A DNA stretch of 64,000 nucleotides, taken from the NCBI GenBank assembly GCA_019752535.1, contig JAIEMA010000009.1:1-64000 (forward strand). The letters are read 5' to 3'. The position numbers were made by a program, and so were the translations under genes. This DNA is from Bacteriovoracaceae bacterium. Lineage in GTDB: Bacteria > Bdellovibrionota > Bacteriovoracia > Bacteriovoracales > Bacteriovoracaceae. A model generated the notes under the pieces. The model saw nothing but the letters and a program-made list of their open reading frames with translations, made no database searches and had not been told where the DNA came from. Positions 1-64,000 of this stretch are shown here, in pieces; within the stretch, counting starts at the first letter, position 1, and each line of letters begins with the position of its first letter.

Positions 1-53
1 GCTATCGAAGCTGATGGTTAAAGGAACTGGTGCCCAAAGGCTTCGAGACAGGG

Positions 54-83
54 GGGAGGTCTAAAAACCTCCCTTTCTTTTTT
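54..83 (+). terminator. Rho-independent terminator
   Basis: A 7-bp perfect stem (54-60 with 67-73) and a 6-nt loop are followed by a T-rich tract to about 83. It ends a transcript entering from the left edge, whose gene cannot be identified from the few bases present. Confidence 0.75.
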
Positions 84-151
84 ACAGGCTTACCCCCCCT
101 CAATGTGAAATCAAGCTAGTATCCAAGGGAACTCAATTGAAGGAGTCCCCC

Positions 152-1405
152 GTGCGCTATCTTGCGCTTCTCATATTGCTCACAAGCAGTTTTGTCCACG
201 CGGGCATTCACCCTTTACTTAACGATAGAGAGGGTAGCTCTTATATTCTTGGTAGCCGCACGGTTAAGAAAATTGAACGAATTGGCTCAACCAGAGAATC
301 TCTTGAACAGGTTTATAAGGATATTATTTCAACCCAAAAGGGTGAAGCCTGCGCATTTAATATTGTTTCTGCTGTAAATGAAAAAATAAATCAATTCCCT
401 GAGTATCAAGGTGACAAAGAATTATTTCTCAATGCCATTCGCCATCAAGGCATCATTGATGACGTCATGCTTAATCTTTATCTCCGTGCTCTTTGGGTGA
501 TGAAAGATGTAGATCTCAACACAAATGACGAATTGAACTTACCTTCAACTGAAGTCTCTGCAGATATGAAGGCGATCAAAGAATTTTCTTTGAAGCGCAG
601 TCGCGGAAAGTGTCTTCATGAGAATTTTAAAGAACTACTCTCATCTTATCGTCGTGATGATAAGAATTTTACAACTAAAACTCTAAGAAGAAAGATTGAT
701 CAGGGTCTTAAAGAAAATCTTATCACAGAGAGAGCGGCCAGCGAGCTATGGGAAGCGATGGATGATGACATTAGCTCTTGGGAAATTTCTTTAGCAGAAT
801 ATGTTTCAAAGAGAAACTTCCTAAGATCACAGTTTCCTATTCCGCTTCCAGACGAGAGATCAGATTTTGTTGCATCTAAAGCTGGAAAACTCAAGATGTC
901 TCATCGTCAGAAGCTCTATTTCTACTATTCTCCCGTTCAAATTACGTTAATGGGCAATGTTATCAAAAAACTGAAAGATCGTTTAGAGAGTCCAAGAATT
1001 GAAATCCTTGTATACGATGACGAAAATCAAGTTCAAGAAACTTTAACTCTTGATCCGATGGAAAGATTCCGTTTCGCTATACGTGTCCTTCGTAAAGAGA
1101 TGAAGCTTCTTTCTACAAATAATTACTTTCTAGGCCGCCAGCCTAGTTACACCGATCTTATGGCCGCGGCTTATGAAGCAGGAATTGTCACGGCGGTAGA
1201 GCTTGATCAAGTGGCCAAGCTTGAAGAAATTTGGAATCCAAAAAAATCATTCTGGGATAAAGCAGCTGTCTGGGTACGTATGTTCGGTGGAGTACTAAGT
1301 GTAGTTGTTCCACCTCCATATGGATTCTTACCTGCACTAGCAATCACTGCGATTGAGGCTTTGACCAGAGATGCAGCACCAGATGACCAAGATAGTTTGT
1401 TCTAA
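152..1405 (+). CDS. Exported protein of unknown function
   Basis: A 417-residue protein I do not recognise. The frame is open from a TTG at 137, but AAGGAG at 140-145 lies inside that extension and is correctly spaced for the GTG at 152, so I start there. The new N-terminus (MRYLALLILL...FVHAG) is a typical signal peptide, so the product is exported. The middle is rich in charged helical sequence with no motif I can name. The C-terminus has a hydrophobic Pro/Gly/Ala stretch (about residues 380-400) that could be a membrane segment. The next gene starts 10 bp after the stop, so the two are probably co-transcribed. Confidence 0.7.
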   Translation: MRYLALLILLTSSFVHAGIHPLLNDREGSSYILGSRTVKKIERIGSTRESLEQVYKDIISTQKGEACAFNIVSAVNEKINQFPEYQGDKELFLNAIRHQGIIDDVMLNLYLRALWVMKDVDLNTNDELNLPSTEVSADMKAIKEFSLKRSRGKCLHENFKELLSSYRRDDKNFTTKTLRRKIDQGLKENLITERAASELWEAMDDDISSWEISLAEYVSKRNFLRSQFPIPLPDERSDFVASKAGKLKMSHRQKLYFYYSPVQITLMGNVIKKLKDRLESPRIEILVYDDENQVQETLTLDPMERFRFAIRVLRKEMKLLSTNNYFLGRQPSYTDLMAAAYEAGIVTAVELDQVAKLEEIWNPKKSFWDKAAVWVRMFGGVLSVVVPPPYGFLPALAITAIEALTRDAAPDDQDSLF

Positions 1406-1415
1406 AGGGAATATT

Positions 1416-2642
1416 ATGAAGACGCTTTTTACATTCATGCTTCTTCTGCCCACAATGATTTGGGCGCAAGTCGCCCAACCCATCAAGGCGAATATTGTCC
1501 TTAGAGATGCAAGCTTTAAGGCTAGAATTAGCTCTGTGGAGCTTCCATACCTGATTTCTGATACAACCTTTGACGGGCAGTTCTTTAAGGTCGTTCAGGG
1601 AAAAAATGATGAAGCAATTAGTTTAACCAATGAAGATGAAGAGTTGGTCTTAAGAGCCGCTACGACTTATTACCACTTGAATTTGGCTCGTGATTGGTAT
1701 GTAAACAAGATGAAGTCTACTTATGTGGCCAATCTTCCAAAGCTCGTCATCCGTGTGGATATAAAAAATCAATTTAATGAACTTGGTCACTACGCCAATG
1801 ATGCTCTTGATCCCCAATTCAATAATGCTCTCACCATTCCAGCAGGCGAAGGCCTTGCCGGAAGAGGCATTAAGCCATGGAACATGGAGATCTGGTTTAG
1901 ACCTGTAAAGAAAGTGAATATTAAAGATTTGAAGATTAAAGGCGATGCGATGGGTGAGTGGGGCAGCGTCCTTGCTTCATTTAGACAGCAAATGCACATG
2001 AGCACACTTCAAAGATTTTTGGCTCAACTCGTTCAGTCTCAAACCAATCCAAGTCCAGCTTCACAAGATTTTTTTGGCTGGGAAAATCTCATTCGAGTGG
2101 CAGGCACTAGCATCATGCTAGAAGCGGTCTATCAGTTTGCTGATCCTCTCTCGAGGGCTTTCTCACGCAAATGGTTTTGGCTTGATACAGCTTTGGTTCC
2201 GGAAATTATTTATCATGAATTCTCTCACGTCGCCCTCTCTGATCACCTCGTTCTGTCACACTCAACAGCTGTAATTGAAGGGATGGCGGATTATTTTGCT
2301 GGAGAGATCGCAAATAGTCCCAATTTGGCCACGCGGATTAAGACTTACAACACCTTCAACGGTAAGAAAGCTACTCGCAAGCAACAGTACTCGGTGCAGT
2401 TTGAAACCACTGACTACGCTAATAGTGACTTCGTCTTTGGCATGTTGTGGGATCTAAAAACAATTGTTGGGGATGATAGTTCCCCTGAATTTGTTTATAG
2501 CTTAAGAGAAAAAATTGACACAAATTCAAGCATTAGAAAGCAGTTAATTGAGGGAATCCTAAAGACATGTGAAGAGAAGTGTGAGCTTCCTTTCGTGGAT
2601 AAATTAAAAATTCTTCAGCGCTATAACGCTAGAGGAATTTAA
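1416..2642 (+). CDS. Putative secreted zinc metallopeptidase (gluzincin-like)
   Basis: A 408-residue exported protein. The frame is open from 1371, but AAAGGGA at 1404-1410 and a clear signal peptide (MKTLFTFMLLLPTMIWAQ) place the start at ATG 1416, just after the upstream stop. The key signature is HEFSH at residues 267-271 followed 17 residues later by EGMADYF, with E288. That is the HExxH...E zinc-site pattern of gluzincin metallopeptidases. I cannot assign a named peptidase family; the rest of the chain shows no other recognised domain. There is no lipobox, so it should be periplasmic or secreted. Hydrolysis of envelope or external protein is inferred from the motif only. Confidence 0.65.
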   Translation: MKTLFTFMLLLPTMIWAQVAQPIKANIVLRDASFKARISSVELPYLISDTTFDGQFFKVVQGKNDEAISLTNEDEELVLRAATTYYHLNLARDWYVNKMKSTYVANLPKLVIRVDIKNQFNELGHYANDALDPQFNNALTIPAGEGLAGRGIKPWNMEIWFRPVKKVNIKDLKIKGDAMGEWGSVLASFRQQMHMSTLQRFLAQLVQSQTNPSPASQDFFGWENLIRVAGTSIMLEAVYQFADPLSRAFSRKWFWLDTALVPEIIYHEFSHVALSDHLVLSHSTAVIEGMADYFAGEIANSPNLATRIKTYNTFNGKKATRKQQYSVQFETTDYANSDFVFGMLWDLKTIVGDDSSPEFVYSLREKIDTNSSIRKQLIEGILKTCEEKCELPFVDKLKILQRYNARGI

Positions 2643-2651
2643 TAATTTAAT

Positions 2652-2668
2652 GGTGTCATCCTGGCACC
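2652..2668 (+). terminator. Weak hairpin downstream of the peptidase gene
   Basis: A 6-bp stem with one G-T pair (2652-2657 with 2663-2668, 5-nt loop) lies 10 bp after the stop codon. The following tract is only moderately T-rich, so terminator function is doubtful. Confidence 0.3.
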
Positions 2669-2780
2669 TCTGTAGATTTTACCAGTAAGCTTTTTATTAT
2701 TGCCGTGCCTTGCTTTTGAGAGATAGAAACGATTCAAGTTTTTTAAAAGAGTTTTTTTATTAACCAACCCGGAGGAATCC

Positions 2781-3356
2781 ATGTTCAAGAATTTATTAGT
2801 AAGTTTCTTGGCTTTCGCTTTCATCACAGTTCAGGCGAACGCTGTAACAAACAACAACCTTAAAGCTGCTTTCGATGATCTTAGCTATTCATTGAATGTT
2901 GAGTGGGATCAAAAAGATCGCGCTTTCTACGAAGCACAAATGAAGAAGTTCACTGATAAAGTGGCTGAGCTTCAAGCTGCTGGCATGACAAATGCTGAAT
3001 TGATGGATTTCGCTTCTGCAAACATTAAAGATGCTGCTTTGAAGTCTGAAGTTAAAAACGTTATGGCTCTTGTTCAGATCAACAAGCTTTCAGCTTCTGA
3101 AGCTCGTAAGATGATCAACGATACAATTGCTAAGAACTACAACATGGGTGCTTCATGGTCTGGTGATGGCGTTCTTTACGGCGCTCTTATCGTGTTGATC
3201 CTCGTTGCAGTTATCGCTGGAGCAGCTGCTGGCGGCGGTTCTTCAAGCAACGGCGGTGGATCTTCTTGTTACAATGAGTACGTATGTTACGATTACTACG
3301 ACAGCTGGGGCTACTACTGGTACTCTGACTGTGGTTACGAGAGAGTATGCTACTAG
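2781..3356 (+). CDS. Exported membrane-anchored protein with Tyr/Cys-rich tail, paralogue 1
   Basis: A 191-residue protein with a GGAGG site at 2771-2775 before ATG 2781. It has a signal peptide (about 1-22), a helical middle (about 25-125), a hydrophobic segment (about 133-151), a Gly/Ser linker, and a final 30-odd residues dominated by Tyr, Trp, Cys, Asp and Gly. The next gene encodes a protein of the same architecture with matching stretches such as SLNVEWDQKD against TLNVEWNQKD, so they are tandem paralogues. Because cleavage leaves only one hydrophobic segment, the aromatic tail could face either side. Tyr/Cys-rich tails suggest disulfide or dityrosine cross-linking, but that is inference. 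I do not know a named family. Confidence 0.75.
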   Translation: MFKNLLVSFLAFAFITVQANAVTNNNLKAAFDDLSYSLNVEWDQKDRAFYEAQMKKFTDKVAELQAAGMTNAELMDFASANIKDAALKSEVKNVMALVQINKLSASEARKMINDTIAKNYNMGASWSGDGVLYGALIVLILVAVIAGAAAGGGSSSNGGGSSCYNEYVCYDYYDSWGYYWYSDCGYERVCY

Positions 3357-3388
3357 TCTGTTAAGCAGATTATTCGCTAAGATAAAGA

Positions 3389-3417
3389 GGGAAGCCATTG
3401 GCTTCCCTTTTTTTTTT
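3389..3417 (+). terminator. Rho-independent terminator
   Basis: An 8-bp perfect GC-rich stem (3389-3396 with 3400-3407) and a 3-nt loop are followed by an unbroken T-run of about ten. It separates the two paralogous genes into distinct transcripts. Confidence 0.9.
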
Positions 3418-3437
3418 ATGACCATCTGATTATAGGA

Positions 3438-3466
3438 TTGACGACTCATCCAGTCAGGGCTAGAAA
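3438..3466 (+). promoter_or_regulatory. Sigma-70-type promoter
   Basis: TTGACG at 3438-3443 (5/6) and TAGAAA at 3461-3466 (4/6) are spaced by 17 bp. The site lies just after the upstream terminator and about 36 bp before the ATG at 3502, as expected if the second paralogue has its own promoter. Confidence 0.5.
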
Positions 3467-3501
3467 ACGGCAGACGTTTACTAATCCTTTTGGAGGTTCA
3501 A

Positions 3502-4101
3502 ATGAAGAGCATTATTACTCTTATTCTCGCTTTTGCGTTTTTAGGAACTGCTACAGCATCAACAGGTGCTACTGTTGGTCTTAAGCAAGCTATCAGCGAA
3601 TTAAATTATACACTTAACGTGGAGTGGAACCAGAAAGATCCTGCATTTCACCAAGCGGCGATTAATAAGTTCCGTGAACAACTTCAAATCTTAAAAGCTC
3701 AAGGCCTTTCAAACAAAGAAATGATCCAAGCAACTCTTGCTGAAGTGAAAGATGCAGGCCTTAAGGCTGAACTCGCTCAAGCTTACGCCATTATTGATGC
3801 TCAGAAGCTTGATTCCGATGCGGCTCAAAACGTTATCGTTGATATCGCTAATCGCTCTCGCTCAGAAGGCGCTAGCTGGGTAGGCGGAGCTTCAATCTTC
3901 CAATGGATCGGCATCGCAATTGCTGTTGCTTTGGTTCTTGGTGCCTTCTCTGGTTCAAGCGGCCCTGCTTGTACTGAGAATTGCCCACAATCATCTTATC
4001 AGTGCGGCTACCAGAACGTTTGTGGATGGAACTACGATGCTTGGGGCTACTATGGCTACAACTGTGGATTCAACTACGTATGCGGTTGGTACTACTGGTA
4101 A
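3502..4101 (+). CDS. Exported membrane-anchored protein with Tyr/Cys-rich tail, paralogue 2
   Basis: A 199-residue tandem paralogue of the gene at 2781. TGGAGG at 3491-3496 fixes the start at ATG 3502 rather than the TTG at 3490. It has a signal peptide (about 1-19), a helical middle including TLNVEWNQKD, a hydrophobic segment (about 136-152), and a tail rich in Cys, Tyr, Trp and Gly (CGYQNVCGWNYDAWGYYGY and on), with six Cys in the last 45 residues. The two proteins share layout but differ in tail sequence, so the tail evolves faster than the helical part. The function is unknown; a cross-linkable surface or envelope component is one possibility. Confidence 0.75.
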   Translation: MKSIITLILAFAFLGTATASTGATVGLKQAISELNYTLNVEWNQKDPAFHQAAINKFREQLQILKAQGLSNKEMIQATLAEVKDAGLKAELAQAYAIIDAQKLDSDAAQNVIVDIANRSRSEGASWVGGASIFQWIGIAIAVALVLGAFSGSSGPACTENCPQSSYQCGYQNVCGWNYDAWGYYGYNCGFNYVCGWYYW

Positions 4102-4130
4102 TCTGCTCTCTTAAAGATTATTTAAAAAAG

Positions 4131-4157
4131 AAGGGCCTCGAAAGGGGCCCTTTTTTA
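4131..4157. terminator. Bidirectional terminator
   Basis: The stem 4131-4137 with 4146-4152 is flanked by A's on the left and T's on the right, so it can serve both the gene ending at 4101 and the minus-strand nadD gene whose stop codon lies in the T-tract. Confidence 0.85.
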
Positions 4158-4988
4158 TTTCCTGAGATTAGTTGAAGAAATATCCTCAAAATCATGATGG
4201 CCCATAAACTTGATCTCTAAATTTGGATTCTGATCCAGGGCCCATTTTGAATCGATTGCATGCTGAGAGTCTTCTTCAAGCCTAGAGACGACCATAAGTC
4301 CCGAAATGAGTTTCATAAGGTCAGCCGCTTGGATCCAAGTAGGAAGCGATTTAAAGCTATCGTGCCCCATTAAAAGATGAACGCGAAGATCGGGGCGATG
4401 ATGCTTTAATCGAAGAACCCAGCGCACTGTTGGGTTGAGCTCTGTTTGCAGAAGAAATCCTGGATGAATATGCAGTTTTTCTCGACCGGATTTTTGGATC
4501 TGAGTTTTAAGTTGGTTGAAAAAAGTAAAAACATCCTCGTCTCTTTTCAGAGGTTTTTGAGGATTGCGATCGGGACAAATAATAAGGGGGAGATTTTGTG
4601 GAACTTTCTCAAGGCAGGCCCGATGTCCCTGATGCCAAGGATCGAATGTGCCGCCAAAGAAAACCACATCACTAGCAAGTGGAAATTCTAAGGAGAGAGG
4701 AGCGAGAAATTTTTCTGGTCGCTCATTAATGTACGTAAGTCTTGCCGCTTCAAGTCCCATCCAAAAGTCTTTCTCTAAATTAAATTTACCTTGGAGATCT
4801 TCCCAAGAGTAAGAGATCCAACCCATGGGCTTTGCAGAGGCTTCCGGTAGATAAAAGAGAGGAGTGTCTCGATAGAACCCGACTCGTTGAGAGACATTGC
4901 CTTTGGCTTGGGCGAGTTGCAACTTTTCATCAATCCAGACTCTAAGAGTGCCTTTTGAGAGATCAAGCCAAAATTGATTGGGCCTCAT
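4155..4988 (-). CDS. nadD: NadD-like nicotinate-nucleotide adenylyltransferase with N-terminal extension
   Basis: A 277-residue protein. Residues from about 108 to the end match NadD: the nucleotidyltransferase signature GGTFDPWHQGH at 112-122 and the terminal ISSTNLRK, equivalent to the ISST(x)R motif. The enzyme adenylates nicotinate mononucleotide in cytosolic NAD synthesis. NadD is usually about 190-215 residues, so the first roughly 105 residues are extra and match no domain I know. The start ATG overlaps the sfsA stop in an ATGA, showing translational coupling. The substrate could differ from NaMN given the extension, but the core motifs are intact. Confidence 0.8.
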   Translation of the reverse strand: MRPNQFWLDLSKGTLRVWIDEKLQLAQAKGNVSQRVGFYRDTPLFYLPEASAKPMGWISYSWEDLQGKFNLEKDFWMGLEAARLTYINERPEKFLAPLSLEFPLASDVVFFGGTFDPWHQGHRACLEKVPQNLPLIICPDRNPQKPLKRDEDVFTFFNQLKTQIQKSGREKLHIHPGFLLQTELNPTVRWVLRLKHHRPDLRVHLLMGHDSFKSLPTWIQAADLMKLISGLMVVSRLEEDSQHAIDSKWALDQNPNLEIKFMGHHDFEDISSTNLRK

Positions 4989-5689
4989 GAGAGACCCTCG
5001 ATCGGAAGAGGTGTTTTTAAAATGAGATGCTGGCCATTCTTTTCCACTTTAAAGGCGTAAATTTCAACACCCGCGCGATAGGCTTCTTTCAAAGCTTGGG
5101 CGTAGTCGGGATCAATGTGTCCCGCACTCGTAAAACTTTCTGCATCAGAGCGTGAGACGACATAAAGCATGGCCGCTCGATGGCCTTGCTGCTTAAGAGT
5201 GATGAGATCTCTTAGATGTTTCTGGCCCCGTGTGCTGACTGCATCGGGGAAACTTGCTTGTGGAGGATTTTCCAGAAGCGTGACGTTTTTCACCTCAACC
5301 CAACAGTCGGGCTGGCCCTTAAGGCCTGTGAGATGAAAATCAAAGCGGCTGTCTAAAATTTTTTGCTCAGCCGTCACTATTGGATAATCTGCAAAGGGAG
5401 CGAGTCTTTTTTCTTCAAGGGCTTCTTGCGCGAGTTTATTGGCATTGGCCGTATTGACCATGATGAAGTCTTTGCCGGGTGAGAGGAGCTCAAGAGTCCA
5501 TTTTAATTTTCTTTCAGGATTAGTCGCTGGAGAGATTAAGGCCTTCCAGCCGGGACTCCAGCAGGTTTTCATACTGCCCGTGTTGGGAACATGCGCGACT
5601 ACGACTTCGCCACTTGGAAGTTGAATGTCGGCAAAAAATCTTTTGTAGCGCTTGAGAATCACGCCCTCTGTAAGAGAGGGTAGTTCCAT
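4985..5689 (-). CDS. sfsA: SfsA family protein (sugar fermentation stimulation protein)
   Basis: A 234-residue protein of normal SfsA length. Family features are the N-terminal EGVILKRYKRFFADI segment, HVPNTGSM followed by Cys, and the nuclease-like core DCWVEVKNVTL, with an E-x-K pair as in restriction-endonuclease folds. SfsA was first linked to maltose metabolism in E. coli and is proposed to bind or cleave nucleic acid; its physiological role is unclear. AAGGA precedes the ATG with proper spacing. It sits between a small exported-protein gene (9-bp gap) and nadD (4-nt overlap), forming a minus-strand operon. Confidence 0.9.
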   Translation of the reverse strand: MELPSLTEGVILKRYKRFFADIQLPSGEVVVAHVPNTGSMKTCWSPGWKALISPATNPERKLKWTLELLSPGKDFIMVNTANANKLAQEALEEKRLAPFADYPIVTAEQKILDSRFDFHLTGLKGQPDCWVEVKNVTLLENPPQASFPDAVSTRGQKHLRDLITLKQQGHRAAMLYVVSRSDAESFTSAGHIDPDYAQALKEAYRAGVEIYAFKVEKNGQHLILKTPLPIEGLS

Positions 5690-5698
5690 GAGTTATCC

Positions 5699-6034
5699 TT
5701 AGTCATTGTTTGACCAGAGAAACTCTAACTGTGAATCGAAACCTTGTAAATGTTGAAGCATCTCTTCACTCTTAAATGCAGAGAAATCACGACGTGGAAG
5801 CTCAAGGGAATTGTTTGATAGGTGGCGAGCTTTACGTGTCCAAAAGCAGTCATAAATATCTTCGACTAAGCCCACGAGCTTTCCTGTTTCAACATCACGG
5901 GCCACGATCAGGCACAGTGTAGGGCGGTCAGCGTAATCATTGATTCCGATTTGGGTGTCGATGACTTCAAGCTTCATATTCTCAGAAGCGAAGGCCGAAG
6001 AAAGAGTGAGAAGAAAGAAGAAAAAGTATTTCAT
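5699..6034 (-). CDS. Small exported protein of unknown function
   Basis: A 111-residue product with a short signal peptide (MKYFFFFLLTLSSAFAS) followed by about 95 residues containing two Cys. I recognise no domain. It lies 9 bp upstream of sfsA on the same strand and may be the first gene of the sfsA-nadD operon. The ribosome site is weak (GAG about 7 nt before ATG). Confidence 0.65.
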   Translation of the reverse strand: MKYFFFFLLTLSSAFASENMKLEVIDTQIGINDYADRPTLCLIVARDVETGKLVGLVEDIYDCFWTRKARHLSNNSLELPRRDFSAFKSEEMLQHLQGFDSQLEFLWSNND

Positions 6035-6120
6035 AAAAATGCTCGGGTTTAAGTTTGTTGAGCTCTTTTTATGACTTTTCGATATATCTGGAAAATAGAA
6101 GAGAGGGATGGTGAAGATAT

Positions 6121-6150
6121 AAAAAAGAGATGGCTCCCGAAGGAGCCATC
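6121..6150 (-). terminator. Rho-independent terminator (minus strand)
   Basis: A 9-bp perfect stem (6129-6137 with 6142-6150) with a CGAA/TTCG tetraloop is followed on the minus strand by a T-rich tract. It ends the transcript of the GPGP-linker protein gene. Confidence 0.9.
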
Positions 6151-6159
6151 TGAGGGGGT

Positions 6160-7431
6160 TTAGTACTGGAATTCAATAACGATTGTTTCTATGCGGATCT
6201 GGCCAGTCATGTTGATACCTACATCACGAAGCGGAATCGGACGAGGAAGCTGTACACGAACGGGAGCTGAGTAGCGGTTCACACTAATCTGCTGGATTGG
6301 GCCTCTGCCAGTATCGACTAGGGCCATTCCTCCACGATCAAAGCTTGTCGCATCGATAGTGATCGCAGAAACCAGACGGTCGGAGTACTGAGAAGGAAGG
6401 CTTAAAGCTGACATCAAGCTTTGAGAAATTCTCCCGTTAAAATCTCTCATAGGGCTCAGGCGTAGGTCACGTGAAGGAATGGGGCCTGGTCCTGGACCTG
6501 GATTGTAGCCACCTGAGTTATCCAAACGAAGAGTCATAGAATCAATCATCGCATCACCGCGCACTTCGAGTTGCAATTGACGGATCTCTCTTCCAATTTC
6601 TGAGCGGCCACCAAGAATACGATCGACTGGAAATGGAGTCATGCCGCCATCAAGGCTTTTAAATTCACTGACTGGCTGGCCATTGATGATTAAGCGAGCT
6701 TGAGCAGCGAATCTTCCGATCGAGCGTCCCTGAACAACCACTCTTAAGAGATCCATGCCTTGAATTTGCTCTCTTTGTTGTTGAGCGATCTGAAGGATGT
6801 GAAGTGTTCCAGATCCTAGAATGCGCTGGTTAACAAAAAGCTCAACACGGTCTCTGCCGATGGGGCCAGGGCCTGGGCCCGGTCCTGGATTATAGGAGTC
6901 TTCAATTTCGGCCACGATTTCTTGAACAAAGATATCTCCTTGCGCCAAGATTTCTAAGCGTCCCATGTTTCTGCCGTAAGGAAGAAGAAGTGGAACTTGA
7001 GCCGAGTAGCTTGAGAGTTGAGTCGGGTAACCTGAGCTTCGGCCATCTTCTAAAAGTTGGATTGAAGCTCCCATTCGAGTGAGGGCCTGAGCCGTTACAC
7101 TGAGAGAGAGAAGAGTGGCTCCGTAAGGAAGACGAAGCTCCTGCTCAATACTTAAAGTTGAACGGCTGTAGAGAGTGCGATTAATTGGTAAGCGAACAAT
7201 GCGACCTTGTCCGATTGGGCCTTGGTTGTAGCCACCTTGGTCACTGTAGTCCCAGCCTGAGCTGTTACCCTGACCGTAGCCGTAATCTCCAGAATTACCT
7301 TGACCATAACCATAACCCTGACCACGGTCACCTCTTTGCGCTTGAGCATCGACGGGAAGGGATAGGACTAAGGCCAAAGCCATCTGGGCGAGAAGTAGGC
7401 GGAAAATAAAACGATGTGAAGTTCTAGGCAT
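6160..7431 (-). CDS. Exported three-module repeat protein with GPGP linkers
   Basis: A 423-residue exported protein. The frame is open to a TTG at 7458, but GGGAG six bases before the ATG at 7431 indicates that start. After a signal peptide comes a Gly/Gln/Tyr/Asn-rich segment (about residues 30-75), then three related beta-rich modules of about 100 residues separated by YNPGPGPGP-type linkers (near residues 185 and 312). The modules open similarly (IVRLPINRTL, RVELFVNQRI, DLRLSPMRDF) and close similarly (DIFVQEIVAEIE, DAMIDSMTLRLD, QIRIETIVIEFQ), so they arose by duplication. I know no named family. It is monocistronic, bounded by a terminator and a sigma-54-type promoter, suggesting conditional expression. 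Confidence 0.75.
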   Translation of the reverse strand: MPRTSHRFIFRLLLAQMALALVLSLPVDAQAQRGDRGQGYGYGQGNSGDYGYGQGNSSGWDYSDQGGYNQGPIGQGRIVRLPINRTLYSRSTLSIEQELRLPYGATLLSLSVTAQALTRMGASIQLLEDGRSSGYPTQLSSYSAQVPLLLPYGRNMGRLEILAQGDIFVQEIVAEIEDSYNPGPGPGPGPIGRDRVELFVNQRILGSGTLHILQIAQQQREQIQGMDLLRVVVQGRSIGRFAAQARLIINGQPVSEFKSLDGGMTPFPVDRILGGRSEIGREIRQLQLEVRGDAMIDSMTLRLDNSGGYNPGPGPGPIPSRDLRLSPMRDFNGRISQSLMSALSLPSQYSDRLVSAITIDATSFDRGGMALVDTGRGPIQQISVNRYSAPVRVQLPRPIPLRDVGINMTGQIRIETIVIEFQY

Positions 7432-7485
7432 TTTGGTCTCCCAGTTAAGTGTCCTCAACCTTCTTGGTTGCTGTTAATGAGTACT

Positions 7486-7503
7486 TAGCAACAGGAGTGC
7501 CAA
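7486..7503 (-). promoter_or_regulatory. Sigma-54-type (-24/-12) promoter
   Basis: Read on the minus strand the site is TTGGCAC-N5-TTGCTA, matching the RpoN consensus TGGCAC-N5-TTGC with exactly 10 bp between GG and GC. Transcription would start near 7476, giving a leader of about 45 nt to the ATG at 7431. Such promoters need an activator ATPase; none is encoded in this window. Confidence 0.75.
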
Positions 7504-7701
7504 CTTCTTGCAATTGCAGAAAATAGAAATGACGCAGCGAAAACCCGTTGAAATGAGTCAGATAAACTCGGCATCAGCCTTGCTTACCTAACAGTGGGAG
7601 ACCGGATGCTCCCTCTAAAAGGGCCAAGATGGCACCATAGGAGAGCTTTTTGGTTACTTTTCGACCCTAGTCCAAGATTTTTCTACTCACATTTTGGCTC
7701 C

Positions 7702-7716
7702 ACTTAACCGTTAAGT
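7702..7716. promoter_or_regulatory. Perfect 15-bp palindrome upstream of gltA
   Basis: ACTTAAC-C-GTTAAGT is a perfect 7-bp inverted repeat with a 1-nt centre, ending 12 bp before the predicted gltA -35 box. The position suits an activator or repressor site; no regulator can be named. Confidence 0.4.
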
Positions 7717-7728
7717 AGGCAAAACTAT

Positions 7729-7757
7729 TTAACAATACTTTTGCAGCAGAGTAAGAT
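7729..7757 (+). promoter_or_regulatory. Sigma-70-type promoter of gltA
   Basis: TTAACA at 7729-7734 (5/6) and TAAGAT at 7752-7757 (4/6) are separated by 17 bp. The predicted start near 7764 leaves about 30 nt before the ATG at 7794. Confidence 0.6.
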
Positions 7758-7793
7758 CGCAAAAATATCTCTGCACAATTTTGAGGAGTCGTT

Positions 7794-9056
7794 ATGTCTG
7801 AAAAAGCAAAGCTCACTCTGGGCGATAAAACAATCGAGCTTCCAGTTTTTACTGGGACAGAAGGTGAAAAAGCGATCGATATCACCAAGCTGAGAGCTGA
7901 GAGTGGATATGTCACAATTGATAGTGGTTATATGAACACTGGTGCTTGTACCTCAGCGATCACTTTTCTCGATGGAGAAAAGGGTATTTTAAAATATCGC
8001 GGCTATGAGATTGAAGAGCTGGCAGAAAAAAGCACATTCACTGAAGTCTCCTCTTTAGTGATTACTGGCAAAGTGCCAACGGCAGATGAACTCAAAAGTT
8101 TCGAAGCCAAAATCGCGGAGCATTCAAAAATTCCAGCGGCCATAGAGACAATGATTAAAGCGTTTCCTAAAGATGCGCACCCTATGGGAGTGCTCTCCTC
8201 AAATCTTTCTGCGCTCTCGGCTTTTTATCCAGACCTTTTAGTCCAGGATTTAACTGAAGCGCAAAGAAGTGATGTCATCTTGCAGTTGATGGGACAATTA
8301 AAAGTGTTAGCGACGAGTGCTTATCGTCACTCTCAAGGTCAATCAGCGATTAAGTCTGATCCAAAGCTTGATTACTGCTCAGACTTTATTCATATGATGA
8401 CCGGCAAAGAAGTGGATAAAGAAGTGGCTAAGGCGCTTGATATTCTTTTGATTCTTCATGTGGATCATGAGCAGAACTGCTCAACTTCAACTGTGAGAAT
8501 GGTGGGATCGTCAAAAGCGAATCCATTTGCCACTGTATCAGCGGGAGTTGATGCTCTTTGGGGCCCTCTTCATGGGGGAGCGAACCAAGCTGTATTAGAG
8601 ATGCTTGAAGAGATTCATAAAGAAGGAATTGGGTATAAGGAATTCCTCACTCGTGTAAAAGATAAAAACAGCTCCTCTCGTTTGATGGGTTTCGGTCATC
8701 GTGTTTATAAAAACTTTGATCCACGTGCTAAAATCATCAAGAAAGCTTGTGACTCTGTTCTTGCAAAACTTGGAGTGAAAGATCCACTGCTTGATATCGC
8801 CAGAGGCTTAGAAGAAGTCGCTCTTCAAGATCCCTACTTTGTAGAGAGAAAGCTTTATCCTAACGTCGATTTTTACTCAGGAATTATCTATCGCGCTCTT
8901 GGTATTCCTACCAATATGTTCACCGTCATGTTTGCTCTCGGTCGTCTTCCAGGCTGGATGGCCCAGTGGAAAGAAATGATTGAGCAGCCAGGCTTTAAGA
9001 TTTGTCGTCCACGCCAAATCTATACTGGTGAGCTGAATAAAAAATTAAATCGCTAG
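7794..9056 (+). CDS. gltA: Citrate synthase
   Basis: A 420-residue citrate synthase, the size of the Gram-negative hexameric type (E. coli GltA is about 427). It condenses acetyl-CoA and oxaloacetate in the TCA cycle. Catalytic regions are visible: the first His in GPLHGGANQAV, the second in GFGHRVYKNFDPRA, and the catalytic Asp in PNVDFYSGIIY. The N-terminal beta-rich domain typical of this type is present (about 1-50). GAGGAG seven bases upstream supports ATG 7794. The methyltransferase gene follows after one base and is probably coupled. Confidence 0.97.
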   Translation: MSEKAKLTLGDKTIELPVFTGTEGEKAIDITKLRAESGYVTIDSGYMNTGACTSAITFLDGEKGILKYRGYEIEELAEKSTFTEVSSLVITGKVPTADELKSFEAKIAEHSKIPAAIETMIKAFPKDAHPMGVLSSNLSALSAFYPDLLVQDLTEAQRSDVILQLMGQLKVLATSAYRHSQGQSAIKSDPKLDYCSDFIHMMTGKEVDKEVAKALDILLILHVDHEQNCSTSTVRMVGSSKANPFATVSAGVDALWGPLHGGANQAVLEMLEEIHKEGIGYKEFLTRVKDKNSSSRLMGFGHRVYKNFDPRAKIIKKACDSVLAKLGVKDPLLDIARGLEEVALQDPYFVERKLYPNVDFYSGIIYRALGIPTNMFTVMFALGRLPGWMAQWKEMIEQPGFKICRPRQIYTGELNKKLNR

Positions 9057-9057
9057 A

Positions 9058-10062
9058 TTGAAACTCTCTGATCTCTATCCTCATCTCCTTTACCAATTTG
9101 CTTCAGAAGCCGATTTGGTAAAGGCGATTGGGGAGATCTCAACAGCCTTCACAACTGAGCGCCACAAGATCGATCAATACTTAAAAGATCCAAGACTCGT
9201 TTCCGCTTATACTGCATTTTATCTCACGACCAATATTCCCAAACTTGAAGCTGTGATGAATTTTCTCTCGATTGAAAAGAGGGAAGAATTGAAAAATGTG
9301 CAACTCATTGATGTGGGAGCGGGCCCAGGGACGTTTAGTCTGGCTTGGAAAGAATTAATCGGTGGGGAAAGTGTGATGCTTGAGAGTTCAGCGCTTATGC
9401 GCGAGCAGGCGAAGAAGCTTATGAGTGGGCTCTATGGTATTGAGGCTCAGTTCAAAGTCACTGATGCTGCAAAACCAAAGCTGCTTCTTTTTGGACACTC
9501 CTTGAATGAAATGGGCGTGGAGGCGGGTTTAAAATATATCAAAGAAAATAATCCGCAATATGTATGGCTGATTGAGCCGGGGACAAAAGAAGTTTTTCAA
9601 ATGGCGCTCGAGTTTCGAGAAGAAATGCTAAAGCTCAATTGGGAGATTCAGTACCCTTGTCTTGGAAATTCAAAATGCCCCATGAATGGAAGTGAAGATT
9701 GGTGTCATCAATTTATCAGTGTTCGACATAATGAGGAAGTTGAAAGACTCACACAACTGGCCCATCGTGACCGAAGAAATTTACCGCTCACAGTTTTTAT
9801 GTTTGAGAGAAAAAAAGTAAATCACAAAAATAGCGAAGCGCGAATTGTGAGAGTCATGCCCAAAACTAAATTTTCTCATGAATGGGTAGTCTGTTTAAAC
9901 GATGAGAATTTGAAATTAGAAAAATTTCAGCTTCCTTTTAAGCTCAATTCTAAGAGCGAAAAAAAATCTATTGAAGCCCTCCTGGCCGGCTGCCTGATTG
10001 AGTTTGAAACTGACAAAAGTCTCGAGGGTTACCGTCGAATACGTCTTATTTCCCCAGAATAG
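9058..10062 (+). CDS. Rsm22/METTL17-type SAM-dependent methyltransferase
   Basis: A 334-residue protein. Residues about 80-110 carry the SAM-binding motif IDVGAGPGTFSLAW. Downstream is the Rsm22 hallmark C-x5-CPM-x6-DWCH (CLGNSKCPMNGSEDWCHQF), whose cysteines bind a cluster in METTL17-type proteins. The family acts on small-subunit ribosome assembly or rRNA; the bacterial members are little studied. The only start before conserved sequence is TTG 9058, one base after the gltA stop and without a good ribosome site, so it probably depends on coupling to gltA translation. Confidence 0.75.
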   Translation: MKLSDLYPHLLYQFASEADLVKAIGEISTAFTTERHKIDQYLKDPRLVSAYTAFYLTTNIPKLEAVMNFLSIEKREELKNVQLIDVGAGPGTFSLAWKELIGGESVMLESSALMREQAKKLMSGLYGIEAQFKVTDAAKPKLLLFGHSLNEMGVEAGLKYIKENNPQYVWLIEPGTKEVFQMALEFREEMLKLNWEIQYPCLGNSKCPMNGSEDWCHQFISVRHNEEVERLTQLAHRDRRNLPLTVFMFERKKVNHKNSEARIVRVMPKTKFSHEWVVCLNDENLKLEKFQLPFKLNSKSEKKSIEALLAGCLIEFETDKSLEGYRRIRLISPE

Positions 10063-10127
10063 TGGCACACTAGTCTAGTCGAGTAATGGCTAAGTGGTTG
10101 GATAAATATAAAACTCCGCAATACCTG

Positions 10128-10133
10128 TATAAT
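10128..10133 (+). promoter_or_regulatory. Possible -10 box upstream of lipoprotein gene
   Basis: A perfect TATAAT preceded directly by TG lies about 64 bp before the ATG at 10197. No convincing -35 box is at the right distance, so this is tentative. Confidence 0.35.
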
Positions 10134-10196
10134 CAAATCAAGCATTTGGCTTTCAAGAACTGACAATTCCACACCGAGAAGGATGTGGGGAGGACT

Positions 10197-13100
10197 ATGT
10201 CCACAAAAGTACTTTTATTCATTCTACTCATTTCTGCTTGGGCTTGTGTGCCTAAGCCTGAAGCTATTCAAGGCTGTGGAAGTGGGACTGAATTTAATAA
10301 TGATGTGCTTGGATGTGTGTCTGCTAATCCGGCCATCACGCTCTCATCTACACTCACCACTTTGGCCGTCGTCGAAGATGTGGCCGCAAGTTTTACTCTT
10401 CCCGATGCAACGACTGATGCGACTGGATCTCTTTACTGGTTTATCTCTTCAGCTCCATCGAAGGGAAAAATTACGGCATGTGCAGACAGAGCTGTGGATG
10501 ACACAGGCACGGGAGTAGGAACGGCGTTGCGCTCATGTGTTTATACACCAAACGCAAACTATGTCGGATCAGATTCATTTGCTTACAAAATTTGTAATAC
10601 AGAATCCGGTGCCTCTCGATGTGGAACGGCCATCACTGTTTCCGTTACAATTTCTGATGATGGCTTGGATCTTCCTCTTATTTCTACTGCAAGTGCTATT
10701 AGTGTTTACGAAAATACCGCCATCTCATTCTCTGCGCTTGCTCAAAGGCAAAGTACAGGTGAAGCTAACCCGATCTATCTCTGTGTAGATGTCGTTGACC
10801 CCGATGGTGTCATGAGTGCAGAAGCCGCAACAAAAGTGGTCACTCCGTCTGGAGCCATTGCTTTTGGATCGACTTGTACACAGATTGCGAGTGAGAATGA
10901 TAACTTAAATGTCACCCTGGCCACTTTTACTGCAACTGCAAACCTTTTGGCTTGCCCTCTTGATGATTGCACGGGTGAGGCATTTGTTATTTTTAGAATG
11001 TGTGAAAGCTCCAATTGCGATGTCACTGGTATTGACGGTGTCGATAATGACATCGACGGTCAGATCGATGAAGCGGATGAGTGGCTTGCAGCTGATTTAC
11101 TTAATGTCACAGTCAAAAGAGTACCTGTTACAATTTTGGCGAGAAACTTCAACCCTACCATCGGTGGCTCGTCGCCTTTAGTGCTTGCCTCTATCGCCGA
11201 AGGCGCAGCTGCGATGACGATTGGGACGGCCGGGGGCAATGACCGTATTTTAACGAATGCCACAGATCTTGATGGTGACTCGGTTACATATGAGTACATT
11301 CCTACCAGTTACTTCCCTGGTACGGCCGGAGCTTTCAGCTGCACAAATGGAGCGAATTTGTTGTGTAACTTCACTCCAGATGCGGATTTTAACGGATCCA
11401 TTACTTTTAAATATTTAGCACGTGATTCAAAAAGTGCGGCTTCAAATATTGTGACTGTTACAATGTCCATCTCATCTTCAAATGATGCGCCTATATTTAT
11501 TACTGGAACACATATTGATGGCTACTCCACAGTTCCAATCGCTTTGCAGGAGAGTACTGTTTTGTCTGCTCGCACTCTTAAAGTTGGAGAAGGCGGAGGA
11601 GGGTATGAAAATTCTCAAACTCTTACTTTGCTTGCCACTTCTGATAACCTTGCCGCTCTTCCTCCAGGTAATATTCAAGTGAAAAGAGGGACTACAACTC
11701 TTGGTACACTGAGTAGCGTGACTCCATTAACTCTTGATTCAAGTACAATCGATGCAGATGCTCAAACATTTTATTTAAGCTTCACTCCTGTCTCTGGTTA
11801 TGTAGGTACGACACCTATTAATATCGGTCTGACATTAAATGATGGTTTTACGACAACACCATTTAGTTTTAGCTTCACTGGAGTGAATAACGTCGATAAT
11901 GCACCATCTTTTAGTCAAGATCCTGCAACATCTCTTGCATTCCAACTTGGAGCTGCCGCGAAGAATTTAACATTCAGAGCGACACCGGGATCTAATGACT
12001 GGGCTGCGGTCACTGGTGGTGGGCAATCATTAACCCTCACATTAACGTCGACATCTGGCACAGTCGTGAACTTAACTTCAGCGGTTCTCTCAACTGCTGG
12101 CGGAGGAATTACGATCACTCCTGGGGCCTGTAGCAGTACATCCTGCGTTTATACAATTACCTATGATGGATCGAATGACCCTGCAGATGATGACTTTACA
12201 TTAGCCGTGACCCCAGGAATTAGAGGTTCATCGACTGTGACGATGAAAATTTCTGATGGAACAGTTGCCAATGATGTGACGAAAACGACAACGGTCAATG
12301 TGTATAATTTTGTAGCGACATTTAATGGTTGGAATGATGTTAAAATGGTTGGTGAAATTCGCGATGCTGTGAGCGGAAACATTGTCCCTCCTTCACTCAC
12401 ATTGGGCTGGGATGCCTTAACGTTATTAGAAGGTGGAACTCCTACGACGGCCTATAAAGTTTTGATTTATCGTAATACGATTAATGACTTTTCAACTCTA
12501 CCCTCTAATTCCCTAATGGACGCAGGCACAGCTTCATCTTCTACGAGTCAAGTCTTCACCACAGCTACTGCTTTTGATGATGGGGCTGGTTTTGTTGCGG
12601 GGACTCGTTATTATTTTAAACTCTTTATTGTTCCAACGGCTTTGGGCGAGTTAGTTTCTCCCTCTGCGGTTGCCGATCAAATCATAGAAGTTGTGATACC
12701 TCCAGATAACATGGTTATGGTTCACCGCTGGATGGCGAACAGAAAATTCTGCGAAGAAACGGGACAAACTCATGATAGAGCTAGTGGAACTTATCGCTGC
12801 TTGAATTTAGGAGTTGGGGCCATTTTAGATACAGGTGTCTTTTATTACGACCAGGTCGATCATTTGTTCATCAATAGGTTTGAAGCGGGATGCCCATTTA
12901 ATTTCACAGAAAATACCAGATCAATGAGTGCCGTAGGTCAACTTTCAAAAATTCACTATGAAAGATCTACTGGTGAATGCAGATATTCAGATAATGCGAG
13001 TTGGATTTTAATTGATAATACTGTTCCTCTTGCTTCACTAAATTCTCACTTAGCGGAGCTACCTCCTTTAGTGAAGATAAGCCGCTCTGTCGCTCATTCG

Positions 13101-13979
13101 TTGTGTGGAATTCAGTCTGTGAATTGCAGCGGCAGTGCTTGCGCTGGAGCTTTCGCTGGCGATACTCCTGAATTACCCGTCAGACGTGAAATGGTTGCAG
13201 CCTCCACTTGGCCTGCAGTTATCCCTGGTGGTTTAACTCAAGCAGGTGTCGAAGACTCTGCTGATCACGCAGGCTCTTTTGCTTGTAATACCAACATGAC
13301 CTCTCAATTATCATTTAGTGATCCTATTCCAGCTTTAAGTTCAGATATTTTTCCATTTACAAGTTCTTCTGGATTCAAAGGGCTAATTAATTCTTCGAGT
13401 GCAACTGCATACTGTGAAAGTCGCTATGGGCTTAGAAATCATATCGGGAATGTGAGCGAATGGCTGGCTGACCGATACAATTGTGCTCAGACGCTTCCAA
13501 CTTCTTACTCCTGTGCATTTACAGGCCCTATTGGTACTGGTCGAGATGATTCAGACCCAACTCTCAATTCTTATGGCATTACATACGGTTTTGATAATGC
13601 TGCCAAACATGGCATAGAACTCACTTACGGCTTTGGTTACCTTGTTTTAGATTACTATATGAATGTAAACGCTGATCGCTTTCATCTGGCGATGGGTTTA
13701 CCGTTTGAGTTTGATGCAGGTGTAACAGGAACAAAGTACGGGTTACCAGAATATGTTTCACCTGCTAGTCCACCGACTCAAATTGATGGTGGGACCTGGG
13801 GTTATGACGGCATGGGTTTCTTGAGTAATGTCGACTCTGCAGATTATGCGATTGTTCAAGGTGGTGATTGGAGCATTTCAGGAGCCGCCGGCCGTTTTGC
13901 GATAGGCCTTCAGGAAGGCTCTGATACAAATGCCAAAACAGGCTACCGCTGCGTAATAAGAAAAACTCCAGTTCCATAA
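10197..13979 (+). CDS. Giant lipoprotein with cadherin/Ig-like repeats and FGE-like C-terminus
   Basis: A 1260-residue lipoprotein. GGGGAGG at 10187-10193 places the start at ATG 10197. Residues 1-17 form a signal peptide with lipobox SAWAC. A Cys pair motif (CGSGTEFNNDVLGC) follows. The body holds Ig/cadherin-like repeats recognised by strings such as YTPNANYVGSDSFAY, CNFTPDADFNGSITFKY and SFTPVSGYVGT. Residues 280-292 (DGVDNDIDGQIDE) match the MopE-type putative metal-binding motif. The last 380 or so residues resemble the formylglycine-generating-enzyme/C-type-lectin-like fold: GNVSEWLADRY and a terminal GGDW...AGRFAIG...GYRC. The intact enzyme is not implied; in surface proteins this fold often serves in binding. 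An adhesin or receptor role is inferred. Confidence 0.8.
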   Translation: MSTKVLLFILLISAWACVPKPEAIQGCGSGTEFNNDVLGCVSANPAITLSSTLTTLAVVEDVAASFTLPDATTDATGSLYWFISSAPSKGKITACADRAVDDTGTGVGTALRSCVYTPNANYVGSDSFAYKICNTESGASRCGTAITVSVTISDDGLDLPLISTASAISVYENTAISFSALAQRQSTGEANPIYLCVDVVDPDGVMSAEAATKVVTPSGAIAFGSTCTQIASENDNLNVTLATFTATANLLACPLDDCTGEAFVIFRMCESSNCDVTGIDGVDNDIDGQIDEADEWLAADLLNVTVKRVPVTILARNFNPTIGGSSPLVLASIAEGAAAMTIGTAGGNDRILTNATDLDGDSVTYEYIPTSYFPGTAGAFSCTNGANLLCNFTPDADFNGSITFKYLARDSKSAASNIVTVTMSISSSNDAPIFITGTHIDGYSTVPIALQESTVLSARTLKVGEGGGGYENSQTLTLLATSDNLAALPPGNIQVKRGTTTLGTLSSVTPLTLDSSTIDADAQTFYLSFTPVSGYVGTTPINIGLTLNDGFTTTPFSFSFTGVNNVDNAPSFSQDPATSLAFQLGAAAKNLTFRATPGSNDWAAVTGGGQSLTLTLTSTSGTVVNLTSAVLSTAGGGITITPGACSSTSCVYTITYDGSNDPADDDFTLAVTPGIRGSSTVTMKISDGTVANDVTKTTTVNVYNFVATFNGWNDVKMVGEIRDAVSGNIVPPSLTLGWDALTLLEGGTPTTAYKVLIYRNTINDFSTLPSNSLMDAGTASSSTSQVFTTATAFDDGAGFVAGTRYYFKLFIVPTALGELVSPSAVADQIIEVVIPPDNMVMVHRWMANRKFCEETGQTHDRASGTYRCLNLGVGAILDTGVFYYDQVDHLFINRFEAGCPFNFTENTRSMSAVGQLSKIHYERSTGECRYSDNASWILIDNTVPLASLNSHLAELPPLVKISRSVAHSLCGIQSVNCSGSACAGAFAGDTPELPVRREMVAASTWPAVIPGGLTQAGVEDSADHAGSFACNTNMTSQLSFSDPIPALSSDIFPFTSSSGFKGLINSSSATAYCESRYGLRNHIGNVSEWLADRYNCAQTLPTSYSCAFTGPIGTGRDDSDPTLNSYGITYGFDNAAKHGIELTYGFGYLVLDYYMNVNADRFHLAMGLPFEFDAGVTGTKYGLPEYVSPASPPTQIDGGTWGYDGMGFLSNVDSADYAIVQGGDWSISGAAGRFAIGLQEGSDTNAKTGYRCVIRKTPVP

Positions 13980-14043
13980 CCTTGACTTCTAGCTAATCGT
14001 TGCCATCTTATCTCTTAGAAAGGATTCTTTTCTAGGAGGGCAT

Positions 14044-16401
14044 ATGAACAAATTTGATCAAGTTGTCACGGGTGCATTAGATATCGCTCAATCTGAGGCC
14101 CTCAAACGTAAAAATACAGAACTTCACGCCGATCATCTCTTATGGGGATTGATTCAAAGTAAATCAACTTACGCTTCTAAAGCTCTTAAAGAGTATTCCA
14201 AAGAAGTGGAAACCAGTCTTGCTAAACTTCCGCACACAACCGGTCAGGTTAATCTCGAAAGCATGAGACCCACAGCAAAGCTGCAAGAGTGGCTCACCAT
14301 GGCCGGAGGCCAAGCCGCGCAAAGTGGACGAGGCGAAGTGACTGAGAAGGATCTCTTGCGCTTTATGCCTCAGATTTTTCCTCAATACAAAATTGATTAC
14401 TCAAAACTTCAAGACTCTGAAGAGGAAAGTGAAGTGCCTAGCTTTTTGATTAACCTTAATGAGCTGGCCCAAAACGGCAAACTTGATCCTGTCATCGGCC
14501 GCTCTAAAGAGATTCGTGCGGTGATGGAAATTTTAGGAAGAAGATCCAAGAATAATCCCGTCCTCGTCGGTCCTGCTGGTGTGGGTAAAACGGCTATCGT
14601 TGAAGGTCTGGCCGAACAGATCGTGAAGGGAGCTGTGCCTGATGTGCTAAAAGGCAAAACAGTCTATAGCCTTGAGATGGGCTCTCTCATGGCCGGCACA
14701 AAATACAGAGGGGATTTTGAAGAGAGAATTCAAAATTTATTGAAATTTATCAAATCTCAAAATGGAGAGGCCGTCCTCTTTATTGATGAGATTCATCAAC
14801 TCATTGGTGCAGGACGCACCGATGGGGCGATGGATGCGGCTAATCTTTTAAAGCCAGCACTGGCTCGCGGCGAGCTTCATTGCATTGGAGCGACAACTGG
14901 TGATGAATTTCAAAAATATATTTTAAAAGATCCTGCACTCGAGCGACGCTTTAGACCTGTTCCCGTGGAAGAGCCTTCTAAAGAAGACGCAGTTGAAATT
15001 CTCATGGGGGTAAGAGCGAAGCTTGAAGCGCATCACGGAATAAAAATTTCAGATGAAGCCATTTATGGCGCAGTCTTTTTATCTGATCAATACATCACTG
15101 ATAAAAATCTTCCCGATAAGGCGATTGATCTCATTGATGAATCGGCCAGCGCCTTAAAGCTTTCAGCTGAAGCCATGCCAGCCAAGCTCGTTGAACTTGA
15201 GGCTGAACTTCGCTCAAAGCGCGTACTCGCTCAAATTGAGAAAGATAACAAGACTCTCTCAAATGACATTGAAGCTCTTCAAAAGAGATTCAATGAAGAG
15301 AAGAAAGTTTGGGAGAAAGAAGTTTCTGCTCTTAAAACAGTTTCTGAGGTTAAGGCCCGTATTGATCGCTTGAAGTTTGAACTTGAAGTGGCCGAGAGAA
15401 ATCAGAGTTATGAAGAAGCTTCAAAGATTAAATACTCGCTTCTTCCTGAAGCAGAAAAGCAGCTGTCTCAATTTCAAACGGATTGGGTTTTGGGACAGAA
15501 ACATGTGGCCAGTGTGATCTCTCGCCAAACGGGTATTCCGGTGGAGAAGATTTTAAAATCTAAACAAGAACATATTTTAAAACTTGAAGAATTTTTAAAG
15601 AAGAGAGTCTTTGGCCAGCCCGATGCCATCAAAGAGATTAGCGAGTGTCTCATTGCTTCTCACGCGGGTTTAACAGCTGAGAATCGCCCTTTGGGCTCAT
15701 TCATGCTTTTAGGCCCAACGGGAGTGGGTAAAACCGAAACGGCGAAGGCTTTGGCGCAATTCTTCTTTGAGAATGAAGAGCAAATGGTGCGCTTAGATAT
15801 GTCTGAATTCTCTGAGAAGCATTCGGTGGCTAAACTCATTGGAGCTCCGGCAGGATATATTGGCTACGATGATGGGGGAGTGTTAACTGAAGCCGTGAGA
15901 AGAAAACCCTATAGCGTGATCCTCTTTGATGAGATTGAAAAAGCGCATCCCGATTTTTCTGATATTTTACTTCAGATTCTTGATGACGGACGTTTGACAG
16001 ATAATAAAGGCAGAACAGTGAGTTTTAAAAACTGTATTTTGCTTATGACTTCAAATTCGAAGAATCCTGAAGCTGAGTTTAAGCCAGAGGTGCTTGGGCG
16101 CTTTGATGCGATTTTAAAATACTTGGCCCTTGATAATTCGATTATGCGCCAATTGATTGATAAGCAAATACGTCTTCTCAATGATCGCTTAAAAGGGAAG
16201 AAACTTGAGATTAAGCTTGATACCAGTGCTTATAAGACTCTCACTGAGCAAGGCTATGATGCGACCTATGGTGCACGTCCTCTCAATTCAGTCTTTAATC
16301 GATTGGTGACAAGGCCTCTCTCTCGTCTCATCCTAGAAGACAAATTGCCTCAGGGGGAAGTGACAATGAAATGGACTGGCCAAGAGATGACTGCTTGTTA
16401 A
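14044..16401 (+). CDS. clpB: ClpB-like AAA+ chaperone
   Basis: A 785-residue Clp/Hsp100 ATPase with an N-terminal Clp repeat domain (about 1-130), a first AAA+ module (Walker A GPAGVGKT 176-183, Walker B VLFIDEIHQ), a coiled-coil insert, and a second AAA+ module (Walker A GPTGVGKT 557-564, Walker B VILFDEIEKAHP). The region between the second Walker B and the GRFD sensor is short and lacks the IGL/IGF loop used by ClpA/ClpX to dock ClpP, which favours a ClpB-type disaggregase. The coiled-coil middle domain looks about 75-80 residues long against roughly 120 in E. coli ClpB (857 aa). AGGAGGG precedes the ATG. Its stop overlaps that of the convergent pilus tip gene. Confidence 0.8.
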   Translation: MNKFDQVVTGALDIAQSEALKRKNTELHADHLLWGLIQSKSTYASKALKEYSKEVETSLAKLPHTTGQVNLESMRPTAKLQEWLTMAGGQAAQSGRGEVTEKDLLRFMPQIFPQYKIDYSKLQDSEEESEVPSFLINLNELAQNGKLDPVIGRSKEIRAVMEILGRRSKNNPVLVGPAGVGKTAIVEGLAEQIVKGAVPDVLKGKTVYSLEMGSLMAGTKYRGDFEERIQNLLKFIKSQNGEAVLFIDEIHQLIGAGRTDGAMDAANLLKPALARGELHCIGATTGDEFQKYILKDPALERRFRPVPVEEPSKEDAVEILMGVRAKLEAHHGIKISDEAIYGAVFLSDQYITDKNLPDKAIDLIDESASALKLSAEAMPAKLVELEAELRSKRVLAQIEKDNKTLSNDIEALQKRFNEEKKVWEKEVSALKTVSEVKARIDRLKFELEVAERNQSYEEASKIKYSLLPEAEKQLSQFQTDWVLGQKHVASVISRQTGIPVEKILKSKQEHILKLEEFLKKRVFGQPDAIKEISECLIASHAGLTAENRPLGSFMLLGPTGVGKTETAKALAQFFFENEEQMVRLDMSEFSEKHSVAKLIGAPAGYIGYDDGGVLTEAVRRKPYSVILFDEIEKAHPDFSDILLQILDDGRLTDNKGRTVSFKNCILLMTSNSKNPEAEFKPEVLGRFDAILKYLALDNSIMRQLIDKQIRLLNDRLKGKKLEIKLDTSAYKTLTEQGYDATYGARPLNSVFNRLVTRPLSRLILEDKLPQGEVTMKWTGQEMTAC

Positions 16402-17303
16402 TAGGCTGTAACAGTGATGGTGACTGTCTCTTGATAGTCACCATCATCTAAATTTGTGAAGTTTCCGAGCTTAACTCTTAAATTATATCTTCTTCCATTT
16501 TGCGGACTCCCAGAGCTCTCTTGCCCTAACCAATACGGATATGTAGGCGGTGTGACCCAATTTCCATTTCCCACTTTGATTTGGTAAGGAACATTTGTCG
16601 TGGCGGGAGTTTTTTGTAAAAAACCGCCATTTTGCGACGAGATATTCATGCCATAAGGGACATTGGCCTTGACCACTAAATCAGCTTGCAATTCTTGCTG
16701 TGGCTGCATTTCACCAAAATCCATAATGTAGACAGTTGAACTTGAGTTATGAGGCCCATTGACTGGCACAACGCTCACTTCAGCATAGCGAGGAATAATA
16801 AAACTTAAAGTCATCCAGCGCGCTGTTTGAAAATCACTGACTCCACTGTTTCTTAAGTTATAAGCTCTCACAGGAAGCGTGTCAGTGTAGGTGCCAGGAG
16901 GAACATTAAAAATATTATCTTTTGATTTTACTTCCACATACCAGGTTGCATTGACAGTTGAGTCTCTCATTACCGTGCCGGTAAGAAATTCATTTATACC
17001 CGCATCTCCATAATCTTTAAGCACAGTACCTAACGAAACAGTTCGATAAAGATTATACGGAATAGAGTATCCATTACTGTAGGCCATTCTTTGATAGGAG
17101 TTGGCTTGGCCTTTACCAAAATAGAGTTCATAGGTTTCACAATTATTTGAATTTCCCTCTCTACGGAGGGAGAGAGTTTGTGGAATCACTTGAGCGACAT
17201 CTTGGATTGCAGCGGTAAAGTTACCTAGTGTGATTTCATAATCACAATCAGGATCTGCATAAGCCAATAATGGCAAAAAGGTGAGTAGGATTAAGATTTT
17301 CAT
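16398..17303 (-). CDS. Pilus tip protein, spore-coat-U-like (chaperone-usher system)
   Basis: A 301-residue exported protein, last gene of the chaperone-usher operon. It has a signal peptide (MKILILLTFLPLLAYA), an N-terminal domain with a Cys pair, and a C-terminal domain (about 170-301) with the strand pattern and terminal DGDYQETVTITVTAY typical of SCPU-type pilins. Two-domain subunits at the end of such operons are usually tip adhesins. The start ATG overlaps the usher stop (ATGA) with GGAGGA inside the usher gene. The stop codon overlaps that of convergent clpB on the same bases. Confidence 0.75.
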   Translation of the reverse strand: MKILILLTFLPLLAYADPDCDYEITLGNFTAAIQDVAQVIPQTLSLRREGNSNNCETYELYFGKGQANSYQRMAYSNGYSIPYNLYRTVSLGTVLKDYGDAGINEFLTGTVMRDSTVNATWYVEVKSKDNIFNVPPGTYTDTLPVRAYNLRNSGVSDFQTARWMTLSFIIPRYAEVSVVPVNGPHNSSSTVYIMDFGEMQPQQELQADLVVKANVPYGMNISSQNGGFLQKTPATTNVPYQIKVGNGNWVTPPTYPYWLGQESSGSPQNGRRYNLRVKLGNFTNLDDGDYQETVTITVTAY

Positions 17304-19690
17304 TCTTCCTCCGGATCCATTTCAAGGCGACCAAGATCTTTAATTCCACGAGCCGTCTTATCTACTTCCAGATCAATCGATTCAAGTCCTTCAATGGTTA
17401 ATTGATGAACTCCAGGCTCTAAGCCTTCAATAAAGAATCGACCTTCTCTAGAGGTAAAGAACGGTTTACCAGAGACATTACCCACCTTGAGAGCAAGTGG
17501 GACCCCTTTCGTATCGACTAATAAGCCTGTTAGAACGACAGAGCCCTTGTCTTGAATGTTGATCACGTGAGCACTTCTGTAGGTGGGATAGACCACAAAT
17601 CTTTCTTGAATAAGCGATGTTCCTTCATCTAGACCCGTAGGATCGAGTTGAATCTCACGATACTGATAAGGCAGAAGATTGGTAAATGTGATTTCTCCCA
17701 GAGGCCCCGACTGTCCTTCTGTGTAGGGAGAAGTCGAGCGAAGAGCCACGGTTTGTTTTTTTAAGTTTTGACTCGGTTTAAATAACACGAAACTATTGGG
17801 GACTGGTCTTGAAAAGCCAGCACCCCATTGATCGTTTTGATAACCAAAGACAAAGGCTGAAGCCAATCTTGCCACACCTCGACTTTGAGTTTTGCCAGCA
17901 TTATCAAATTGAGCCCCTGTGATTCTTCCCCCAATATCGGCCATGGGAGTGGGAACATAGCCATCCACTTCAGCTAAATCTTTTGAGGGCCCTTCCTCAG
18001 CAACGGCCGTCAGTCTTGGAGAGTAGAGGCGATTGCGATTATCTCTTACAGCTGTAAGGCGATTGATTTTATTTTCGACATCATGAAATCCAGAAACAAA
18101 GTGGCTTGCATTATCAAACGTCCAGGTAAAAAAGGCGTAAGCTACGTCATTCCAATTTTTATTTTCATCACGTGTGCGAGACATAAACATACTGATATTT
18201 AAATTCGTCCAGGCGCGAATATTAAAAGTGGCGTCCCAACTTTTTCGATCAGCGAGTGCCGGATTTCTTACGTCACCATAGGTTGATCCAAACGAAGCAG
18301 TCAGAAGCCCTCGAATAGGAATTGTTATATTGCCTTGCCACTGTGAGCGAAGAATTGAAGTCACTCCATTCATTTGGTTTTGAAACCCATCTCCGTATCG
18401 CTCATGCCTTAAGGTGATGGTATAGGCATTAAAGAGCTGTGAGCCAAGACTTTGGAGCTGCCAAGTGGCCGAACCTGCTCCAGCGGCGTGAGTTTCATCT
18501 CTCGAAGCCGCAGCTCCTAAAAAGAAATTACCCGCATTGGTTGCGAGACCAGACTCTAAACCAGAGAGAGAAAAATTATTTTGTTTTTGCCCATAGCCGC
18601 CCAAAGAGACTGATTGATTCAGTCCGTACTGAACAAAAGCACTTGTTAAATCCGATTGGATATAATTTCTCTTAAAAGTGGAGTCGCTAAAGGGTCTTCC
18701 ATGAGAGAGTGAAAAATTCCATTCTTTGGCCTTAAGCAAACCCACCGAGGTAGGAAGTTTAAACTCATACATTTTCTTGGTGCCAAGCTCATCGGTCGTC
18801 TCAACGATGACTGTATTTAAGCCATTGATGAGTGGGATATCTTTTAAGTCATAGTTTCCGGCCGGCAAAAATTCGTCTTTAATTTGAACACCGTTGACAT
18901 AGGTTTTCACTCTTGAGCGCGTTTGAAGCGTGAATTGTCCTTGACCTTGAGGAAACGCAATACGATAGGGATCGAGGGAGAAATTGCGTGCGACATGAAT
19001 ACCGCCCACAGGTCTTGCTGTCATAAATCCAAAACCCTGTGGATAGACATCCCCGGCCTGAAGTCTCACTCTCTTTTCTTGAAAGTCTTTGACGAGTCGA
19101 GTATCTCCACGAAACCAGCCGACTTGGCCTTGATTATCAAAATAGTAAGATTGATTTTCTAGAACCACACCCTTCATGTTGATAAATGAATCGAAGTAGG
19201 TTGAGAATGTCTCACCACCTAATTGATTCGATCCCCAAGACTTTTCAACTCGATAATTAATCGCCCCACCAAAGGGAGCAGGCATGAGAGCTTGAGAGGC
19301 ATAAATATTTTTCGGGTCTTCAGTTGCCTCAAGTTGAGTTGTCGCCGTGTTTGATTGCGAGACAGTTAAAATTAAATTTGCTTCTTGAGGATTATAGTTA
19401 ATCTCAAGTGGGAGAGATCTCTTCTCAATCCAGTCACCCGGCAGTTTCTCAATTTTGCTCCAGATTGCCTGTGAGACAGAATTTTTAAGAGCCTCAACTA
19501 AAGAGATTTTCTCGAACGCACTAATTTCTTCATTTTTGATTTTAACCTTTACTTCACTGACGTTGTTACCGTTCACAATAAGAGGAAGAGGCGCTTCATA
19601 TTCCTGTTGGGCAAAGACAATTGGCTTAAGAGCTTCTTGAGCGAAAGCGTTAATGGAGCAGAGAATGAAGAGAAGAAAAATCTTAGTCAA
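17300..19690 (-). CDS. Outer-membrane usher of a chaperone-usher pilus
   Basis: A 796-residue usher that secretes and assembles pilin subunits through the outer membrane. After a signal peptide (MTKIFLLFILCSINAFAQ) come the N-terminal chaperone-binding region, a long beta-barrel, a plug-like segment (about 230-290: VKTYVNGVQIKDEFLPAGNY, GLNTVIVETTDELG) and a C-terminal carboxypeptidase-like beta domain (GLLVDTKGVPL...GKPFFTSREGRFFIEGL). The start is TTG 19690, inside the last codons of the chaperone gene, with AAGGTG upstream, which implies coupled translation. The length and order match a full usher with no frameshift. Confidence 0.9.
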   Translation of the reverse strand: MTKIFLLFILCSINAFAQEALKPIVFAQQEYEAPLPLIVNGNNVSEVKVKIKNEEISAFEKISLVEALKNSVSQAIWSKIEKLPGDWIEKRSLPLEINYNPQEANLILTVSQSNTATTQLEATEDPKNIYASQALMPAPFGGAINYRVEKSWGSNQLGGETFSTYFDSFINMKGVVLENQSYYFDNQGQVGWFRGDTRLVKDFQEKRVRLQAGDVYPQGFGFMTARPVGGIHVARNFSLDPYRIAFPQGQGQFTLQTRSRVKTYVNGVQIKDEFLPAGNYDLKDIPLINGLNTVIVETTDELGTKKMYEFKLPTSVGLLKAKEWNFSLSHGRPFSDSTFKRNYIQSDLTSAFVQYGLNQSVSLGGYGQKQNNFSLSGLESGLATNAGNFFLGAAASRDETHAAGAGSATWQLQSLGSQLFNAYTITLRHERYGDGFQNQMNGVTSILRSQWQGNITIPIRGLLTASFGSTYGDVRNPALADRKSWDATFNIRAWTNLNISMFMSRTRDENKNWNDVAYAFFTWTFDNASHFVSGFHDVENKINRLTAVRDNRNRLYSPRLTAVAEEGPSKDLAEVDGYVPTPMADIGGRITGAQFDNAGKTQSRGVARLASAFVFGYQNDQWGAGFSRPVPNSFVLFKPSQNLKKQTVALRSTSPYTEGQSGPLGEITFTNLLPYQYREIQLDPTGLDEGTSLIQERFVVYPTYRSAHVINIQDKGSVVLTGLLVDTKGVPLALKVGNVSGKPFFTSREGRFFIEGLEPGVHQLTIEGLESIDLEVDKTARGIKDLGRLEMDPEEE

Positions 19691-20372
19691 CTTTCAATAC
19701 ACCTTGAAATTTAGAATTCACCTTAGTCTGACTAGGAATTTTAAAAATTCGAGTTGCACCAGCTAAGAGATTTTCACCAGCAAGACCTTTGAGATCATTT
19801 TCTGAAAGTTTTATTTTTTCATCCTTGTGACTTAAAACCAGCACTGGATCTTTGAGGAGTTGATGACGAGAACCTTTGTTGATCACAGTGATTTGTAAAT
19901 CTTTGTCTGTGGGCTCGATTTTAATAACTTCAAGTTTAGAGCTCGTCTCACCTGGATCAACATAAAGAGCAGCGACATATTTCAAAAGCATTTTGATGCC
20001 AGAGCCCTTCTTCACTTTACCATCAACTTGTAAGGGCAGTTGTTCTGCAATTAAGCGATAAGACTTTTCAAGCTTGGGTTTCTCTCCTCGCCACTGCACA
20101 CGAATGGCTCTCTTCTCTTTAGGGGGAACGATCAGTTGAGGGGGATAGGCCGTGAGATCCTTTGTCACAGGAGTCTCTTCGCTGCCATCCTCTTTTTGAA
20201 TTCGATCGCGAAGACTCACCTCTACGGCCATGGGCTCTGAGGTCGGATTATCTAAAAGAAACTGCGCTTGCTTTTCATTATTTTTCAACTCAATGACATG
20301 CGACATTGGAGTCAGTGAGAAGCCTGAACAGAAAATGAAAATGAGAGTGAAAATTAAAAGTTTTTGCGTCAT
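19683..20372 (-). CDS. Periplasmic PapD-like pilus chaperone
   Basis: A 229-residue two-Ig-domain chaperone that holds pilin subunits and donates a strand before usher assembly. It has a signal peptide, the N-terminal-domain strand AYPPQLIVPPKEKRAIRVQW (the G1 donor region and start of the family signature) and a second beta domain. The frame is open three codons further to a GTG at 20381, but AAGGAG eight bases before ATG 20372 fixes this start. The usher TTG overlaps its final codons. Other PapD-type chaperones lacking pili exist, but the neighbours leave little doubt. Confidence 0.85.
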   Translation of the reverse strand: MTQKLLIFTLIFIFCSGFSLTPMSHVIELKNNEKQAQFLLDNPTSEPMAVEVSLRDRIQKEDGSEETPVTKDLTAYPPQLIVPPKEKRAIRVQWRGEKPKLEKSYRLIAEQLPLQVDGKVKKGSGIKMLLKYVAALYVDPGETSSKLEVIKIEPTDKDLQITVINKGSRHQLLKDPVLVLSHKDEKIKLSENDLKGLAGENLLAGATRIFKIPSQTKVNSKFQGVLKVD

Positions 20373-20417
20373 CCCTGACACTCCTTTGCTTAAGGCATAT
20401 CATAGCAAAGAAATGGC

Positions 20418-20636
20418 TTAAGGGTGAGTGACAGTGATGATTTCTTGACCGTTTTTTGTGGAACGTTCAATTTGAGGAAGAATGCCACCTTTGGCCTGAT
20501 TGGAGTGAAAGGTAATTTCACCTTTAGAGGTGATATTGATCTCAAAAATAGCAGGGACTCGGGCGCGTAAAAAGAGCGTTGAGGAGTCTGCGGCGAATAC
20601 ATTTGAAGTGATAAGAAATACGAGAAGCCATTTCAT
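20418..20636 (-). CDS. Truncated pilin-like exported protein
   Basis: A 72-residue exported protein. The ATG at 20636 starts a good signal peptide (MKWLLVFLITSNVFAA); an upstream TTG at 20654 is less likely. The mature N-terminus SSTLFLRARVPAIFEINITS aligns with the major pilin's SGTLLLKGTVPRLLDITVTA, but the protein stops about 56 residues into the mature chain, where the pilin continues for about 80 more. No out-of-phase continuation is evident in the short gap to the chaperone gene. It keeps the strand-donating N-terminal extension but not a whole pilin fold. It may be a decayed minor pilin, or a short pilus-capping or anchoring peptide. Confidence 0.6.
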   Translation of the reverse strand: MKWLLVFLITSNVFAADSSTLFLRARVPAIFEINITSKGEITFHSNQAKGGILPQIERSTKNGQEIITVTHP

Positions 20637-20697
20637 ACCAATCTTGTCGGACAATGAGCAGAAAAGCTTGAATTGAGAGGGTAAGGTCTAGAAATAA

Positions 20698-20721
20698 CAA
20701 GGGCCCTCTAAAGGGCCCTTG
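20698..20721 (-). terminator. Intra-operon hairpin after the major pilin gene
   Basis: A perfect 10-bp GC-rich stem (20698-20707 with 20712-20721, loop CTAA) lies 9 bp beyond the pilin stop. On the minus strand it is followed by TTATTTCT, a weak T-tract, so partial termination (attenuation) is more likely than a full stop. Confidence 0.7.
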
Positions 20722-20729
20722 GATGGGGT

Positions 20730-21197
20730 CTAGTTAGCGGCGATTGTGAATGTCACCGTGTCTGAGTAATCACCTTCAATCAATAAATCGTGAGCTATTC
20801 CTGTGTACGAGATATCGACGTTACGGTTGTTATTGTTTGATCCAGCGCCTGAGTAAGTAAAGGTTTGGCCAGTCGCTAAATTCACAGAGCTTGAGTTATA
20901 GCGAAGTGAGTAGTTCACAACACTTGTGCTTACAGATTCATGCACAAGTTTCCCAAGATTGGCCGAAGAAATTGAGACCTTATAGCCCGTTTTAGAGTTA
21001 GATTTCTCATTCACAACTGCAACCTGTGTATTGGTCTGAGTGGTATTAAGAGGCAATGTCGCAGCAATTGGAGCCGCTGTTACAGTGATATCTAATAGGC
21101 GAGGAACTGTGCCTTTAAGAAGGAGTGTTCCAGAAGTAGCTGCAAAAGCTGAGGTGAACGTTAAAGTGGCTAAAACTGCGGTAAAAAACTTTTTCAT
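20730..21197 (-). CDS. Major pilin subunit (chaperone-usher pilus)
   Basis: A 155-residue exported subunit, first gene of the operon. It has a signal peptide (MKKFFTAVLATLTFTSAFA), an alternating hydrophobic N-terminal extension (SGTLLLKGTVPRLLDITV) as needed for donor-strand exchange, and a single beta-sandwich domain ending in YSDTVTFTIAAN. It lacks Cys in the mature chain, unlike many classical type 1 pilins and as in some alternative or archaic chaperone-usher pili. AAGGGGAA precedes the ATG. A hairpin follows, which would allow the pilin to be made in excess of usher and chaperone. Confidence 0.8.
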   Translation of the reverse strand: MKKFFTAVLATLTFTSAFAATSGTLLLKGTVPRLLDITVTAAPIAATLPLNTTQTNTQVAVVNEKSNSKTGYKVSISSANLGKLVHESVSTSVVNYSLRYNSSSVNLATGQTFTYSGAGSNNNNRNVDISYTGIAHDLLIEGDYSDTVTFTIAAN

Positions 21198-21245
21198 ATA
21201 TTCCCCTTTGAGTAGAAACTCAAAACCGTTATTGAGAGTTATCTT

Positions 21246-21260
21246 TCAATTATTGTGCCA
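21246..21260 (-). promoter_or_regulatory. Sigma-54-like promoter of the pilus operon
   Basis: On the minus strand TGGCAC-N5-TTGA differs from the RpoN consensus only at the last base of the -12 element (GA for GC), with correct spacing. Transcription would start near 21235, about 38 nt before the pilin ATG. Confidence 0.45.
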
Positions 21261-21348
21261 TCTTTAGGTTCTCTTCAGAACCCTAAGGTAATGTTTTCCC
21301 ATGGGGGTAGTGTCTAACTTTTTGACACCACTGGTGACAAAAAGCTTA

Positions 21349-21963
21349 TCAGTTCAGTGTCAGGTGATGAACGCGCTGAATCCTGTCTTTTTCCTCTTGA
21401 GAAAACTGATTATTATCAATCGAGAGATGTTTAAGATTGGTGAGATTCGCTAAGAGATCTGGAAAAATTTTAAATTCATTTTGATCCAGATTGAATCGCT
21501 TCAATTGTGAGAGAAATTTCACACTTTGCGGAAGCGAGGAGAGTTTGTTTTTCGCAAGCGAGAGGTCTTCTAAATTTTTAAATTCACCAAATTCTTCGGG
21601 AAGATTCTTTAAACCAGCCTCTTTTAAAGTGAGGAAACGAATTGGTGAGCGTATGCCCCCAAGGGGGAGGCGCAAGGGTTCAAGGGGAGTTTCATTTGTT
21701 TTTAAATTCTCTAAGTTTGGAAGCTCAAATAAAGTAGTAAGTGAATCTTTCAAGTGGGGAGCTTTAAGTTGAAGGACTTTAAGTTGGCTCCATCCAGATA
21801 AATCATGAGGCCAGCTCTCAAGATTTGGGGCATCAAGATAAAGCTCTTTGAGTTGTGGAAAACAAAACAATTCATCTGCTAACTTTTTTTCTTGTAGGGT
21901 GATTTTTAGAATTTGTACTTGCTCTCTTTCGAGGAGAGCTTTTTTTAAATTCTTATACACCAT
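21349..21963 (-). CDS. Leucine-rich repeat protein
   Basis: A 204-residue protein with no signal peptide, so cytoplasmic. From about residue 20 it consists of roughly seven leucine-rich repeats of about 23 residues (L..L.L..N.L..LP pattern, e.g. LEDLSLAKNKLSSLPQSVKF). It is a binding scaffold; the partner is unknown. The ATG at 21963 lies within the serB gene, which it overlaps by 11 nt, so the pair is co-translated. The frame extends two codons up to a TTG at 21969, also inside serB. Confidence 0.75.
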   Translation of the reverse strand: MVYKNLKKALLEREQVQILKITLQEKKLADELFCFPQLKELYLDAPNLESWPHDLSGWSQLKVLQLKAPHLKDSLTTLFELPNLENLKTNETPLEPLRLPLGGIRSPIRFLTLKEAGLKNLPEEFGEFKNLEDLSLAKNKLSSLPQSVKFLSQLKRFNLDQNEFKIFPDLLANLTNLKHLSIDNNQFSQEEKDRIQRVHHLTLN

Positions 21964-22822
21964 GGGCAATACCCATCATATCCAAGATACTAGTCATCGA
22001 AGTATATTTGAGTGCTACTGCAGCTTGCGAAGAGACAACGGGTTTGGCGTGATAAGCAATGCCCAGACCTGCATGAGTAATCATTGGAAGATCATTCGCC
22101 CCATCTCCAATCGCCGCGACTTCATTGAGAGAGATGTTTAATTCCAAAGCCATCTTGATCATGATTTCTTTTTTACCGAACCCATCAATAATATGCCCTT
22201 TGACTTCTCCACTTAAGTGATCTCCATCAAAGGCAAGAGTGTTGGCATGAGCTTGGTTGAAATGAAGTTTCTGTCTAATCTCTTCAGCAAAAAAAGTGAA
22301 ACCACCTGTCACAATCGCTGTATGGATACCTGCTTTTAGAAGACAAGCCGCGACCTTCTCCACACCGGGATTGAGAGGCAAATGATGATGAACTTGTAAG
22401 AGTTCATGACGATGAAGACCTTTAAGCAGCGCCACTCGCTCTCTTAGGGATTGAGTAAAATCAATCTCACCATTCATCGCTCTGGCAGTAATACTTTTTA
22501 CTTTTTCAGAGACACCTTTTAAACGCGCCAACTCATCAATCACTTCACCATTAATAAGAGTTGAGTCCATGTCAAAAACCGCAAGTTTGATTTTTTTGAC
22601 TTGAGCTGGAATGAGATTTAAGTCCAACTTATACTTTATGGCCAAATCATGAAGCTTATCGATCTGGGATTGAGAGAGGCTGCGATGAATCTCCCATCGT
22701 TCACAATGAGGTGAGGTTTGAGGTAAATGCAGAGAGAGCGGGGTAATGTGTTCTAATTCAACGGGAACACTTAAAGGAATTTTATCATTTCCATTCAGGC
22801 AGAGCGTGTACTGAGCGCTCAT
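21953..22822 (-). CDS. serB: Phosphoserine phosphatase
   Basis: A 289-residue HAD-family enzyme making L-serine from phosphoserine. The nucleophile motif DMDST is at residues 84-88, TGGFTFF is motif II, and GDGANDLPM is motif IV. The N-terminal about 75 residues correspond to the extra domain of longer SerB proteins. The start ATG overlaps the pgsA stop in an ATGA, and the LRR gene overlaps its 3' end, giving a pgsA-serB-LRR operon. A serine link to phospholipid metabolism would be sensible but is not needed to explain the grouping. Confidence 0.93.
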   Translation of the reverse strand: MSAQYTLCLNGNDKIPLSVPVELEHITPLSLHLPQTSPHCERWEIHRSLSQSQIDKLHDLAIKYKLDLNLIPAQVKKIKLAVFDMDSTLINGEVIDELARLKGVSEKVKSITARAMNGEIDFTQSLRERVALLKGLHRHELLQVHHHLPLNPGVEKVAACLLKAGIHTAIVTGGFTFFAEEIRQKLHFNQAHANTLAFDGDHLSGEVKGHIIDGFGKKEIMIKMALELNISLNEVAAIGDGANDLPMITHAGLGIAYHAKPVVSSQAAVALKYTSMTSILDMMGIAHGV

Positions 22823-23457
22823 ACGCTCTCCTTGGCCCGCTTTTTTCTCTCCTCTCTTGAATGCTTAAGAGATTGTACCATATGAAGAGAGTAGCTAAAT
22901 GCTGATCCAAGCGAGAGGATGCCCGCGATCCAAATACAAATTGTTCCCACTTGAGACCAAGGAATGGTGAGCCAATCATAACCAATCATGAGCATGGGAA
23001 TGGCCACCATTTGAAAGCCTGTTTTCCATTTTCCCCCTTGAGAGACAGGAATACTTAGGCCTTCATGAGAGGCGAGAAGTCTAAGTGAAGTCATATACAT
23101 TTCTCTGACGACTAAAATGATGACGACCACGGGATGCACGCGATTCATCGCCGCGAGCATAATGAGACTTGAGACGACTAAAAATTTGTCTGCGATTGGA
23201 TCAAGGAACGAGCCAAAGACAGTCACGATATTTCTTCTGCGCGCGATCCAGCCATCAAAAAAATCTGTAATCGAAGCGGCGACAAATATCCAAGTCGCCA
23301 GGTGTGACAAAAGCCAAACGGGAATAGTTCCTGTTCCTTGTTGAGGATGTTGAACGAAGTAGAGTGAAAGCACCACAAATGGAATCATCAACATTCTTAA
23401 AATGGTGAGGCGATTGGGGAGATTATCAATTTCAAGATCATTTGAGTGTGTCGACAT
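22819..23457 (-). CDS. pgsA: CDP-diacylglycerol-glycerol-3-phosphate 3-phosphatidyltransferase
   Basis: A 212-residue inner-membrane enzyme of the CDP-alcohol phosphotransferase family, making phosphatidylglycerophosphate. The full signature D-x2-DG-x2-AR-x8-G-x3-D-x3-D is present (D65, D68, G69, A72, R73, G82, D86, D90), with several hydrophobic helices around it. The frame is open to 23589, but the upstream part is unlike the family and overlaps the divergent PilZ gene; I choose the ATG at 23457, although no strong ribosome site is visible. serB follows with a 4-nt overlap. Confidence 0.88.
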   Translation of the reverse strand: MSTHSNDLEIDNLPNRLTILRMLMIPFVVLSLYFVQHPQQGTGTIPVWLLSHLATWIFVAASITDFFDGWIARRRNIVTVFGSFLDPIADKFLVVSSLIMLAAMNRVHPVVVIILVVREMYMTSLRLLASHEGLSIPVSQGGKWKTGFQMVAIPMLMIGYDWLTIPWSQVGTICIWIAGILSLGSAFSYSLHMVQSLKHSREERKKRAKESV

Positions 23458-23569
23458 GGTGAAAAGCATAGCAGGGCAGTCTTTGCAGGGCAAAAGAAAG
23501 CTTTTCCTCTTGTGAGGATTTAAAGAGTGGTTAGAATGAAATATCCCCATTAACGGAAAAGGAATTTCC

Positions 23570-24289
23570 ATGACTGAGCGCCGCTTCAATTTAATTAAAA
23601 CTGACTTTGAGCAACATGAAAAACGAGTATTCCCTCGCTTTCCAGTTTGTTACCTCACTTTTAAACCTGAACAGGGCGCACGAGCGCATGAAATTAAAGA
23701 TATTTCTTTTACAGGGATGCAACTTGGAATCAATGAAGGCTGTGGTGTTTACACTGAAGGGCAGCAGCTCAATGGAACAGTACACTGGCTTGGTCATGAA
23801 TTAAATATGCAAGGTAAAGTTATGTGGTCAACTAAAGGCCGCATTGGAATTGAATTTGTAAAAAGAGTAGAGCAGGGAGAAAACTTGAAAAAGTTTTTAT
23901 CTGAAGAAAGATTAGTCTCAGCTCTCAAGCCGCTTCATCGTGTTGATTATGGAGCAGAGCTTCCTTCACGTCTCAAGTACTGGCTCAGAAGTGATGGACC
24001 AGTTGAAATTCTCGTTTGGAAACATAATGACGGTGAGATGGCGCAATTCCAGGTGCTCTTACTTGAGAATTTTGTCGAATGGCAGGATGGGCATGGCTTA
24101 AAAACTGGACGCATCCTCTCGAAACGTAACGTGGACACTCCGCTTCTCGATGAAGATGAACTTGTTTTCAGAGTCGATGAGGGAACTGATGAAGAGAAGC
24201 TTCAACGCGCACGCTCCCTTGTATCAAAAATCCCCGAACATCTTTTAAGCTTAGATGCTCTCGAGTTTTTGATGCTTAAACTGAGCTGA
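23570..24289 (+). CDS. PilZ-domain protein (probable c-di-GMP effector)
   Basis: A 239-residue cytoplasmic protein. The N-terminal about 110 residues carry both PilZ signatures: RVFPR (RxxxR) near residue 20 and DISFTGMQLG (DxSxxG) near residue 44, so c-di-GMP binding is likely. The C-terminal half (about 120-239) is not recognised and may be the output region. It is divergent from pgsA, with AAGGA at a long spacing before the ATG. What it controls (pili, motility or the envelope) cannot be read from the sequence. Confidence 0.8.
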   Translation: MTERRFNLIKTDFEQHEKRVFPRFPVCYLTFKPEQGARAHEIKDISFTGMQLGINEGCGVYTEGQQLNGTVHWLGHELNMQGKVMWSTKGRIGIEFVKRVEQGENLKKFLSEERLVSALKPLHRVDYGAELPSRLKYWLRSDGPVEILVWKHNDGEMAQFQVLLLENFVEWQDGHGLKTGRILSKRNVDTPLLDEDELVFRVDEGTDEEKLQRARSLVSKIPEHLLSLDALEFLMLKLS

Positions 24290-24338
24290 CTGACGCTTAT
24301 TGAAGAGTTAGTATGAAGTAAATCTATCTGGAGATGTC

Positions 24339-25292
24339 ATGAACAGAAACCTTGCACTTGAATTTGTCAGAGTCACAGAAATGGCCGCTATCGCTTCCGC
24401 ACGTTTAATGGGTCGAGGAGACGAGAAAGCCGCTGACCAAGCTGCTGTGGATGCCATGAGAACGATGCTTGACTCTGTCGACTGTGCCGCCACTGTCGTG
24501 ATTGGTGAGGGCGAGCGTGATGAAGCACCGATGCTCTACATTGGAGAGAAAGTCGGAACGGGCAATGGCCCTAATTTAGAGATCGCTCTTGATCCACTTG
24601 AAGGCACAACAATTTGTGCAACCGGTGGCTACAATTCAATTTCCGTGATGGCCATATCTGAAGCCGGTGGATTGCTTCATGCTCCCGACACCTACATGCA
24701 AAAAATTGCAGTCGGGCCTGAGTGCAAAGGCATTATTGATATTCGTGTTTCTGCTAAAGAAAACTTGAAGCGCATCGCTGATGCCAAGAAATGTCGTATT
24801 CAAGATTTAACGGCTGTGGTGCTTGATCGCCCTCGCCACAAAGATTTGATTGAAGAAATTCGTGCCGCCGGTGCACGTATTCAGCTTATTGGTGACGGTG
24901 ATGTGTCTGCCGCCATTGCAACAGCGACACCTGATTCAGGGGTGGATGTACTCTTTGGAATTGGTGGAGCTCCAGAAGGTGTGATCTCGGCTGCCGCTCT
25001 TCAATGTTTGGGCGGTGATTTTCAAGGTATTCTTCAACCTCGAAATGCAGAAGAGATTGCCCGCGCCAAGAAAATGGGCGTGGAAGATATTAATCGTGTT
25101 TTCAAAATTGATGACCTTGCTCGCGGCAATGTCATGTTTGTGGCCACAGGTGTAACTGATGGAAACTTTCTTGATGGTGTGGTCTTTAAGCCTTGGGGCG
25201 CGATGACTCACTCTCTTGTCATGCGTTCACAATCTGGAACCATTCGCCACATTCGCGCTGAACACCACTTTGATAAAAAACCACGCTACTAA
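24339..25292 (+). CDS. glpX: Class II fructose-1,6-bisphosphatase
   Basis: A 317-residue GlpX enzyme (E. coli GlpX is about 336), dephosphorylating fructose 1,6-bisphosphate for gluconeogenesis. Family motifs are VVIGEGERDEAPML and the metal-binding ALDPLEGTT, plus GGAPEGVISAAALQCLGG. TGGAG lies about 6 nt before the ATG. An SRPBCC protein gene follows after 11 bp, probably in one transcript. No class I FBPase is seen in the window, so this may be the main gluconeogenic phosphatase. Confidence 0.95.
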   Translation: MNRNLALEFVRVTEMAAIASARLMGRGDEKAADQAAVDAMRTMLDSVDCAATVVIGEGERDEAPMLYIGEKVGTGNGPNLEIALDPLEGTTICATGGYNSISVMAISEAGGLLHAPDTYMQKIAVGPECKGIIDIRVSAKENLKRIADAKKCRIQDLTAVVLDRPRHKDLIEEIRAAGARIQLIGDGDVSAAIATATPDSGVDVLFGIGGAPEGVISAAALQCLGGDFQGILQPRNAEEIARAKKMGVEDINRVFKIDDLARGNVMFVATGVTDGNFLDGVVFKPWGAMTHSLVMRSQSGTIRHIRAEHHFDKKPRY

Positions 25293-25303
25293 GGAAGGAT
25301 ATT

Positions 25304-25735
25304 ATGGCCAAAGCAGACCGTACTGAAACATTCGATGTCCCTTGTGATAAGTATTTCCAAGCGATCGTTGACTACAAAAACTATCCCAAGTTCGTGGATG
25401 GCATGAAAGCAGTTGAAGTGATTAATGAGTCGGCCGATTCTGCGACTGTAAAATTCACTTTGAATCTCATTAAAGAAGTCACCTACACCTTGAAGCTTTC
25501 GAATAAGAAAAATGAATCAGTGAGCTGGACTCTTGTTTCAGGAGATCTCATGAAGGTCAACAATGGCGCCTGGAAGTTAAAAGACTTAGGCGCTGGTCGC
25601 ACTGAAGTGACTTACCAGTTAGAAGTTGAACTCAAGGGCTTCTTCCCCGGCCTTGGAATGGTTGAGAAAACGATGGTGAGCACGAATCTTCCATTAAATA
25701 TGAAAGCTTTTGCAAAACGGGCCGCAACTCTTTAA
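25304..25735 (+). CDS. SRPBCC (START/COQ10-like) protein
   Basis: A 143-residue protein spanning one SRPBCC hydrophobic-ligand-binding domain. The N-terminal DVPCDKYFQAIVDYKNYPKFV matches the usual start of RatA/COQ10-type members, and the end has the long C-terminal helix. The family binds lipids, quinones or polyketides; the ligand is unknown here. AAGGAAGG precedes the ATG. The next gene starts 9 bp later and encodes a small helical protein, so the two may work together. Confidence 0.8.
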   Translation: MAKADRTETFDVPCDKYFQAIVDYKNYPKFVDGMKAVEVINESADSATVKFTLNLIKEVTYTLKLSNKKNESVSWTLVSGDLMKVNNGAWKLKDLGAGRTEVTYQLEVELKGFFPGLGMVEKTMVSTNLPLNMKAFAKRAATL

Positions 25736-25744
25736 GGAATTAAC

Positions 25745-26026
25745 ATGTCTGAAAAAAATGATGGAAAAGCAAAGCTTGGAGACATTTTAAAGACTGTTGT
25801 CTCGACTGGTGTTTCTGCTGCGAGCATGGGTGAGGAAGCGGTCAAAGGCATTATGGAAAATGCGAAATCGGCCAAATCTGAATTCATGGGACAGCTCAAA
25901 ACGGAAGTGAAGAGCTGGCTTGATAAAGTGGATCTCTCTAAAGAGATTGACCGTGTGTTGAAAGACTATGACCTTGAAGTGAACGCGAAGATCTCGTTTA
26001 AGAAAAAAAACAAAGACAATGAGTAG
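25745..26026 (+). CDS. Small helical protein, phasin-like by composition
   Basis: A 93-residue protein without signal peptide. Most of it is Ala/Lys/Glu-rich amphipathic helix (MGEEAVKGIMENAKSAKSEF), ending in a Lys-rich tail. Composition recalls phasins, which coat polyhydroxyalkanoate granules, but I cannot assign the family. AAGGA lies before the ATG. Its last codons overlap the YggS-type gene by 8 nt. Confidence 0.6.
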   Translation: MSEKNDGKAKLGDILKTVVSTGVSAASMGEEAVKGIMENAKSAKSEFMGQLKTEVKSWLDKVDLSKEIDRVLKDYDLEVNAKISFKKKNKDNE

Positions 26027-26696
26027 ACCAGAGACTCTCGCCCGCAACCGTGCGGGCGTACTCGCAGAACTTAAAGGCAGCAAAGCCCAGCTGCTGGTTG
26101 TTTCTAAAACTCAAAACCTTGAGGACATCAAATCCCTCTATAAAGCTGGCCAGCGAGACTTTGGTGAAAACCGTGTTCAAGAATTAGAGGAGAAAGCGCA
26201 CGCGCTCCGTGATCTTCAAGACATCCGCTGGCACATGATCGGCCATCTGCAATCCAACAAACTCAGTAAGCTCGCCAAAATTCCTCATCTCACGGCGATT
26301 CACTCGATTGATAGTCTCTCTCTTCTTGAAAAAGTCATGACAACTTTTAAAGATCAAAAAGTGGGACTTTTTCTTCAGGTGAATACTAGCCATGAGGATG
26401 AGAAGAGTGGGTTCGAGAACCTGAGCGAGATCAGCAACGCATGTATAAGTCTGACTGATGGGAAAACGTCTTCGTTTCTTCAAGGTCTCATGACTATGGC
26501 CACGATCAGAACCGAGACCCCCGAGGCAGAGGCCCGCCGCTGCTTTAGTGAATTAAGAGATTATCGAGAGAAACTCCAACAAAACTTAGGGCTTAAGCGG
26601 CTTGAACTCTCGATGGGCATGAGTGGAGACTACCTAATCGCTCGAGATTTGGAGAGTGACTGGGTGAGAGTAGGCAGTAAAATTTTCACGGCCTAA
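26019..26696 (+). CDS. YggS/PLPBP family PLP-binding protein
   Basis: A 225-residue protein of the family that keeps pyridoxal phosphate homeostasis. The PLP lysine is K30 in LLVVSKTQ. Further signatures are FGENRVQE, RWHMIGHLQSNK, and LSMGMSGDY near the C-terminus. Length and motifs are normal. The ATG lies inside the preceding gene (8-nt overlap), so translation is probably coupled. Members have no proven enzyme activity. Confidence 0.92.
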   Translation: MSRPETLARNRAGVLAELKGSKAQLLVVSKTQNLEDIKSLYKAGQRDFGENRVQELEEKAHALRDLQDIRWHMIGHLQSNKLSKLAKIPHLTAIHSIDSLSLLEKVMTTFKDQKVGLFLQVNTSHEDEKSGFENLSEISNACISLTDGKTSSFLQGLMTMATIRTETPEAEARRCFSELRDYREKLQQNLGLKRLELSMGMSGDYLIARDLESDWVRVGSKIFTA

Positions 26697-26738
26697 CTGG
26701 CTAGATAGCCCTCATACAATTTTTTGTTTGGACAAGAC

Positions 26739-26767
26739 TTGAGCGGTGAGTCTATTTTCCCTCTAAT
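26739..26767 (+). promoter_or_regulatory. Possible sigma-70-type promoter
   Basis: TTGAGC (26739-26744, 4/6) and TCTAAT (26762-26767, 5/6) are 17 bp apart and about 21 bp upstream of the oxygenase ATG. Confidence 0.4.
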
Positions 26768-26788
26768 ACTAATACCCAGAGAGGATAT

Positions 26789-27736
26789 ATGGATACTCTT
26801 CGTAAAGTGCCTGAGCTGAGCCTTCTAAGTTTTGTGAACGGAACTCAAACTGAGAAAACCCGTTTCGTTGATAATCTTTTTACTGGTTTAAAAGATTACG
26901 GCTTCATCGTTCTCGTTGATCACACGGTTGATCAAAACGTCACAAACAAAGCTTATGAATTAGTAAACGCCTTCTTCCAACTTCCAAAAGAAGTGAAGCA
27001 AAAATATGTATGCGGAGCCGGCGGTGGACAGCGCGGTTACACTGCCTTTGGTGTTGAGCACGCTAAAAACAATCCTTATCCTGATCTTAAAGAGTTCTGG
27101 CATGTCGGTCGCGAGAAAATCGTTGATCCAAAATTCCAAGAATACTTCCCACCAAACATCTGGCCAACTGAAGTGGCCGGCTTTGAGCAGACGATGCTTA
27201 GCCTTTTCAATTCTCTTGATACAACCGCTCATCTTATGATGGATGCGATTGGCATGGCCCTTGATGTGCCTCAAGATTATTTCCGCAAAATGCTTCAAGA
27301 CGGAAACTCAATTCTTCGCCCAATTCACTACCCACCAGTGGATCCTAATGCGCCAAAGAACTCAGTCAGAGCAGCAGCTCATGAAGACATCAACCTTATC
27401 ACTGTGATGGTAGGAGCCACGACTTCTGGTCTTGAGCTTCTTGACCGTGATGGAAAGTGGTTGCCGATTAAAACAAATGAAAAGCAGTTGGTTGTGGATA
27501 CTGGAGATATGCTTCAAGTGCTCACAAACGGTGTTCTTCCGGCAACGACTCACAGAGTGGTGAATCCAGAGAACTTCTCTGACACTCGCTACTCAATGCC
27601 TTTCTTCGTTCACCCGAACCCAGACACGATGCTTAACTGCATTCCTTCTTGTCGCGGGACTGGAGAGAAGTATGAGCCGATCAATAGCCATAAGTGGCTG
27701 ATGCAAAGACTTGCTGAAATTGGTTTAAAGAAATAA
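26789..27736 (+). CDS. IPNS-like Fe(II)/2-oxoglutarate-dependent oxygenase
   Basis: A 315-residue enzyme of the isopenicillin-N-synthase-like dioxygenase family. The facial triad is H198, D200 and H255, and R267 in TRYSMPFF is the usual 2-oxoglutarate anchor. The N-terminal DIOX_N region (about 1-120, including YGFIVLVDH) is present. The substrate is unknown; other members act on small molecules, hormones and amino-acid derivatives. GAGAGGATAT precedes the ATG. The gene stands alone, ended by a strong terminator. Confidence 0.88.
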   Translation: MDTLRKVPELSLLSFVNGTQTEKTRFVDNLFTGLKDYGFIVLVDHTVDQNVTNKAYELVNAFFQLPKEVKQKYVCGAGGGQRGYTAFGVEHAKNNPYPDLKEFWHVGREKIVDPKFQEYFPPNIWPTEVAGFEQTMLSLFNSLDTTAHLMMDAIGMALDVPQDYFRKMLQDGNSILRPIHYPPVDPNAPKNSVRAAAHEDINLITVMVGATTSGLELLDRDGKWLPIKTNEKQLVVDTGDMLQVLTNGVLPATTHRVVNPENFSDTRYSMPFFVHPNPDTMLNCIPSCRGTGEKYEPINSHKWLMQRLAEIGLKK

Positions 27737-27742
27737 GAAATT

Positions 27743-27770
27743 AAAAAGCCCCGAAAGGGGCTTTTTTTTT
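27743..27770. terminator. Terminator, likely bidirectional
   Basis: The stem 27743-27752 with 27757-27766 has a GAAA loop, flanked by A's and a long T-run. It ends the oxygenase gene and lies against the stop of the convergent minus-strand gene. Confidence 0.9.
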
Positions 27771-28653
27771 AGAAAAATTTTCGAAGACCCAAAGCAATCC
27801 TGAGGTTCGACTGATTGGTTGTCTGTTTGGTTTTATCTTCCAGCTCTTCTTGCGTCTGGAGAGTTTCAAAAGCACTCTCCATAATGAAATCCCATTCTTT
27901 GTTAAAGGGGAGTGTCATCCCGATTTTCGCCGCCGGTAAAAGCATGGCAAAGCCTGATTGCACAATCCCATCAGCAGAAGTGCTCGATTGACCATAACCA
28001 AATCCGGCCCCTAAAAAGACTCTGGCTCCATAAAAGACATCCAGCGGATCGAAGTAGTAAAGAAAATCAGCAATCGCCATCAAGCGCTGAGTGATGAGAG
28101 ATCCACCGGCGAGATTAACCACTTCATTTTCGTAGCGAATACCTGCGTCCCAGGCAAAATTCGGATGAAAAAGTTTTTCATACAAAAAGTCTAAGGCCAC
28201 GCCACCGCGATTCACGCTTTGAGCGGAAGCTTGCGAAGTGGATTCGTTTAAGCCTTTGGTAATCGCACCTTTTACGAGCATGGATGTTTTCACTTCAGGG
28301 CGCAGCTCTTTGATATATCTCTTTCTGGCTTCTTCAGGATTGAGCGACCAGAGATACTCTTGGGCCGGATGATAAGTGATCACCGTGCCGGGCTCAAAGG
28401 GAACAGTCGCAATATCATTGACCACTTCCCACTGAGTGTAGAGCGAAGTCACAGTGCGGGCCTTAGCGATAATGGCGACATCATTGGCGGTAAAGGTGCC
28501 GGTGAGATTTTCGACCACACCCTGGCGCTTACCATTACGTGTGACGAAAGTTTTTTTCGTTCCAGAGACGGCTTGCACCATAAGAAGTTCATAAGCAAAT
28601 GCCTGAGCACTAAGACCTAAGAGAGCGAAAGCACATAAGAGATAAAATCGCAT
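27769..28653 (-). CDS. Outer-membrane beta-barrel-like protein
   Basis: A 294-residue exported protein with signal peptide (MRFYLLCAFALLGLSAQAFA). The N-terminal about 110 residues form an extra domain of unknown type. The C-terminal about 160 residues show alternating aromatic/Gly strands (FYGARVFLGAGFGYGQ, AKIGMTLPF) and end in LRKFF, an outer-membrane-protein C-terminal signature. Eight-stranded barrel proteins have this size, but strand number cannot be proved by eye. It is divergent from the Calx-beta lipoprotein gene. Confidence 0.65.
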   Translation of the reverse strand: MRFYLLCAFALLGLSAQAFAYELLMVQAVSGTKKTFVTRNGKRQGVVENLTGTFTANDVAIIAKARTVTSLYTQWEVVNDIATVPFEPGTVITYHPAQEYLWSLNPEEARKRYIKELRPEVKTSMLVKGAITKGLNESTSQASAQSVNRGGVALDFLYEKLFHPNFAWDAGIRYENEVVNLAGGSLITQRLMAIADFLYYFDPLDVFYGARVFLGAGFGYGQSSTSADGIVQSGFAMLLPAAKIGMTLPFNKEWDFIMESAFETLQTQEELEDKTKQTTNQSNLRIALGLRKFF

Positions 28654-28850
28654 AACTCCATGATAAAGCGCTTAAGGATTTAATGCCATAGAGCATTGCC
28701 AAGCAGAGTAGGCAATAAAGCAATCAGTGACCAAACTGCTCGGAAGCTAACCCCCTTAAGAGACAATGGTTGAGTGAGGTACTCGGAAGTGTGCGAAAAT
28801 CTTAAGAAATATCCCAGTCTTTCGACAAGGTATATTGAGAAGGAGTCTTT

Positions 28851-31800
28851 TTGCGTTTTTATTGGATATTACTCTTAACCATCCTTGTTGGCTGTAACGT
28901 CGCCAATCAGCCAGCTACGCTGTCTCAAGGCGGCGGTGTGAATAGTGGAAGTAGTACGCCAAAAATCACCTTCACAAATGCGGCTATCAATCGCTCGGAA
29001 GCTTCTCCCATGGCTTCATTGCCATTTACATTTTCTCAAACCACGACGGGCGCCACTGATGTGAGTTTTACTTTCTCTGGAACGGCAGTGGGTGGAACGG
29101 CTTGTACAGGTTCTGAAGATTATATTACTCCCTCAACAATTAATCTCACGGCCGGCGTGACCTCAAGTGTTCTCGATATCGTTCTCTGTAATGATTCTGT
29201 TTATGAAGGCAATGAAACAATTATTGCGACCATCTCATCTGTCATCCCTACACACGGTTTAGGAAGTATTGCGACAGCTGTAGTGACCATTACGGATTCA
29301 CTGCCGGTGCCTCAGGTGAGTTTTACGAGTGCTTCATCAGGCTCAGTCCCTGAGGGAGCGGCCGGCTTTACGACGATTCCAGTAAGTGTTCAGCTCTCAC
29401 ACGCTTCAACACTTCCTGTGACGATTCAGTTTATGAGTTCAGGCACGGCTGCAATCGGAACGGATTACGGCTTGAGTGCCACGTCACTCACTTTTGCACC
29501 CGGAACAACTCTCGCTACACTCTTTGTTTCTATTTATGGTGATAATATCATTGAGCCCAATGAGAATATTTCTCTAGGATTATTTGCTCCCTTTCACGCA
29601 AGTCTTGGGGTTCAAACAACTCACGATATTCAAATCGCAACAGATGAAGTTCCTGGCACACTTCAGGCCACTGTCGTCGCGTCTGGAGCCGTGGCCGAAG
29701 CCGCCTCTACACAAAATATTGTTGTCACCTTAACGGGTGCTCTCGATCATGCGGCCATTCTCAATTACACCATTGATTTTAGTTCAGCGATTGCTGCTAC
29801 TCAAAGAGCGAGTTTTCCGAGTGACTTCACATTACCTGGAAATACTAGTTCTAGCGGCTACATTATGGTTCCGGCCGGCGCGACAAGTGTGAATATCCCG
29901 ATTGGGATTGTCGATGATGGCGTTTATGAACCAAGTGAAGGCATTGTTCTTCGTATTTTAGGTGGGCCTGAGATTTCTCCTGTTTCGGGTTTTGATTCAA
30001 CAGAGATGATCATTAGCTCAAACGATGTGGCCAATAAACCACTTGTGAGCTTTCAAATCGCTTCGCAATCTATTCTAGAAGCCAATCCATCGGCCAGTGT
30101 CGTGGTGAGACTTTTAGATCCAACCAGCACGGCCGAAAGAGCGAGTGGTGAAGATGTTGTCGTGACGTTGGGAACAATTGCACAAACAACAGAAGGGGCG
30201 GCCGATTGGTCTATGGCCCTGGCTTCTATCACAATCCCAGCAGGCCAAACCAGAGTGACCGTGCCGGTCTCGATTGTGCAAGATGGTGTGGATGAAGATG
30301 ATGAGTATTTTGACATTACACTCACTCCTCCAGCTGGTTATACGGCCGGGGCCAATACCACTCATCGAATTACAATCCTTGATTCAGATCCGGCCTCAAG
30401 AGCTTCGTTTCAACTTTCATCTTCTACGATGGCCGAAGCAGCGGGAAGTGCAGCGATTAGTGTAAACGTTATTTTGGATAAGCCAAGTGAGAGAACCCTT
30501 ACGGTGAATTACACCGTCACCGGAAGTTCATCATCTTCGACTGCTGCTTGTGGTGGCTCACTTGATGTTTCGGCTCCTGGCACTCTTACGATCACTCCAG
30601 GGCTCACGACGGTGGCCCTGTCCGCTGCCACACTTTGTGCAGATACAGTTTATGAAGGGAGTGAGACGGCGATCTTTACGATGACCTCAGTCACGAATGG
30701 TCTTATTGGTTCTCCAAGTGTTCATACGATGACGATAACGGATGATGAGGTTGCTCCATCCATTGATATTTCGACTTCGAATGCTTCTCCCACTGAAAAT
30801 GGAGGAGGCATAACATTAACAGCTACTATTACTAATGGTGTGACGGCACAAACGGCCCTAATCATTCCAGTGACCTTTACCGGAACGGCCGTCAGTGGAA
30901 CTCACTATACGGCTGGTGCCACTTCAATAGTGATCGCAGCAGGTGGAACATCTGGAACTATGTCAGTTGGAATTACTAACAACTCTTTATATGGTGGAGA
31001 TAAAACTCTTAACGCCACATTAGGTGCTGGTATTTGGTCACTCGGAACATCAAGTGTGGCGATGACCATTCTTGAAGATGAGACATTGCCTGAAGTCGGT
31101 TTTACATCTTCGAGTGTCACTGTTGCTGAAACAGTAGGAGCGCAAAGTGCGACTCTAAGAGTGAATCCGGGATTTGCCTCATGCGAATCTCCTATAAGTT
31201 TTGCCATTTCAAGAACGGGAACAGCAACCTATGGTGCAGATCATGATTTCTTGCATCCAACTGCAGGTATCGCAGCTGCGGCTACCTCGACGAATCTTGC
31301 TTATAATATTTTAGATGACATGATCTATGAGCCAGGCGGTGCAGAAACAATTATTCTCACCATCACATCTGCCACTTGTAATGGAGTGGCCCTTACGCTT
31401 AATCCCTCTGTGCAGACCATTTCGATTACTGATGATGATCCGATTCCGACATTAGGTTACAGTGTGACAAGCCAGAACGTCTCTGAAAATACAACGTCTG
31501 TGACTTTGACGATCTCGATGGATCGCCCGAGCTCTCAAGCGGTAAATTTTAATAGTGATCTTGTGCCTTATACACCAGCGCCTGGAAGCACGACAAATAA
31601 AAATGATCCGGAATATTACAAAGCTCTCATTCCAGGGGACGCAAGCTTAGCGACATCTGCTCTTATTATTCCTGCAGGATCGACCAGTGTTTCTCAAACA
31701 CTAACTGTCGTGAACGATGGAGTGTATGAGTATCCAGAATCTGCAAGTCTACAAATTACGGGTGTCACGGGCGCAAGCTTGAGCGGTACTCATAATGCGA

Positions 31801-33887
31801 TGACTGTGACGATTCTAGATAATGATGCTGCACCTTATGCTCATTTAACTTTTGTGAACGATCCAACGGCCATGACGAATTCAGTTTCGGCCGTTGAAAA
31901 CGTTGGTGCATCTACTACAATCTATGCACTACTCTCGAATACACCAGGAAATGGAGGAACGGCATATACTTCAGCTGTTCCAGTTGAAATTCCTGTGACA
32001 CTGGGGGGAACTGCTGCTGCAGTGACAGGTTCGACCTATACTCAAGATTATACCTTAACGGTATTAGGAACTTCTGGGGGAACTCTTATTGTTCCCGCTG
32101 GTCAGAGTTTCACTTCTTATACGATCTCACCCGTGGATGATACGATTTATGAAAATGCTGAGACAGCGATCTTCACAACTGGAACCATTGTCAATGGACA
32201 GACGAGTGGATCATTTCCAAGTGTAACTTATAATATTACGCTTGATGTCGATTCTCCTCCTACAACGACAATTTCTTCGACTTACACTGCTCCAATTGAA
32301 GAAGCTAACGTCACCGCCAGTTATGTCATAACGGTTCAACCTGTGGGCCGCCAAGTCGTGATCAGTTATTCCGTTGCAGGAACTGCAACGGCGACTGTGG
32401 ATCACAATTTAAGTGCTGGAACGATTACGGTAAATCCATCTTCTAGTCCGCAAACATTCCCGCTTCTATTCCAAATCTTAGATGACTCTGTCGCTGAGCC
32501 ACTTGAAACGATTATTACGACAATATCTGGTGCTGATATCAATGCGACAGTTCCAAGCGCCACAATTAACATTGATGTGAGTGATCCTCTTGTGATCCGA
32601 GCTGGCAATGGTTTCTCTTGCGGTTTATTAGACGGAAATGTGAAGTGTTGGGGACAAGGAAATCTTCTTGGCCGTGGATCAACGGTCAATTATGGTGGTG
32701 TTGGACAACCAGTCTCTGGACTTGCCAATATCGATCTTGGAACCGGTTGGGTCACTCAAAAAATTGATGTAGGCGCTCAACATGCTTGTGCACTTTCAAC
32801 GGCCGGTCAAGTCAAGTGCTGGGGCTATAATGCTTACGGACAACTTGGTTTAGATAAACCAGGTATTGGTGTGGATCAATACATCGGCGATGCTGCTGGT
32901 GAGATGGGGAATTCGCTTAATGCTGTCGCTCTTGGTGAAGCCGCGATAGATATTTCAACAGGGTATTACCATAGCTGTGCCGTCACATCATCAGGTCGTG
33001 TGAAATGTTGGGGCTATAATGCTTGGGGGCAGGTTGGACAACCTAAAGCGGGTCTTGCTGCTTGTAGCTCGACAACGAGTACATATTGCTATGGCGATCA
33101 GACTGGTGAAGTCGCCGGGATGTCTTTCATTAGTTCTCCTAATGGGACATTCACATCAATTACGGCCGGTGGCTTTCACACATGTGCTACAACAGACACG
33201 AATAAGATTTATTGTTGGGGCTATAACCCTCAAGGAGAGTTGGGTCGAAATGATAGTGTCTTCTCATACGGCTCAGCTGTCGGAGATATGACTAACGTTT
33301 CAACCTTCTTGCCAGTAGGATTTCATTCAAATTTCGCCTCGGCTCAAATTATTAACATTTTTGCTACAGACTATAACACATGTGCTGTACTCAATGCTGG
33401 AGTCGTCGAAGAAATCGTTTGTTGGGGCTATCGGTTATACGGTTTAGCGGGCCAAGGTAACAATTCAAGAGATTATGGTGGAGCGACCTATCCACTTACA
33501 GGTGTAACAGCTTCAGTTGACCTCACTGGCTTTGGAAGTGCAAACTTTACTCGACTGAAGGCTTACGGAAAATCTGAATCGATTTGTGTTCGTGGTGAAA
33601 ATAGTGAAGCCTTCTGTTGGGGTAATGGAGCAAGCTTACGACTTGGAACAAACTCCACTTCGGTCGTAGGTGATGTCTCCGTAGTGAACACACTGGGTGA
33701 TGATCCAGACGGTGCACTGATCACTGGAACATGGACAGATGTGACTTCAGGCTATACTCACAGTTGTGGTGTGATCTCATACAATCAGTATAAGTGCTGG
33801 GGAGCGAATACCAGCTCTGCCCTAGGCGTTCAATCTAACAACGCGACTGAAGGTGATGTCACGACGATTAGTGCTCAAACGTTCTAA
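28851..33887 (+). CDS. Giant lipoprotein with ten Calx-beta repeats and an RCC1-like propeller
   Basis: A 1678-residue lipoprotein started by TTG 28851, five bases after AAGGAG (28840-28845). The lipobox is LVGC at about residues 12-15. Residues about 30-1245 are Calx-beta repeats; I count ten acidic signatures of the type DDGVYEPSEGIVL, which bind calcium in this family. From about residue 1250 there are seven RCC1-like repeats with a C-x8-13-CWG pattern (e.g. CALSTAGQVKCWG), each with a Cys pair that suggests a disulfide per blade, fitting a seven-bladed propeller. The likely role is surface adhesion, with the propeller as distal head; that is inference. Its stop overlaps the convergent hydroxylase-family gene. 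Confidence 0.88.
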   Translation: MRFYWILLLTILVGCNVANQPATLSQGGGVNSGSSTPKITFTNAAINRSEASPMASLPFTFSQTTTGATDVSFTFSGTAVGGTACTGSEDYITPSTINLTAGVTSSVLDIVLCNDSVYEGNETIIATISSVIPTHGLGSIATAVVTITDSLPVPQVSFTSASSGSVPEGAAGFTTIPVSVQLSHASTLPVTIQFMSSGTAAIGTDYGLSATSLTFAPGTTLATLFVSIYGDNIIEPNENISLGLFAPFHASLGVQTTHDIQIATDEVPGTLQATVVASGAVAEAASTQNIVVTLTGALDHAAILNYTIDFSSAIAATQRASFPSDFTLPGNTSSSGYIMVPAGATSVNIPIGIVDDGVYEPSEGIVLRILGGPEISPVSGFDSTEMIISSNDVANKPLVSFQIASQSILEANPSASVVVRLLDPTSTAERASGEDVVVTLGTIAQTTEGAADWSMALASITIPAGQTRVTVPVSIVQDGVDEDDEYFDITLTPPAGYTAGANTTHRITILDSDPASRASFQLSSSTMAEAAGSAAISVNVILDKPSERTLTVNYTVTGSSSSSTAACGGSLDVSAPGTLTITPGLTTVALSAATLCADTVYEGSETAIFTMTSVTNGLIGSPSVHTMTITDDEVAPSIDISTSNASPTENGGGITLTATITNGVTAQTALIIPVTFTGTAVSGTHYTAGATSIVIAAGGTSGTMSVGITNNSLYGGDKTLNATLGAGIWSLGTSSVAMTILEDETLPEVGFTSSSVTVAETVGAQSATLRVNPGFASCESPISFAISRTGTATYGADHDFLHPTAGIAAAATSTNLAYNILDDMIYEPGGAETIILTITSATCNGVALTLNPSVQTISITDDDPIPTLGYSVTSQNVSENTTSVTLTISMDRPSSQAVNFNSDLVPYTPAPGSTTNKNDPEYYKALIPGDASLATSALIIPAGSTSVSQTLTVVNDGVYEYPESASLQITGVTGASLSGTHNAMTVTILDNDAAPYAHLTFVNDPTAMTNSVSAVENVGASTTIYALLSNTPGNGGTAYTSAVPVEIPVTLGGTAAAVTGSTYTQDYTLTVLGTSGGTLIVPAGQSFTSYTISPVDDTIYENAETAIFTTGTIVNGQTSGSFPSVTYNITLDVDSPPTTTISSTYTAPIEEANVTASYVITVQPVGRQVVISYSVAGTATATVDHNLSAGTITVNPSSSPQTFPLLFQILDDSVAEPLETIITTISGADINATVPSATINIDVSDPLVIRAGNGFSCGLLDGNVKCWGQGNLLGRGSTVNYGGVGQPVSGLANIDLGTGWVTQKIDVGAQHACALSTAGQVKCWGYNAYGQLGLDKPGIGVDQYIGDAAGEMGNSLNAVALGEAAIDISTGYYHSCAVTSSGRVKCWGYNAWGQVGQPKAGLAACSSTTSTYCYGDQTGEVAGMSFISSPNGTFTSITAGGFHTCATTDTNKIYCWGYNPQGELGRNDSVFSYGSAVGDMTNVSTFLPVGFHSNFASAQIINIFATDYNTCAVLNAGVVEEIVCWGYRLYGLAGQGNNSRDYGGATYPLTGVTASVDLTGFGSANFTRLKAYGKSESICVRGENSEAFCWGNGASLRLGTNSTSVVGDVSVVNTLGDDPDGALITGTWTDVTSGYTHSCGVISYNQYKCWGANTSSALGVQSNNATEGDVTTISAQTF

Positions 33888-34459
33888 TCGATACGATACA
33901 CATGACCAAGACTATCTTGGTGAAACTTACTCTCTCCCATCCATTTCATTTTTAATCTTTGAGGAACTCTGATTTCAGAGGGCTTCACATAAGTTCTAAA
34001 AATAATATCCCAAAAGGGAGAAGTCACTCCGTGATTCATTTTATCATCCATAAAATGGTGATAGCTATGGTGGGCACGCATAAAGGTCGCGTAAGAATGT
34101 TTTGGAGTGATGATGTGAAGTCTTCGATGAAGAAGTTCATAGAAGAAGTACATTCCTAAAAAACCGCTCGTAAAGAAAGCCGCACTTGTCATGCCATAGA
34201 GTGAAGTCACTATATAAAAAGTTAAAGGGCCTAAAGCGAGACAAGTTAAAAACTTATCAAGAGCCGAGGCAAAATAATCTCTTTTGTGGTGATGCTTGGA
34301 GTGCTCTTTAAAAAAGCGTGAGCGCATCAAAAGTTTTTTGGGGACGTGGCCCAAAAAACGGTGAAGCATATATTCCATGAATGTCCAAAAAACTGCGCCT
34401 AAGATGAGTTCTTTCATTTTTAAATAATATCTTCGATCCTTAAAGTTCGCTACTCGCAT
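33884..34459 (-). CDS. Sterol desaturase/fatty acid hydroxylase family membrane protein
   Basis: A 191-residue membrane protein with the histidine clusters of the di-iron hydroxylase superfamily: EYMLHRFLGH, HSKHHH, HRRLH and HHSYHH, with NHGVTSPFWD near the end. The EYxxHRFxxH form is like that in fatty-acid hydroxylases. Two to three hydrophobic helices lie between the clusters. An internal ATG at 34417 is a possible alternative start; neither has a strong ribosome site. It is divergent from the ceramidase-family gene, which suggests sphingolipid or ceramide metabolism. Its stop shares bases with the Calx-beta lipoprotein stop. Confidence 0.85.
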   Translation of the reverse strand: MRVANFKDRRYYLKMKELILGAVFWTFMEYMLHRFLGHVPKKLLMRSRFFKEHSKHHHKRDYFASALDKFLTCLALGPLTFYIVTSLYGMTSAAFFTSGFLGMYFFYELLHRRLHIITPKHSYATFMRAHHSYHHFMDDKMNHGVTSPFWDIIFRTYVKPSEIRVPQRLKMKWMGESKFHQDSLGHVYRID

Positions 34460-34593
34460 TCTTATATAAAGGGATTTAGAAATGTGAGCAAATATTCACT
34501 TTTTGATTTTTTCCCTCTGAAAACTAAGTCTTCGTTTGCGAGTTTCTAAATTTAAAGAGGCGAGGCATAATAGTTATAATTAGGAGTCTACTC

Positions 34594-35331
34594 ATGTATT
34601 CAACTGTCAGAGAATTTACGATCGAGCCAAGTTGCCCTTGGTATGAGGCGCAACAGTCCTATGGGCCAGCCAATGTGAATTGGTGTGAACCCACACGGTG
34701 CAGTTGGATTAATGAACCGGCCAATACATGGAGCAATGTACCTTATATGCTTGTGGGATATTTAATATATAAAAAACTCTCGAAGGGTGCTGATAAGATC
34801 ATGCGAGACTTAGGTCTCACGATTTTTGTGATGGGATTTTTCTCTTTCATTTATCATGCCACAAACAACTTTATGACTCAGTTTTTTGATTTTGTAGGCA
34901 TGTATCTAATGACCTCAATTGTTCTTGCGATTCAAACTCAAAGGATAAGAGGCAAGGATACTAAAAAATATCACAGTTTCTTTTGGGCTTATATGTTTTT
35001 GAATACGTGTATTTTTTGGTTATTCCACATCAATAATATTGCGATTCAGGAGACGGTGATCCTTCAAGGTGTGGCCATATTTGTAGCGGAGTTTTGGGGT
35101 AGAATTAAATCCAAAGAGAAGGCGAGTCTGAAGTATTTCTTCCTCACACTTCTCTTCCTTGCTATTGCGCAAACCTGCTCTGTTCTGGATTTAAAGCGTA
35201 TCTACTGTGAGCCAGATAATATTTGGCTTCATGGGCACGCTGTTTGGCATATGATTGGTGCGATTGCTATGTGGATGCTTGCATTACATGTCAAATCGAA
35301 TTTCTTAGGAAGAGATCCTAAGCCAGAATGA
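34594..35331 (+). CDS. Alkaline ceramidase-family membrane protein (CREST superfamily)
   Basis: A 245-residue polytopic membrane protein. The N-terminus has the family pattern WCEPTRCSWINEPANTWSNVPY. The CREST catalytic residues are present: SFIYHAT (Ser-x3-His), FFDFVGMY (Asp) and HAVWHMIGA (HxxxH), giving a probable Zn site. In eukaryotes these enzymes hydrolyse ceramide to sphingosine and fatty acid; bacterial members are predicted to do so or to act on related amides. TAGGAG precedes the ATG. The stop codon is in the loop of a perfect hairpin. The divergent neighbour is a fatty-acid-hydroxylase-family protein. Confidence 0.85.
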   Translation: MYSTVREFTIEPSCPWYEAQQSYGPANVNWCEPTRCSWINEPANTWSNVPYMLVGYLIYKKLSKGADKIMRDLGLTIFVMGFFSFIYHATNNFMTQFFDFVGMYLMTSIVLAIQTQRIRGKDTKKYHSFFWAYMFLNTCIFWLFHINNIAIQETVILQGVAIFVAEFWGRIKSKEKASLKYFFLTLLFLAIAQTCSVLDLKRIYCEPDNIWLHGHAVWHMIGAIAMWMLALHVKSNFLGRDPKPE

Positions 35332-35343
35332 ATCTGGCTTAGG
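35317..35343. terminator. Hairpin between convergent genes
   Basis: An 11-bp perfect stem (35317-35327 with 35333-35343) encloses a 5-nt loop holding the ceramidase-gene stop. Flanking T-tracts are weak. It probably ends transcription from both sides. Confidence 0.6.
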
Positions 35344-35346
35344 AAA

Positions 35347-38300
35347 TTATTTAATGTAAGGAGGCTGGAAGCGTCCAGATCCATCGACCGAAGTCGCTTG
35401 GATGCTTGACTCAACAACGTTGATAAATCGAGCTGTAAGTCCTGAGGCCGCACTAGATGGATAAAGCACCACAACACTTTCTTGAGAGTTCTCTGAGGCC
35501 GTAGCTCCCGCATCACCCACAGTCATAGTAAATGGCCACATCATCGAGAGAGTCGCTACCGACGTAGAGACACCTGAGTCAAGTCTTGGGTAAGCAGAAC
35601 CGGCACCGCCCGCTACTGGACGAATCATTGGTACATCAGAGCCAGTCGAGACAGGTTTAATCATTGAAATGAGAATTTCACCTGCATCCGTCATCGAAGA
35701 GACCACAGCGCGCTTATCACCTGTGAGGGCGCGAATCTTATACTCGGTTTGCTGCTGAGCTTGCTCATGAACACCATCAAATGGAATGAAGGGCGAGCCT
35801 GGAGCGAGGGTGTAAGTCGAGGCTGCAATTCTTGCGTGGAAGAGCTCTTTAGTTGCTGAGGTTGTATCTTGAGCTAAGAGGAACACATGATTGTTCGTGG
35901 CAGAGGCACCCGTAGCAATTCTTGGTTTTTGCACGAATTCACCAGCACCAAAGACATTGAGGACTTGATTTGTAAGACCCACGGTTGAGGGTGGGTTAAA
36001 GCTTAAGCGATAGACGTTCAGCCCACTGACTGAAGTCGTCATCGCGACATCAAAGCTTCCGGTGCCTGAATAAGAGTTGGCCAAATCTTGACCTTGAACA
36101 GTGGAGCTGATCGCTACATAAGTTGGAGTCTGAGCGTAAGGCGCAGCCGTCTTAGCGACTGTACCACTTGAGAATCCACCGTTAGTCGTTCCAAGGATAG
36201 CCACTGAGAGCTTACCAGAGTTCAAGTTATCTAAGAATGGAATCAAGAGAGTATCAGATTGAAGCATGATCTCTCCGGCCTTACCTAAGAAGAGAGAGTA
36301 GCTTAGATCAACCCAGTTTTGTGGGAAGTTGGTGATAGGCCACTGATCCAAATTCACAGAAACGTTTGGTGTAAATGAGCGAGCATCACCAGTACTACCA
36401 ATACAAGTGTAGTAGCGAGTTTCAATATTTGCCATGACTTGATCTGTGGTTAATGTCGCATCAGCTTCAAACTCGCAAAGACTTGTCATCGCTCCGACGG
36501 CCACTGGAGTTAACTTCACTCCATTAATAAGGATGTATTCACCCGCATCAAAGACCGTATCTACGACTTGTAAGGTCACTTGTCCTGGAGTTGTCCCCTC
36601 AGTGACAAATATATCTTGGCTTGCGCTATTGGATTCATAGAATCCACTGTATGTGAAATTCAATTCATCATCCGTGAGATCAATGTGTCTCACTCTCATT
36701 TGTGGAGATATCGTCGGCGCACTCATGGTGACATAACTCACATAGAGGCCACGATAAGTTTTACCACTCACAACAACTCGCTGACCGACCACAGAGAGGG
36801 CAGAAGCATCATAGGCTGGGCCCGTTCTCTCAGTCGCAAAGCTCACAGCTTTGACATATGAAATTGTACCGTTAGTAGCGACATCATATTTTTCCACAAC
36901 AATGCTCGATGAGTTCACACCCGCTTTATTGACGTAGGCCATATAAAGTTCGCGTTCTGTGGCATCATACCAAGTGGCCACTTCACCGTTAGCTGTTGGA
37001 TTAATGATGTTCTTAGAAATTTTATTACCTTTGGCCACTACACCAGTCCAAGGTCCTGCAACACGAGTCGTCGCTGGAAGTGGTGGAGCTGTAGGAGCGG
37101 CAAGCCCAGTACACAAGGCTAAACCGTTTCCTGTTCCGTTATCACCAAGACACAGACGTAATTGAACGGCACTTCCTGCGATGGCATCTCCAGGTGTCCA
37201 TTTAAGAATTTTTGAAGTCGCCCCTGTAATAGTGTTCCAAGTTGTTCCCCCATCAGTGCTGATTTCCCACTGATAGAGAATGGTTTCACCATCCGCGGTG
37301 GATGCATCTGTGATCGTTCCTGGATCAAGTGTGAGCGGCATACCTGTCATGACACTTAGGCTTGAAGCCAGTGTAGGGTTAGCCCCAGCAGAGCCGGCCC
37401 AGACGGGGAATGGATTCTTATTGGTTACAGATAAAGTCATGAAACTAGTCACTGCAGAACCAAGGTCTACAATACTATCACTGTTGTAATCTGGGAGCTG
37501 ATCTTGAACCGTAATTCTATAAGTCACTGTTCCAGAAGCAGCGCCAGTTATGGCAGTTTCTGGAATTTGATAGTTCACACTAACTCGTTTTCCAAGTGTA
37601 TCACTTCCACGAGTCACTAAAAATTGTCCGGCAACTGAAGCCGTAGAGGTACATGGAGCGCCATCAAGGCAGTGATCAATTTGAACTCTAAAATTATCTC
37701 TTTGTGTATCATTGACTAGCACGCTGAACACAATGTCAGTCATCTCTGCAATCGGTCCACCTGTTGGAGTGGATGGAGAAGCGAGAGTCGCAATATAACT
37801 ATTGGTTGTAGTGCTGCCACCTTGAGCGGCAATGGTTGGGGCCGTATCGGTAATCAATGGAGAAGCCGTATTAATCGGATTCATCGTCCAAGAAATAATA
37901 TTTGATGTTTGAGCGGCGCCACCATTGACGGCCTGATCGGTGGCACGAGCTGTAATGGTGTAAGTTTTAAATCTTGGATCTACGCGACCAAGCAAATCAT
38001 AACTTGGAATGGTGACGTTACAGGTAAGTCTTGCAGCTCCAGTAGGCGCCACACTTGGAAGATGCGAGCAGTCTGGAGTGAGGACAGATGTGCCAGGGAA
38101 ATTATTGACGCCGTTCATGACTACGCCATCAATATAGAAATCGATATTCATATTGTCAGCAGAAGTGGTGTCATCGTCTGTCACAGTCATAGTATAACTT
38201 GTGGTCGTGTCTTGAAGTTGAATGACTAGAGTTGATGTTGGAGAAGCGATGTTCGCGACGGGAGCCGTATTCTTTGGACGGATGCTCACACCCCAAGCCA

Positions 38301-39504
38301 CGGTGGCCACAGTCGTATTGGTATCTACATCTGTAATTGAAGCCGTTACGGTTTTAAACTCACCGACGTTAGCGTTGGCGAGCGTCATGTTAAAGGCTGA
38401 ATTCACAGTTTCAAGACAAACATAACTGTGGTTTGCCGAGAATGTTTGGGGAGCGCCTACTGGAGTTCCGTTGTTTTTGAATTGAACAACCACTCCTCCA
38501 GGAATTGAATTGTTTCTCGTTCCATCAAAATCATTCACCGCCACACAGAAACCTGAACCGGGGAATATATTGGCGCTATTCGATCTAAAGCCACCAGAAG
38601 CGAGTGACACTCCATCAATGGCCGAAACTGTTACTGAAGTGTTGGGCAATGGTACTGCCGTATTTGAGAGCTGTGGAAGATTTGGTGCGTACACATAGAT
38701 CTGCCATTCTTTAAAATCATAAATCGAAGAGCCGTTACGAAGTTCTGCTCTGATAATGTGAGGTCCTGCTGAAATAGGAGGATTGTCACTTGCTAAAGCA
38801 TTACCAGTGCTGAAGAACGTTTCATAAGTAGCAGAGCTTGTGATTGGAGTTTTTGAGCCAGTAGATGAACCGGTCTTCATCAACACACCATCATAATACC
38901 AATTCATGGTCCATGCAGTCGGAGTTGAAGCAGTGTCGGTGACATTCACGGCTAAATAAGTTGTAGCGGTATCAGTTGTTAGACGGCTAGCAGTTGTCGC
39001 TTGAATCGCTGAGCCAGAATTATAACTTAATGTAGGAGTTGGATTGCTTGAAACCGTCACTGTCCACTGCGCACTGGTCACTAAACTTGCACCAGTTGAA
39101 TTATAAATCTCTGCAGCTAATGTCCATAGGCCTGGCGACATTCCAAGAGATGCCGGAGAGAGACCATAGCTGGCCGTGTTTAATAAAAGTGGGTTGCCAG
39201 TAAACGTCACACCAGATGGTGGATAGAGAAGCCAGCGTATGACATAGCCTTGGCTTAAGGGATCAAGAACAGTGACAGAGAATGTTGAAGTTGTAACTTG
39301 CGATTGGGCCACAGTGAGGTTTGAAACCACTGGACTTTTTGAGCCGATAGAAACACCGCTAGTGGATCCACCAGAAGTAATCGGAACACACGCACGTGAG
39401 ACAGAATTGAATACACTTCCTGTGCCACATGATTGTTGTTTTGCTGTAGGCAAGCATCCAGCAAGCGCCAACATTGCAATCAAACTTAGGGTTAAAATTC
39501 TCAT
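35347..39504 (-). CDS. Giant lipoprotein with Ig/cadherin-like repeats
   Basis: A 1385-residue lipoprotein. The frame is open to 39513, but AAGGA with 9-nt spacing favours ATG 39504. The lipobox LALAGC is at about residues 11-16. Just after it is CGTGSVFNSVSRAC, which parallels CGSGTEFNNDVLGC in the lipoprotein at 10197. The body has Ig-like and cadherin-like beta repeats, with phrases such as PVANIASPTSTLVIQLQDTT and ILYQWEISTDGGTTW. The last 500 or so residues look like a separate beta-rich domain (AYVNKAGVNSSSIVVEKYDV onward). An adhesin or surface-binding role is inferred. It has its own transcript. Confidence 0.78.
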   Translation of the reverse strand: MRILTLSLIAMLALAGCLPTAKQQSCGTGSVFNSVSRACVPITSGGSTSGVSIGSKSPVVSNLTVAQSQVTTSTFSVTVLDPLSQGYVIRWLLYPPSGVTFTGNPLLLNTASYGLSPASLGMSPGLWTLAAEIYNSTGASLVTSAQWTVTVSSNPTPTLSYNSGSAIQATTASRLTTDTATTYLAVNVTDTASTPTAWTMNWYYDGVLMKTGSSTGSKTPITSSATYETFFSTGNALASDNPPISAGPHIIRAELRNGSSIYDFKEWQIYVYAPNLPQLSNTAVPLPNTSVTVSAIDGVSLASGGFRSNSANIFPGSGFCVAVNDFDGTRNNSIPGGVVVQFKNNGTPVGAPQTFSANHSYVCLETVNSAFNMTLANANVGEFKTVTASITDVDTNTTVATVAWGVSIRPKNTAPVANIASPTSTLVIQLQDTTTSYTMTVTDDDTTSADNMNIDFYIDGVVMNGVNNFPGTSVLTPDCSHLPSVAPTGAARLTCNVTIPSYDLLGRVDPRFKTYTITARATDQAVNGGAAQTSNIISWTMNPINTASPLITDTAPTIAAQGGSTTTNSYIATLASPSTPTGGPIAEMTDIVFSVLVNDTQRDNFRVQIDHCLDGAPCTSTASVAGQFLVTRGSDTLGKRVSVNYQIPETAITGAASGTVTYRITVQDQLPDYNSDSIVDLGSAVTSFMTLSVTNKNPFPVWAGSAGANPTLASSLSVMTGMPLTLDPGTITDASTADGETILYQWEISTDGGTTWNTITGATSKILKWTPGDAIAGSAVQLRLCLGDNGTGNGLALCTGLAAPTAPPLPATTRVAGPWTGVVAKGNKISKNIINPTANGEVATWYDATERELYMAYVNKAGVNSSSIVVEKYDVATNGTISYVKAVSFATERTGPAYDASALSVVGQRVVVSGKTYRGLYVSYVTMSAPTISPQMRVRHIDLTDDELNFTYSGFYESNSASQDIFVTEGTTPGQVTLQVVDTVFDAGEYILINGVKLTPVAVGAMTSLCEFEADATLTTDQVMANIETRYYTCIGSTGDARSFTPNVSVNLDQWPITNFPQNWVDLSYSLFLGKAGEIMLQSDTLLIPFLDNLNSGKLSVAILGTTNGGFSSGTVAKTAAPYAQTPTYVAISSTVQGQDLANSYSGTGSFDVAMTTSVSGLNVYRLSFNPPSTVGLTNQVLNVFGAGEFVQKPRIATGASATNNHVFLLAQDTTSATKELFHARIAASTYTLAPGSPFIPFDGVHEQAQQQTEYKIRALTGDKRAVVSSMTDAGEILISMIKPVSTGSDVPMIRPVAGGAGSAYPRLDSGVSTSVATLSMMWPFTMTVGDAGATASENSQESVVVLYPSSAASGLTARFINVVESSIQATSVDGSGRFQPPYIK

Positions 39505-39542
39505 GACTAACAATCCTTTACTTAGTCTTCTCCACCTTACTT

Positions 39543-39583
39543 CTCGGACAATATTGCTAAGTCCTTAGAAACTCATGTCCGAG
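39543..39583. promoter_or_regulatory. 8-bp inverted repeat in lipoprotein leader
   Basis: CTCGGACA (39543-39550) and TGTCCGAG (39576-39583) are a perfect 8-bp inverted repeat with a 25-nt loop, 38 bp upstream of the minus-strand ATG at 39504. It could be an RNA structure or a paired protein site; no riboswitch class is matched. Confidence 0.35.
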
Positions 39584-39776
39584 TGTTTTCTTCACCTATT
39601 GTCTCATTACTCGGTTATAGGTGGGTTTTATTACCTAAGTAATTGAATTTAAATGTTTTTCAATCAGGGTAAGGGGGCTCTCCTTAGGAACCACTGCCAG
39701 CAAAATTTGCCAAAAATTGTCTTTATCATCGTGTTTTCCGCTTGTTATGCTCTATGTAGCCTGGAGGGCCAAATCT

Positions 39777-40643
39777 ATGAAAACGTTATGGAAGATGGTT
39801 AATGAGATCGCTCAACCTAAAGAAGTGATGGGTTCGGGTAAGATTCTTGCTCTCATGAATCAAAAAGGCGGCGTCGGTAAAACCACGATGGCCTTCAACA
39901 TGGCCCACGCGCTTTCACGTCAGGGAAAAAAAGTTCTCTGTCTCGATATGGATCCGCAATTTAATTTCTCTTCGATGTTTGGAATTAATCCAAATGATAA
40001 ATCTCATATTCATCATTTACTGATTAATTCGATTAAAGAGCTCAAGCCTCTTCACTCGGCTGTCCTCCTTGATGAAGTCATACAAAGAACAGAGTCGGGA
40101 ATTGATGTGCTTCCTGCAGGCCAAGAGCTCTCAGGGTTTGAACTCACAGTCGCCGGAATCAATTCTCCACGCCAGTTGATTTTGAAGAAGTTTATCGAAA
40201 AAAATAATTTACGAGCGATGTATGATTTCATCGTTATTGATGGACCACCTACACTGGGTCTTTTGGTTGTGAATATTTTGTGTGCTGTCGACGGTGTACT
40301 CTATCCCTTTGTGCCGGATTCATTCTCTCAGCAAGGACTCAAAAATATTCAGCAAGTGCTGGAAGATATCCGCGAGATGGAAATTTGCCCAGTACCAGTG
40401 AATCTTGGTTACATCCCTAATCTTTTTGACTCGAGAAGAAAGCAAGTAAGAGAAGATTTCGAAAAGATGGAAGTGGAGCTTGGGAGTGGGAAGATTTTTA
40501 CTCCTTTCACCAATCGCGTTCAATTCACCAAAGCCCAGGCCAATCGAAAATCGGTTTTTGATTTTGAAGCCAAAGACTTTAAAGAAATTCAAGATCAGTT
40601 CACGGTCATGGCCCAAAGTGTAGAGCAGGAGCTTCTCTCATGA
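39777..40643 (+). CDS. ParA/Soj-like ATPase
   Basis: A 288-residue deviant-Walker ATPase. K30-T37 is KGGVGKTT, the motif of ParA/MinD proteins with the signature lysine. DMDPQFNFS is the A' region and FIVIDGPPTLG the Walker B. The frame is open to 39717, but GGAGGG at 39763-39768 gives ATG 39777. The usual ParB partner is absent; instead an 83-residue gene overlaps its stop (ATGA). It is therefore more likely an orphan positioning ATPase (like MipZ, PpfA or BcsQ) than the chromosome-segregation ParA. Confidence 0.88.
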   Translation: MKTLWKMVNEIAQPKEVMGSGKILALMNQKGGVGKTTMAFNMAHALSRQGKKVLCLDMDPQFNFSSMFGINPNDKSHIHHLLINSIKELKPLHSAVLLDEVIQRTESGIDVLPAGQELSGFELTVAGINSPRQLILKKFIEKNNLRAMYDFIVIDGPPTLGLLVVNILCAVDGVLYPFVPDSFSQQGLKNIQQVLEDIREMEICPVPVNLGYIPNLFDSRRKQVREDFEKMEVELGSGKIFTPFTNRVQFTKAQANRKSVFDFEAKDFKEIQDQFTVMAQSVEQELLS

Positions 40644-40891
40644 AAAATAAAAATCCACTTTATGTTGTGAAGGGCAAAAACGTTGAGCAAGCGGCTAATT
40701 TCTTCGACATGCTTTTGAAGAAGTTTGATCTTGAGCCGGTCTTTAATTTTTTACAGCAAATCTTTGCGATGCTTTTACAGCAAGTTCAAAATTATCCGAT
40801 GTTTCTGGTGATCAAAGGGTATATCGATCAGTTGTTTGTCCAATTGATGCCGATTCTTCAACAGGTTTCAGGGATGTTCGCTAAGGCTTAG
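40640..40891 (+). CDS. Small protein coupled to ParA-like ATPase
   Basis: An 83-residue protein overlapping the ATPase gene by 4 nt (ATGA), so co-translated. It has a basic N-terminus and then a long hydrophobic/amphipathic helical region rich in Gln and Phe (FNFLQQIFAMLLQQVQNY). No signal peptide or named domain. It may be the membrane or cargo adaptor of the ATPase, which is inference from context. Its stop overlaps the stop of the convergent gene. Confidence 0.6.
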   Translation: MKNKNPLYVVKGKNVEQAANFFDMLLKKFDLEPVFNFLQQIFAMLLQQVQNYPMFLVIKGYIDQLFVQLMPILQQVSGMFAKA

Positions 40892-41232
40892 TGAACTTTT
40901 GGGACAGTGCCATCGACACGATAGGATTTTTTAGCCTCTTCTTCAGTCGGCTCATCGTATTGCTTGAGTTCTTCTGATTTCGCGGCTTGAAAGCTCACAT
41001 CATCAGTAAAATACTTATTTTCTAAATTCTCAATTCCAGGAATTTCAATCTCTCTTGGCCCTGAACGCTCAGCGCGGGGAGGAAGATTGCCCTGGGACCA
41101 GACTTTGGGTTTTTTAGCGACACTCATGAGATAATCCATTTCTTCATTGAGCTGCAGGGCCCGCTCTTCAGAGGACGCCGCCATCACTGAAGTGCTAAAA
41201 ACAAGAATGAGTATAAGTCTAAAAGTCGCCAT
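40888..41232 (-). CDS. Small exported protein of unknown function
   Basis: A 114-residue product. The frame extends to 41280, but GAGGAATCCGAA before ATG 41232 and the following signal peptide (MATFRLILILVFSTSVMAA) give the start. The mature part is charged and low in hydrophobics, with a Pro/Arg-rich middle. It is convergent with the ParA partner gene, sharing stop-codon bases, and divergent from queA. I see no known domain. Confidence 0.6.
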   Translation of the reverse strand: MATFRLILILVFSTSVMAASSEERALQLNEEMDYLMSVAKKPKVWSQGNLPPRAERSGPREIEIPGIENLENKYFTDDVSFQAAKSEELKQYDEPTEEEAKKSYRVDGTVPKVH

Positions 41233-41279
41233 TTCGGATTCCTCTATGTTAAGTATGCCCACCATAGAGGCCTTAGACA

Positions 41280-42350
41280 ATGGATCAAGTAAAAATCACA
41301 CCCCAAGATTTAGAGCTAGAGTCGTATAATTACGAGCTCCCAAGCGAGCTGATTGCCGATCGACCAGCACCCGGGCGCTCAAGCTCAAGGCTACTTGTGG
41401 TGAATGCCCAATCCGGAGTCATTGAACATCAATCGTTTAAAGACATTATTCACTTGCTCCCAAAGGGCTCAACTTTAGTTTTTAATCAATCCAAAGTCTT
41501 TCCTTGCAGGCTCATTGGTGCGAAGCCCACAGGTGGTGAAGTGGAGGCGTTTGTTCTCTCTCTTATCCCCAAAAATGGCTTCTACCAAGTGCTGCTTAAA
41601 GCAGCTGGCAAAAGAAGGGTCGGTGAGATTTTTCATTTTGAAGAGCTGACTTTAGAGCTCATGGAACTTGGAGAGGAGGGAACATTTTGGGTGAAGCCTA
41701 ATCTTGATTCTCAAAACTTTCTTAATCTTTTGGAGAAAAAAGGCGGCATTCCGATTCCCCCTTACATCAGAAATGGAGTGAGTGATGATCAAGATAAAAA
41801 AGATTATCAAACTGTTTATGCCAAAGACTCTGGCTCTGTTGCCGCACCCACGGCAGGTCTTCATTTTACTCCTGAGTTGCTTGAGGAATTAAAACAGCGA
41901 GGCATCCAAACGGCTTTTGTCACTTTGCATGTAGGGCTTGGCACCTTCAAGCCTGTGAAGACTGAAAAAATCACCGATCATAAAATGCATGCCGAAAATT
42001 TTTATGTGGATCCAGAGGAAGCCAAAAAAATTAAAGCCGCTGAAGGAAAAATTTTTGCGGTCGGCACCACAAGTTTAAGAGTCCTTGAGAGTTGTTGGGG
42101 TGATAATGGTTTTCAGTTTCCCACTCAAGGGGAGATGCAATCGACACGTATTTTTCTTCATCCCGGAAAGCCGGTTCATAGCATTCAAGGACTCATTACC
42201 AATTTCCATCTTCCGCAAAGCTCTCTTCTCATGCTGGTGAGCGCTCTTTTAGGCCGAGAGAAGACACTCGAAATCTATAAAACGGCCGTTCAAGAGCGCT
42301 ATAGATTTTTTAGCTATGGGGATGCCATGTTGTTTCGTCGCATGCTATAA
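41280..42350 (+). CDS. queA: S-adenosylmethionine:tRNA ribosyltransferase-isomerase
   Basis: A 356-residue QueA that transfers a ribosyl group from SAM to preQ1 in tRNA, making epoxyqueuosine. Family motifs are NYELPSELIADRP near the start, FNQSKVFPCRL, GSVAAPTAGLHFT and FLHPGKPV. Length is normal. GAGG lies 9 nt before the ATG. Followed by tgt after 8 bp: the classical queA-tgt-yajC-secD-secF order. Confidence 0.96.
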   Translation: MDQVKITPQDLELESYNYELPSELIADRPAPGRSSSRLLVVNAQSGVIEHQSFKDIIHLLPKGSTLVFNQSKVFPCRLIGAKPTGGEVEAFVLSLIPKNGFYQVLLKAAGKRRVGEIFHFEELTLELMELGEEGTFWVKPNLDSQNFLNLLEKKGGIPIPPYIRNGVSDDQDKKDYQTVYAKDSGSVAAPTAGLHFTPELLEELKQRGIQTAFVTLHVGLGTFKPVKTEKITDHKMHAENFYVDPEEAKKIKAAEGKIFAVGTTSLRVLESCWGDNGFQFPTQGEMQSTRIFLHPGKPVHSIQGLITNFHLPQSSLLMLVSALLGREKTLEIYKTAVQERYRFFSYGDAMLFRRML

Positions 42351-42358
42351 ACGGCGGC

Positions 42359-43465
42359 ATGTTTACTCTCGAAGGACAATCAGGTGAGGCCCGTGCGGGC
42401 ACCATAAAAACAGCTCATGGAGAAATCCAGACGCCGATTTTTATGCCGGTCGGCACTCGCGCATCGGTGAAGTCTTTGTGGCAAGAAGACCTCGAAGAGA
42501 TGCGCGCCCAAATTATTTTAGGCAATACTTATCATCTTTTTTTGCGCCCGGGTCATGAGCTCATTGAGCGCATGGGTGGATTGCATAAATTCATGTCTTG
42601 GAAGGGGCCCATTCTCACGGACTCTGGTGGCTATCAAGTCTTCTCACTCTCTGAATTAAATAAGCTCACTGAAGAGGGTGTGGTCTTTCAATCTCACATC
42701 GATGGCTCAAAACATATGCTCACTCCTGAGCGCTCAATGGAAATTCAGCGCGCTTTAGGCAGTGATATCGTGATGGCCTTTGATGAATGCCCCGCGCTTC
42801 CTTCAACACGAGAAATTCTGCATAAAAGTTTAAAGCTCACTGAAAGGTGGGCGAAGCGCTGCAAGAGTGTGGAGCTTAAGCCGCATCAGCATCTCTTTGG
42901 GATTATCCAAGGCGGACTTGAGTTAGACCTTCGTCATGAAAGTATGCAAGGCCTTGTGGAGCTGGGTTTTGATGGCTACGCACTTGGCGGTCTATCAGTG
43001 GGTGAGAAAAATGAAGAGATGGTGGCTCTTTGCGCAGAATTTGTACCGAAGATGCCCAAGGATAAGCCGCGCTATTTGATGGGAGTAGGTAAACCACTTG
43101 ATGTCTTAAACGGCATTAAGGCGGGTTTAGATATGTTTGATTGCGTGCTCCCGAGTCGAAATGCACGTAATGGCCAGTTTCTCACACACGATGGCCCTCT
43201 CAACATTAAGAAGGCGCGCTTCCTCGAGGATGGAGCTCCTCCCGATCCCTCTTGCGATTGCCGCGTTTGTCAGCGGTATTCACGAAGCTATATCCGTCAT
43301 TTGTTTAATGTGGGTGAGTATCTCGCCGGACAACTGATCACGTTTCACAATCTCTATTTTTATTTACAGATGGTTAAACAGGCCCGAGAGTCGATTCTCA
43401 AAGGATCTTTTGACGATTATTACCAGACGTTTTATAACCGCTATACGTCTAACAAATGGGAGTAA
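42359..43465 (+). CDS. tgt: tRNA-guanine transglycosylase
   Basis: A 368-residue enzyme exchanging G34 for preQ1 in tRNAs with GUN anticodons. Visible signatures include GGYQVFSLS, ERSMEIQRALGSDIVMAFDE (catalytic Asp region), GIIQGG, GGLSVGE, and the zinc site CDCRVC...H. It follows queA in one operon and its end overlaps the first possible yajC start. The visible ribosome site is weak, so coupling to queA is likely. Confidence 0.97.
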   Translation: MFTLEGQSGEARAGTIKTAHGEIQTPIFMPVGTRASVKSLWQEDLEEMRAQIILGNTYHLFLRPGHELIERMGGLHKFMSWKGPILTDSGGYQVFSLSELNKLTEEGVVFQSHIDGSKHMLTPERSMEIQRALGSDIVMAFDECPALPSTREILHKSLKLTERWAKRCKSVELKPHQHLFGIIQGGLELDLRHESMQGLVELGFDGYALGGLSVGEKNEEMVALCAEFVPKMPKDKPRYLMGVGKPLDVLNGIKAGLDMFDCVLPSRNARNGQFLTHDGPLNIKKARFLEDGAPPDPSCDCRVCQRYSRSYIRHLFNVGEYLAGQLITFHNLYFYLQMVKQARESILKGSFDDYYQTFYNRYTSNKWE

Positions 43466-43467
43466 CC

Positions 43468-43803
43468 ATGATGAATCTTTTTATCTCTAACGCATATGCT
43501 CAGGCAGCTGGTGCCCAGGCCCAAAATCCATTGATGTCGATGGTGCCTTTCGTACTCGTTTTCGTAGTCATGTATTTTTTCATGATTCGCCCTCAAAAGA
43601 AAAAAATGCAGGAAGAGCAAAACTTCCTCTCTAAGCTTGCGCACGGCGAAGAAGTTTTCACTAAGTCTGGAATCTTGGGAAAAATCTCAGGCATCACAGA
43701 GAAAGTGGTGACTTTAGAGCTTGAAGGCGGAACAAAGATGAAGGTCTTAAAGACTCACATCGGTGGATCGTCTAAAGCGGTTCTTGCTGAAGGAACTAAG
43801 TAA
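43468..43803 (+). CDS. yajC: YajC, Sec translocon accessory subunit
   Basis: A 111-residue inner-membrane protein that joins SecDF. It has one transmembrane helix (about 25-43: MVPFVLVFVVMYFFMIRPQ) with the family RPQKKK sequence just after it and a cytoplasmic domain GEEVFTKSGILGKI. GGGAG five bases upstream supports the ATG at 43468 rather than 43456, which lies inside tgt. tatA follows directly. Confidence 0.94.
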   Translation: MMNLFISNAYAQAAGAQAQNPLMSMVPFVLVFVVMYFFMIRPQKKKMQEEQNFLSKLAHGEEVFTKSGILGKISGITEKVVTLELEGGTKMKVLKTHIGGSSKAVLAEGTK

Positions 43804-43804
43804 T

Positions 43805-44074
43805 ATGTTCGGCTTGGGGTTTGGTGAATTACTCGTCATTCTATTGATTGCGCTGATTTTCATCGGCCCCAAGAAACTTCCTGAACTCGCTAAGGGTTTA
43901 GGTCAAGGTTTGCGCGAGTTTCAAAAAGCCACCAAAGGTTTTACTGAGCAACTTGATCAAGCAAAAAAAGAAATCACTGACGCGTCTCAAACTGTGGACC
44001 ACACACCACCTGTGCTTGCCGAAACTGAGACGCACAACGACGAGAATCATCCCGATCCTATAAAGCCTGCTTAG
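43805..44074 (+). CDS. tatA: TatA twin-arginine translocase subunit
   Basis: An 89-residue TatA: N-terminal transmembrane helix (about 3-20), the FGP-type hinge (FIGPKKLPELAKGLGQGLREF) and an amphipathic helix, then an acidic tail. It forms the pore that exports folded proteins. Sequence after the hinge is TatA rather than TatB-like. The ATG is one base beyond the yajC stop. tatB/tatC are not next to it, and its position between yajC and secD is an insertion into the standard order. Confidence 0.88.
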   Translation: MFGLGFGELLVILLIALIFIGPKKLPELAKGLGQGLREFQKATKGFTEQLDQAKKEITDASQTVDHTPPVLAETETHNDENHPDPIKPA

Positions 44075-44156
44075 TTAGCGGACTTTTCCCTAGATACTCC
44101 TCCATCTATGCACTATCATTTTTGCAGACTCAATTTCACATTCTCTTGGAGTGCCC

Positions 44157-45851
44157 ATGGCCCGTAATTGGTGGATTCGTTTTTCTTTAATGTCAGCCCT
44201 CGTTTTGATTGCGCTTCTTGCACTTGTTCCAAGTGTGAGTAAGGTCGATCCTAAATCATGGGTTATTTCTAAAAAAGTAAACTTAGGTTTGGATTTGCAA
44301 GGGGGCCTTTATATGGTTCTCGGCATTGATTTCAACAAAGTTTACCGCGATGAAATCGTGACCTCGACTCGAAAGGTTCAGCCTTTCATGCAACAAGAGG
44401 GAATGCCGGTATCGCTGGGTGAACTTAATATTCAAGACCCACGTGATCCTCAGCAAACAATCATCGTTGAAGGTGATGTGACTGCGGCAAAAGCCAAGCT
44501 TCTTGAATATTTCGGCTACTCTCTTCGTTTAGTCGGAGAAGAGGGAAAGAATCTCACTTTCGCTCTCTCGCGTGAGTATCTCAGAGAGATGGAAGCGACA
44601 GCTGTGACTCGCTCAATTGAAGTCATTAGAAATCGTATCGATGAATTCGGTGTAACTGAGCCAGAGATCAACTCTCAAGGTGAAGACCGCATCGTTGTCC
44701 AGCTTCCAGGCGTGCGTGATATTGATCGTGCGAAAGATTTGATTGGAAGAACAGCTAAATTAGAATTCCGTTTTGTGAATGATCAAATTCCTGATTCTCA
44801 GCTCAATGCTTGGGTCGAAAAAGCCAAAGCAGCAGGTATTGTTTATGAGAAGGGTCAGCGCTTTAGTGAGTTTGCAGAAAAACTCAATACTTTCTTAAAA
44901 GCTGATTTGCCTAAGGGCTTTATCTTGTTCTTTGAAAAAGAAACAAGCAAAGTCACAAATGAAATTACCAAGATGACTCCTTATCTTCTTGAAGAAGTCT
45001 CGCCTCTCGGCGGTGACTCACTTCAAGAGGCAACAGTTCGTATCGATCAGCAAAAGAACCGTCCTTATGTAGCTATTGATTTTAAATCTGAAGGCGCAAA
45101 AATCTTTGGCGAAATCACAGGAGCTAATATCGGTCGCAGAATGGCGATCGTGCTTGATGGAAACGTTTACTCGGCTCCAGTCATTCAAGATAGAATTGCT
45201 GGTGGATCAGCTCAAATCACTCTCGGTTTTGGTGACTACAATCAACTTCTTGCTGAAGCACGTGACCTTGCACTCGTTCTTAGAGCTGGTGCCCTTCCGG
45301 TTGAACTTGAATTCCAAGAGCAACGTGTTGTTGGTCCATCTCTTGGAGCAGATGCCATTCAAAAAGCTGAGCTCGCTGCGGCCATTGGCTGTGTGTTCGT
45401 CTTCATTTTTATTATCTTCTATTACAAGACGGCTGGAGTTTTCGCTTCGATCACGATCATGGTCAACGTGATCTTGGGTCTTGCTTGCCTTGTGGCCCTT
45501 GAAGCCACTTTGACTCTTCCAGGTATCGGCGGTATTGCCCTTACTGTGGGTATGGCAGTAGATGGAAACATCATTATTTATGAGCGTATTAAAGAAGAGC
45601 TTGCGAAAGGAGTGGTGCCAAAAGAAGCGGTCGCCCTTGGATTTGATAAAGCGTTCTGGACGATTCTTGATGCCAACATCACAACCGCCCTTGCGGGTCT
45701 TTGCTTGTTGAATTTTGGAACTGGTCCAGTGAGAGGATTTGCCGTGACTCTTTTGATCGGTGTCGTCTCAACTGTCTACACTTCTTATTTCGTAACAAAA
45801 TTGTTTTTTGACTGGTCCGTTTCTCGCAAGAGCGACGCGATCAGCATTTAA
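44157..45851 (+). CDS. secD: Protein translocase subunit SecD
   Basis: A 564-residue SecD, using proton-motive force to pull proteins across the membrane. TTGGAG five bases before ATG 44157 fixes the start (the GTG at 44151 is within the ribosome site). The N-terminal helix and LGLDLQGGLYMVLGID are typical, followed by the large periplasmic P1 region and C-terminal helices (VGMAVDGNIIIYERIKEEL). secF follows after 9 bp. Confidence 0.96.
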   Translation: MARNWWIRFSLMSALVLIALLALVPSVSKVDPKSWVISKKVNLGLDLQGGLYMVLGIDFNKVYRDEIVTSTRKVQPFMQQEGMPVSLGELNIQDPRDPQQTIIVEGDVTAAKAKLLEYFGYSLRLVGEEGKNLTFALSREYLREMEATAVTRSIEVIRNRIDEFGVTEPEINSQGEDRIVVQLPGVRDIDRAKDLIGRTAKLEFRFVNDQIPDSQLNAWVEKAKAAGIVYEKGQRFSEFAEKLNTFLKADLPKGFILFFEKETSKVTNEITKMTPYLLEEVSPLGGDSLQEATVRIDQQKNRPYVAIDFKSEGAKIFGEITGANIGRRMAIVLDGNVYSAPVIQDRIAGGSAQITLGFGDYNQLLAEARDLALVLRAGALPVELEFQEQRVVGPSLGADAIQKAELAAAIGCVFVFIFIIFYYKTAGVFASITIMVNVILGLACLVALEATLTLPGIGGIALTVGMAVDGNIIIYERIKEELAKGVVPKEAVALGFDKAFWTILDANITTALAGLCLLNFGTGPVRGFAVTLLIGVVSTVYTSYFVTKLFFDWSVSRKSDAISI

Positions 45852-45860
45852 GGATCTAAC

Positions 45861-46793
45861 ATGAACAGAAATATTTTTGGCAAAGATGTAAATTACGTTG
45901 GAATGTTCAAGATGTGTATCATTGCTTCAATTGTAATGATGTCAACTTTTGCTTTTATGTTCTTTAAAAAAGGTCTTAATTACGGAGTTGATTTTAGAGG
46001 GGGAGCAGAGATTCAAATTCGCTTCCAAGAGAAAGTCGATGTCTCAGCTCTTCGTAATGACTTAGTGGCTTCCGGCGTTCCCGTTTCAAGTGTTCAAGAA
46101 ATTGGTGAAGGCGGAAAAGAAGTCCTCCTTAAAGTTCAAAGTGAGAAAGATGACCTGAACGTGGCTTCAACAAAAGTCAGTGAAGTCATTAATCAAAAGT
46201 TTGGTGCTGGTCAGTTTGAGATCTTAAAAAACGATATCGTCGGTCCTAAAGCGGGTGAGCAGCTTCGTAACTCTGGATTTAAAGCGATGGCGTGGGCCAT
46301 GCTTGCGATCATGATCTATCTCGCTCTTCGCTTTGATTACAAGTACGCCCCTGGAGCTATCGTCGCTCTCTGCCACGATGTGACTTTTATTGTCGGGATG
46401 TTCATTTTGACTCAAAAAGAATTTTCTCTTCAAATTGTTGCCGCACTTTTGGCCGTCATTGGTTACTCAGTCAACGATACGGTTGTTATTTATGACCGTG
46501 TTCGTGAACTTGAAAATTTGCACCCTCAAGACAAGCTAGAAGATGTGGTGAATCGCGCCGTGAATGAGACGATGAGCCGAACTGTGTTGACTGCTGGAAC
46601 GACTTTCATCGTGTGTTTAGTGATGTGGGTTATGGGCGGGGGAGTTATCCATGACTTCTTCTTCGCACTTACTCTAGGTGTCGCCGCAGGAACATATTCA
46701 ACAGTCTTTATCGCTTCTCCAATTACTATTGCTCTTGATAGAATGGGAAGAGAGAAAGAAGCTGCTCGCGCCTCAACGCCAAAGGCCGTTTAA
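45861..46793 (+). CDS. secF: Protein translocase subunit SecF
   Basis: A 310-residue SecF partner of SecD. Key stretches are NYGVDFRGGAEIQIRF (RGG motif), the small periplasmic domain, and IGYSVNDTVVIYDRVREL. AAGGA precedes the ATG. The stop and the next ATG overlap by one base (TAATG), so the following membrane protein is co-translated. Confidence 0.96.
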   Translation: MNRNIFGKDVNYVGMFKMCIIASIVMMSTFAFMFFKKGLNYGVDFRGGAEIQIRFQEKVDVSALRNDLVASGVPVSSVQEIGEGGKEVLLKVQSEKDDLNVASTKVSEVINQKFGAGQFEILKNDIVGPKAGEQLRNSGFKAMAWAMLAIMIYLALRFDYKYAPGAIVALCHDVTFIVGMFILTQKEFSLQIVAALLAVIGYSVNDTVVIYDRVRELENLHPQDKLEDVVNRAVNETMSRTVLTAGTTFIVCLVMWVMGGGVIHDFFFALTLGVAAGTYSTVFIASPITIALDRMGREKEAARASTPKAV

Positions 46794-47602
46794 TGAAATG
46801 GGGAGTAATTTTCATCGCTCTTGCGGTATTACTCCCCAAAGCCTTCTCCCAAGGCGTGCAAGTTTATGACGCTCGCAAGAATTATCCAAAACAAAATCCT
46901 TCAGAAAAATTAAGCGCCGATGAAGAAGCCGTAGATAAACTTGAGCAGGAACTAGCGGCTCAAAATAAAGCCATGTCTGCGGCCGGTGATTTTTTAGAGT
47001 CGCCTGAAGAGAAAAAAGAGCGAGAGTACAAGGAGCAAGAAGCTCAGGACGCGAAAGAAGCTCAAGAGGCTGAAGAGAAGGAAAAGGGTCCTGCCCTCAG
47101 TAAGGACTTACTAGACATTCAAGCCGAGCTTCAAGCGGGTAAGAGTTCAATGGATCTTCTGCAAGATCCAAAGCTGAGAAAAAAACTTATTGCAGCTTAT
47201 CAGAACAATCCCATGAGCTTAATGCCTATTGAGATGCTTCACGATGCCGTTGGATCTCAAGTGAAGAAAACTCAAATTGGTTTTATCTTTGAAAAATTTC
47301 CAAAGTTATTGGATTTTCTTGTGAATTTCATGCATCACCCAAGAGCCCTTGGACAGGCCGTAAAAGTGCTAGATCGCACGGATGATCTTAAGTTCTGTGG
47401 TTATGTTTCAATCGTGTTGTTTATCTTTGCTTTTCTTTTGAGAAAGAAACTCATCACAGAAGACACAAAATTTCTAAATAGATTACTTATCAAGGTTTCA
47501 ATGAGCTTTGGCTTTATGGGCCTCTCTCTAGGCTATCTCTATATGACATTCAACGAAGAACTCTCTCCGGCCGTTGAAGTATTCAAAAAGACATTTTTCT
47601 AA
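46793..47602 (+). CDS. Exported membrane protein downstream of secF
   Basis: A 269-residue protein of unknown function. It has a signal peptide (MKWGVIFIALAVLLPKAFSQ), a very charged Glu/Lys/Ala coiled-coil segment (about 35-105), and two C-terminal transmembrane helices (about 201-217 and 232-253). It overlaps secF by one base and may be a lineage-specific partner of SecDF, but only position supports that. It ends 2 bp from the stop of the convergent lipoprotein gene. Confidence 0.65.
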   Translation: MKWGVIFIALAVLLPKAFSQGVQVYDARKNYPKQNPSEKLSADEEAVDKLEQELAAQNKAMSAAGDFLESPEEKKEREYKEQEAQDAKEAQEAEEKEKGPALSKDLLDIQAELQAGKSSMDLLQDPKLRKKLIAAYQNNPMSLMPIEMLHDAVGSQVKKTQIGFIFEKFPKLLDFLVNFMHHPRALGQAVKVLDRTDDLKFCGYVSIVLFIFAFLLRKKLITEDTKFLNRLLIKVSMSFGFMGLSLGYLYMTFNEELSPAVEVFKKTFF

Positions 47603-47604
47603 TT

Positions 47605-49161
47605 TTAAGGCGACGACTTAGGAATGCAACCCAGTCTCTTATCATGAGCGATAGGGCCTGATGAGCTTGAGGTAGAACTTCCTGATGAAGATGTCGTACT
47701 GCCACGTGGGTCACAGCGTCCATTCTTCACAAAGTCTCCGTCACGAATGGTGTATTCAAACTGATAAGACTTACGAACGTAGGGAGTGTTGAAATCAAAT
47801 GGATAATAGAACTTGATGGTGTTATTTCTCAATGAACTAATGCTAATAGGTTGTGTCGGCTGCTTGGTGACTGGATCGATGTAGAACCAGACTTTCTTCA
47901 AATCACCCTCGCGAAGAGTGAGAATATCGCCTGGAAGCGTTTGGAGAACGCCATTGATATCTTTGAAAGTCAGTGTCTCACGACAACCGTAATAGAATCC
48001 TTCCGTATCCACTTGAACAACATCACCAATCGCCTTAAGTCGAGCGTCAGTACTGTTGTAGTGAGCCGCTGTTGGACAGAAAGCGTAATTGGCCACTGGA
48101 TCATTGAAATACGTCATAATAAAGCCCGTATTCACTAGAGTGGCATTAATATTCAAATCAGGGAGTGATGGACCTGGCGTGTATTGAACTGGCAGAAAGT
48201 AATTTTCAACGGCACTTATATTAAAGCCGTAGTCTTTAATTTTTTGGAAGATAGTCTCATTAATATCAATTTTTCCGGAACTGTCTCTGTCATAGAAGCG
48301 TACATCTTCATTGCTCCAAACAGCAAAGGCACCCGGTGTTTCTTCGAGTCTGGCAAAGTTTGATTTATCCGTTGGCCCATTCAAAGAGATATCGTGACAG
48401 TAAACATTTGTGACACCTTGAGGGATGGGATCAGGACGGAAGCGTTCAATAAAGTAAAAATGAAGACGCGTGGCCGATTCATAAAGGATATTACTATTTT
48501 CATCTTGAGCTGTTTCAAGATTCATACACGTGTATTGAGTAACGGGCTGAACCCATAATGGGCCAAGTGGGGTCGGGCTTCCGTCGCTAATTTTTCTCAG
48601 CTGCATTGAGCTCGAGCGAGCTTTCGAACTTTGTTCAACAAGAGTTAAGACATAAGTCTTGTCATAAGCGAGGGCAGAGATGTTAGCAGAAAACGAATTA
48701 CCTGGTTTGAGAGTTATTGAGATGGGTGACTCAACGGTAATCGTCGATCCAGAAATTGATTTAACTTCTAAAACACAAGATGGATTATCACTTTCGCTAA
48801 TAGTCTTTGTACACCATCCATAAGTGTCATCGTAGCCATCAGTGATGATCACGTCACCGACAGTAAAATTAAAATAGAGAGTGTCAGTTGCGTTAGTGTT
48901 TTTTGAGGCACAAAAATTGGCGCAGCTTGAGCCAGAAATAATAATAGGCTTGGTGTTGTTACAGGCGCAAAAATCATTCTTAAAGAACACGGCACCATCT
49001 GGGCGTTTGATCTCTGTTGGTGGTGGATCTGGCGTAGGATCGGGAGCAACTCCTCCAAGATCAATGAAGGCGGCTTGGCGTGGAGTGGCCTGGCATGCAG
49101 ATAAGATGATGACCAGTGTCAGCATCATCAGTGTGCTTATGTTTTGAGAAATCGTTTTCAA
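47605..49161 (-). CDS. Lipoprotein of unknown function with EF-hand-like loop
   Basis: A 518-residue lipoprotein. TTG 49161 is preceded by AGGAG at 8-nt spacing. The lipobox is ILSAC (about 19-23), followed by a Pro-rich PDPTPDPPPTE linker. The N-terminal third is Cys-rich (CACNN, CANFCASKN, CTKTI). Residues 291-302 (DRDSSGKIDINE) look like an EF-hand calcium loop. The C-terminus is a Ser/Thr-rich low-complexity segment and a final Cys. No other domain is known to me. It may be a surface protein. Confidence 0.7.
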   Translation of the reverse strand: MKTISQNISTLMMLTLVIILSACQATPRQAAFIDLGGVAPDPTPDPPPTEIKRPDGAVFFKNDFCACNNTKPIIISGSSCANFCASKNTNATDTLYFNFTVGDVIITDGYDDTYGWCTKTISESDNPSCVLEVKSISGSTITVESPISITLKPGNSFSANISALAYDKTYVLTLVEQSSKARSSSMQLRKISDGSPTPLGPLWVQPVTQYTCMNLETAQDENSNILYESATRLHFYFIERFRPDPIPQGVTNVYCHDISLNGPTDKSNFARLEETPGAFAVWSNEDVRFYDRDSSGKIDINETIFQKIKDYGFNISAVENYFLPVQYTPGPSLPDLNINATLVNTGFIMTYFNDPVANYAFCPTAAHYNSTDARLKAIGDVVQVDTEGFYYGCRETLTFKDINGVLQTLPGDILTLREGDLKKVWFYIDPVTKQPTQPISISSLRNNTIKFYYPFDFNTPYVRKSYQFEYTIRDGDFVKNGRCDPRGSTTSSSGSSTSSSSGPIAHDKRLGCIPKSSP

Positions 49162-49410
49162 ATGCCTCGCTCCTGGCTTTTTTATCGGAACTTTTTGCCT
49201 TCTTCCTTAAGGACATTTTAACGCAATGTCATATATAGAGGGCATTTAGGCCTAGGCGGTTAATGATTTCAGACACTTAAGGTTTTTTGTTTAACGTTTA
49301 AGTCATAAAGAGCGGCCAATTAAAGCCACTAATTTAAGGCATTTAGTAATTTCTAAAAATTCCGATAAAATACTCACAAGGCTTGAATATTCCATTTACC
49401 GGAGACTGAC

Positions 49411-49716
49411 ATGACTAAAGCCGATCTTATTGCAGTGATCGAAAAACAAGCAAACCTCCCTCATCACCAAGCGGAGAAGATTGTGAACATCTGTTTCGAC
49501 AGCATGATCCAAGCTCTCTACGATGATGAGAGAATTGAAATCCGAGGCTTCGGATCTTTTGCTAACCGTAACTATAAAGCCTACGAGGGACGCAATCCTA
49601 AGACAGGTAAAGTGGTGAAGGTGTCGCCTAAGAAAGTTCCATTCTTTAAAGTGGGCAAAGAGCTTAAAGAGATGGTGGATGAAGGCAAAGATAAGTACGT
49701 CATTCGCGAAGCGTAA
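49411..49716 (+). CDS. HU/IHF-family DNA-binding protein
   Basis: A 101-residue histone-like protein. RGFGSF and the beta-arm GRNPKTGKVVKVSPKKVPFF (with the Pro that intercalates) are diagnostic. It dimerises and bends DNA; whether it is HU or IHF-beta cannot be told. CGGAG precedes the ATG. A terminator at 49752-49780 ends its transcript. Confidence 0.93.
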   Translation: MTKADLIAVIEKQANLPHHQAEKIVNICFDSMIQALYDDERIEIRGFGSFANRNYKAYEGRNPKTGKVVKVSPKKVPFFKVGKELKEMVDEGKDKYVIREA

Positions 49717-49740
49717 GTCGCACATCTAACTGCTAACTCG

Positions 49741-49746
49741 TTGACA
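49741..49746 (+). promoter_or_regulatory. Perfect -35 box upstream of tRNA-Cys
   Basis: TTGACA is a perfect -35 hexamer directly before the HU terminator stem. The best -10 (TATGGA, 49767-49772) is 20 bp away, longer than ideal. If used, transcription starts near 49780, just before the tRNA. Confidence 0.35.
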
Positions 49747-49751
49747 AAACA

Positions 49752-49785
49752 AAGGGAACTTCCGAGTATGGAGTTCCCTTTTTCA
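49752..49785 (+). terminator. Rho-independent terminator after HU gene
   Basis: A 9-bp perfect stem (49752-49760 with 49772-49780) is followed by a T-run. Confidence 0.85.
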
Positions 49786-49791
49786 TTTTCT

Positions 49792-49869
49792 GGTGACGTG
49801 CCCGAGTGGCCCAAGGGAACGGTTTGCAAAACCGTAAAGCCGGCGGTTCAAATCCGCCCGTCACCTCCA
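49792..49869 (+). tRNA. tRNA-Cys (GCA)
   Basis: A complete cloverleaf with a 7-bp acceptor stem (49792-49798 with 49859-49865), anticodon stem 49819-49823 with 49831-49835, and anticodon GCA at 49826-49828. The T stem and TTCAAAT loop follow (49844-49858), then discriminator U73 at 49866, the main cysteine identity base, and an encoded CCA (49867-49869). It is the only tRNA in the window. Confidence 0.95.
49849..49866 (+). repeat. 18-bp direct repeat, copy 1 (tRNA-Cys 3' end)
   Basis: This is the T-loop to discriminator part of tRNA-Cys, identical to 49935-49952. Confidence 0.85.
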
Positions 49870-49870
49870 A

Positions 49871-49911
49871 ATAAAATAAAACACCACCCTCTGGGTGGTG
49901 TTTTATTTTAT
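49871..49911. terminator. Strong bidirectional terminator after tRNA-Cys
   Basis: A 19-bp perfect inverted repeat (49871-49889 with 49893-49911, 3-nt loop) with A/T-rich outer part. Confidence 0.9.
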
Positions 49912-49934
49912 CTCGATTGAAGAGTGGAGTCTGC

Positions 49935-49952
49935 CAAATCCGCCCGTCACCT
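49935..49952 (+). repeat. 18-bp direct repeat, copy 2 (att-like)
   Basis: An exact copy of the tRNA-Cys 3' end, 86 bp downstream, not part of a second tRNA. It resembles the att duplication left by tRNA-targeting integrases; no integrase is nearby. Confidence 0.8.
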
Positions 49953-50062
49953 TTAAATCAAAAACACACTTCAGTTTTAAGAAATTGTCCTCTCAAATGA
50001 ATGTTACTTAGAGTAAGAAAAATCACATGGTCGATTTCTTCTATGATCGGTAACGTTCTCTC

Positions 50063-50884
50063 ATGAAAACAATTCTCCTTTTTACACTTGTACTATGCTC
50101 TTTTACTTCTTGGGCTTCTAACTGTGTTGAGCAGCTGGATGATAAAGGTGAGTTGAGTTGGATTCATTGCCCGAAAAAAGAAATCACTCTTTTTAAGAAC
50201 ACTCTTGATCAAAGAGAAGTTGTCTGGAGTATTCCTCAAGGTGAGCCGCCTCGAAAGGGCTGGCCTGTGGTCATCATCTCTCAGGGCTCATGGTTTCCAG
50301 TAGAGTTCTCGCGCCCTTCTGGACTTCCTTTCGGTGCGACCAATGAAATAAAGCTCATTCGCTCTTTACTTGATAATGGATTCGCAGTGATTGCTCCGCG
50401 TGCGACTTTGCATGTGGGATGGATCACAAATATTCCTCATGGGGAGTACACTCAGCGTGCTGATTATAAGGTTTTGGCCGAGGTTCAACGCCTCATTGCG
50501 ACTGGGTTCTGGGGCCCCTTAGATAAGAAAAATGTTTTTGCGACGGGAATCTCAAGCGGTGGCTATAACACCAGCCGCTTAGTTTTAGCTTTTCCAAAAA
50601 AGTTCCGTGCCATTGCCATTCAATCTGCTTCTTATGCAAATTGTATGGGGCCTCTCTGTTTAATGCCTAAGGAAATACCTTCACATCACCCGCCGACACT
50701 TTTTCTTCATGGTGCAAAAGATTTTATCGTGCCTATAAGTACTGCAACACGTTTTTTTGAAAAGCTCAAAGAGAATGGAATTCAAACTGAGATGATTGTA
50801 AATCCGAGTGCTGGACACGCCTGGATTGATGAGGCACCAGAGGCGATTGTGGAATGGTTTTTAAGACAAAACGCTAGGTATTAA
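50063..50884 (+). CDS. Secreted alpha/beta hydrolase (esterase/depolymerase-like)
   Basis: A 273-residue exported hydrolase with a signal peptide (MKTILLFTLVLCSFTSWAS). The catalytic Ser is S164 in GISSGG (GxSxG), followed by Asp in HGAKDFIVP and His in SAGHAWID, giving a full triad in alpha/beta-hydrolase order. The fold resembles polyhydroxybutyrate depolymerase/feruloyl-esterase relatives, but the substrate is not determined. It is monocistronic, ended by a terminator. Confidence 0.8.
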   Translation: MKTILLFTLVLCSFTSWASNCVEQLDDKGELSWIHCPKKEITLFKNTLDQREVVWSIPQGEPPRKGWPVVIISQGSWFPVEFSRPSGLPFGATNEIKLIRSLLDNGFAVIAPRATLHVGWITNIPHGEYTQRADYKVLAEVQRLIATGFWGPLDKKNVFATGISSGGYNTSRLVLAFPKKFRAIAIQSASYANCMGPLCLMPKEIPSHHPPTLFLHGAKDFIVPISTATRFFEKLKENGIQTEMIVNPSAGHAWIDEAPEAIVEWFLRQNARY

Positions 50885-50923
50885 ATACTCATTTTTAGAG
50901 TTAACGTTTGTGAAGTTTTTTAA

Positions 50924-50959
50924 GACAGATTGCATAAAATTAATCTGTCGTTTTTTTTC
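50924..50959 (+). terminator. Rho-independent terminator
   Basis: An 8-bp perfect stem (50924-50931 with 50942-50949) is followed by G then eight T's, ending the hydrolase gene. Confidence 0.88.
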
Positions 50960-51047
50960 ACTTTTTCCACTGTAATTTTTAGTCAAAGTTTCCTTTTTGA
51001 TCAGTTTGGGCGTATGAAAGCTGGATTGATGATCAATAGGAGTATTT

Positions 51048-53291
51048 GTGAAAAAAATGACATCGTCCGCTCTCTCCCTGCTCGCTCTTGGACTTCTCTC
51101 ATCTGCCTGTATGGAAGTGAGAATTGGTCAGCCGGCCAAATCAAAAAACAATTTTGTTTCTAATGCAACTGGACCGGTTAACACCGAGATTGGCGATGAG
51201 AAAGTCAAACTTCATGTGGTCTCTCCAAGTGAACTTCAGGCCTTAAAGCTTGAAGGGAAGGTCATGAATATCACTGCAGAGAAAGCCAAGGAGCTTTTTG
51301 ACACTCTTCCACATACAAATGAGAAATCAAAAACGGTCAATAAACTCCAAACGAACTCTGAGCTCGCTAAGCAACAATCTTTGATCCTTGGATTTCCAGT
51401 CGGACTCATTGGAGAGCAAAGTATCTTCGGTGCCGTGATCACTAAAGTCTCTGATCAAACCAATGAAACGTTGGGAGGTCTTAAACTCACTGATTTAAGT
51501 CCACTTCATGTCACCACAAAAATCTCCAACGAGAATGGGGTTGTGGCCCTCTCACTTGTCGGTTGTTCAAGTGGCTGTGATGAAGAATCGGCCCAAAGCT
51601 CTGTGATTGATATTCCTATCGTTAGCGTCTCGGCCAACATGGATATCATTTATTTAGACTTAACCACTTTGGGCTCTGGTCTCGATCTCATTAAGATGCT
51701 TGATCCAGGTGGGCGTTACACAAAGCTCACTTCAATTAGTTCAACGACTACAATGATGGACTACTCAGTCTCAACACTTGTCTTTGATGTACTCACTGTC
51801 ATGGTTCCAGTAGGGACGACTGATGTTGAAGCGGCTCCAAAGACTGAGTTCACTGTTCGTTGGTACTTGAAGCTCAATTCAGCCTTCAACCCAGCCTTCA
51901 CAGCTCGCGCGCCAACCGAAGGCGTGGGTTTCTTTAAGACTGAGCGTAGTGCTAGCCCTAAGATCACTCGTTTCTCTACGACTGACTTTGGCAAAACAGT
52001 GAAGTATTACATTAAAAATGTTCCAGAAAAGTATAAGCCTATCTTTGCTAAAGCTTTTGATAACTGGAATGTGGAATTCACGAAGATTTTAGGTCGCGAC
52101 TTTTTAAGCTATGAATTCTTAGAGTCTACTGACCCTAGATACTCTGTCATTATACCTGGTGATATTCGCTTCAATGTTCTTGAGTGGGATCTTGAAAACG
52201 TCGCAGGTTACGGTGGTCTTGGCCCTTCAATTGCGAATCAGTTCACTGGTGAAACATTATCGGCCAACGTTTTGATTCAGGGACCTACGATCATGAAGAT
52301 CTATACCGCTTGGTATGGAGTTTCTCAGACGGCCAATAAATTGATTGCTGATGGTCGCGTTGGAGAAGCAAATGCCCTAATGGCGAAGTTTAATCATGAG
52401 ACGGCAGCAGATTTGGCTCAAAAAAATAAAATGAAGTTTGCGATCAAGCTTGGCTCTTTAGAGATGAATGTTCGCTCTCAAAATGCAGAACTTGAAGATC
52501 CAATGGCCAAGAAAGATTTTGAAATTGTTCCAGCTGGTGTTTCTTTTGATGAATTCATGGCCGGCTACTTCACTGATATGCTCTCTCACGAGCTAGGTCA
52601 CAATTTAGGCCTTCGCCACAATTTCAAAGGAAATCTCGGTGCCTTTGAGACTGGTGAGAAAGGTTCAGTTTCTCGCTCAATTATGGAATACCTAGGTCGT
52701 CCTTACCGCTACCTCGATACCATTGGTCTTTATGACAGAATGGCAATCTCATACGGCTACCGTGGAGTCGCGCCTAAGCATCTTGATTGGTTCTGTACTG
52801 ATGAAGACCAAGGATCTGATAAGGCTTCTCTTGCAACGGCATCACCTGAGTGTACAAAATCAGATGCGACAAGCGATCCGTTCTCATTTTGGGAGAAGCG
52901 CTTTGCGAGAGCAGTTGATTTGATGGTCGATTTAAAGTCACCAAGTATGCCGGCCTGGAATGCAGCTGAGATCTCTTCTCAAGTCGATGCGGCGACGACT
53001 GGCATTGTCGCTTATGCAGCGAGTGCGAAGAATACAGCAGCAACTTGGACGAATTTCTTTGGTAAAGGTGATCGACCTGAGAGAGACGATTTTGCTGGAA
53101 TTAGAGCGTTTGTGATTGAAGCGATCAAGAAGAAAATTTGTAATCCAGAGATCGCCACAGTCATCGCAGCTAAAGAGTCTGCAGAAGCCATGAAGCTTGC
53201 TCAAGAGAATATTGAGGCCTTAAGAGCTCAAGTGGCAGAAACAGCTGCTGAACTAAGTGACATCACTGCTACGGAGTTAAGCTGTAAATAG
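51048..53291 (+). CDS. Secreted metzincin-type zinc metalloprotease lipoprotein
   Basis: A 747-residue lipoprotein. AGGAG five bases before the GTG at 51048 identifies the start. The lipobox SSAC is at about residues 18-21. The Zn site is HELGHNLGLRH (H514, H518, H524; HExxHxxGxxH) and a Met-turn SIMEYLG (M546) follows, so this is a metzincin. The N-terminal about 330 residues are a beta-rich domain with a Cys pair, and the last about 170 residues are helical, ending in a coiled coil. I cannot give a family name with certainty (DUF-type zinc-dependent metalloproteases share this motif). It may degrade external protein such as prey or host protein. Confidence 0.85.
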   Translation: MKKMTSSALSLLALGLLSSACMEVRIGQPAKSKNNFVSNATGPVNTEIGDEKVKLHVVSPSELQALKLEGKVMNITAEKAKELFDTLPHTNEKSKTVNKLQTNSELAKQQSLILGFPVGLIGEQSIFGAVITKVSDQTNETLGGLKLTDLSPLHVTTKISNENGVVALSLVGCSSGCDEESAQSSVIDIPIVSVSANMDIIYLDLTTLGSGLDLIKMLDPGGRYTKLTSISSTTTMMDYSVSTLVFDVLTVMVPVGTTDVEAAPKTEFTVRWYLKLNSAFNPAFTARAPTEGVGFFKTERSASPKITRFSTTDFGKTVKYYIKNVPEKYKPIFAKAFDNWNVEFTKILGRDFLSYEFLESTDPRYSVIIPGDIRFNVLEWDLENVAGYGGLGPSIANQFTGETLSANVLIQGPTIMKIYTAWYGVSQTANKLIADGRVGEANALMAKFNHETAADLAQKNKMKFAIKLGSLEMNVRSQNAELEDPMAKKDFEIVPAGVSFDEFMAGYFTDMLSHELGHNLGLRHNFKGNLGAFETGEKGSVSRSIMEYLGRPYRYLDTIGLYDRMAISYGYRGVAPKHLDWFCTDEDQGSDKASLATASPECTKSDATSDPFSFWEKRFARAVDLMVDLKSPSMPAWNAAEISSQVDAATTGIVAYAASAKNTAATWTNFFGKGDRPERDDFAGIRAFVIEAIKKKICNPEIATVIAAKESAEAMKLAQENIEALRAQVAETAAELSDITATELSCK

Positions 53292-53306
53292 TTAAACCTT
53301 TTAAAG

Positions 53307-53341
53307 CAGGTCAGTCGATCAGGCTGACCTGTTTTATCTTT
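53307..53341 (+). terminator. Rho-independent terminator
   Basis: An 8-bp perfect stem (53307-53314 with 53324-53331) and a T-rich tail end the metzincin gene. Confidence 0.88.
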
Positions 53342-53501
53342 CCTGCCACAAAATTAAGCCTCTTTTTAAGCCACTCAATAAATTTCTCTCATGAGCCATG
53401 CTCACTTAAGTCATCAAATTCTTTGAAAGAATGGATTAATAAATAGCCATCACCATGAAGTGTTAAATTTCTCTATCAAATTCAAATCCTGCGAGGGCCC
53501 C

Positions 53502-55424
53502 ATGGGATTTAATTATCAGAAATTAAAACAGAAGAGTGAGGATGGTGGAGTCTTTTGGACATCCTATTCTGACTTATTCATGGTGCTATCTGTTGTCTTC
53601 TTACTCCTCTATGTTGTGGCAAATTTAAAAAGCGGAACATCTAGCATTCAGCAAATGATTGAGCACAGGAAGCTTAAGGCCGAAAGCGAAGACTTTAAAA
53701 AACAAATTCAAGCCTATAACGCTCTTAAAGATGAGTATCTTGAGAAAGAGGCTTCAGTAGAAGAATCACAGATGTATGAAGAACTGATGGGGAAGCTGAC
53801 TCTGCTTCAGGATGACGCCCAAAAAGAGAAGCGCCAACTTGAGGCTCAAGCTCAAGAGAACGATGCCAAAGCGAAAGCACTCAATCAGTATCAGCAAATG
53901 GTGAGAAATATTATCAACACGAATCTTCTTTCAAAAAAGAAGGTTAAGCTTCGCGACGACATGATTGTGAAGAAAAACGATGCCATCAAAGAGATGGATT
54001 CAACCATCACACAGCAGAGTGCTGAAATACAGCATCGTTCTCAAGAACTTAATCAGAAAGAAGCCCAGATTAGTGAGCAACAAAGAGAAATTCAAAACAA
54101 GCAAAAGATTCTCGATCAAAAAAAGCTTGAAGTCTCACAGTTAGAATCTCAAGTTCAAGAGAAGTCTAAAGTGATTCAAGATCACAACTCCAAGATTCAA
54201 GACCTCAATCAAAATCTTGCGAGTAAAATCAAAGAACTCGAAAAAACGTATTCGTCTGCTGAAAGCTCTAAAACAGAGCTGAGTAAGAAAATTGTGATGC
54301 TTAAGCTAGAAAATGCAAAAAAGGTGAGTGATCTCCAAAAACAAACCAAACAGATGAATGAAAGTGTGAGTGCGATTAATCAAAAACTCCAAGAAGCCTC
54401 TGGTCAGCTGCAAGATGCCAATTCAAAACTTGCGCAAGAAGAAGCGATGAAGGCTAAGCTCCAAAAAGAGTTAGCAGAAACGACTCAGGGTTATGAAAAT
54501 GAAATGGCCCAGATGAAGCAGAAGTTTAACGACAAACTTAATGCTGAGAAATCGCAACTTGAAGCTCAACTCGAAAAAGAGAAGGCGTCGGCCCAAGAGA
54601 AGTTGAAGCGCTTAGGTGAGTTTAAAGACAAAATGGCCAAAGAGAAATTGGCCCTTGATGGAAAGCTCTCAGAACTTAAGAGTGAAATTGATCAAGCTAA
54701 AAACCAGCTAGGGCAAGCTGAAAAAGAAGCTCAAGGCTATAAAGAGAAGCTTGCTCAAGCTCAGGCTGATCATGGCCGCTACTTAGCCGCAGTGGATAAA
54801 CTTCAAAAAGAGAAAGAAGGACTTTCTGGAGATTTAAAGCGTGCTCAGGAATTAGCAAACGCTAAGAAGACCTTGGCGAATAAAATCGCTGCGAATTTAG
54901 CAAAAAATGGAATTAAGGCCGGAGTAGACGGCAAATCAGGTGATGTCACAATTCAATTTGGTGATGAATATTTTGACACAAGCAAAGCTGATCTTAAAAA
55001 TAATATGAAGGAAATTTTGAAGAAGTTTGTCCCAACTTATTCAAAAAGTTTACTTGAAGATCCTAAGGTCGCTAAAGAGATTTCCTCAGTAGAAATTATT
55101 GGATTCTCATCTCCGACTTATCAAGGTCGTTATATTGACCCTCAGAGTTTAGCGGACAAAGACAAAACAGCGATCAGTTATAATTTAGATTTATCTTATA
55201 ATCGTGCGAAATCAATCTTCAGCTACATCTTTGATAAAAACAACATGACCTATGAGTATCAACAACAGTTGTTGCCAATGGTTAAGGTTACAGGAAGAAG
55301 TTTTTTAGCCGAAGAGGTTAAAGGCCGCGACATCGCTTCTGGTCTCTCTCATAAAGAATATTGTCAAAAGTATGGATGTGAAAAATCTCAAAAAGTTATC
55401 ATCAAATTTAATTTGAAGGACTGA
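53502..55424 (+). CDS. MotB-like stator protein with very long coiled-coil stalk and OmpA domain
   Basis: A 640-residue protein. The frame is open to a GTG at 53460, but GAGGG before ATG 53502 and the MotB-like start favour this ATG. Residues about 19-44 (FWTSYSDLFMVLSVVFLLLYVV) form one transmembrane helix whose D24 corresponds by alignment to the proton-binding Asp of MotB (YADF). Residues about 60-465 are almost unbroken Gln/Lys/Glu coiled coil. Residues about 475-640 are an OmpA/MotB-like peptidoglycan-binding domain (VTIQFGDEYFD, NLDLSYNRAKSIFSYIF). MotB is about 300 residues, so the stalk is an extra of about 400. The channel gene follows after 7 bp. Confidence 0.85.
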   Translation: MGFNYQKLKQKSEDGGVFWTSYSDLFMVLSVVFLLLYVVANLKSGTSSIQQMIEHRKLKAESEDFKKQIQAYNALKDEYLEKEASVEESQMYEELMGKLTLLQDDAQKEKRQLEAQAQENDAKAKALNQYQQMVRNIINTNLLSKKKVKLRDDMIVKKNDAIKEMDSTITQQSAEIQHRSQELNQKEAQISEQQREIQNKQKILDQKKLEVSQLESQVQEKSKVIQDHNSKIQDLNQNLASKIKELEKTYSSAESSKTELSKKIVMLKLENAKKVSDLQKQTKQMNESVSAINQKLQEASGQLQDANSKLAQEEAMKAKLQKELAETTQGYENEMAQMKQKFNDKLNAEKSQLEAQLEKEKASAQEKLKRLGEFKDKMAKEKLALDGKLSELKSEIDQAKNQLGQAEKEAQGYKEKLAQAQADHGRYLAAVDKLQKEKEGLSGDLKRAQELANAKKTLANKIAANLAKNGIKAGVDGKSGDVTIQFGDEYFDTSKADLKNNMKEILKKFVPTYSKSLLEDPKVAKEISSVEIIGFSSPTYQGRYIDPQSLADKDKTAISYNLDLSYNRAKSIFSYIFDKNNMTYEYQQQLLPMVKVTGRSFLAEEVKGRDIASGLSHKEYCQKYGCEKSQKVIIKFNLKD

Positions 55425-55431
55425 GGTGTTT

Positions 55432-56439
55432 ATGAGTAGTCAAGAAATTGTCCAGAAATTGGTCGATGGGGTTGTTGTTTTTGCAACAGATCTTCTGATG
55501 CCAACAATGCTGTTATGTTTCGTCGCTGCGATTACCCTGAGAGTTTTAACCTATTACACAGTCAAAAGAGAGTATTGGTTCTCTCGTGAGTTCTCAAAGC
55601 GTGTGAAGAAGTTTCTCGATGTGAGAGATGAAAAAGCAGAGCAGTCTTTTTATATTATTACTAAACGTCTTTTAGAGATCACTTATTATGAGCTCTTTGA
55701 GGTCCGTGCCATCATGAAGAGAAGAAATCCAGATGCCATTATGACTCTGGCCGATAGGGTGTTTCTTGTTCAGCAAGGGGCTGCCCGCATGGTGACTGAC
55801 ACCTTAAAGCAGCTTAAATATCTTAAGTATGACGGTGAGAGACCAAATTTTGTCGATATCTCTGATCACGTCCAAAGCAATAATCCATGCTTTAATCGCA
55901 TCTTTGGTGTCATTCCAGTCAATGTCTCTAATGATTTTCTTAACACTGTACCGGGTCTCTTCATTGTGGGTGGTATCTTTGGGACTTTCCTTGGAATCAT
56001 GAAAGCCCTTCCAGAGCTTGGAAGTATGAACTTAAGTGACGTTGAAGGCTCTAAGTTGATCATGGATAATTTCCTTCTAAAAATCTCTTTCTCGATGTCG
56101 ACCTCAATCATCGGAATTATCTTTAGCGTGGGTATGGGCTTGGCCAATACTTTCTTTAGCAGTGAAAAAATCTATATTCGCTCAGTCGAGAAGTTTGAGA
56201 GAGAACTTAATCTTCTTTGGAATGTGAGTTCTTCTAATAAACTTCCAAATGAGATTTCAAACTTTGAAGCTGAACGTGATCCAGTCGAAGTTTTGGCTGA
56301 AGATCTGATTTCTAAAGATCTCAACGTCCAGGTCGGTTTTGTTAAGCTTGCCTGGCCGATCAGTAAGTGGTGGGGAAGATTTGCCAAAGAGCCTGAGAAG
56401 AAAATTGAGAAAGTCGAAGACGAGAAAAAAGCCGCTTAA
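55432..56439 (+). CDS. MotA/TolQ/ExbB-like proton-channel protein
   Basis: A 335-residue inner-membrane protein. GAGG with 5-nt spacing gives ATG 55432. Three hydrophobic helices are predicted: about 21-45, about 165-190 (FLNTVPGLFIVGGIFGTFLGIMKAL) and about 210-235 (LKISFSMSTSIIGIIFSVGMGLANT); the last two carry the channel-family features. Between the first two is a cytoplasmic loop of about 120 residues, and the C-terminal tail is acidic/Lys-rich. Three helices fit the TolQ/ExbB/ZorA side of the family more than four-helix MotA. With the MotB-like protein upstream it should form a proton-driven stator complex. Confidence 0.85.
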   Translation: MSSQEIVQKLVDGVVVFATDLLMPTMLLCFVAAITLRVLTYYTVKREYWFSREFSKRVKKFLDVRDEKAEQSFYIITKRLLEITYYELFEVRAIMKRRNPDAIMTLADRVFLVQQGAARMVTDTLKQLKYLKYDGERPNFVDISDHVQSNNPCFNRIFGVIPVNVSNDFLNTVPGLFIVGGIFGTFLGIMKALPELGSMNLSDVEGSKLIMDNFLLKISFSMSTSIIGIIFSVGMGLANTFFSSEKIYIRSVEKFERELNLLWNVSSSNKLPNEISNFEAERDPVEVLAEDLISKDLNVQVGFVKLAWPISKWWGRFAKEPEKKIEKVEDEKKAA

Positions 56440-56462
56440 AAGCATTCGGAGAAGGTGGAGTT

Positions 56463-57434
56463 TTGAATAATTTAGTCGTCACAGTCTTTTTTGAAGGATC
56501 ATCCCGTGAGTACCTCTTCACGGGAGTTGGCCCCTACAAAATTGGTGGAGATCATCAATCGGATATAACGATTAACGGTGTTCATACTGTTTGCTTCGAA
56601 TTTACGCTTAGTGGAGGAGAGATTCTTGTGACTCGTCTGGGTGATGAAGAAGTGAGTCTCTCCCAGCAAATCATCCCAAAATACGGTCAAATTCTTTATC
56701 GTGAAGAAGATGTGCTCTCCATCCATGGGCATCAAATAGAGATTAAAAAAGTTGCCGATGAGTCCACACCTCCTCCCTTTTTTGAGCCAGAGTTTAGAGC
56801 TGAGTTTCTGGCCTTAGAGAAGAAGGTCGAAGCAAGAAAGACAGAACTCAAAAATATCATGAATGATTTGGGACTAAAGGAGAGACAGCTTTCTGGGGCC
56901 AAATCCAATCTCGAAACTTTAAGTAAGGATCGTCACCACTTAAATCTTCAAATTGATCAACTCAAGACAGAAAAGAAGAGCTTGGATGGAGATCTTAAAA
57001 AAATCAAAAGCCAGGCGCATTTAGAAGATGAAAACCTTAGAAGTTCAAAGATTGAGCTTGAGAACTTAACCCTTGAGAGACAATCTGTTCAGCAGCATAT
57101 TCAAAAATTACAGATTGATTTAAAACAGGCTAAACTTGAAGCCGAAAATGTTCAAGCGAATGCTAAAGACGAGAGAGCGCGAGTAGAGAAGATTCAGACC
57201 GAGATTCATCATCTCGAGGGAAAGGTTGAAAGCCTTGAAAAGCTTACTTTAAGTCGCAGCGAGCACATTGCTTTAGACGAGAAGAGAATTCTTGAGTTGA
57301 GTCGGGAGGCTGAGGAGAAGTCGCAAGAAAATAAAAAAATTGAAAATGCTCTAAATGAGCTCAAGAAAAGTAAAATCAAGTTAGAACTTGATATTATTGA
57401 GTTGAATGAAAAGCATGAACAGAGTCTTAAATAA
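56463..57434 (+). CDS. FHA-like/coiled-coil protein, 5' part of an interrupted long frame
   Basis: A 323-residue product if translation stops at the TAA at 57432-57434. TTG 56463 is the apparent start, with AAGG seven bases upstream. Residues 1-95 look like a degenerate FHA/YscD-cytoplasmic-type domain (YKIGGDHQSDITINGVHTV, with the usual R-S-H phosphothreonine residues not conserved). From about 110 on it is continuous coiled coil. The same frame continues open for 2.3 kb after the stop without a gap in the heptad character, so this may be the 5' half of one protein of about 1090 codons. It lies 23 bp after the channel gene. Confidence 0.7.
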   Translation: MNNLVVTVFFEGSSREYLFTGVGPYKIGGDHQSDITINGVHTVCFEFTLSGGEILVTRLGDEEVSLSQQIIPKYGQILYREEDVLSIHGHQIEIKKVADESTPPPFFEPEFRAEFLALEKKVEARKTELKNIMNDLGLKERQLSGAKSNLETLSKDRHHLNLQIDQLKTEKKSLDGDLKKIKSQAHLEDENLRSSKIELENLTLERQSVQQHIQKLQIDLKQAKLEAENVQANAKDERARVEKIQTEIHHLEGKVESLEKLTLSRSEHIALDEKRILELSREAEEKSQENKKIENALNELKKSKIKLELDIIELNEKHEQSLK

Positions 57435-57518
57435 GTAGAAAAGCTTGATCTTCATCTCCAGTCTCAACGCAAGAGGATTCATCAAGAAGAGCTTGAACTT
57501 CAGCAAATTAGCGCCCGT

Positions 57519-59735
57519 GTGGAAGAGTGTTTAAGTAAAGAGATTGAGATCAAGAGCTTTCAAGAAGTTTTAAAGCTTGAAACCGTTAAGATTGAGGCTG
57601 ATCACGCCAGAAAGCAAAAAATCTTCACTTCCCTTGAATTGGATTATCAAAAAGCCCATAAAGAGCTCGCTCGTCTGACTTACGAGGCCGATGATCTTAC
57701 AAAAAAGATCAACCTCTTACACGAACAGGAGCAGAAGCAGATATTTAAGATTGAAATGCTAAAAGGTGAGCATCAGGCTTCATCTCAGGCCCTTCAGCTT
57801 GAGTCTCAGCGCTTGAAAAATGAGCACGATGAGCATGTCAGAAGACTCAAAGATGATTTTCACTCTCATCAAGCAAAGCTTGATGAAATTAAATCAAATA
57901 TAAGAATGGCCCAGGATGATCTAAATCTTATTCATTCAAAGAGAGAAAAATCTCAGGTTTTAGTGGAATCTCTAGAAGTTTCGAAGCGTCATTTTGAGTC
58001 AGAGATTAAGGAGCTTGAACACAAAAGAGATAACGTCGGCCATGAGATTGAGCAGCTAAATAGTCAATTGATGCATCTTCAAAGACAGCATCAGGTTAAA
58101 ACCCATGAGTTAAAGGATTTAGATTTAAGGCTTCATCAAACTCAATCCTATATCTCTCAGATTCAATTAGAAAATGAGAAAGATCTCGAAGTAAAGAGAC
58201 ACTCATTTGATCAAAGTCTCTTGATTGAAAGAGAAGCATTGATCAATGAAATTGATCTGATGAAAATTAAAGCTCTAAAAGATTTAGAAAGTGAAAAGCT
58301 TAAACGTGAGGAAGAGATTCGTGATCAAGCTGATAAGCTTCTCGTGTCGGCTCACAGAAGGCTTAATGAAGCCTCTTATGAAGCCCAGGAAAGGGAAGCC
58401 AAGGCGCACTCCCACTTGATTGAAGCCCAAAAGGTGTATCAAGACAGAGAGAAGGCCGCTCAGGATCTTTATGTCCAAGCTGAGCAAAAAATCCAAACTG
58501 AATTTCATGAAAGAAAACAGAGAATGAAGTCATATCTTGCGAATAAGCAAGATCGCTCTCTTAAGGCGCTTGTACAACTCAATGCCCTTCATCTTAAGAA
58601 GCTCTCAAAATTGGAATTTCAGTCGAGAATTAAAATTGAGCAGATTAAAAGAAGTGAACTTAAAAAGATTGCTCAGGTTCGTGACCTTGAACTTGGAAAA
58701 CAAAATGAGCTGAAAGATCGTTTAAAGTTAGAGATCAAAGAAGAGAGGAAAAAGATCATTCATCAGTTAAACACGATGAAAATTGAGCAAGAAAGAGAAC
58801 TAGAAAACACAAAGAAGCTCGCACTTCAAAATATTCAAAATACAAAAACGAAGACAGTAGAAGATACACAGTTAGAGATTAAGAGAGAGAAAGAGACATT
58901 TGAGAAGTCAAAAGCTCAGCGACTTCAAAATGCCACACACAGTGTCTTAAAGCTTTTATCGAGTCATGAGCTGCCTGCAGGATTTGAACAACAACTCAAG
59001 CAGAGTCTCTCTCAATCACTCGACGGAAAATTTTCGATCTCCACTGAAAAAGGCGAGAAGATCCTTGAGTTTAATCCGTTAAATCAAAAAAAGATTATTC
59101 CTGTTCTTCAGAAATACGGTATCCGTTTTGGTATACCTGCGGCGATTCTTCTGACTTTTGGTCTGGATATCGGGTCGATACGTACGAGTTCAAAGGATCT
59201 GATCGTTCAGGCCTTAAAGCAAAAAGAGTCTGCCTCAGAGAAGTACGTGACTCAACAGAAACAAGAGTGGCGCGAGAAGAATACATATAATCCACCAACG
59301 ACTTTAGGCTATAAATCTTCCTTTGTTGATAACGTTCTTTATACGACTGACTTTTTAAAGGTTGTCTCTGACGAGTCTTTTCAAAATGATTGGATTTTAA
59401 AGTTACATGGATTTATCACCACAGATCTTGAACTCTCTGAAGATATCGCCATTAGCTATATTTCCTCTGAAGGCGCACTCATCAAAGAGCTTGAGATGGC
59501 CCGTGGTGATATTCATCCGAACTATCTTGAGGCTGGCTTGGCGAAGCTTCATGAAATTGAAAAGAAGCATCTTTCTTGGCTCGAGACCAAAGTCTCTGAT
59601 AAAGCAAAACTAGATAAATTTTTTGGCTTTAGAAAAGACTTTTATGAAGGTTTTTATGAAACACAATTTAAGCCTAATCGCTCCATGGCCAGTGAGCCAA
59701 AACCTCAGGAAGTTCTTAAAATATTAGGCCCATAA
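57519..59735 (+). CDS. Coiled-coil protein, 3' part of the interrupted frame
   Basis: This frame is in phase with the 323-residue part upstream. The frame is open from just after the TAA at 57432-57434; the first possible start is GTG 57519, which has no ribosome site. It would encode 738 residues: coiled coil to about residue 500, then a short hydrophobic segment (FGIPAAILLTFGLDIGSI) near codon 890 of the full frame, then about 170 residues of unknown domain that may be periplasmic. If the stop is real, it is a broken gene or needs read-through or reinitiation. A sequence error cannot be excluded. Function: probably cytoplasmic partner of the stator pair, by position. Confidence 0.6.
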   Translation: MEECLSKEIEIKSFQEVLKLETVKIEADHARKQKIFTSLELDYQKAHKELARLTYEADDLTKKINLLHEQEQKQIFKIEMLKGEHQASSQALQLESQRLKNEHDEHVRRLKDDFHSHQAKLDEIKSNIRMAQDDLNLIHSKREKSQVLVESLEVSKRHFESEIKELEHKRDNVGHEIEQLNSQLMHLQRQHQVKTHELKDLDLRLHQTQSYISQIQLENEKDLEVKRHSFDQSLLIEREALINEIDLMKIKALKDLESEKLKREEEIRDQADKLLVSAHRRLNEASYEAQEREAKAHSHLIEAQKVYQDREKAAQDLYVQAEQKIQTEFHERKQRMKSYLANKQDRSLKALVQLNALHLKKLSKLEFQSRIKIEQIKRSELKKIAQVRDLELGKQNELKDRLKLEIKEERKKIIHQLNTMKIEQERELENTKKLALQNIQNTKTKTVEDTQLEIKREKETFEKSKAQRLQNATHSVLKLLSSHELPAGFEQQLKQSLSQSLDGKFSISTEKGEKILEFNPLNQKKIIPVLQKYGIRFGIPAAILLTFGLDIGSIRTSSKDLIVQALKQKESASEKYVTQQKQEWREKNTYNPPTTLGYKSSFVDNVLYTTDFLKVVSDESFQNDWILKLHGFITTDLELSEDIAISYISSEGALIKELEMARGDIHPNYLEAGLAKLHEIEKKHLSWLETKVSDKAKLDKFFGFRKDFYEGFYETQFKPNRSMASEPKPQEVLKILGP

Positions 59736-59818
59736 TCTCTATTTAGCCTATAAAATGTTCATGCTTTAGCTCTCCTCTTCAGAGTGCTGCCATAATCAAT
59801 GAAACGAAGAGGTTCAAC

Positions 59819-60757
59819 ATGATTATAGCGGCTCTCGCTTTGGGTCTATTTAGTAACTTTACTCATGCTCAAATGATCGAAGATCAATTCAGGCAGCTCA
59901 CCCAGTCTGAAGCCATTGCTAATGATCAAGAGCGCTATGATGACAGCCGAGATAGCTCAAGCTCTAAGGCCATCAGAGTTGCCCCTCAATATTGCGAGCA
60001 GGGACAAATACTCAGACGTCAGCCCAAGCCCAACTATCCAGAGATAGTGGCGATTGAGAAGCTTTGTCATCAATCGATAAATGTTGATAATGATGGAAAT
60101 GTCGTCGGCTTTGAATTTACTAATGAGACTCAAAACCGAGTCAATCCAAGAACGGCTGAAAATGGATCTGAAAGAGTATATCGTTTTTTATTTCCTCTGC
60201 GCCACTCACAAAACATCCACATCTCGTTAACAGAAAATGCCGGTATCGCAGGATTGATGTCTCACGACCTCTTAGAGACGACGATTGTCCTTCTTCCAAG
60301 AAAAGTGATTCCCTCTATGGAGTCTATGACTATTGGAAACCGTGAGATTCGTCGAATTCAGCTTAATACATCTGAGACCATTGATATGGATGCTGGCTCG
60401 GGTGAGATTGTTGAGGGCGTTTTAGTTGAGGCCCCGATGGATATGAATCCGAGCCGTCACGCCAGACGTTTTGCGGGTTTAAATTATACAGGCCGAGGCC
60501 TCATGATTCGCGTGGATCGTCGTGCCGGGACTCCTGAACATATTTATACTCAAGCCTTTAATCAAAATGAACGCATCAAAGAGGCGACCGTCACTTACCG
60601 TGGCAAAACCTGTTATGTCCCAAAGGATTTGATTTTTGCCAATGCCACCAATCCCGATCTTGGGGCTTATCTTTTGTATGCCAATGACCAAGACTTTCTT
60701 CAAAAGGTCATCAATCCTAAGTGTGGATGGAAGCTCAGTTTAGCTGATCTTGAATAA
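59819..60757 (+). CDS. Exported protein of unknown function
   Basis: A 312-residue exported protein with a signal peptide (MIIAALALGLFSNFTHAQ). GAGGTT precedes the ATG. After a charged, Ser-rich start comes a beta-rich region with four Cys (CEQG, CHQS, CYVP, CGWK), which may pair in the periplasm. No named domain. A cupin gene begins 5 bp after its stop, and the motor-like locus lies 83 bp upstream. It could be a periplasmic partner of that locus, but only proximity supports this. Confidence 0.65.
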   Translation: MIIAALALGLFSNFTHAQMIEDQFRQLTQSEAIANDQERYDDSRDSSSSKAIRVAPQYCEQGQILRRQPKPNYPEIVAIEKLCHQSINVDNDGNVVGFEFTNETQNRVNPRTAENGSERVYRFLFPLRHSQNIHISLTENAGIAGLMSHDLLETTIVLLPRKVIPSMESMTIGNREIRRIQLNTSETIDMDAGSGEIVEGVLVEAPMDMNPSRHARRFAGLNYTGRGLMIRVDRRAGTPEHIYTQAFNQNERIKEATVTYRGKTCYVPKDLIFANATNPDLGAYLLYANDQDFLQKVINPKCGWKLSLADLE

Positions 60758-60762
60758 TACCG

Positions 60763-61587
60763 ATGTCTGATTTCAAAAAATTTAGCACTCAATGTGAAAT
60801 TCTCAAAACTTACGCCCATGATATAGTTCTCTCCTGGAAGAGTGATGAACAATGGGCGCTTAGTTCCCGCGATCTTCTCAATGAGTTTTTTGGAAACTTT
60901 AAATTTGATCCTATTGAAATCGCAAAGTCTTCAATGTTTCGAAATCCTCCGGCCTTAACTTTTCCCAGTCTTGGATTCAGCCATCATCCCTTAACCCTTT
61001 GGTCTAGCGAATTCATGAGCCTTGATCTCTATTTCTGGCTTCCCGGTGAGACCGCTTTGCATGATCATGGCTTTCACGGAGCCTTTATGCCGATCATAGG
61101 GGAGTATGCTCAGACCACTTATAATTTTGCGGCAGAGATTGAAATCGCGAAAGGAATTGAGGCCGGAAAATTTTCAAAAAATGAGACTCAGATTTTACCC
61201 ACTCATAAAGCAGAAGCCATTTTTCATGCCCCAAAATTTATTCATCAAGTGACGCATGAAAGCCGCTGCGTGACTTTATGTCTTCGCTCTCGCTTTGGTG
61301 GAGTAAGGCTCTCTGATTACTATCAACCAGGACTTAAGGTCAGTGCCCAGTGCGAGGCCTCGATCGCTGCCCATGAAGATCTGCAAAGGCTTTCTATTTT
61401 AAATGAGTTTGATACGTCTTCAGTTCCTTCTCTCATTAAGTCAGCTCCTGATGGAGTGCTCTACCGGTGGTGGCTTTCAGGTGTGCAAGGAGGACATCAG
61501 AAGAAGCTTAAGGGTCTATTTGAGGAAGAACTGAGAATGAGGGAACATGGGAATTTGATTTTAGAGGCTCAAATTGTTTTAAGTTGA
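60763..61587 (+). CDS. Cupin-fold protein, cysteine-dioxygenase-like
   Basis: A 274-residue cytoplasmic protein. The centre has a cupin metal motif ALHDHGFHGAF followed by a beta strand, and a later His in KFIHQVTHE, giving two to three His ligands as in cysteine-dioxygenase-type cupins. The C-terminal third is helical and not recognised. The substrate is unknown. It starts 5 bp after the preceding stop. Its stop lies in the stem of a hairpin. Confidence 0.6.
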   Translation: MSDFKKFSTQCEILKTYAHDIVLSWKSDEQWALSSRDLLNEFFGNFKFDPIEIAKSSMFRNPPALTFPSLGFSHHPLTLWSSEFMSLDLYFWLPGETALHDHGFHGAFMPIIGEYAQTTYNFAAEIEIAKGIEAGKFSKNETQILPTHKAEAIFHAPKFIHQVTHESRCVTLCLRSRFGGVRLSDYYQPGLKVSAQCEASIAAHEDLQRLSILNEFDTSSVPSLIKSAPDGVLYRWWLSGVQGGHQKKLKGLFEEELRMREHGNLILEAQIVLS

Positions 61588-61615
61588 GTGAGCAGGCTTG
61601 GGCCTACTCACTCAA
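61584..61615. terminator. Hairpin between convergent genes
   Basis: TTGAGTGAG (61584-61592) pairs with CTCACTCAA (61607-61615), with inner AGGC/GCCT pairing. It includes the cupin stop and lies 7 bp from the convergent gene's stop. The T-tract is weak on both sides. Confidence 0.55.
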
Positions 61616-61621
61616 ATGGTC

Positions 61622-62566
61622 TTAGCGAATTTTGTAGATCACTTTGAAGTTGCTCTCTAAAGACTTAAAGTCCCCTTCATTGATCACTCCCAAAGCAGAG
61701 GCTTGATAGAAGGCGGTAAGTTCTACACCAAATTTACCATGATCAAGCTTTTGGTTCACATCTTTAAGCTCAACGCGAAAATGTGAGCCGCTTGCCGTAT
61801 CAGTCTGCTTTAAAACGGCCGCAGGTAGAACTTCGTTATAAAAAGTATCCTCTCCACCTAAAAGTCCACGCTTGGCCAAACGAAGTTTTGTCGCAATCTT
61901 AAGACTAGGATTCATTGGTCCCATATCGAAATCAATAGCGTTGCTTTTGACTAGCATATTCTTAATATTGAGGGCCGCAAGGACTGGAGCAGCTGGTGTG
62001 AGTGAAAGTTCGATGTCATAAACAGAGCGGCGGACATTGCCTTCAACAGACTTTGTGACATCGCGCTTAACCATCTCAATAATAAAGTTCTTCGATCCCT
62101 TAGCCGTTACACTTAATTCTTCGCCGTGAAGTCTAATTGAGATGTCTTCATTCGCGGATGCTTGTGAGCCGAGAACTTTCACGCTCACAACGGCTTCTGT
62201 AGGGTAGTCATAGACTTCGTGGCTTACAGTTCGTGATTGGGTGCAGCTGTAGTACTCAGTTCTGTATGTCGGGATTGAATGACACTCTTCTCTCTCAGGA
62301 ACTGGCTCACAAATATTCGTCCCTTGACGGCAGCGTGTGCCTCCGCCTGATCGACGACAAACTGTGCCCTCACCAGTATAGACTTCGCGGCTGCAAGTTG
62401 TTTCGTAGTATTCAGTTTCGTATTCAGTATGAGTCTTCTCACCACTGAGAGTGACTTGATGATCACTGCGTGTGCCGTCGAAGAGAAAATGTGAAGTCTC
62501 GCCTGATGAAGCGAATGCAGAGCTGAGAGTGAGACAAAGAAATGTTGTAATCAGAAATGCTTTCAA
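61622..62566 (-). CDS. Exported Cys-rich protein of unknown function
   Basis: A 314-residue exported protein with a signal peptide (MKAFLITTFLCLTLSSAFAS). Residues about 55-110 are Cys-rich with paired Tyr/Glu (eight Cys), followed by a longer beta-rich domain (about 125-314). I do not recognise it. Upstream on the minus strand is a 226-bp gap shared with the divergent gene at 62794, containing a 16-bp palindrome. Confidence 0.65.
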   Translation of the reverse strand: MKAFLITTFLCLTLSSAFASSGETSHFLFDGTRSDHQVTLSGEKTHTEYETEYYETTCSREVYTGEGTVCRRSGGGTRCRQGTNICEPVPEREECHSIPTYRTEYYSCTQSRTVSHEVYDYPTEAVVSVKVLGSQASANEDISIRLHGEELSVTAKGSKNFIIEMVKRDVTKSVEGNVRRSVYDIELSLTPAAPVLAALNIKNMLVKSNAIDFDMGPMNPSLKIATKLRLAKRGLLGGEDTFYNEVLPAAVLKQTDTASGSHFRVELKDVNQKLDHGKFGVELTAFYQASALGVINEGDFKSLESNFKVIYKIR

Positions 62567-62669
62567 GAAATCCCCCTTGTTGAAAAACTTAATGTGCTTA
62601 TAGACACAGGATTTTAAAATGAGAGGAGGGGGCCAGAAGATAAGAGAATTTAGCCAAAAAACTGGTGCA

Positions 62670-62685
62670 CACTTGGCCCCAAGTG
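62670..62685. promoter_or_regulatory. 16-bp palindrome between divergent genes
   Basis: CACTTGG-CC-CCAAGTG is a perfect 7-bp inverted repeat with a 2-nt centre, 109 bp before the plus-strand ATG at 62794. It could be a shared operator. No regulator is identified. Confidence 0.35.
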
Positions 62686-62793
62686 GTTACCTTTTGACGT
62701 CATGAACTCATTGCTGCGGCGCGAATTAATGGATTCTTTACGTTTACAGCACCGCTGACCTAAGCTTGCGACTGAAAATCCATAGGAGGACTT

Positions 62794-63147
62794 ATGAAAT
62801 TATTTTTAGCATCGCTGCTTATTTCTCTCTCAGTTTCTGTTAGCGCAACAGAATTCAGCGCCAAACTTGAGCGCACCTTTTGTTCTATTTCTAACAATAC
62901 TCTCACTCGCACTGAGTATGTGAATAAAGATATGTCAGTGAGTTTGACTGAGACAAAAAAAGTTGAATTCAATGGCGTCGAGGCCCTCATTCCAAAAGTT
63001 CTTGAAACGGCCACTCAAACAGCTCCAAGCGCTGATGAAGATTACGTCTTCACCATGACTCATGAAGGACAGAAGTATTATCTCAATCTTAAAGATTCAG
63101 ACGAAACTCTTTTCATCATTCGTTTACTCTCAAAGAGCTGCCGCTAG
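62794..63147 (+). CDS. Small exported protein of unknown function
   Basis: A 117-residue exported protein. It has a signal peptide (MKLFLASLLISLSVSVSA), a mature part with two Cys (near the start and end, possibly paired) and alternating Thr/Val strands. AGGAGG-type sequence precedes the ATG. The DUF938 gene follows after 5 bp. No known family. Confidence 0.65.
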   Translation: MKLFLASLLISLSVSVSATEFSAKLERTFCSISNNTLTRTEYVNKDMSVSLTETKKVEFNGVEALIPKVLETATQTAPSADEDYVFTMTHEGQKYYLNLKDSDETLFIIRLLSKSCR

Positions 63148-63152
63148 TTACA

Positions 63153-63764
63153 ATGGCGAACAAGCCCTTTTCTCCCTCTAGCGAACGCAACAAAGAAGCC
63201 ATCCTTGAGGTACTCTCAGGGGTGATTTCTTTGTCTGATCGCCGTATTTTAGAGATTGGTTCTGGCACCGGTCAGCATGCGGTCTTTTTTGCCAAACATT
63301 TTCCTCATGCTGAATGGTATCCCACTGACGTCACTGCCAATCTTAAAGGCATCAATCAATGGGTAGAGGAAGCGGGTCTCTTTAATCTCCAAAAAGCGCA
63401 GAGGATGGAAGTTGGCAAGGATGAACTTCCCAAGCTGAAGTTTGATGTCATTTTCACCGCCAATACTTTTCACATCATGCACTGGAAAGAGTGCAAATCT
63501 TTGATCAAGATGTTCGCTGGACGCTTAAGAGAAGATTCTCGAGTTGTTATCTATGGACCGTTTAAAATTGATGGGAAGTTTACTTCTGAGAGTAATGAAG
63601 CTTTTGATCAAGAACTTAAGATGAGTGATCCCATGAGTGGAATTCGCTCGTTTGAAGATGTGAATAACAATATGATCAAAGTGGGCTTTGAGCTCGTGAA
63701 CAACGTCTCGATGCCGGCCAATAATCAGATGCTTATTTATCGAAGGCTCAAGTTTCAGGGCTAG
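63153..63764 (+). CDS. DUF938 class I SAM-dependent methyltransferase
   Basis: A 203-residue protein. The DUF938 start KPFSPSSERNKEAILEVL and the SAM motif RILEIGSGTGQHAVFFAKHFP are both clear, with later NTFHIMHW and VVIYGPF. The substrate is unknown. It is normal length. It starts 5 bp after the preceding gene's stop with no strong site of its own. Confidence 0.88.
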   Translation: MANKPFSPSSERNKEAILEVLSGVISLSDRRILEIGSGTGQHAVFFAKHFPHAEWYPTDVTANLKGINQWVEEAGLFNLQKAQRMEVGKDELPKLKFDVIFTANTFHIMHWKECKSLIKMFAGRLREDSRVVIYGPFKIDGKFTSESNEAFDQELKMSDPMSGIRSFEDVNNNMIKVGFELVNNVSMPANNQMLIYRRLKFQG

Positions 63765-63765
63765 G

Positions 63766-64000
63766 CTACATCGGCTGTTTTAAAAGTTCACAATAAGGCT
63801 GACTGCCGCTTTTACACTTCTTAGTGAATTCTCTTTTAAGAATCGGCTTTGTCTTTTCCATAATCTTTGCGAAAAGTTCAAACTTCTCTTTGCATTGAGT
63901 GGGGTCTTTGTCGCATTTTTTTGTAAGCTCTTCTAGCTTCTTTCTTTCCTCGGAAGTTGAGGCTTCCGCTGTACACTTCTCATAAAGAGCTTCCACTTCT
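63766..64000 (-). CDS. Cys/Lys-rich hypothetical protein (partial at window edge)
   Basis: The 3' part of a minus-strand gene that continues past the right end; the visible 78 or so codons show no start with a ribosome site. It is rich in Lys, Glu and Cys (CDKDPTQCKEK, KKCKSGSQPYCELL), with Cys spacing reminiscent of small Sel1-like or Cys-paired helical repeats. That is only a hint. One base separates its stop from the convergent methyltransferase gene. Confidence 0.55.
   Translation of the reverse strand, partial: EVEALYEKCTAEASTSEERKKLEELTKKCDKDPTQCKEKFELFAKIMEKTKPILKREFTKKCKSGSQPYCELLKQPM

Follow-up and report, generated by a model that had tools for sequence, protein, structure and literature searches.

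What kind of machine is encoded by three neighboring genes of a Bacteriovoracaceae bacterium, and does it belong to a family of ion-driven motors that is already known? The genes lie at positions 53502–59735 of the window, the 64,000-nucleotide stretch of contig JAIEMA010000009.1 that we analyzed. The ORF list and the sequence show three adjacent frames, all on the + strand, which encode in order a MotB-like protein, a MotA-like protein, and a protein with an FHA-like fold and a long coiled coil. This agrees with the layout proposed by a sequence-only reading of the DNA. Single-sequence searches of the window proteins against Pfam, PHROGs, and the PDB gave weak matches, and profiles were therefore used for the searches.

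The same reading had made the joint conservation of the three genes a point on which it could fail, and the genes are indeed kept together. Among the 61 relatives whose sequence extends far enough downstream, 53 have the third gene directly after the motor pair. Of 24 genomes in the genus of B. bacteriovorus, 20 carry both the motor and the third gene (tracked by its C-terminal domain) and the other four lack both. One genome (G110) retains both, although they are 917 kb apart. Across the phylum sample, the channel protein is present in about 109 of 291 genomes, as a rule in a single copy per genome. The operon is missing from some complete genomes, for example G122. Because sequence and gene order are kept in dozens of genomes, the locus is not a product of chance. 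The eight relatives without the third gene include two-gene gammaproteobacterial copies, so the motor is able to exist without the third protein. No published description of the three-gene set was found.

The first gene (53502–55424, +) starts with ATG at 53502 and encodes a MotB/ZorB-like protein of 640 amino acids, with an N-terminal membrane helix, a long predicted helical stalk, and an OmpA-like C-terminal domain. Residue 24, within the motif SYSDLF, is an aspartate (codon at 53571–53573, +) and corresponds to the Asp that carries ions in MotB and ZorB. Each of the 37 aligned relatives has Asp at this position. In Zorya, D24 of ZorB is essential (PMC11890865). The predicted periplasmic coiled-coil stalk spans about 420 residues (53631–54896, +). 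Its length in the relatives ranges from 265 to 756 residues; the first 115 or so residues are well conserved and the remainder is variable. As one straight helix, a stalk of about 420 residues would exceed the usual periplasm. The C-terminal domain is of the peptidoglycan-binding type (54897–55421, +). Pfam OmpA is matched by 10 of the 37 relatives and MotB_plug likewise by 10 of 37, and Thr539, Arg568, Cys621, and Cys626 are invariant in all 37. The best motor match of the protein is ZorB. The PADLOC ZorB1 profile matches across the C-terminal domain (3.8e-28), and the nearest solved chain is ZorB 8vvi (3.1e-7). The proposal of a MotB-like protein with D24 in its helix and an OmpA domain thus holds.

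The second gene (55432–56439, +) encodes a MotA/ZorA-like channel protein of about 335 amino acids. The profile match begins at 55432, and a GTG at 55426 is an alternative start. The predicted structure is TolQ/ExbB/ZorA-like with three long membrane helices, as had been supposed from the sequence. In Foldseek and profile comparisons the best match is ZorA, followed by TolQ/ExbB; the Foldseek probability to both ZorA and TolQ is 1.00, with E-values of only about 2e-3. The C-terminal tail is short and disordered, with about 70 residues past the last membrane-region helix, mostly at pLDDT <50.

The third gene comprises 1,090 codons. Its 5′ part (56463–57434, +) encodes the FHA-like fold and the start of the coiled coil, and its 3′ part (57435–59735, +) encodes the rest of the coiled coil, a membrane helix, and a C-terminal domain. 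Pfam FHA is matched in 53 of 58 relatives and not in the window copy itself. Judged by this homology, the FHA-like fold is real. The FHA of the window's clade is without the phospho-binding residues. A single membrane helix is predicted at codons 886–904 or thereabouts (59118–59174, +), where a possible membrane segment near codon 890 had been noted. Lys and Arg are more frequent before this helix in 38 of 46 relatives and after it in 2 of 46, and the positive-inside rule thus predicts that the N-terminal side is cytoplasmic. The all-helical C-terminal domain (59322–59669, +) is probably periplasmic and serves as the marker of the family. Its model is confident (pLDDT about 97). It has no PDB fold match at E ≤ 0.001 and no consistent Pfam match, and a TonB match is absent from all 46 C-terminal domains of the third proteins. 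It is a novel domain. Matches of the coiled coils to SMC, Rad50, and JetC were set aside as composition effects.

The sequence-only reading described this gene as one FHA-like/coiled-coil frame of about 1,090 codons. The FHA-like part of that description stands and the uninterrupted frame does not; an in-frame TAA at codon 324 (57432–57434, +) had been missed. The third gene is intact in six close relatives (1,085–1,143 codons), which have Gln (five of six) or Ser (one of six) at this position. The window copy could be a true pseudogene, or encode two proteins, with the motor in the course of losing its partner. We consider this somewhat less probable than the opposite; it concerns this copy and is compatible with the other readings below. 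The stop itself and the loss of phospho-binding residues from the FHA of the clade speak for it. Against it, the frame is open for 766 codons past the stop with no frameshift, the membrane and C-terminal part is less diverged than the coiled coil, and a draft assembly may contain a base error. Synonymous sites are saturated in the dN/dS comparison across the TAA. The interruption is best explained either by a nonsense mutation that arose very recently or by an erroneous base in the sequence.

Which known motor, then, does the pair resemble? A branch with 100/100 support divides the MotA-like protein from the MotA/TolQ/ExbB/AglR-like references. Flagellar MotAB shares the Asp in the membrane helix of the B subunit and the cell-wall-binding-type end. 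We reject this identity because the A subunit falls outside that side of the tree; it also has three membrane helices rather than four, the locus is outside a flagellar operon, and a separate MotAB-type pair is present elsewhere in the genome. Tol-Pal/ExbBD is rejected on the same split and because the B subunit ends in a MotB/ZorB-type OmpA domain. Separate Tol/Exb operons are present in the genome. AglR falls on the TolQ/ExbB side of the tree, and this identity was likewise rejected. GltG of M. xanthus, an FHA–membrane helix–periplasmic protein, binds AglR (PMC3169522). Both systems place a motor beside a protein with an FHA domain, one membrane helix, and a periplasmic domain; in the third protein these are the FHA of the relatives, the membrane helix, and the predicted topology. 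However, GltG ends in a TonB-like domain and the third protein in an unrelated helical domain, and the B subunit of the locus is MotB/ZorB-like rather than TolR-like. A further set in the relatives, system B, consists of a giant MotB-like protein, a MotA-like protein, and a cyclic-nucleotide-binding protein. It shares the ZorA-side branch and a long B-subunit stalk (up to about 1,500 residues in system B), but its partner is the cNMP-binding protein of about 150 amino acids and not an FHA protein.

ZorA and ZorB are the nearest relatives of the two motor proteins. ZorAB of types I and II is closest in sequence and fold and shares the position of the ion-carrying Asp24 and the OmpA-like cell-wall-type domain on the B subunit. 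Real Zorya proteins entered this comparison as profiles and PDB chains. The window proteins score far below the curated cut-offs (24.5 bits vs 190 for ZorA; 30.1 bits vs 400 for ZorB, NF041787), and none of the 291 genomes passes that of ZorA_1. The neighbors in the window give no helicase or nuclease match above cut-off. No recognized effector is seen in the flanks of the relatives, which were read from sequence and in part scanned and which vary between genera. Unlike Zorya, the locus has no ZorC/D/E effectors and no long cytoplasmic C-terminal tail on its A subunit; it has instead the stalk of about 420 residues on its B subunit and the extra FHA–coiled-coil–membrane protein. Membership in Zorya through the PADLOC ZorB1 match was rejected on cut-offs and layout, and we retain kinship only. 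The layout resembles ZorAB with the tail shifted onto a separate protein, or AglRQS together with GltG. The earlier claim that the long tail lies on the ZorA side in Zorya and on the MotB-like side here is correct for the stalk and not for the long cytoplasmic rod, which would be the third protein with its N terminus inside. That the layout is unlike that of known motors agrees with the tree for MotAB and Tol/Exb and with cut-offs and layout for Zorya.

The core of the sequence-only proposal, an undescribed stator-type motor with a long stalk on the MotB side and a coiled-coil partner, withstood all the tests applied here. We think it probable that the three genes encode one envelope machine, a previously undescribed branch of 5:2 ion-driven motors in which a separate FHA protein carries the rod. 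The A subunit has the MotA/TolQ/ExbB fold and the B subunit a single Asp-bearing helix, as in 5:2 ion-driven motors. We infer the 5:2 assembly, the passage of ions, the rotation, the attachment to the cell wall, and that the third protein touches the motor. In the inner membrane, a ring of about five MotA-like subunits would enclose a pair of MotB-like subunits. As ions pass Asp24, the ring would turn against the MotB pair, which would be held to the cell wall by the very long helical stalk and the OmpA-like end. The FHA domain and the coiled coil of the third protein would lie in the cytoplasm; the protein would cross the membrane once and expose the new helical domain to the periplasm. It may act as a separate output rod or tether, corresponding to the ZorA tail in Zorya and to GltG in Agl/Glt. 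Most likely the machine transmits force across the envelope, either for surface movement of the gliding type or for the mechanics of the cell pole and envelope in Bdellovibrionota.

The operon is present in the putative genome of B. bacteriovorus HD100. Its tags interpolate to approximately Bd1165–Bd1178 from motA (Bd0144), aglS (Bd0838), dnaK (Bd1298), and Bd3021. This presence would fit a missing or extra gliding motor of Bdellovibrionota, beside or replacing AglRQS-like motors, which we regard as a tentative possibility. An FHA–membrane helix–periplasmic protein adjoining a motor recalls GltG with AglR (PMC3169522), and the motor, adhesins, and transmission of force behind Bdellovibrio gliding and invasion have been termed an open challenge (PMC13104615). 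On the other hand, the third protein is without a TonB-like domain and no Glt TPR partners lie near the locus. A Tn-seq study of B. bacteriovorus implicates aglS in attachment; its main-text table of validated hits has none near the locus (PMC6561027).

A general envelope or cell-shape machine, in which the motor passes force to a cytoplasmic coiled-coil scaffold for pole organization, constriction, or vibrioid shape, is possible to about the same limited degree. The coiled-coil proteins of system B match crescentin rod models weakly. Bd1167 has been described as crescentin-like (PMC2797640), and its number falls near the position interpolated for the HD100 operon, which makes it a candidate lead and not an identification. 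The absence of the operon from some complete genomes, such as G122, shows that any such machine is not essential.

Gliding or envelope mechanics is likelier as a role than defense: a diverged anti-phage Zorya, with the FHA coiled-coil protein substituting for the ZorA tail and effectors, would suit the kinship with ZorAB and the match of Asp24 to ZorB D24 (PMC11890865) but is improbable given the failed ZorA_1 cut-off, the lack of an adjacent helicase or nuclease in the window, the genus-variable flanks without recognized effectors, and a usually single-copy operon that one genus retains in 20 of its 24 genomes, where defense islands are patchy.

The preferred reading of one envelope machine also has a bolder form, which we consider doubtful. 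The machine would be an undescribed type of envelope motor that belongs to the core equipment of much of Bdellovibrionota. It would pass ion-driven torque from the cell wall, by way of a new family of membrane proteins, to a cytoplasmic rod under phospho-regulation, and would power gliding or prey entry.

The widely kept relatives in Bdellovibrionota show that ion-driven motors of the ZorAB branch extend beyond phage defense, and they bear on the origin of Zorya. Automatic defense-gene callers may mislabel such genes as Zorya. For Bdellovibrio, the operon is a concrete candidate for the motor and force-transmission parts.

The locus (53502–59735) consists of three frames on the same strand. 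The first starts at an ATG at 53502 and encodes a MotB-like protein of 640 residues. It is followed by the gene for a MotA-like channel of about 335 residues (55432 to 56439; a start at 55426 is less likely) and by a third frame that runs from a TTG at 56463 to 59735. The frame upstream of the motor (51048–53291) is predicted to encode a lipoprotein and matches a met-zincin protease domain (DUF4953, 1.1e-10); it shows no sign of belonging to the motor.

The sole membrane helix of the MotB-like protein is N-terminal and carries Asp24 within SYSDLF. A stalk of ~420 residues and an OmpA-like end follow. A straight helix rises 0.15 nm per residue, and 420 residues would thus reach about 60 nm, longer than the usual periplasm; the stalk is therefore probably folded back or tilted. 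Asp24, Thr539, Arg568, Cys621, and Cys626 are invariant in 37/37 relatives. The protein was matched to ZorB1 by PADLOC (3.8e-28), and a profile built from the 37 relatives matched ZorB (3.1e-7); the many plain coiled-coil matches of this profile were disregarded. In Zorya, D24 and the peptidoglycan-binding residues of ZorB are essential (PMC11890865).

Single-sequence Pfam matches of the window proteins were all under the cut-off. For the second protein, PADLOC gave ZorA1 (4.4e-7), and the ZorA chains in the PDB were the best matches to a profile of 51 relatives (2.8e-7). Its AlphaFold model has a mean pLDDT of 84; Foldseek ranked ZorA first, then TolQ and ExbB, at a probability of 1.00 and with E-values of only about 2e-3. 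A 100/100 branch in a tree of 44 proteins separates the MotA, TolQ, ExbB, and AglR-like references from the window type, system B, and ZorA-like rows, and the order within the latter side is without resolution. Seven further MotA/TolQ/ExbB genes occur in the window genome, and the locus is thus an extra motor.

System B, a relative of this motor that also occurs in the window's family (L027–L035; e.g., L031:9224-16024 and L029:9079-12694), combines a giant MotB-like protein (738–1,758 aa), a MotA-like protein (~305 aa), and an adjoining protein of 146–164 aa, with a cNMP_binding match in the two examined. It looks likewise undescribed.

The sequence-only reading of the locus as a MotB-like protein, a channel, and an FHA-like coiled-coil protein of about 1090 codons was largely right. 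It overlooked a TAA at 57432–57434, codon 324 of the third gene, beyond which the same 1,090-codon frame continues for 766 codons without a further stop. In six close relatives the gene is unbroken (1,085–1,143 codons), with Gln at this position in five and Ser in one. The break would be either very recent or an assembly error, since the membrane and C-terminal part is less diverged (dN about 0.4–0.5) than the coiled coil (0.8–0.9).

In relatives of the third protein (465–1,652 residues), an FHA domain and a coiled coil are followed by a single membrane helix and then an end domain; PF00498 matches the N-terminus in 53/58. Lys and Arg are commoner before the helix in 38/46 and after it in 2/46, which is why the FHA and coiled coil are predicted to be cytoplasmic and the end domain periplasmic. 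On this topology we assign the cytoplasmic rod to the third protein and not, as had been proposed, to the MotB-like side. The end domain has an all-helical predicted fold (pLDDT about 97), with no PDB match at E ≤ 0.001 and no consistently found Pfam match.

The phosphothreonine-binding Arg, Ser, Arg-x-His, and Asn positions of the FHA domain are substituted in all eight sequences of the clade to which the window belongs (the window, L038–L040, L042–L044, and L046) and retained in nearly all relatives outside it. Judged from residue identity, phospho-recognition has therefore probably been lost in this clade. Some genomes, such as G003 and G141 (contig C24), have two motor copies; in G003 (contigs C107 and C413) the first has a degenerate and the second a canonical FHA domain. 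One relative has an additional small FHA protein immediately upstream of the operon (L140:11895-12773).

A scan of public genomes gave 80 loci out of 107 relatives in all, nearly all from Bdellovibrionota, plus some gammaproteobacterial MAGs. The MotB-like gene is immediately upstream of the MotA-like gene in 74/79 loci, and the third gene is downstream in 53 of the 61 with >4.5 kb of downstream room; the exceptions include five two-gene Gammaproteobacteria. The MAG loci (L102, L103, L106–L108, and L111–L115) have only two genes, without the FHA partner: a MotB-like protein with a longer stalk (767–973 aa where complete) and a MotA-like protein of ~299 aa. The strong form of the motor (E below 1e-50) occurs in about 109 of 291 sampled Bdellovibrionota genomes. 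Motor and end domain are both present in 20 of 24 genomes of one genus, which we take to be that of B. bacteriovorus HD100, and both absent in four. In genome G110 (L183 and L184) the two parts are intact and 917 kb apart because a chromosomal rearrangement breaks the operon between the MotA-like and third genes.

We propose a five-to-two motor complex that would be anchored to the cell wall through the MotB-like end. Where Zorya uses the ZorA tail as its rod, a separate third protein may take that place as a cytoplasmic rod and contact the motor. The third protein resembles GltG, an FHA–membrane–periplasm protein that binds AglR (PMC3169522), in this arrangement. Gliding or envelope mechanics would be a role in keeping with the phylum, Bdellovibrionota, and with the likeness to GltG. 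Anti-phage defence is disfavoured because the proteins fall short of the curated Zorya cut-offs, no effectors were recognised near the window locus or among the neighbouring genes read in relatives, and the motor is present in most genomes of a genus.

The main-text passages searched in openly accessible reviews and in the Tn-seq paper do not mention the three-gene operon, and this motor branch has apparently not been described before. The locus is a real, conserved branch of a known kind of motor, with a new partner family.
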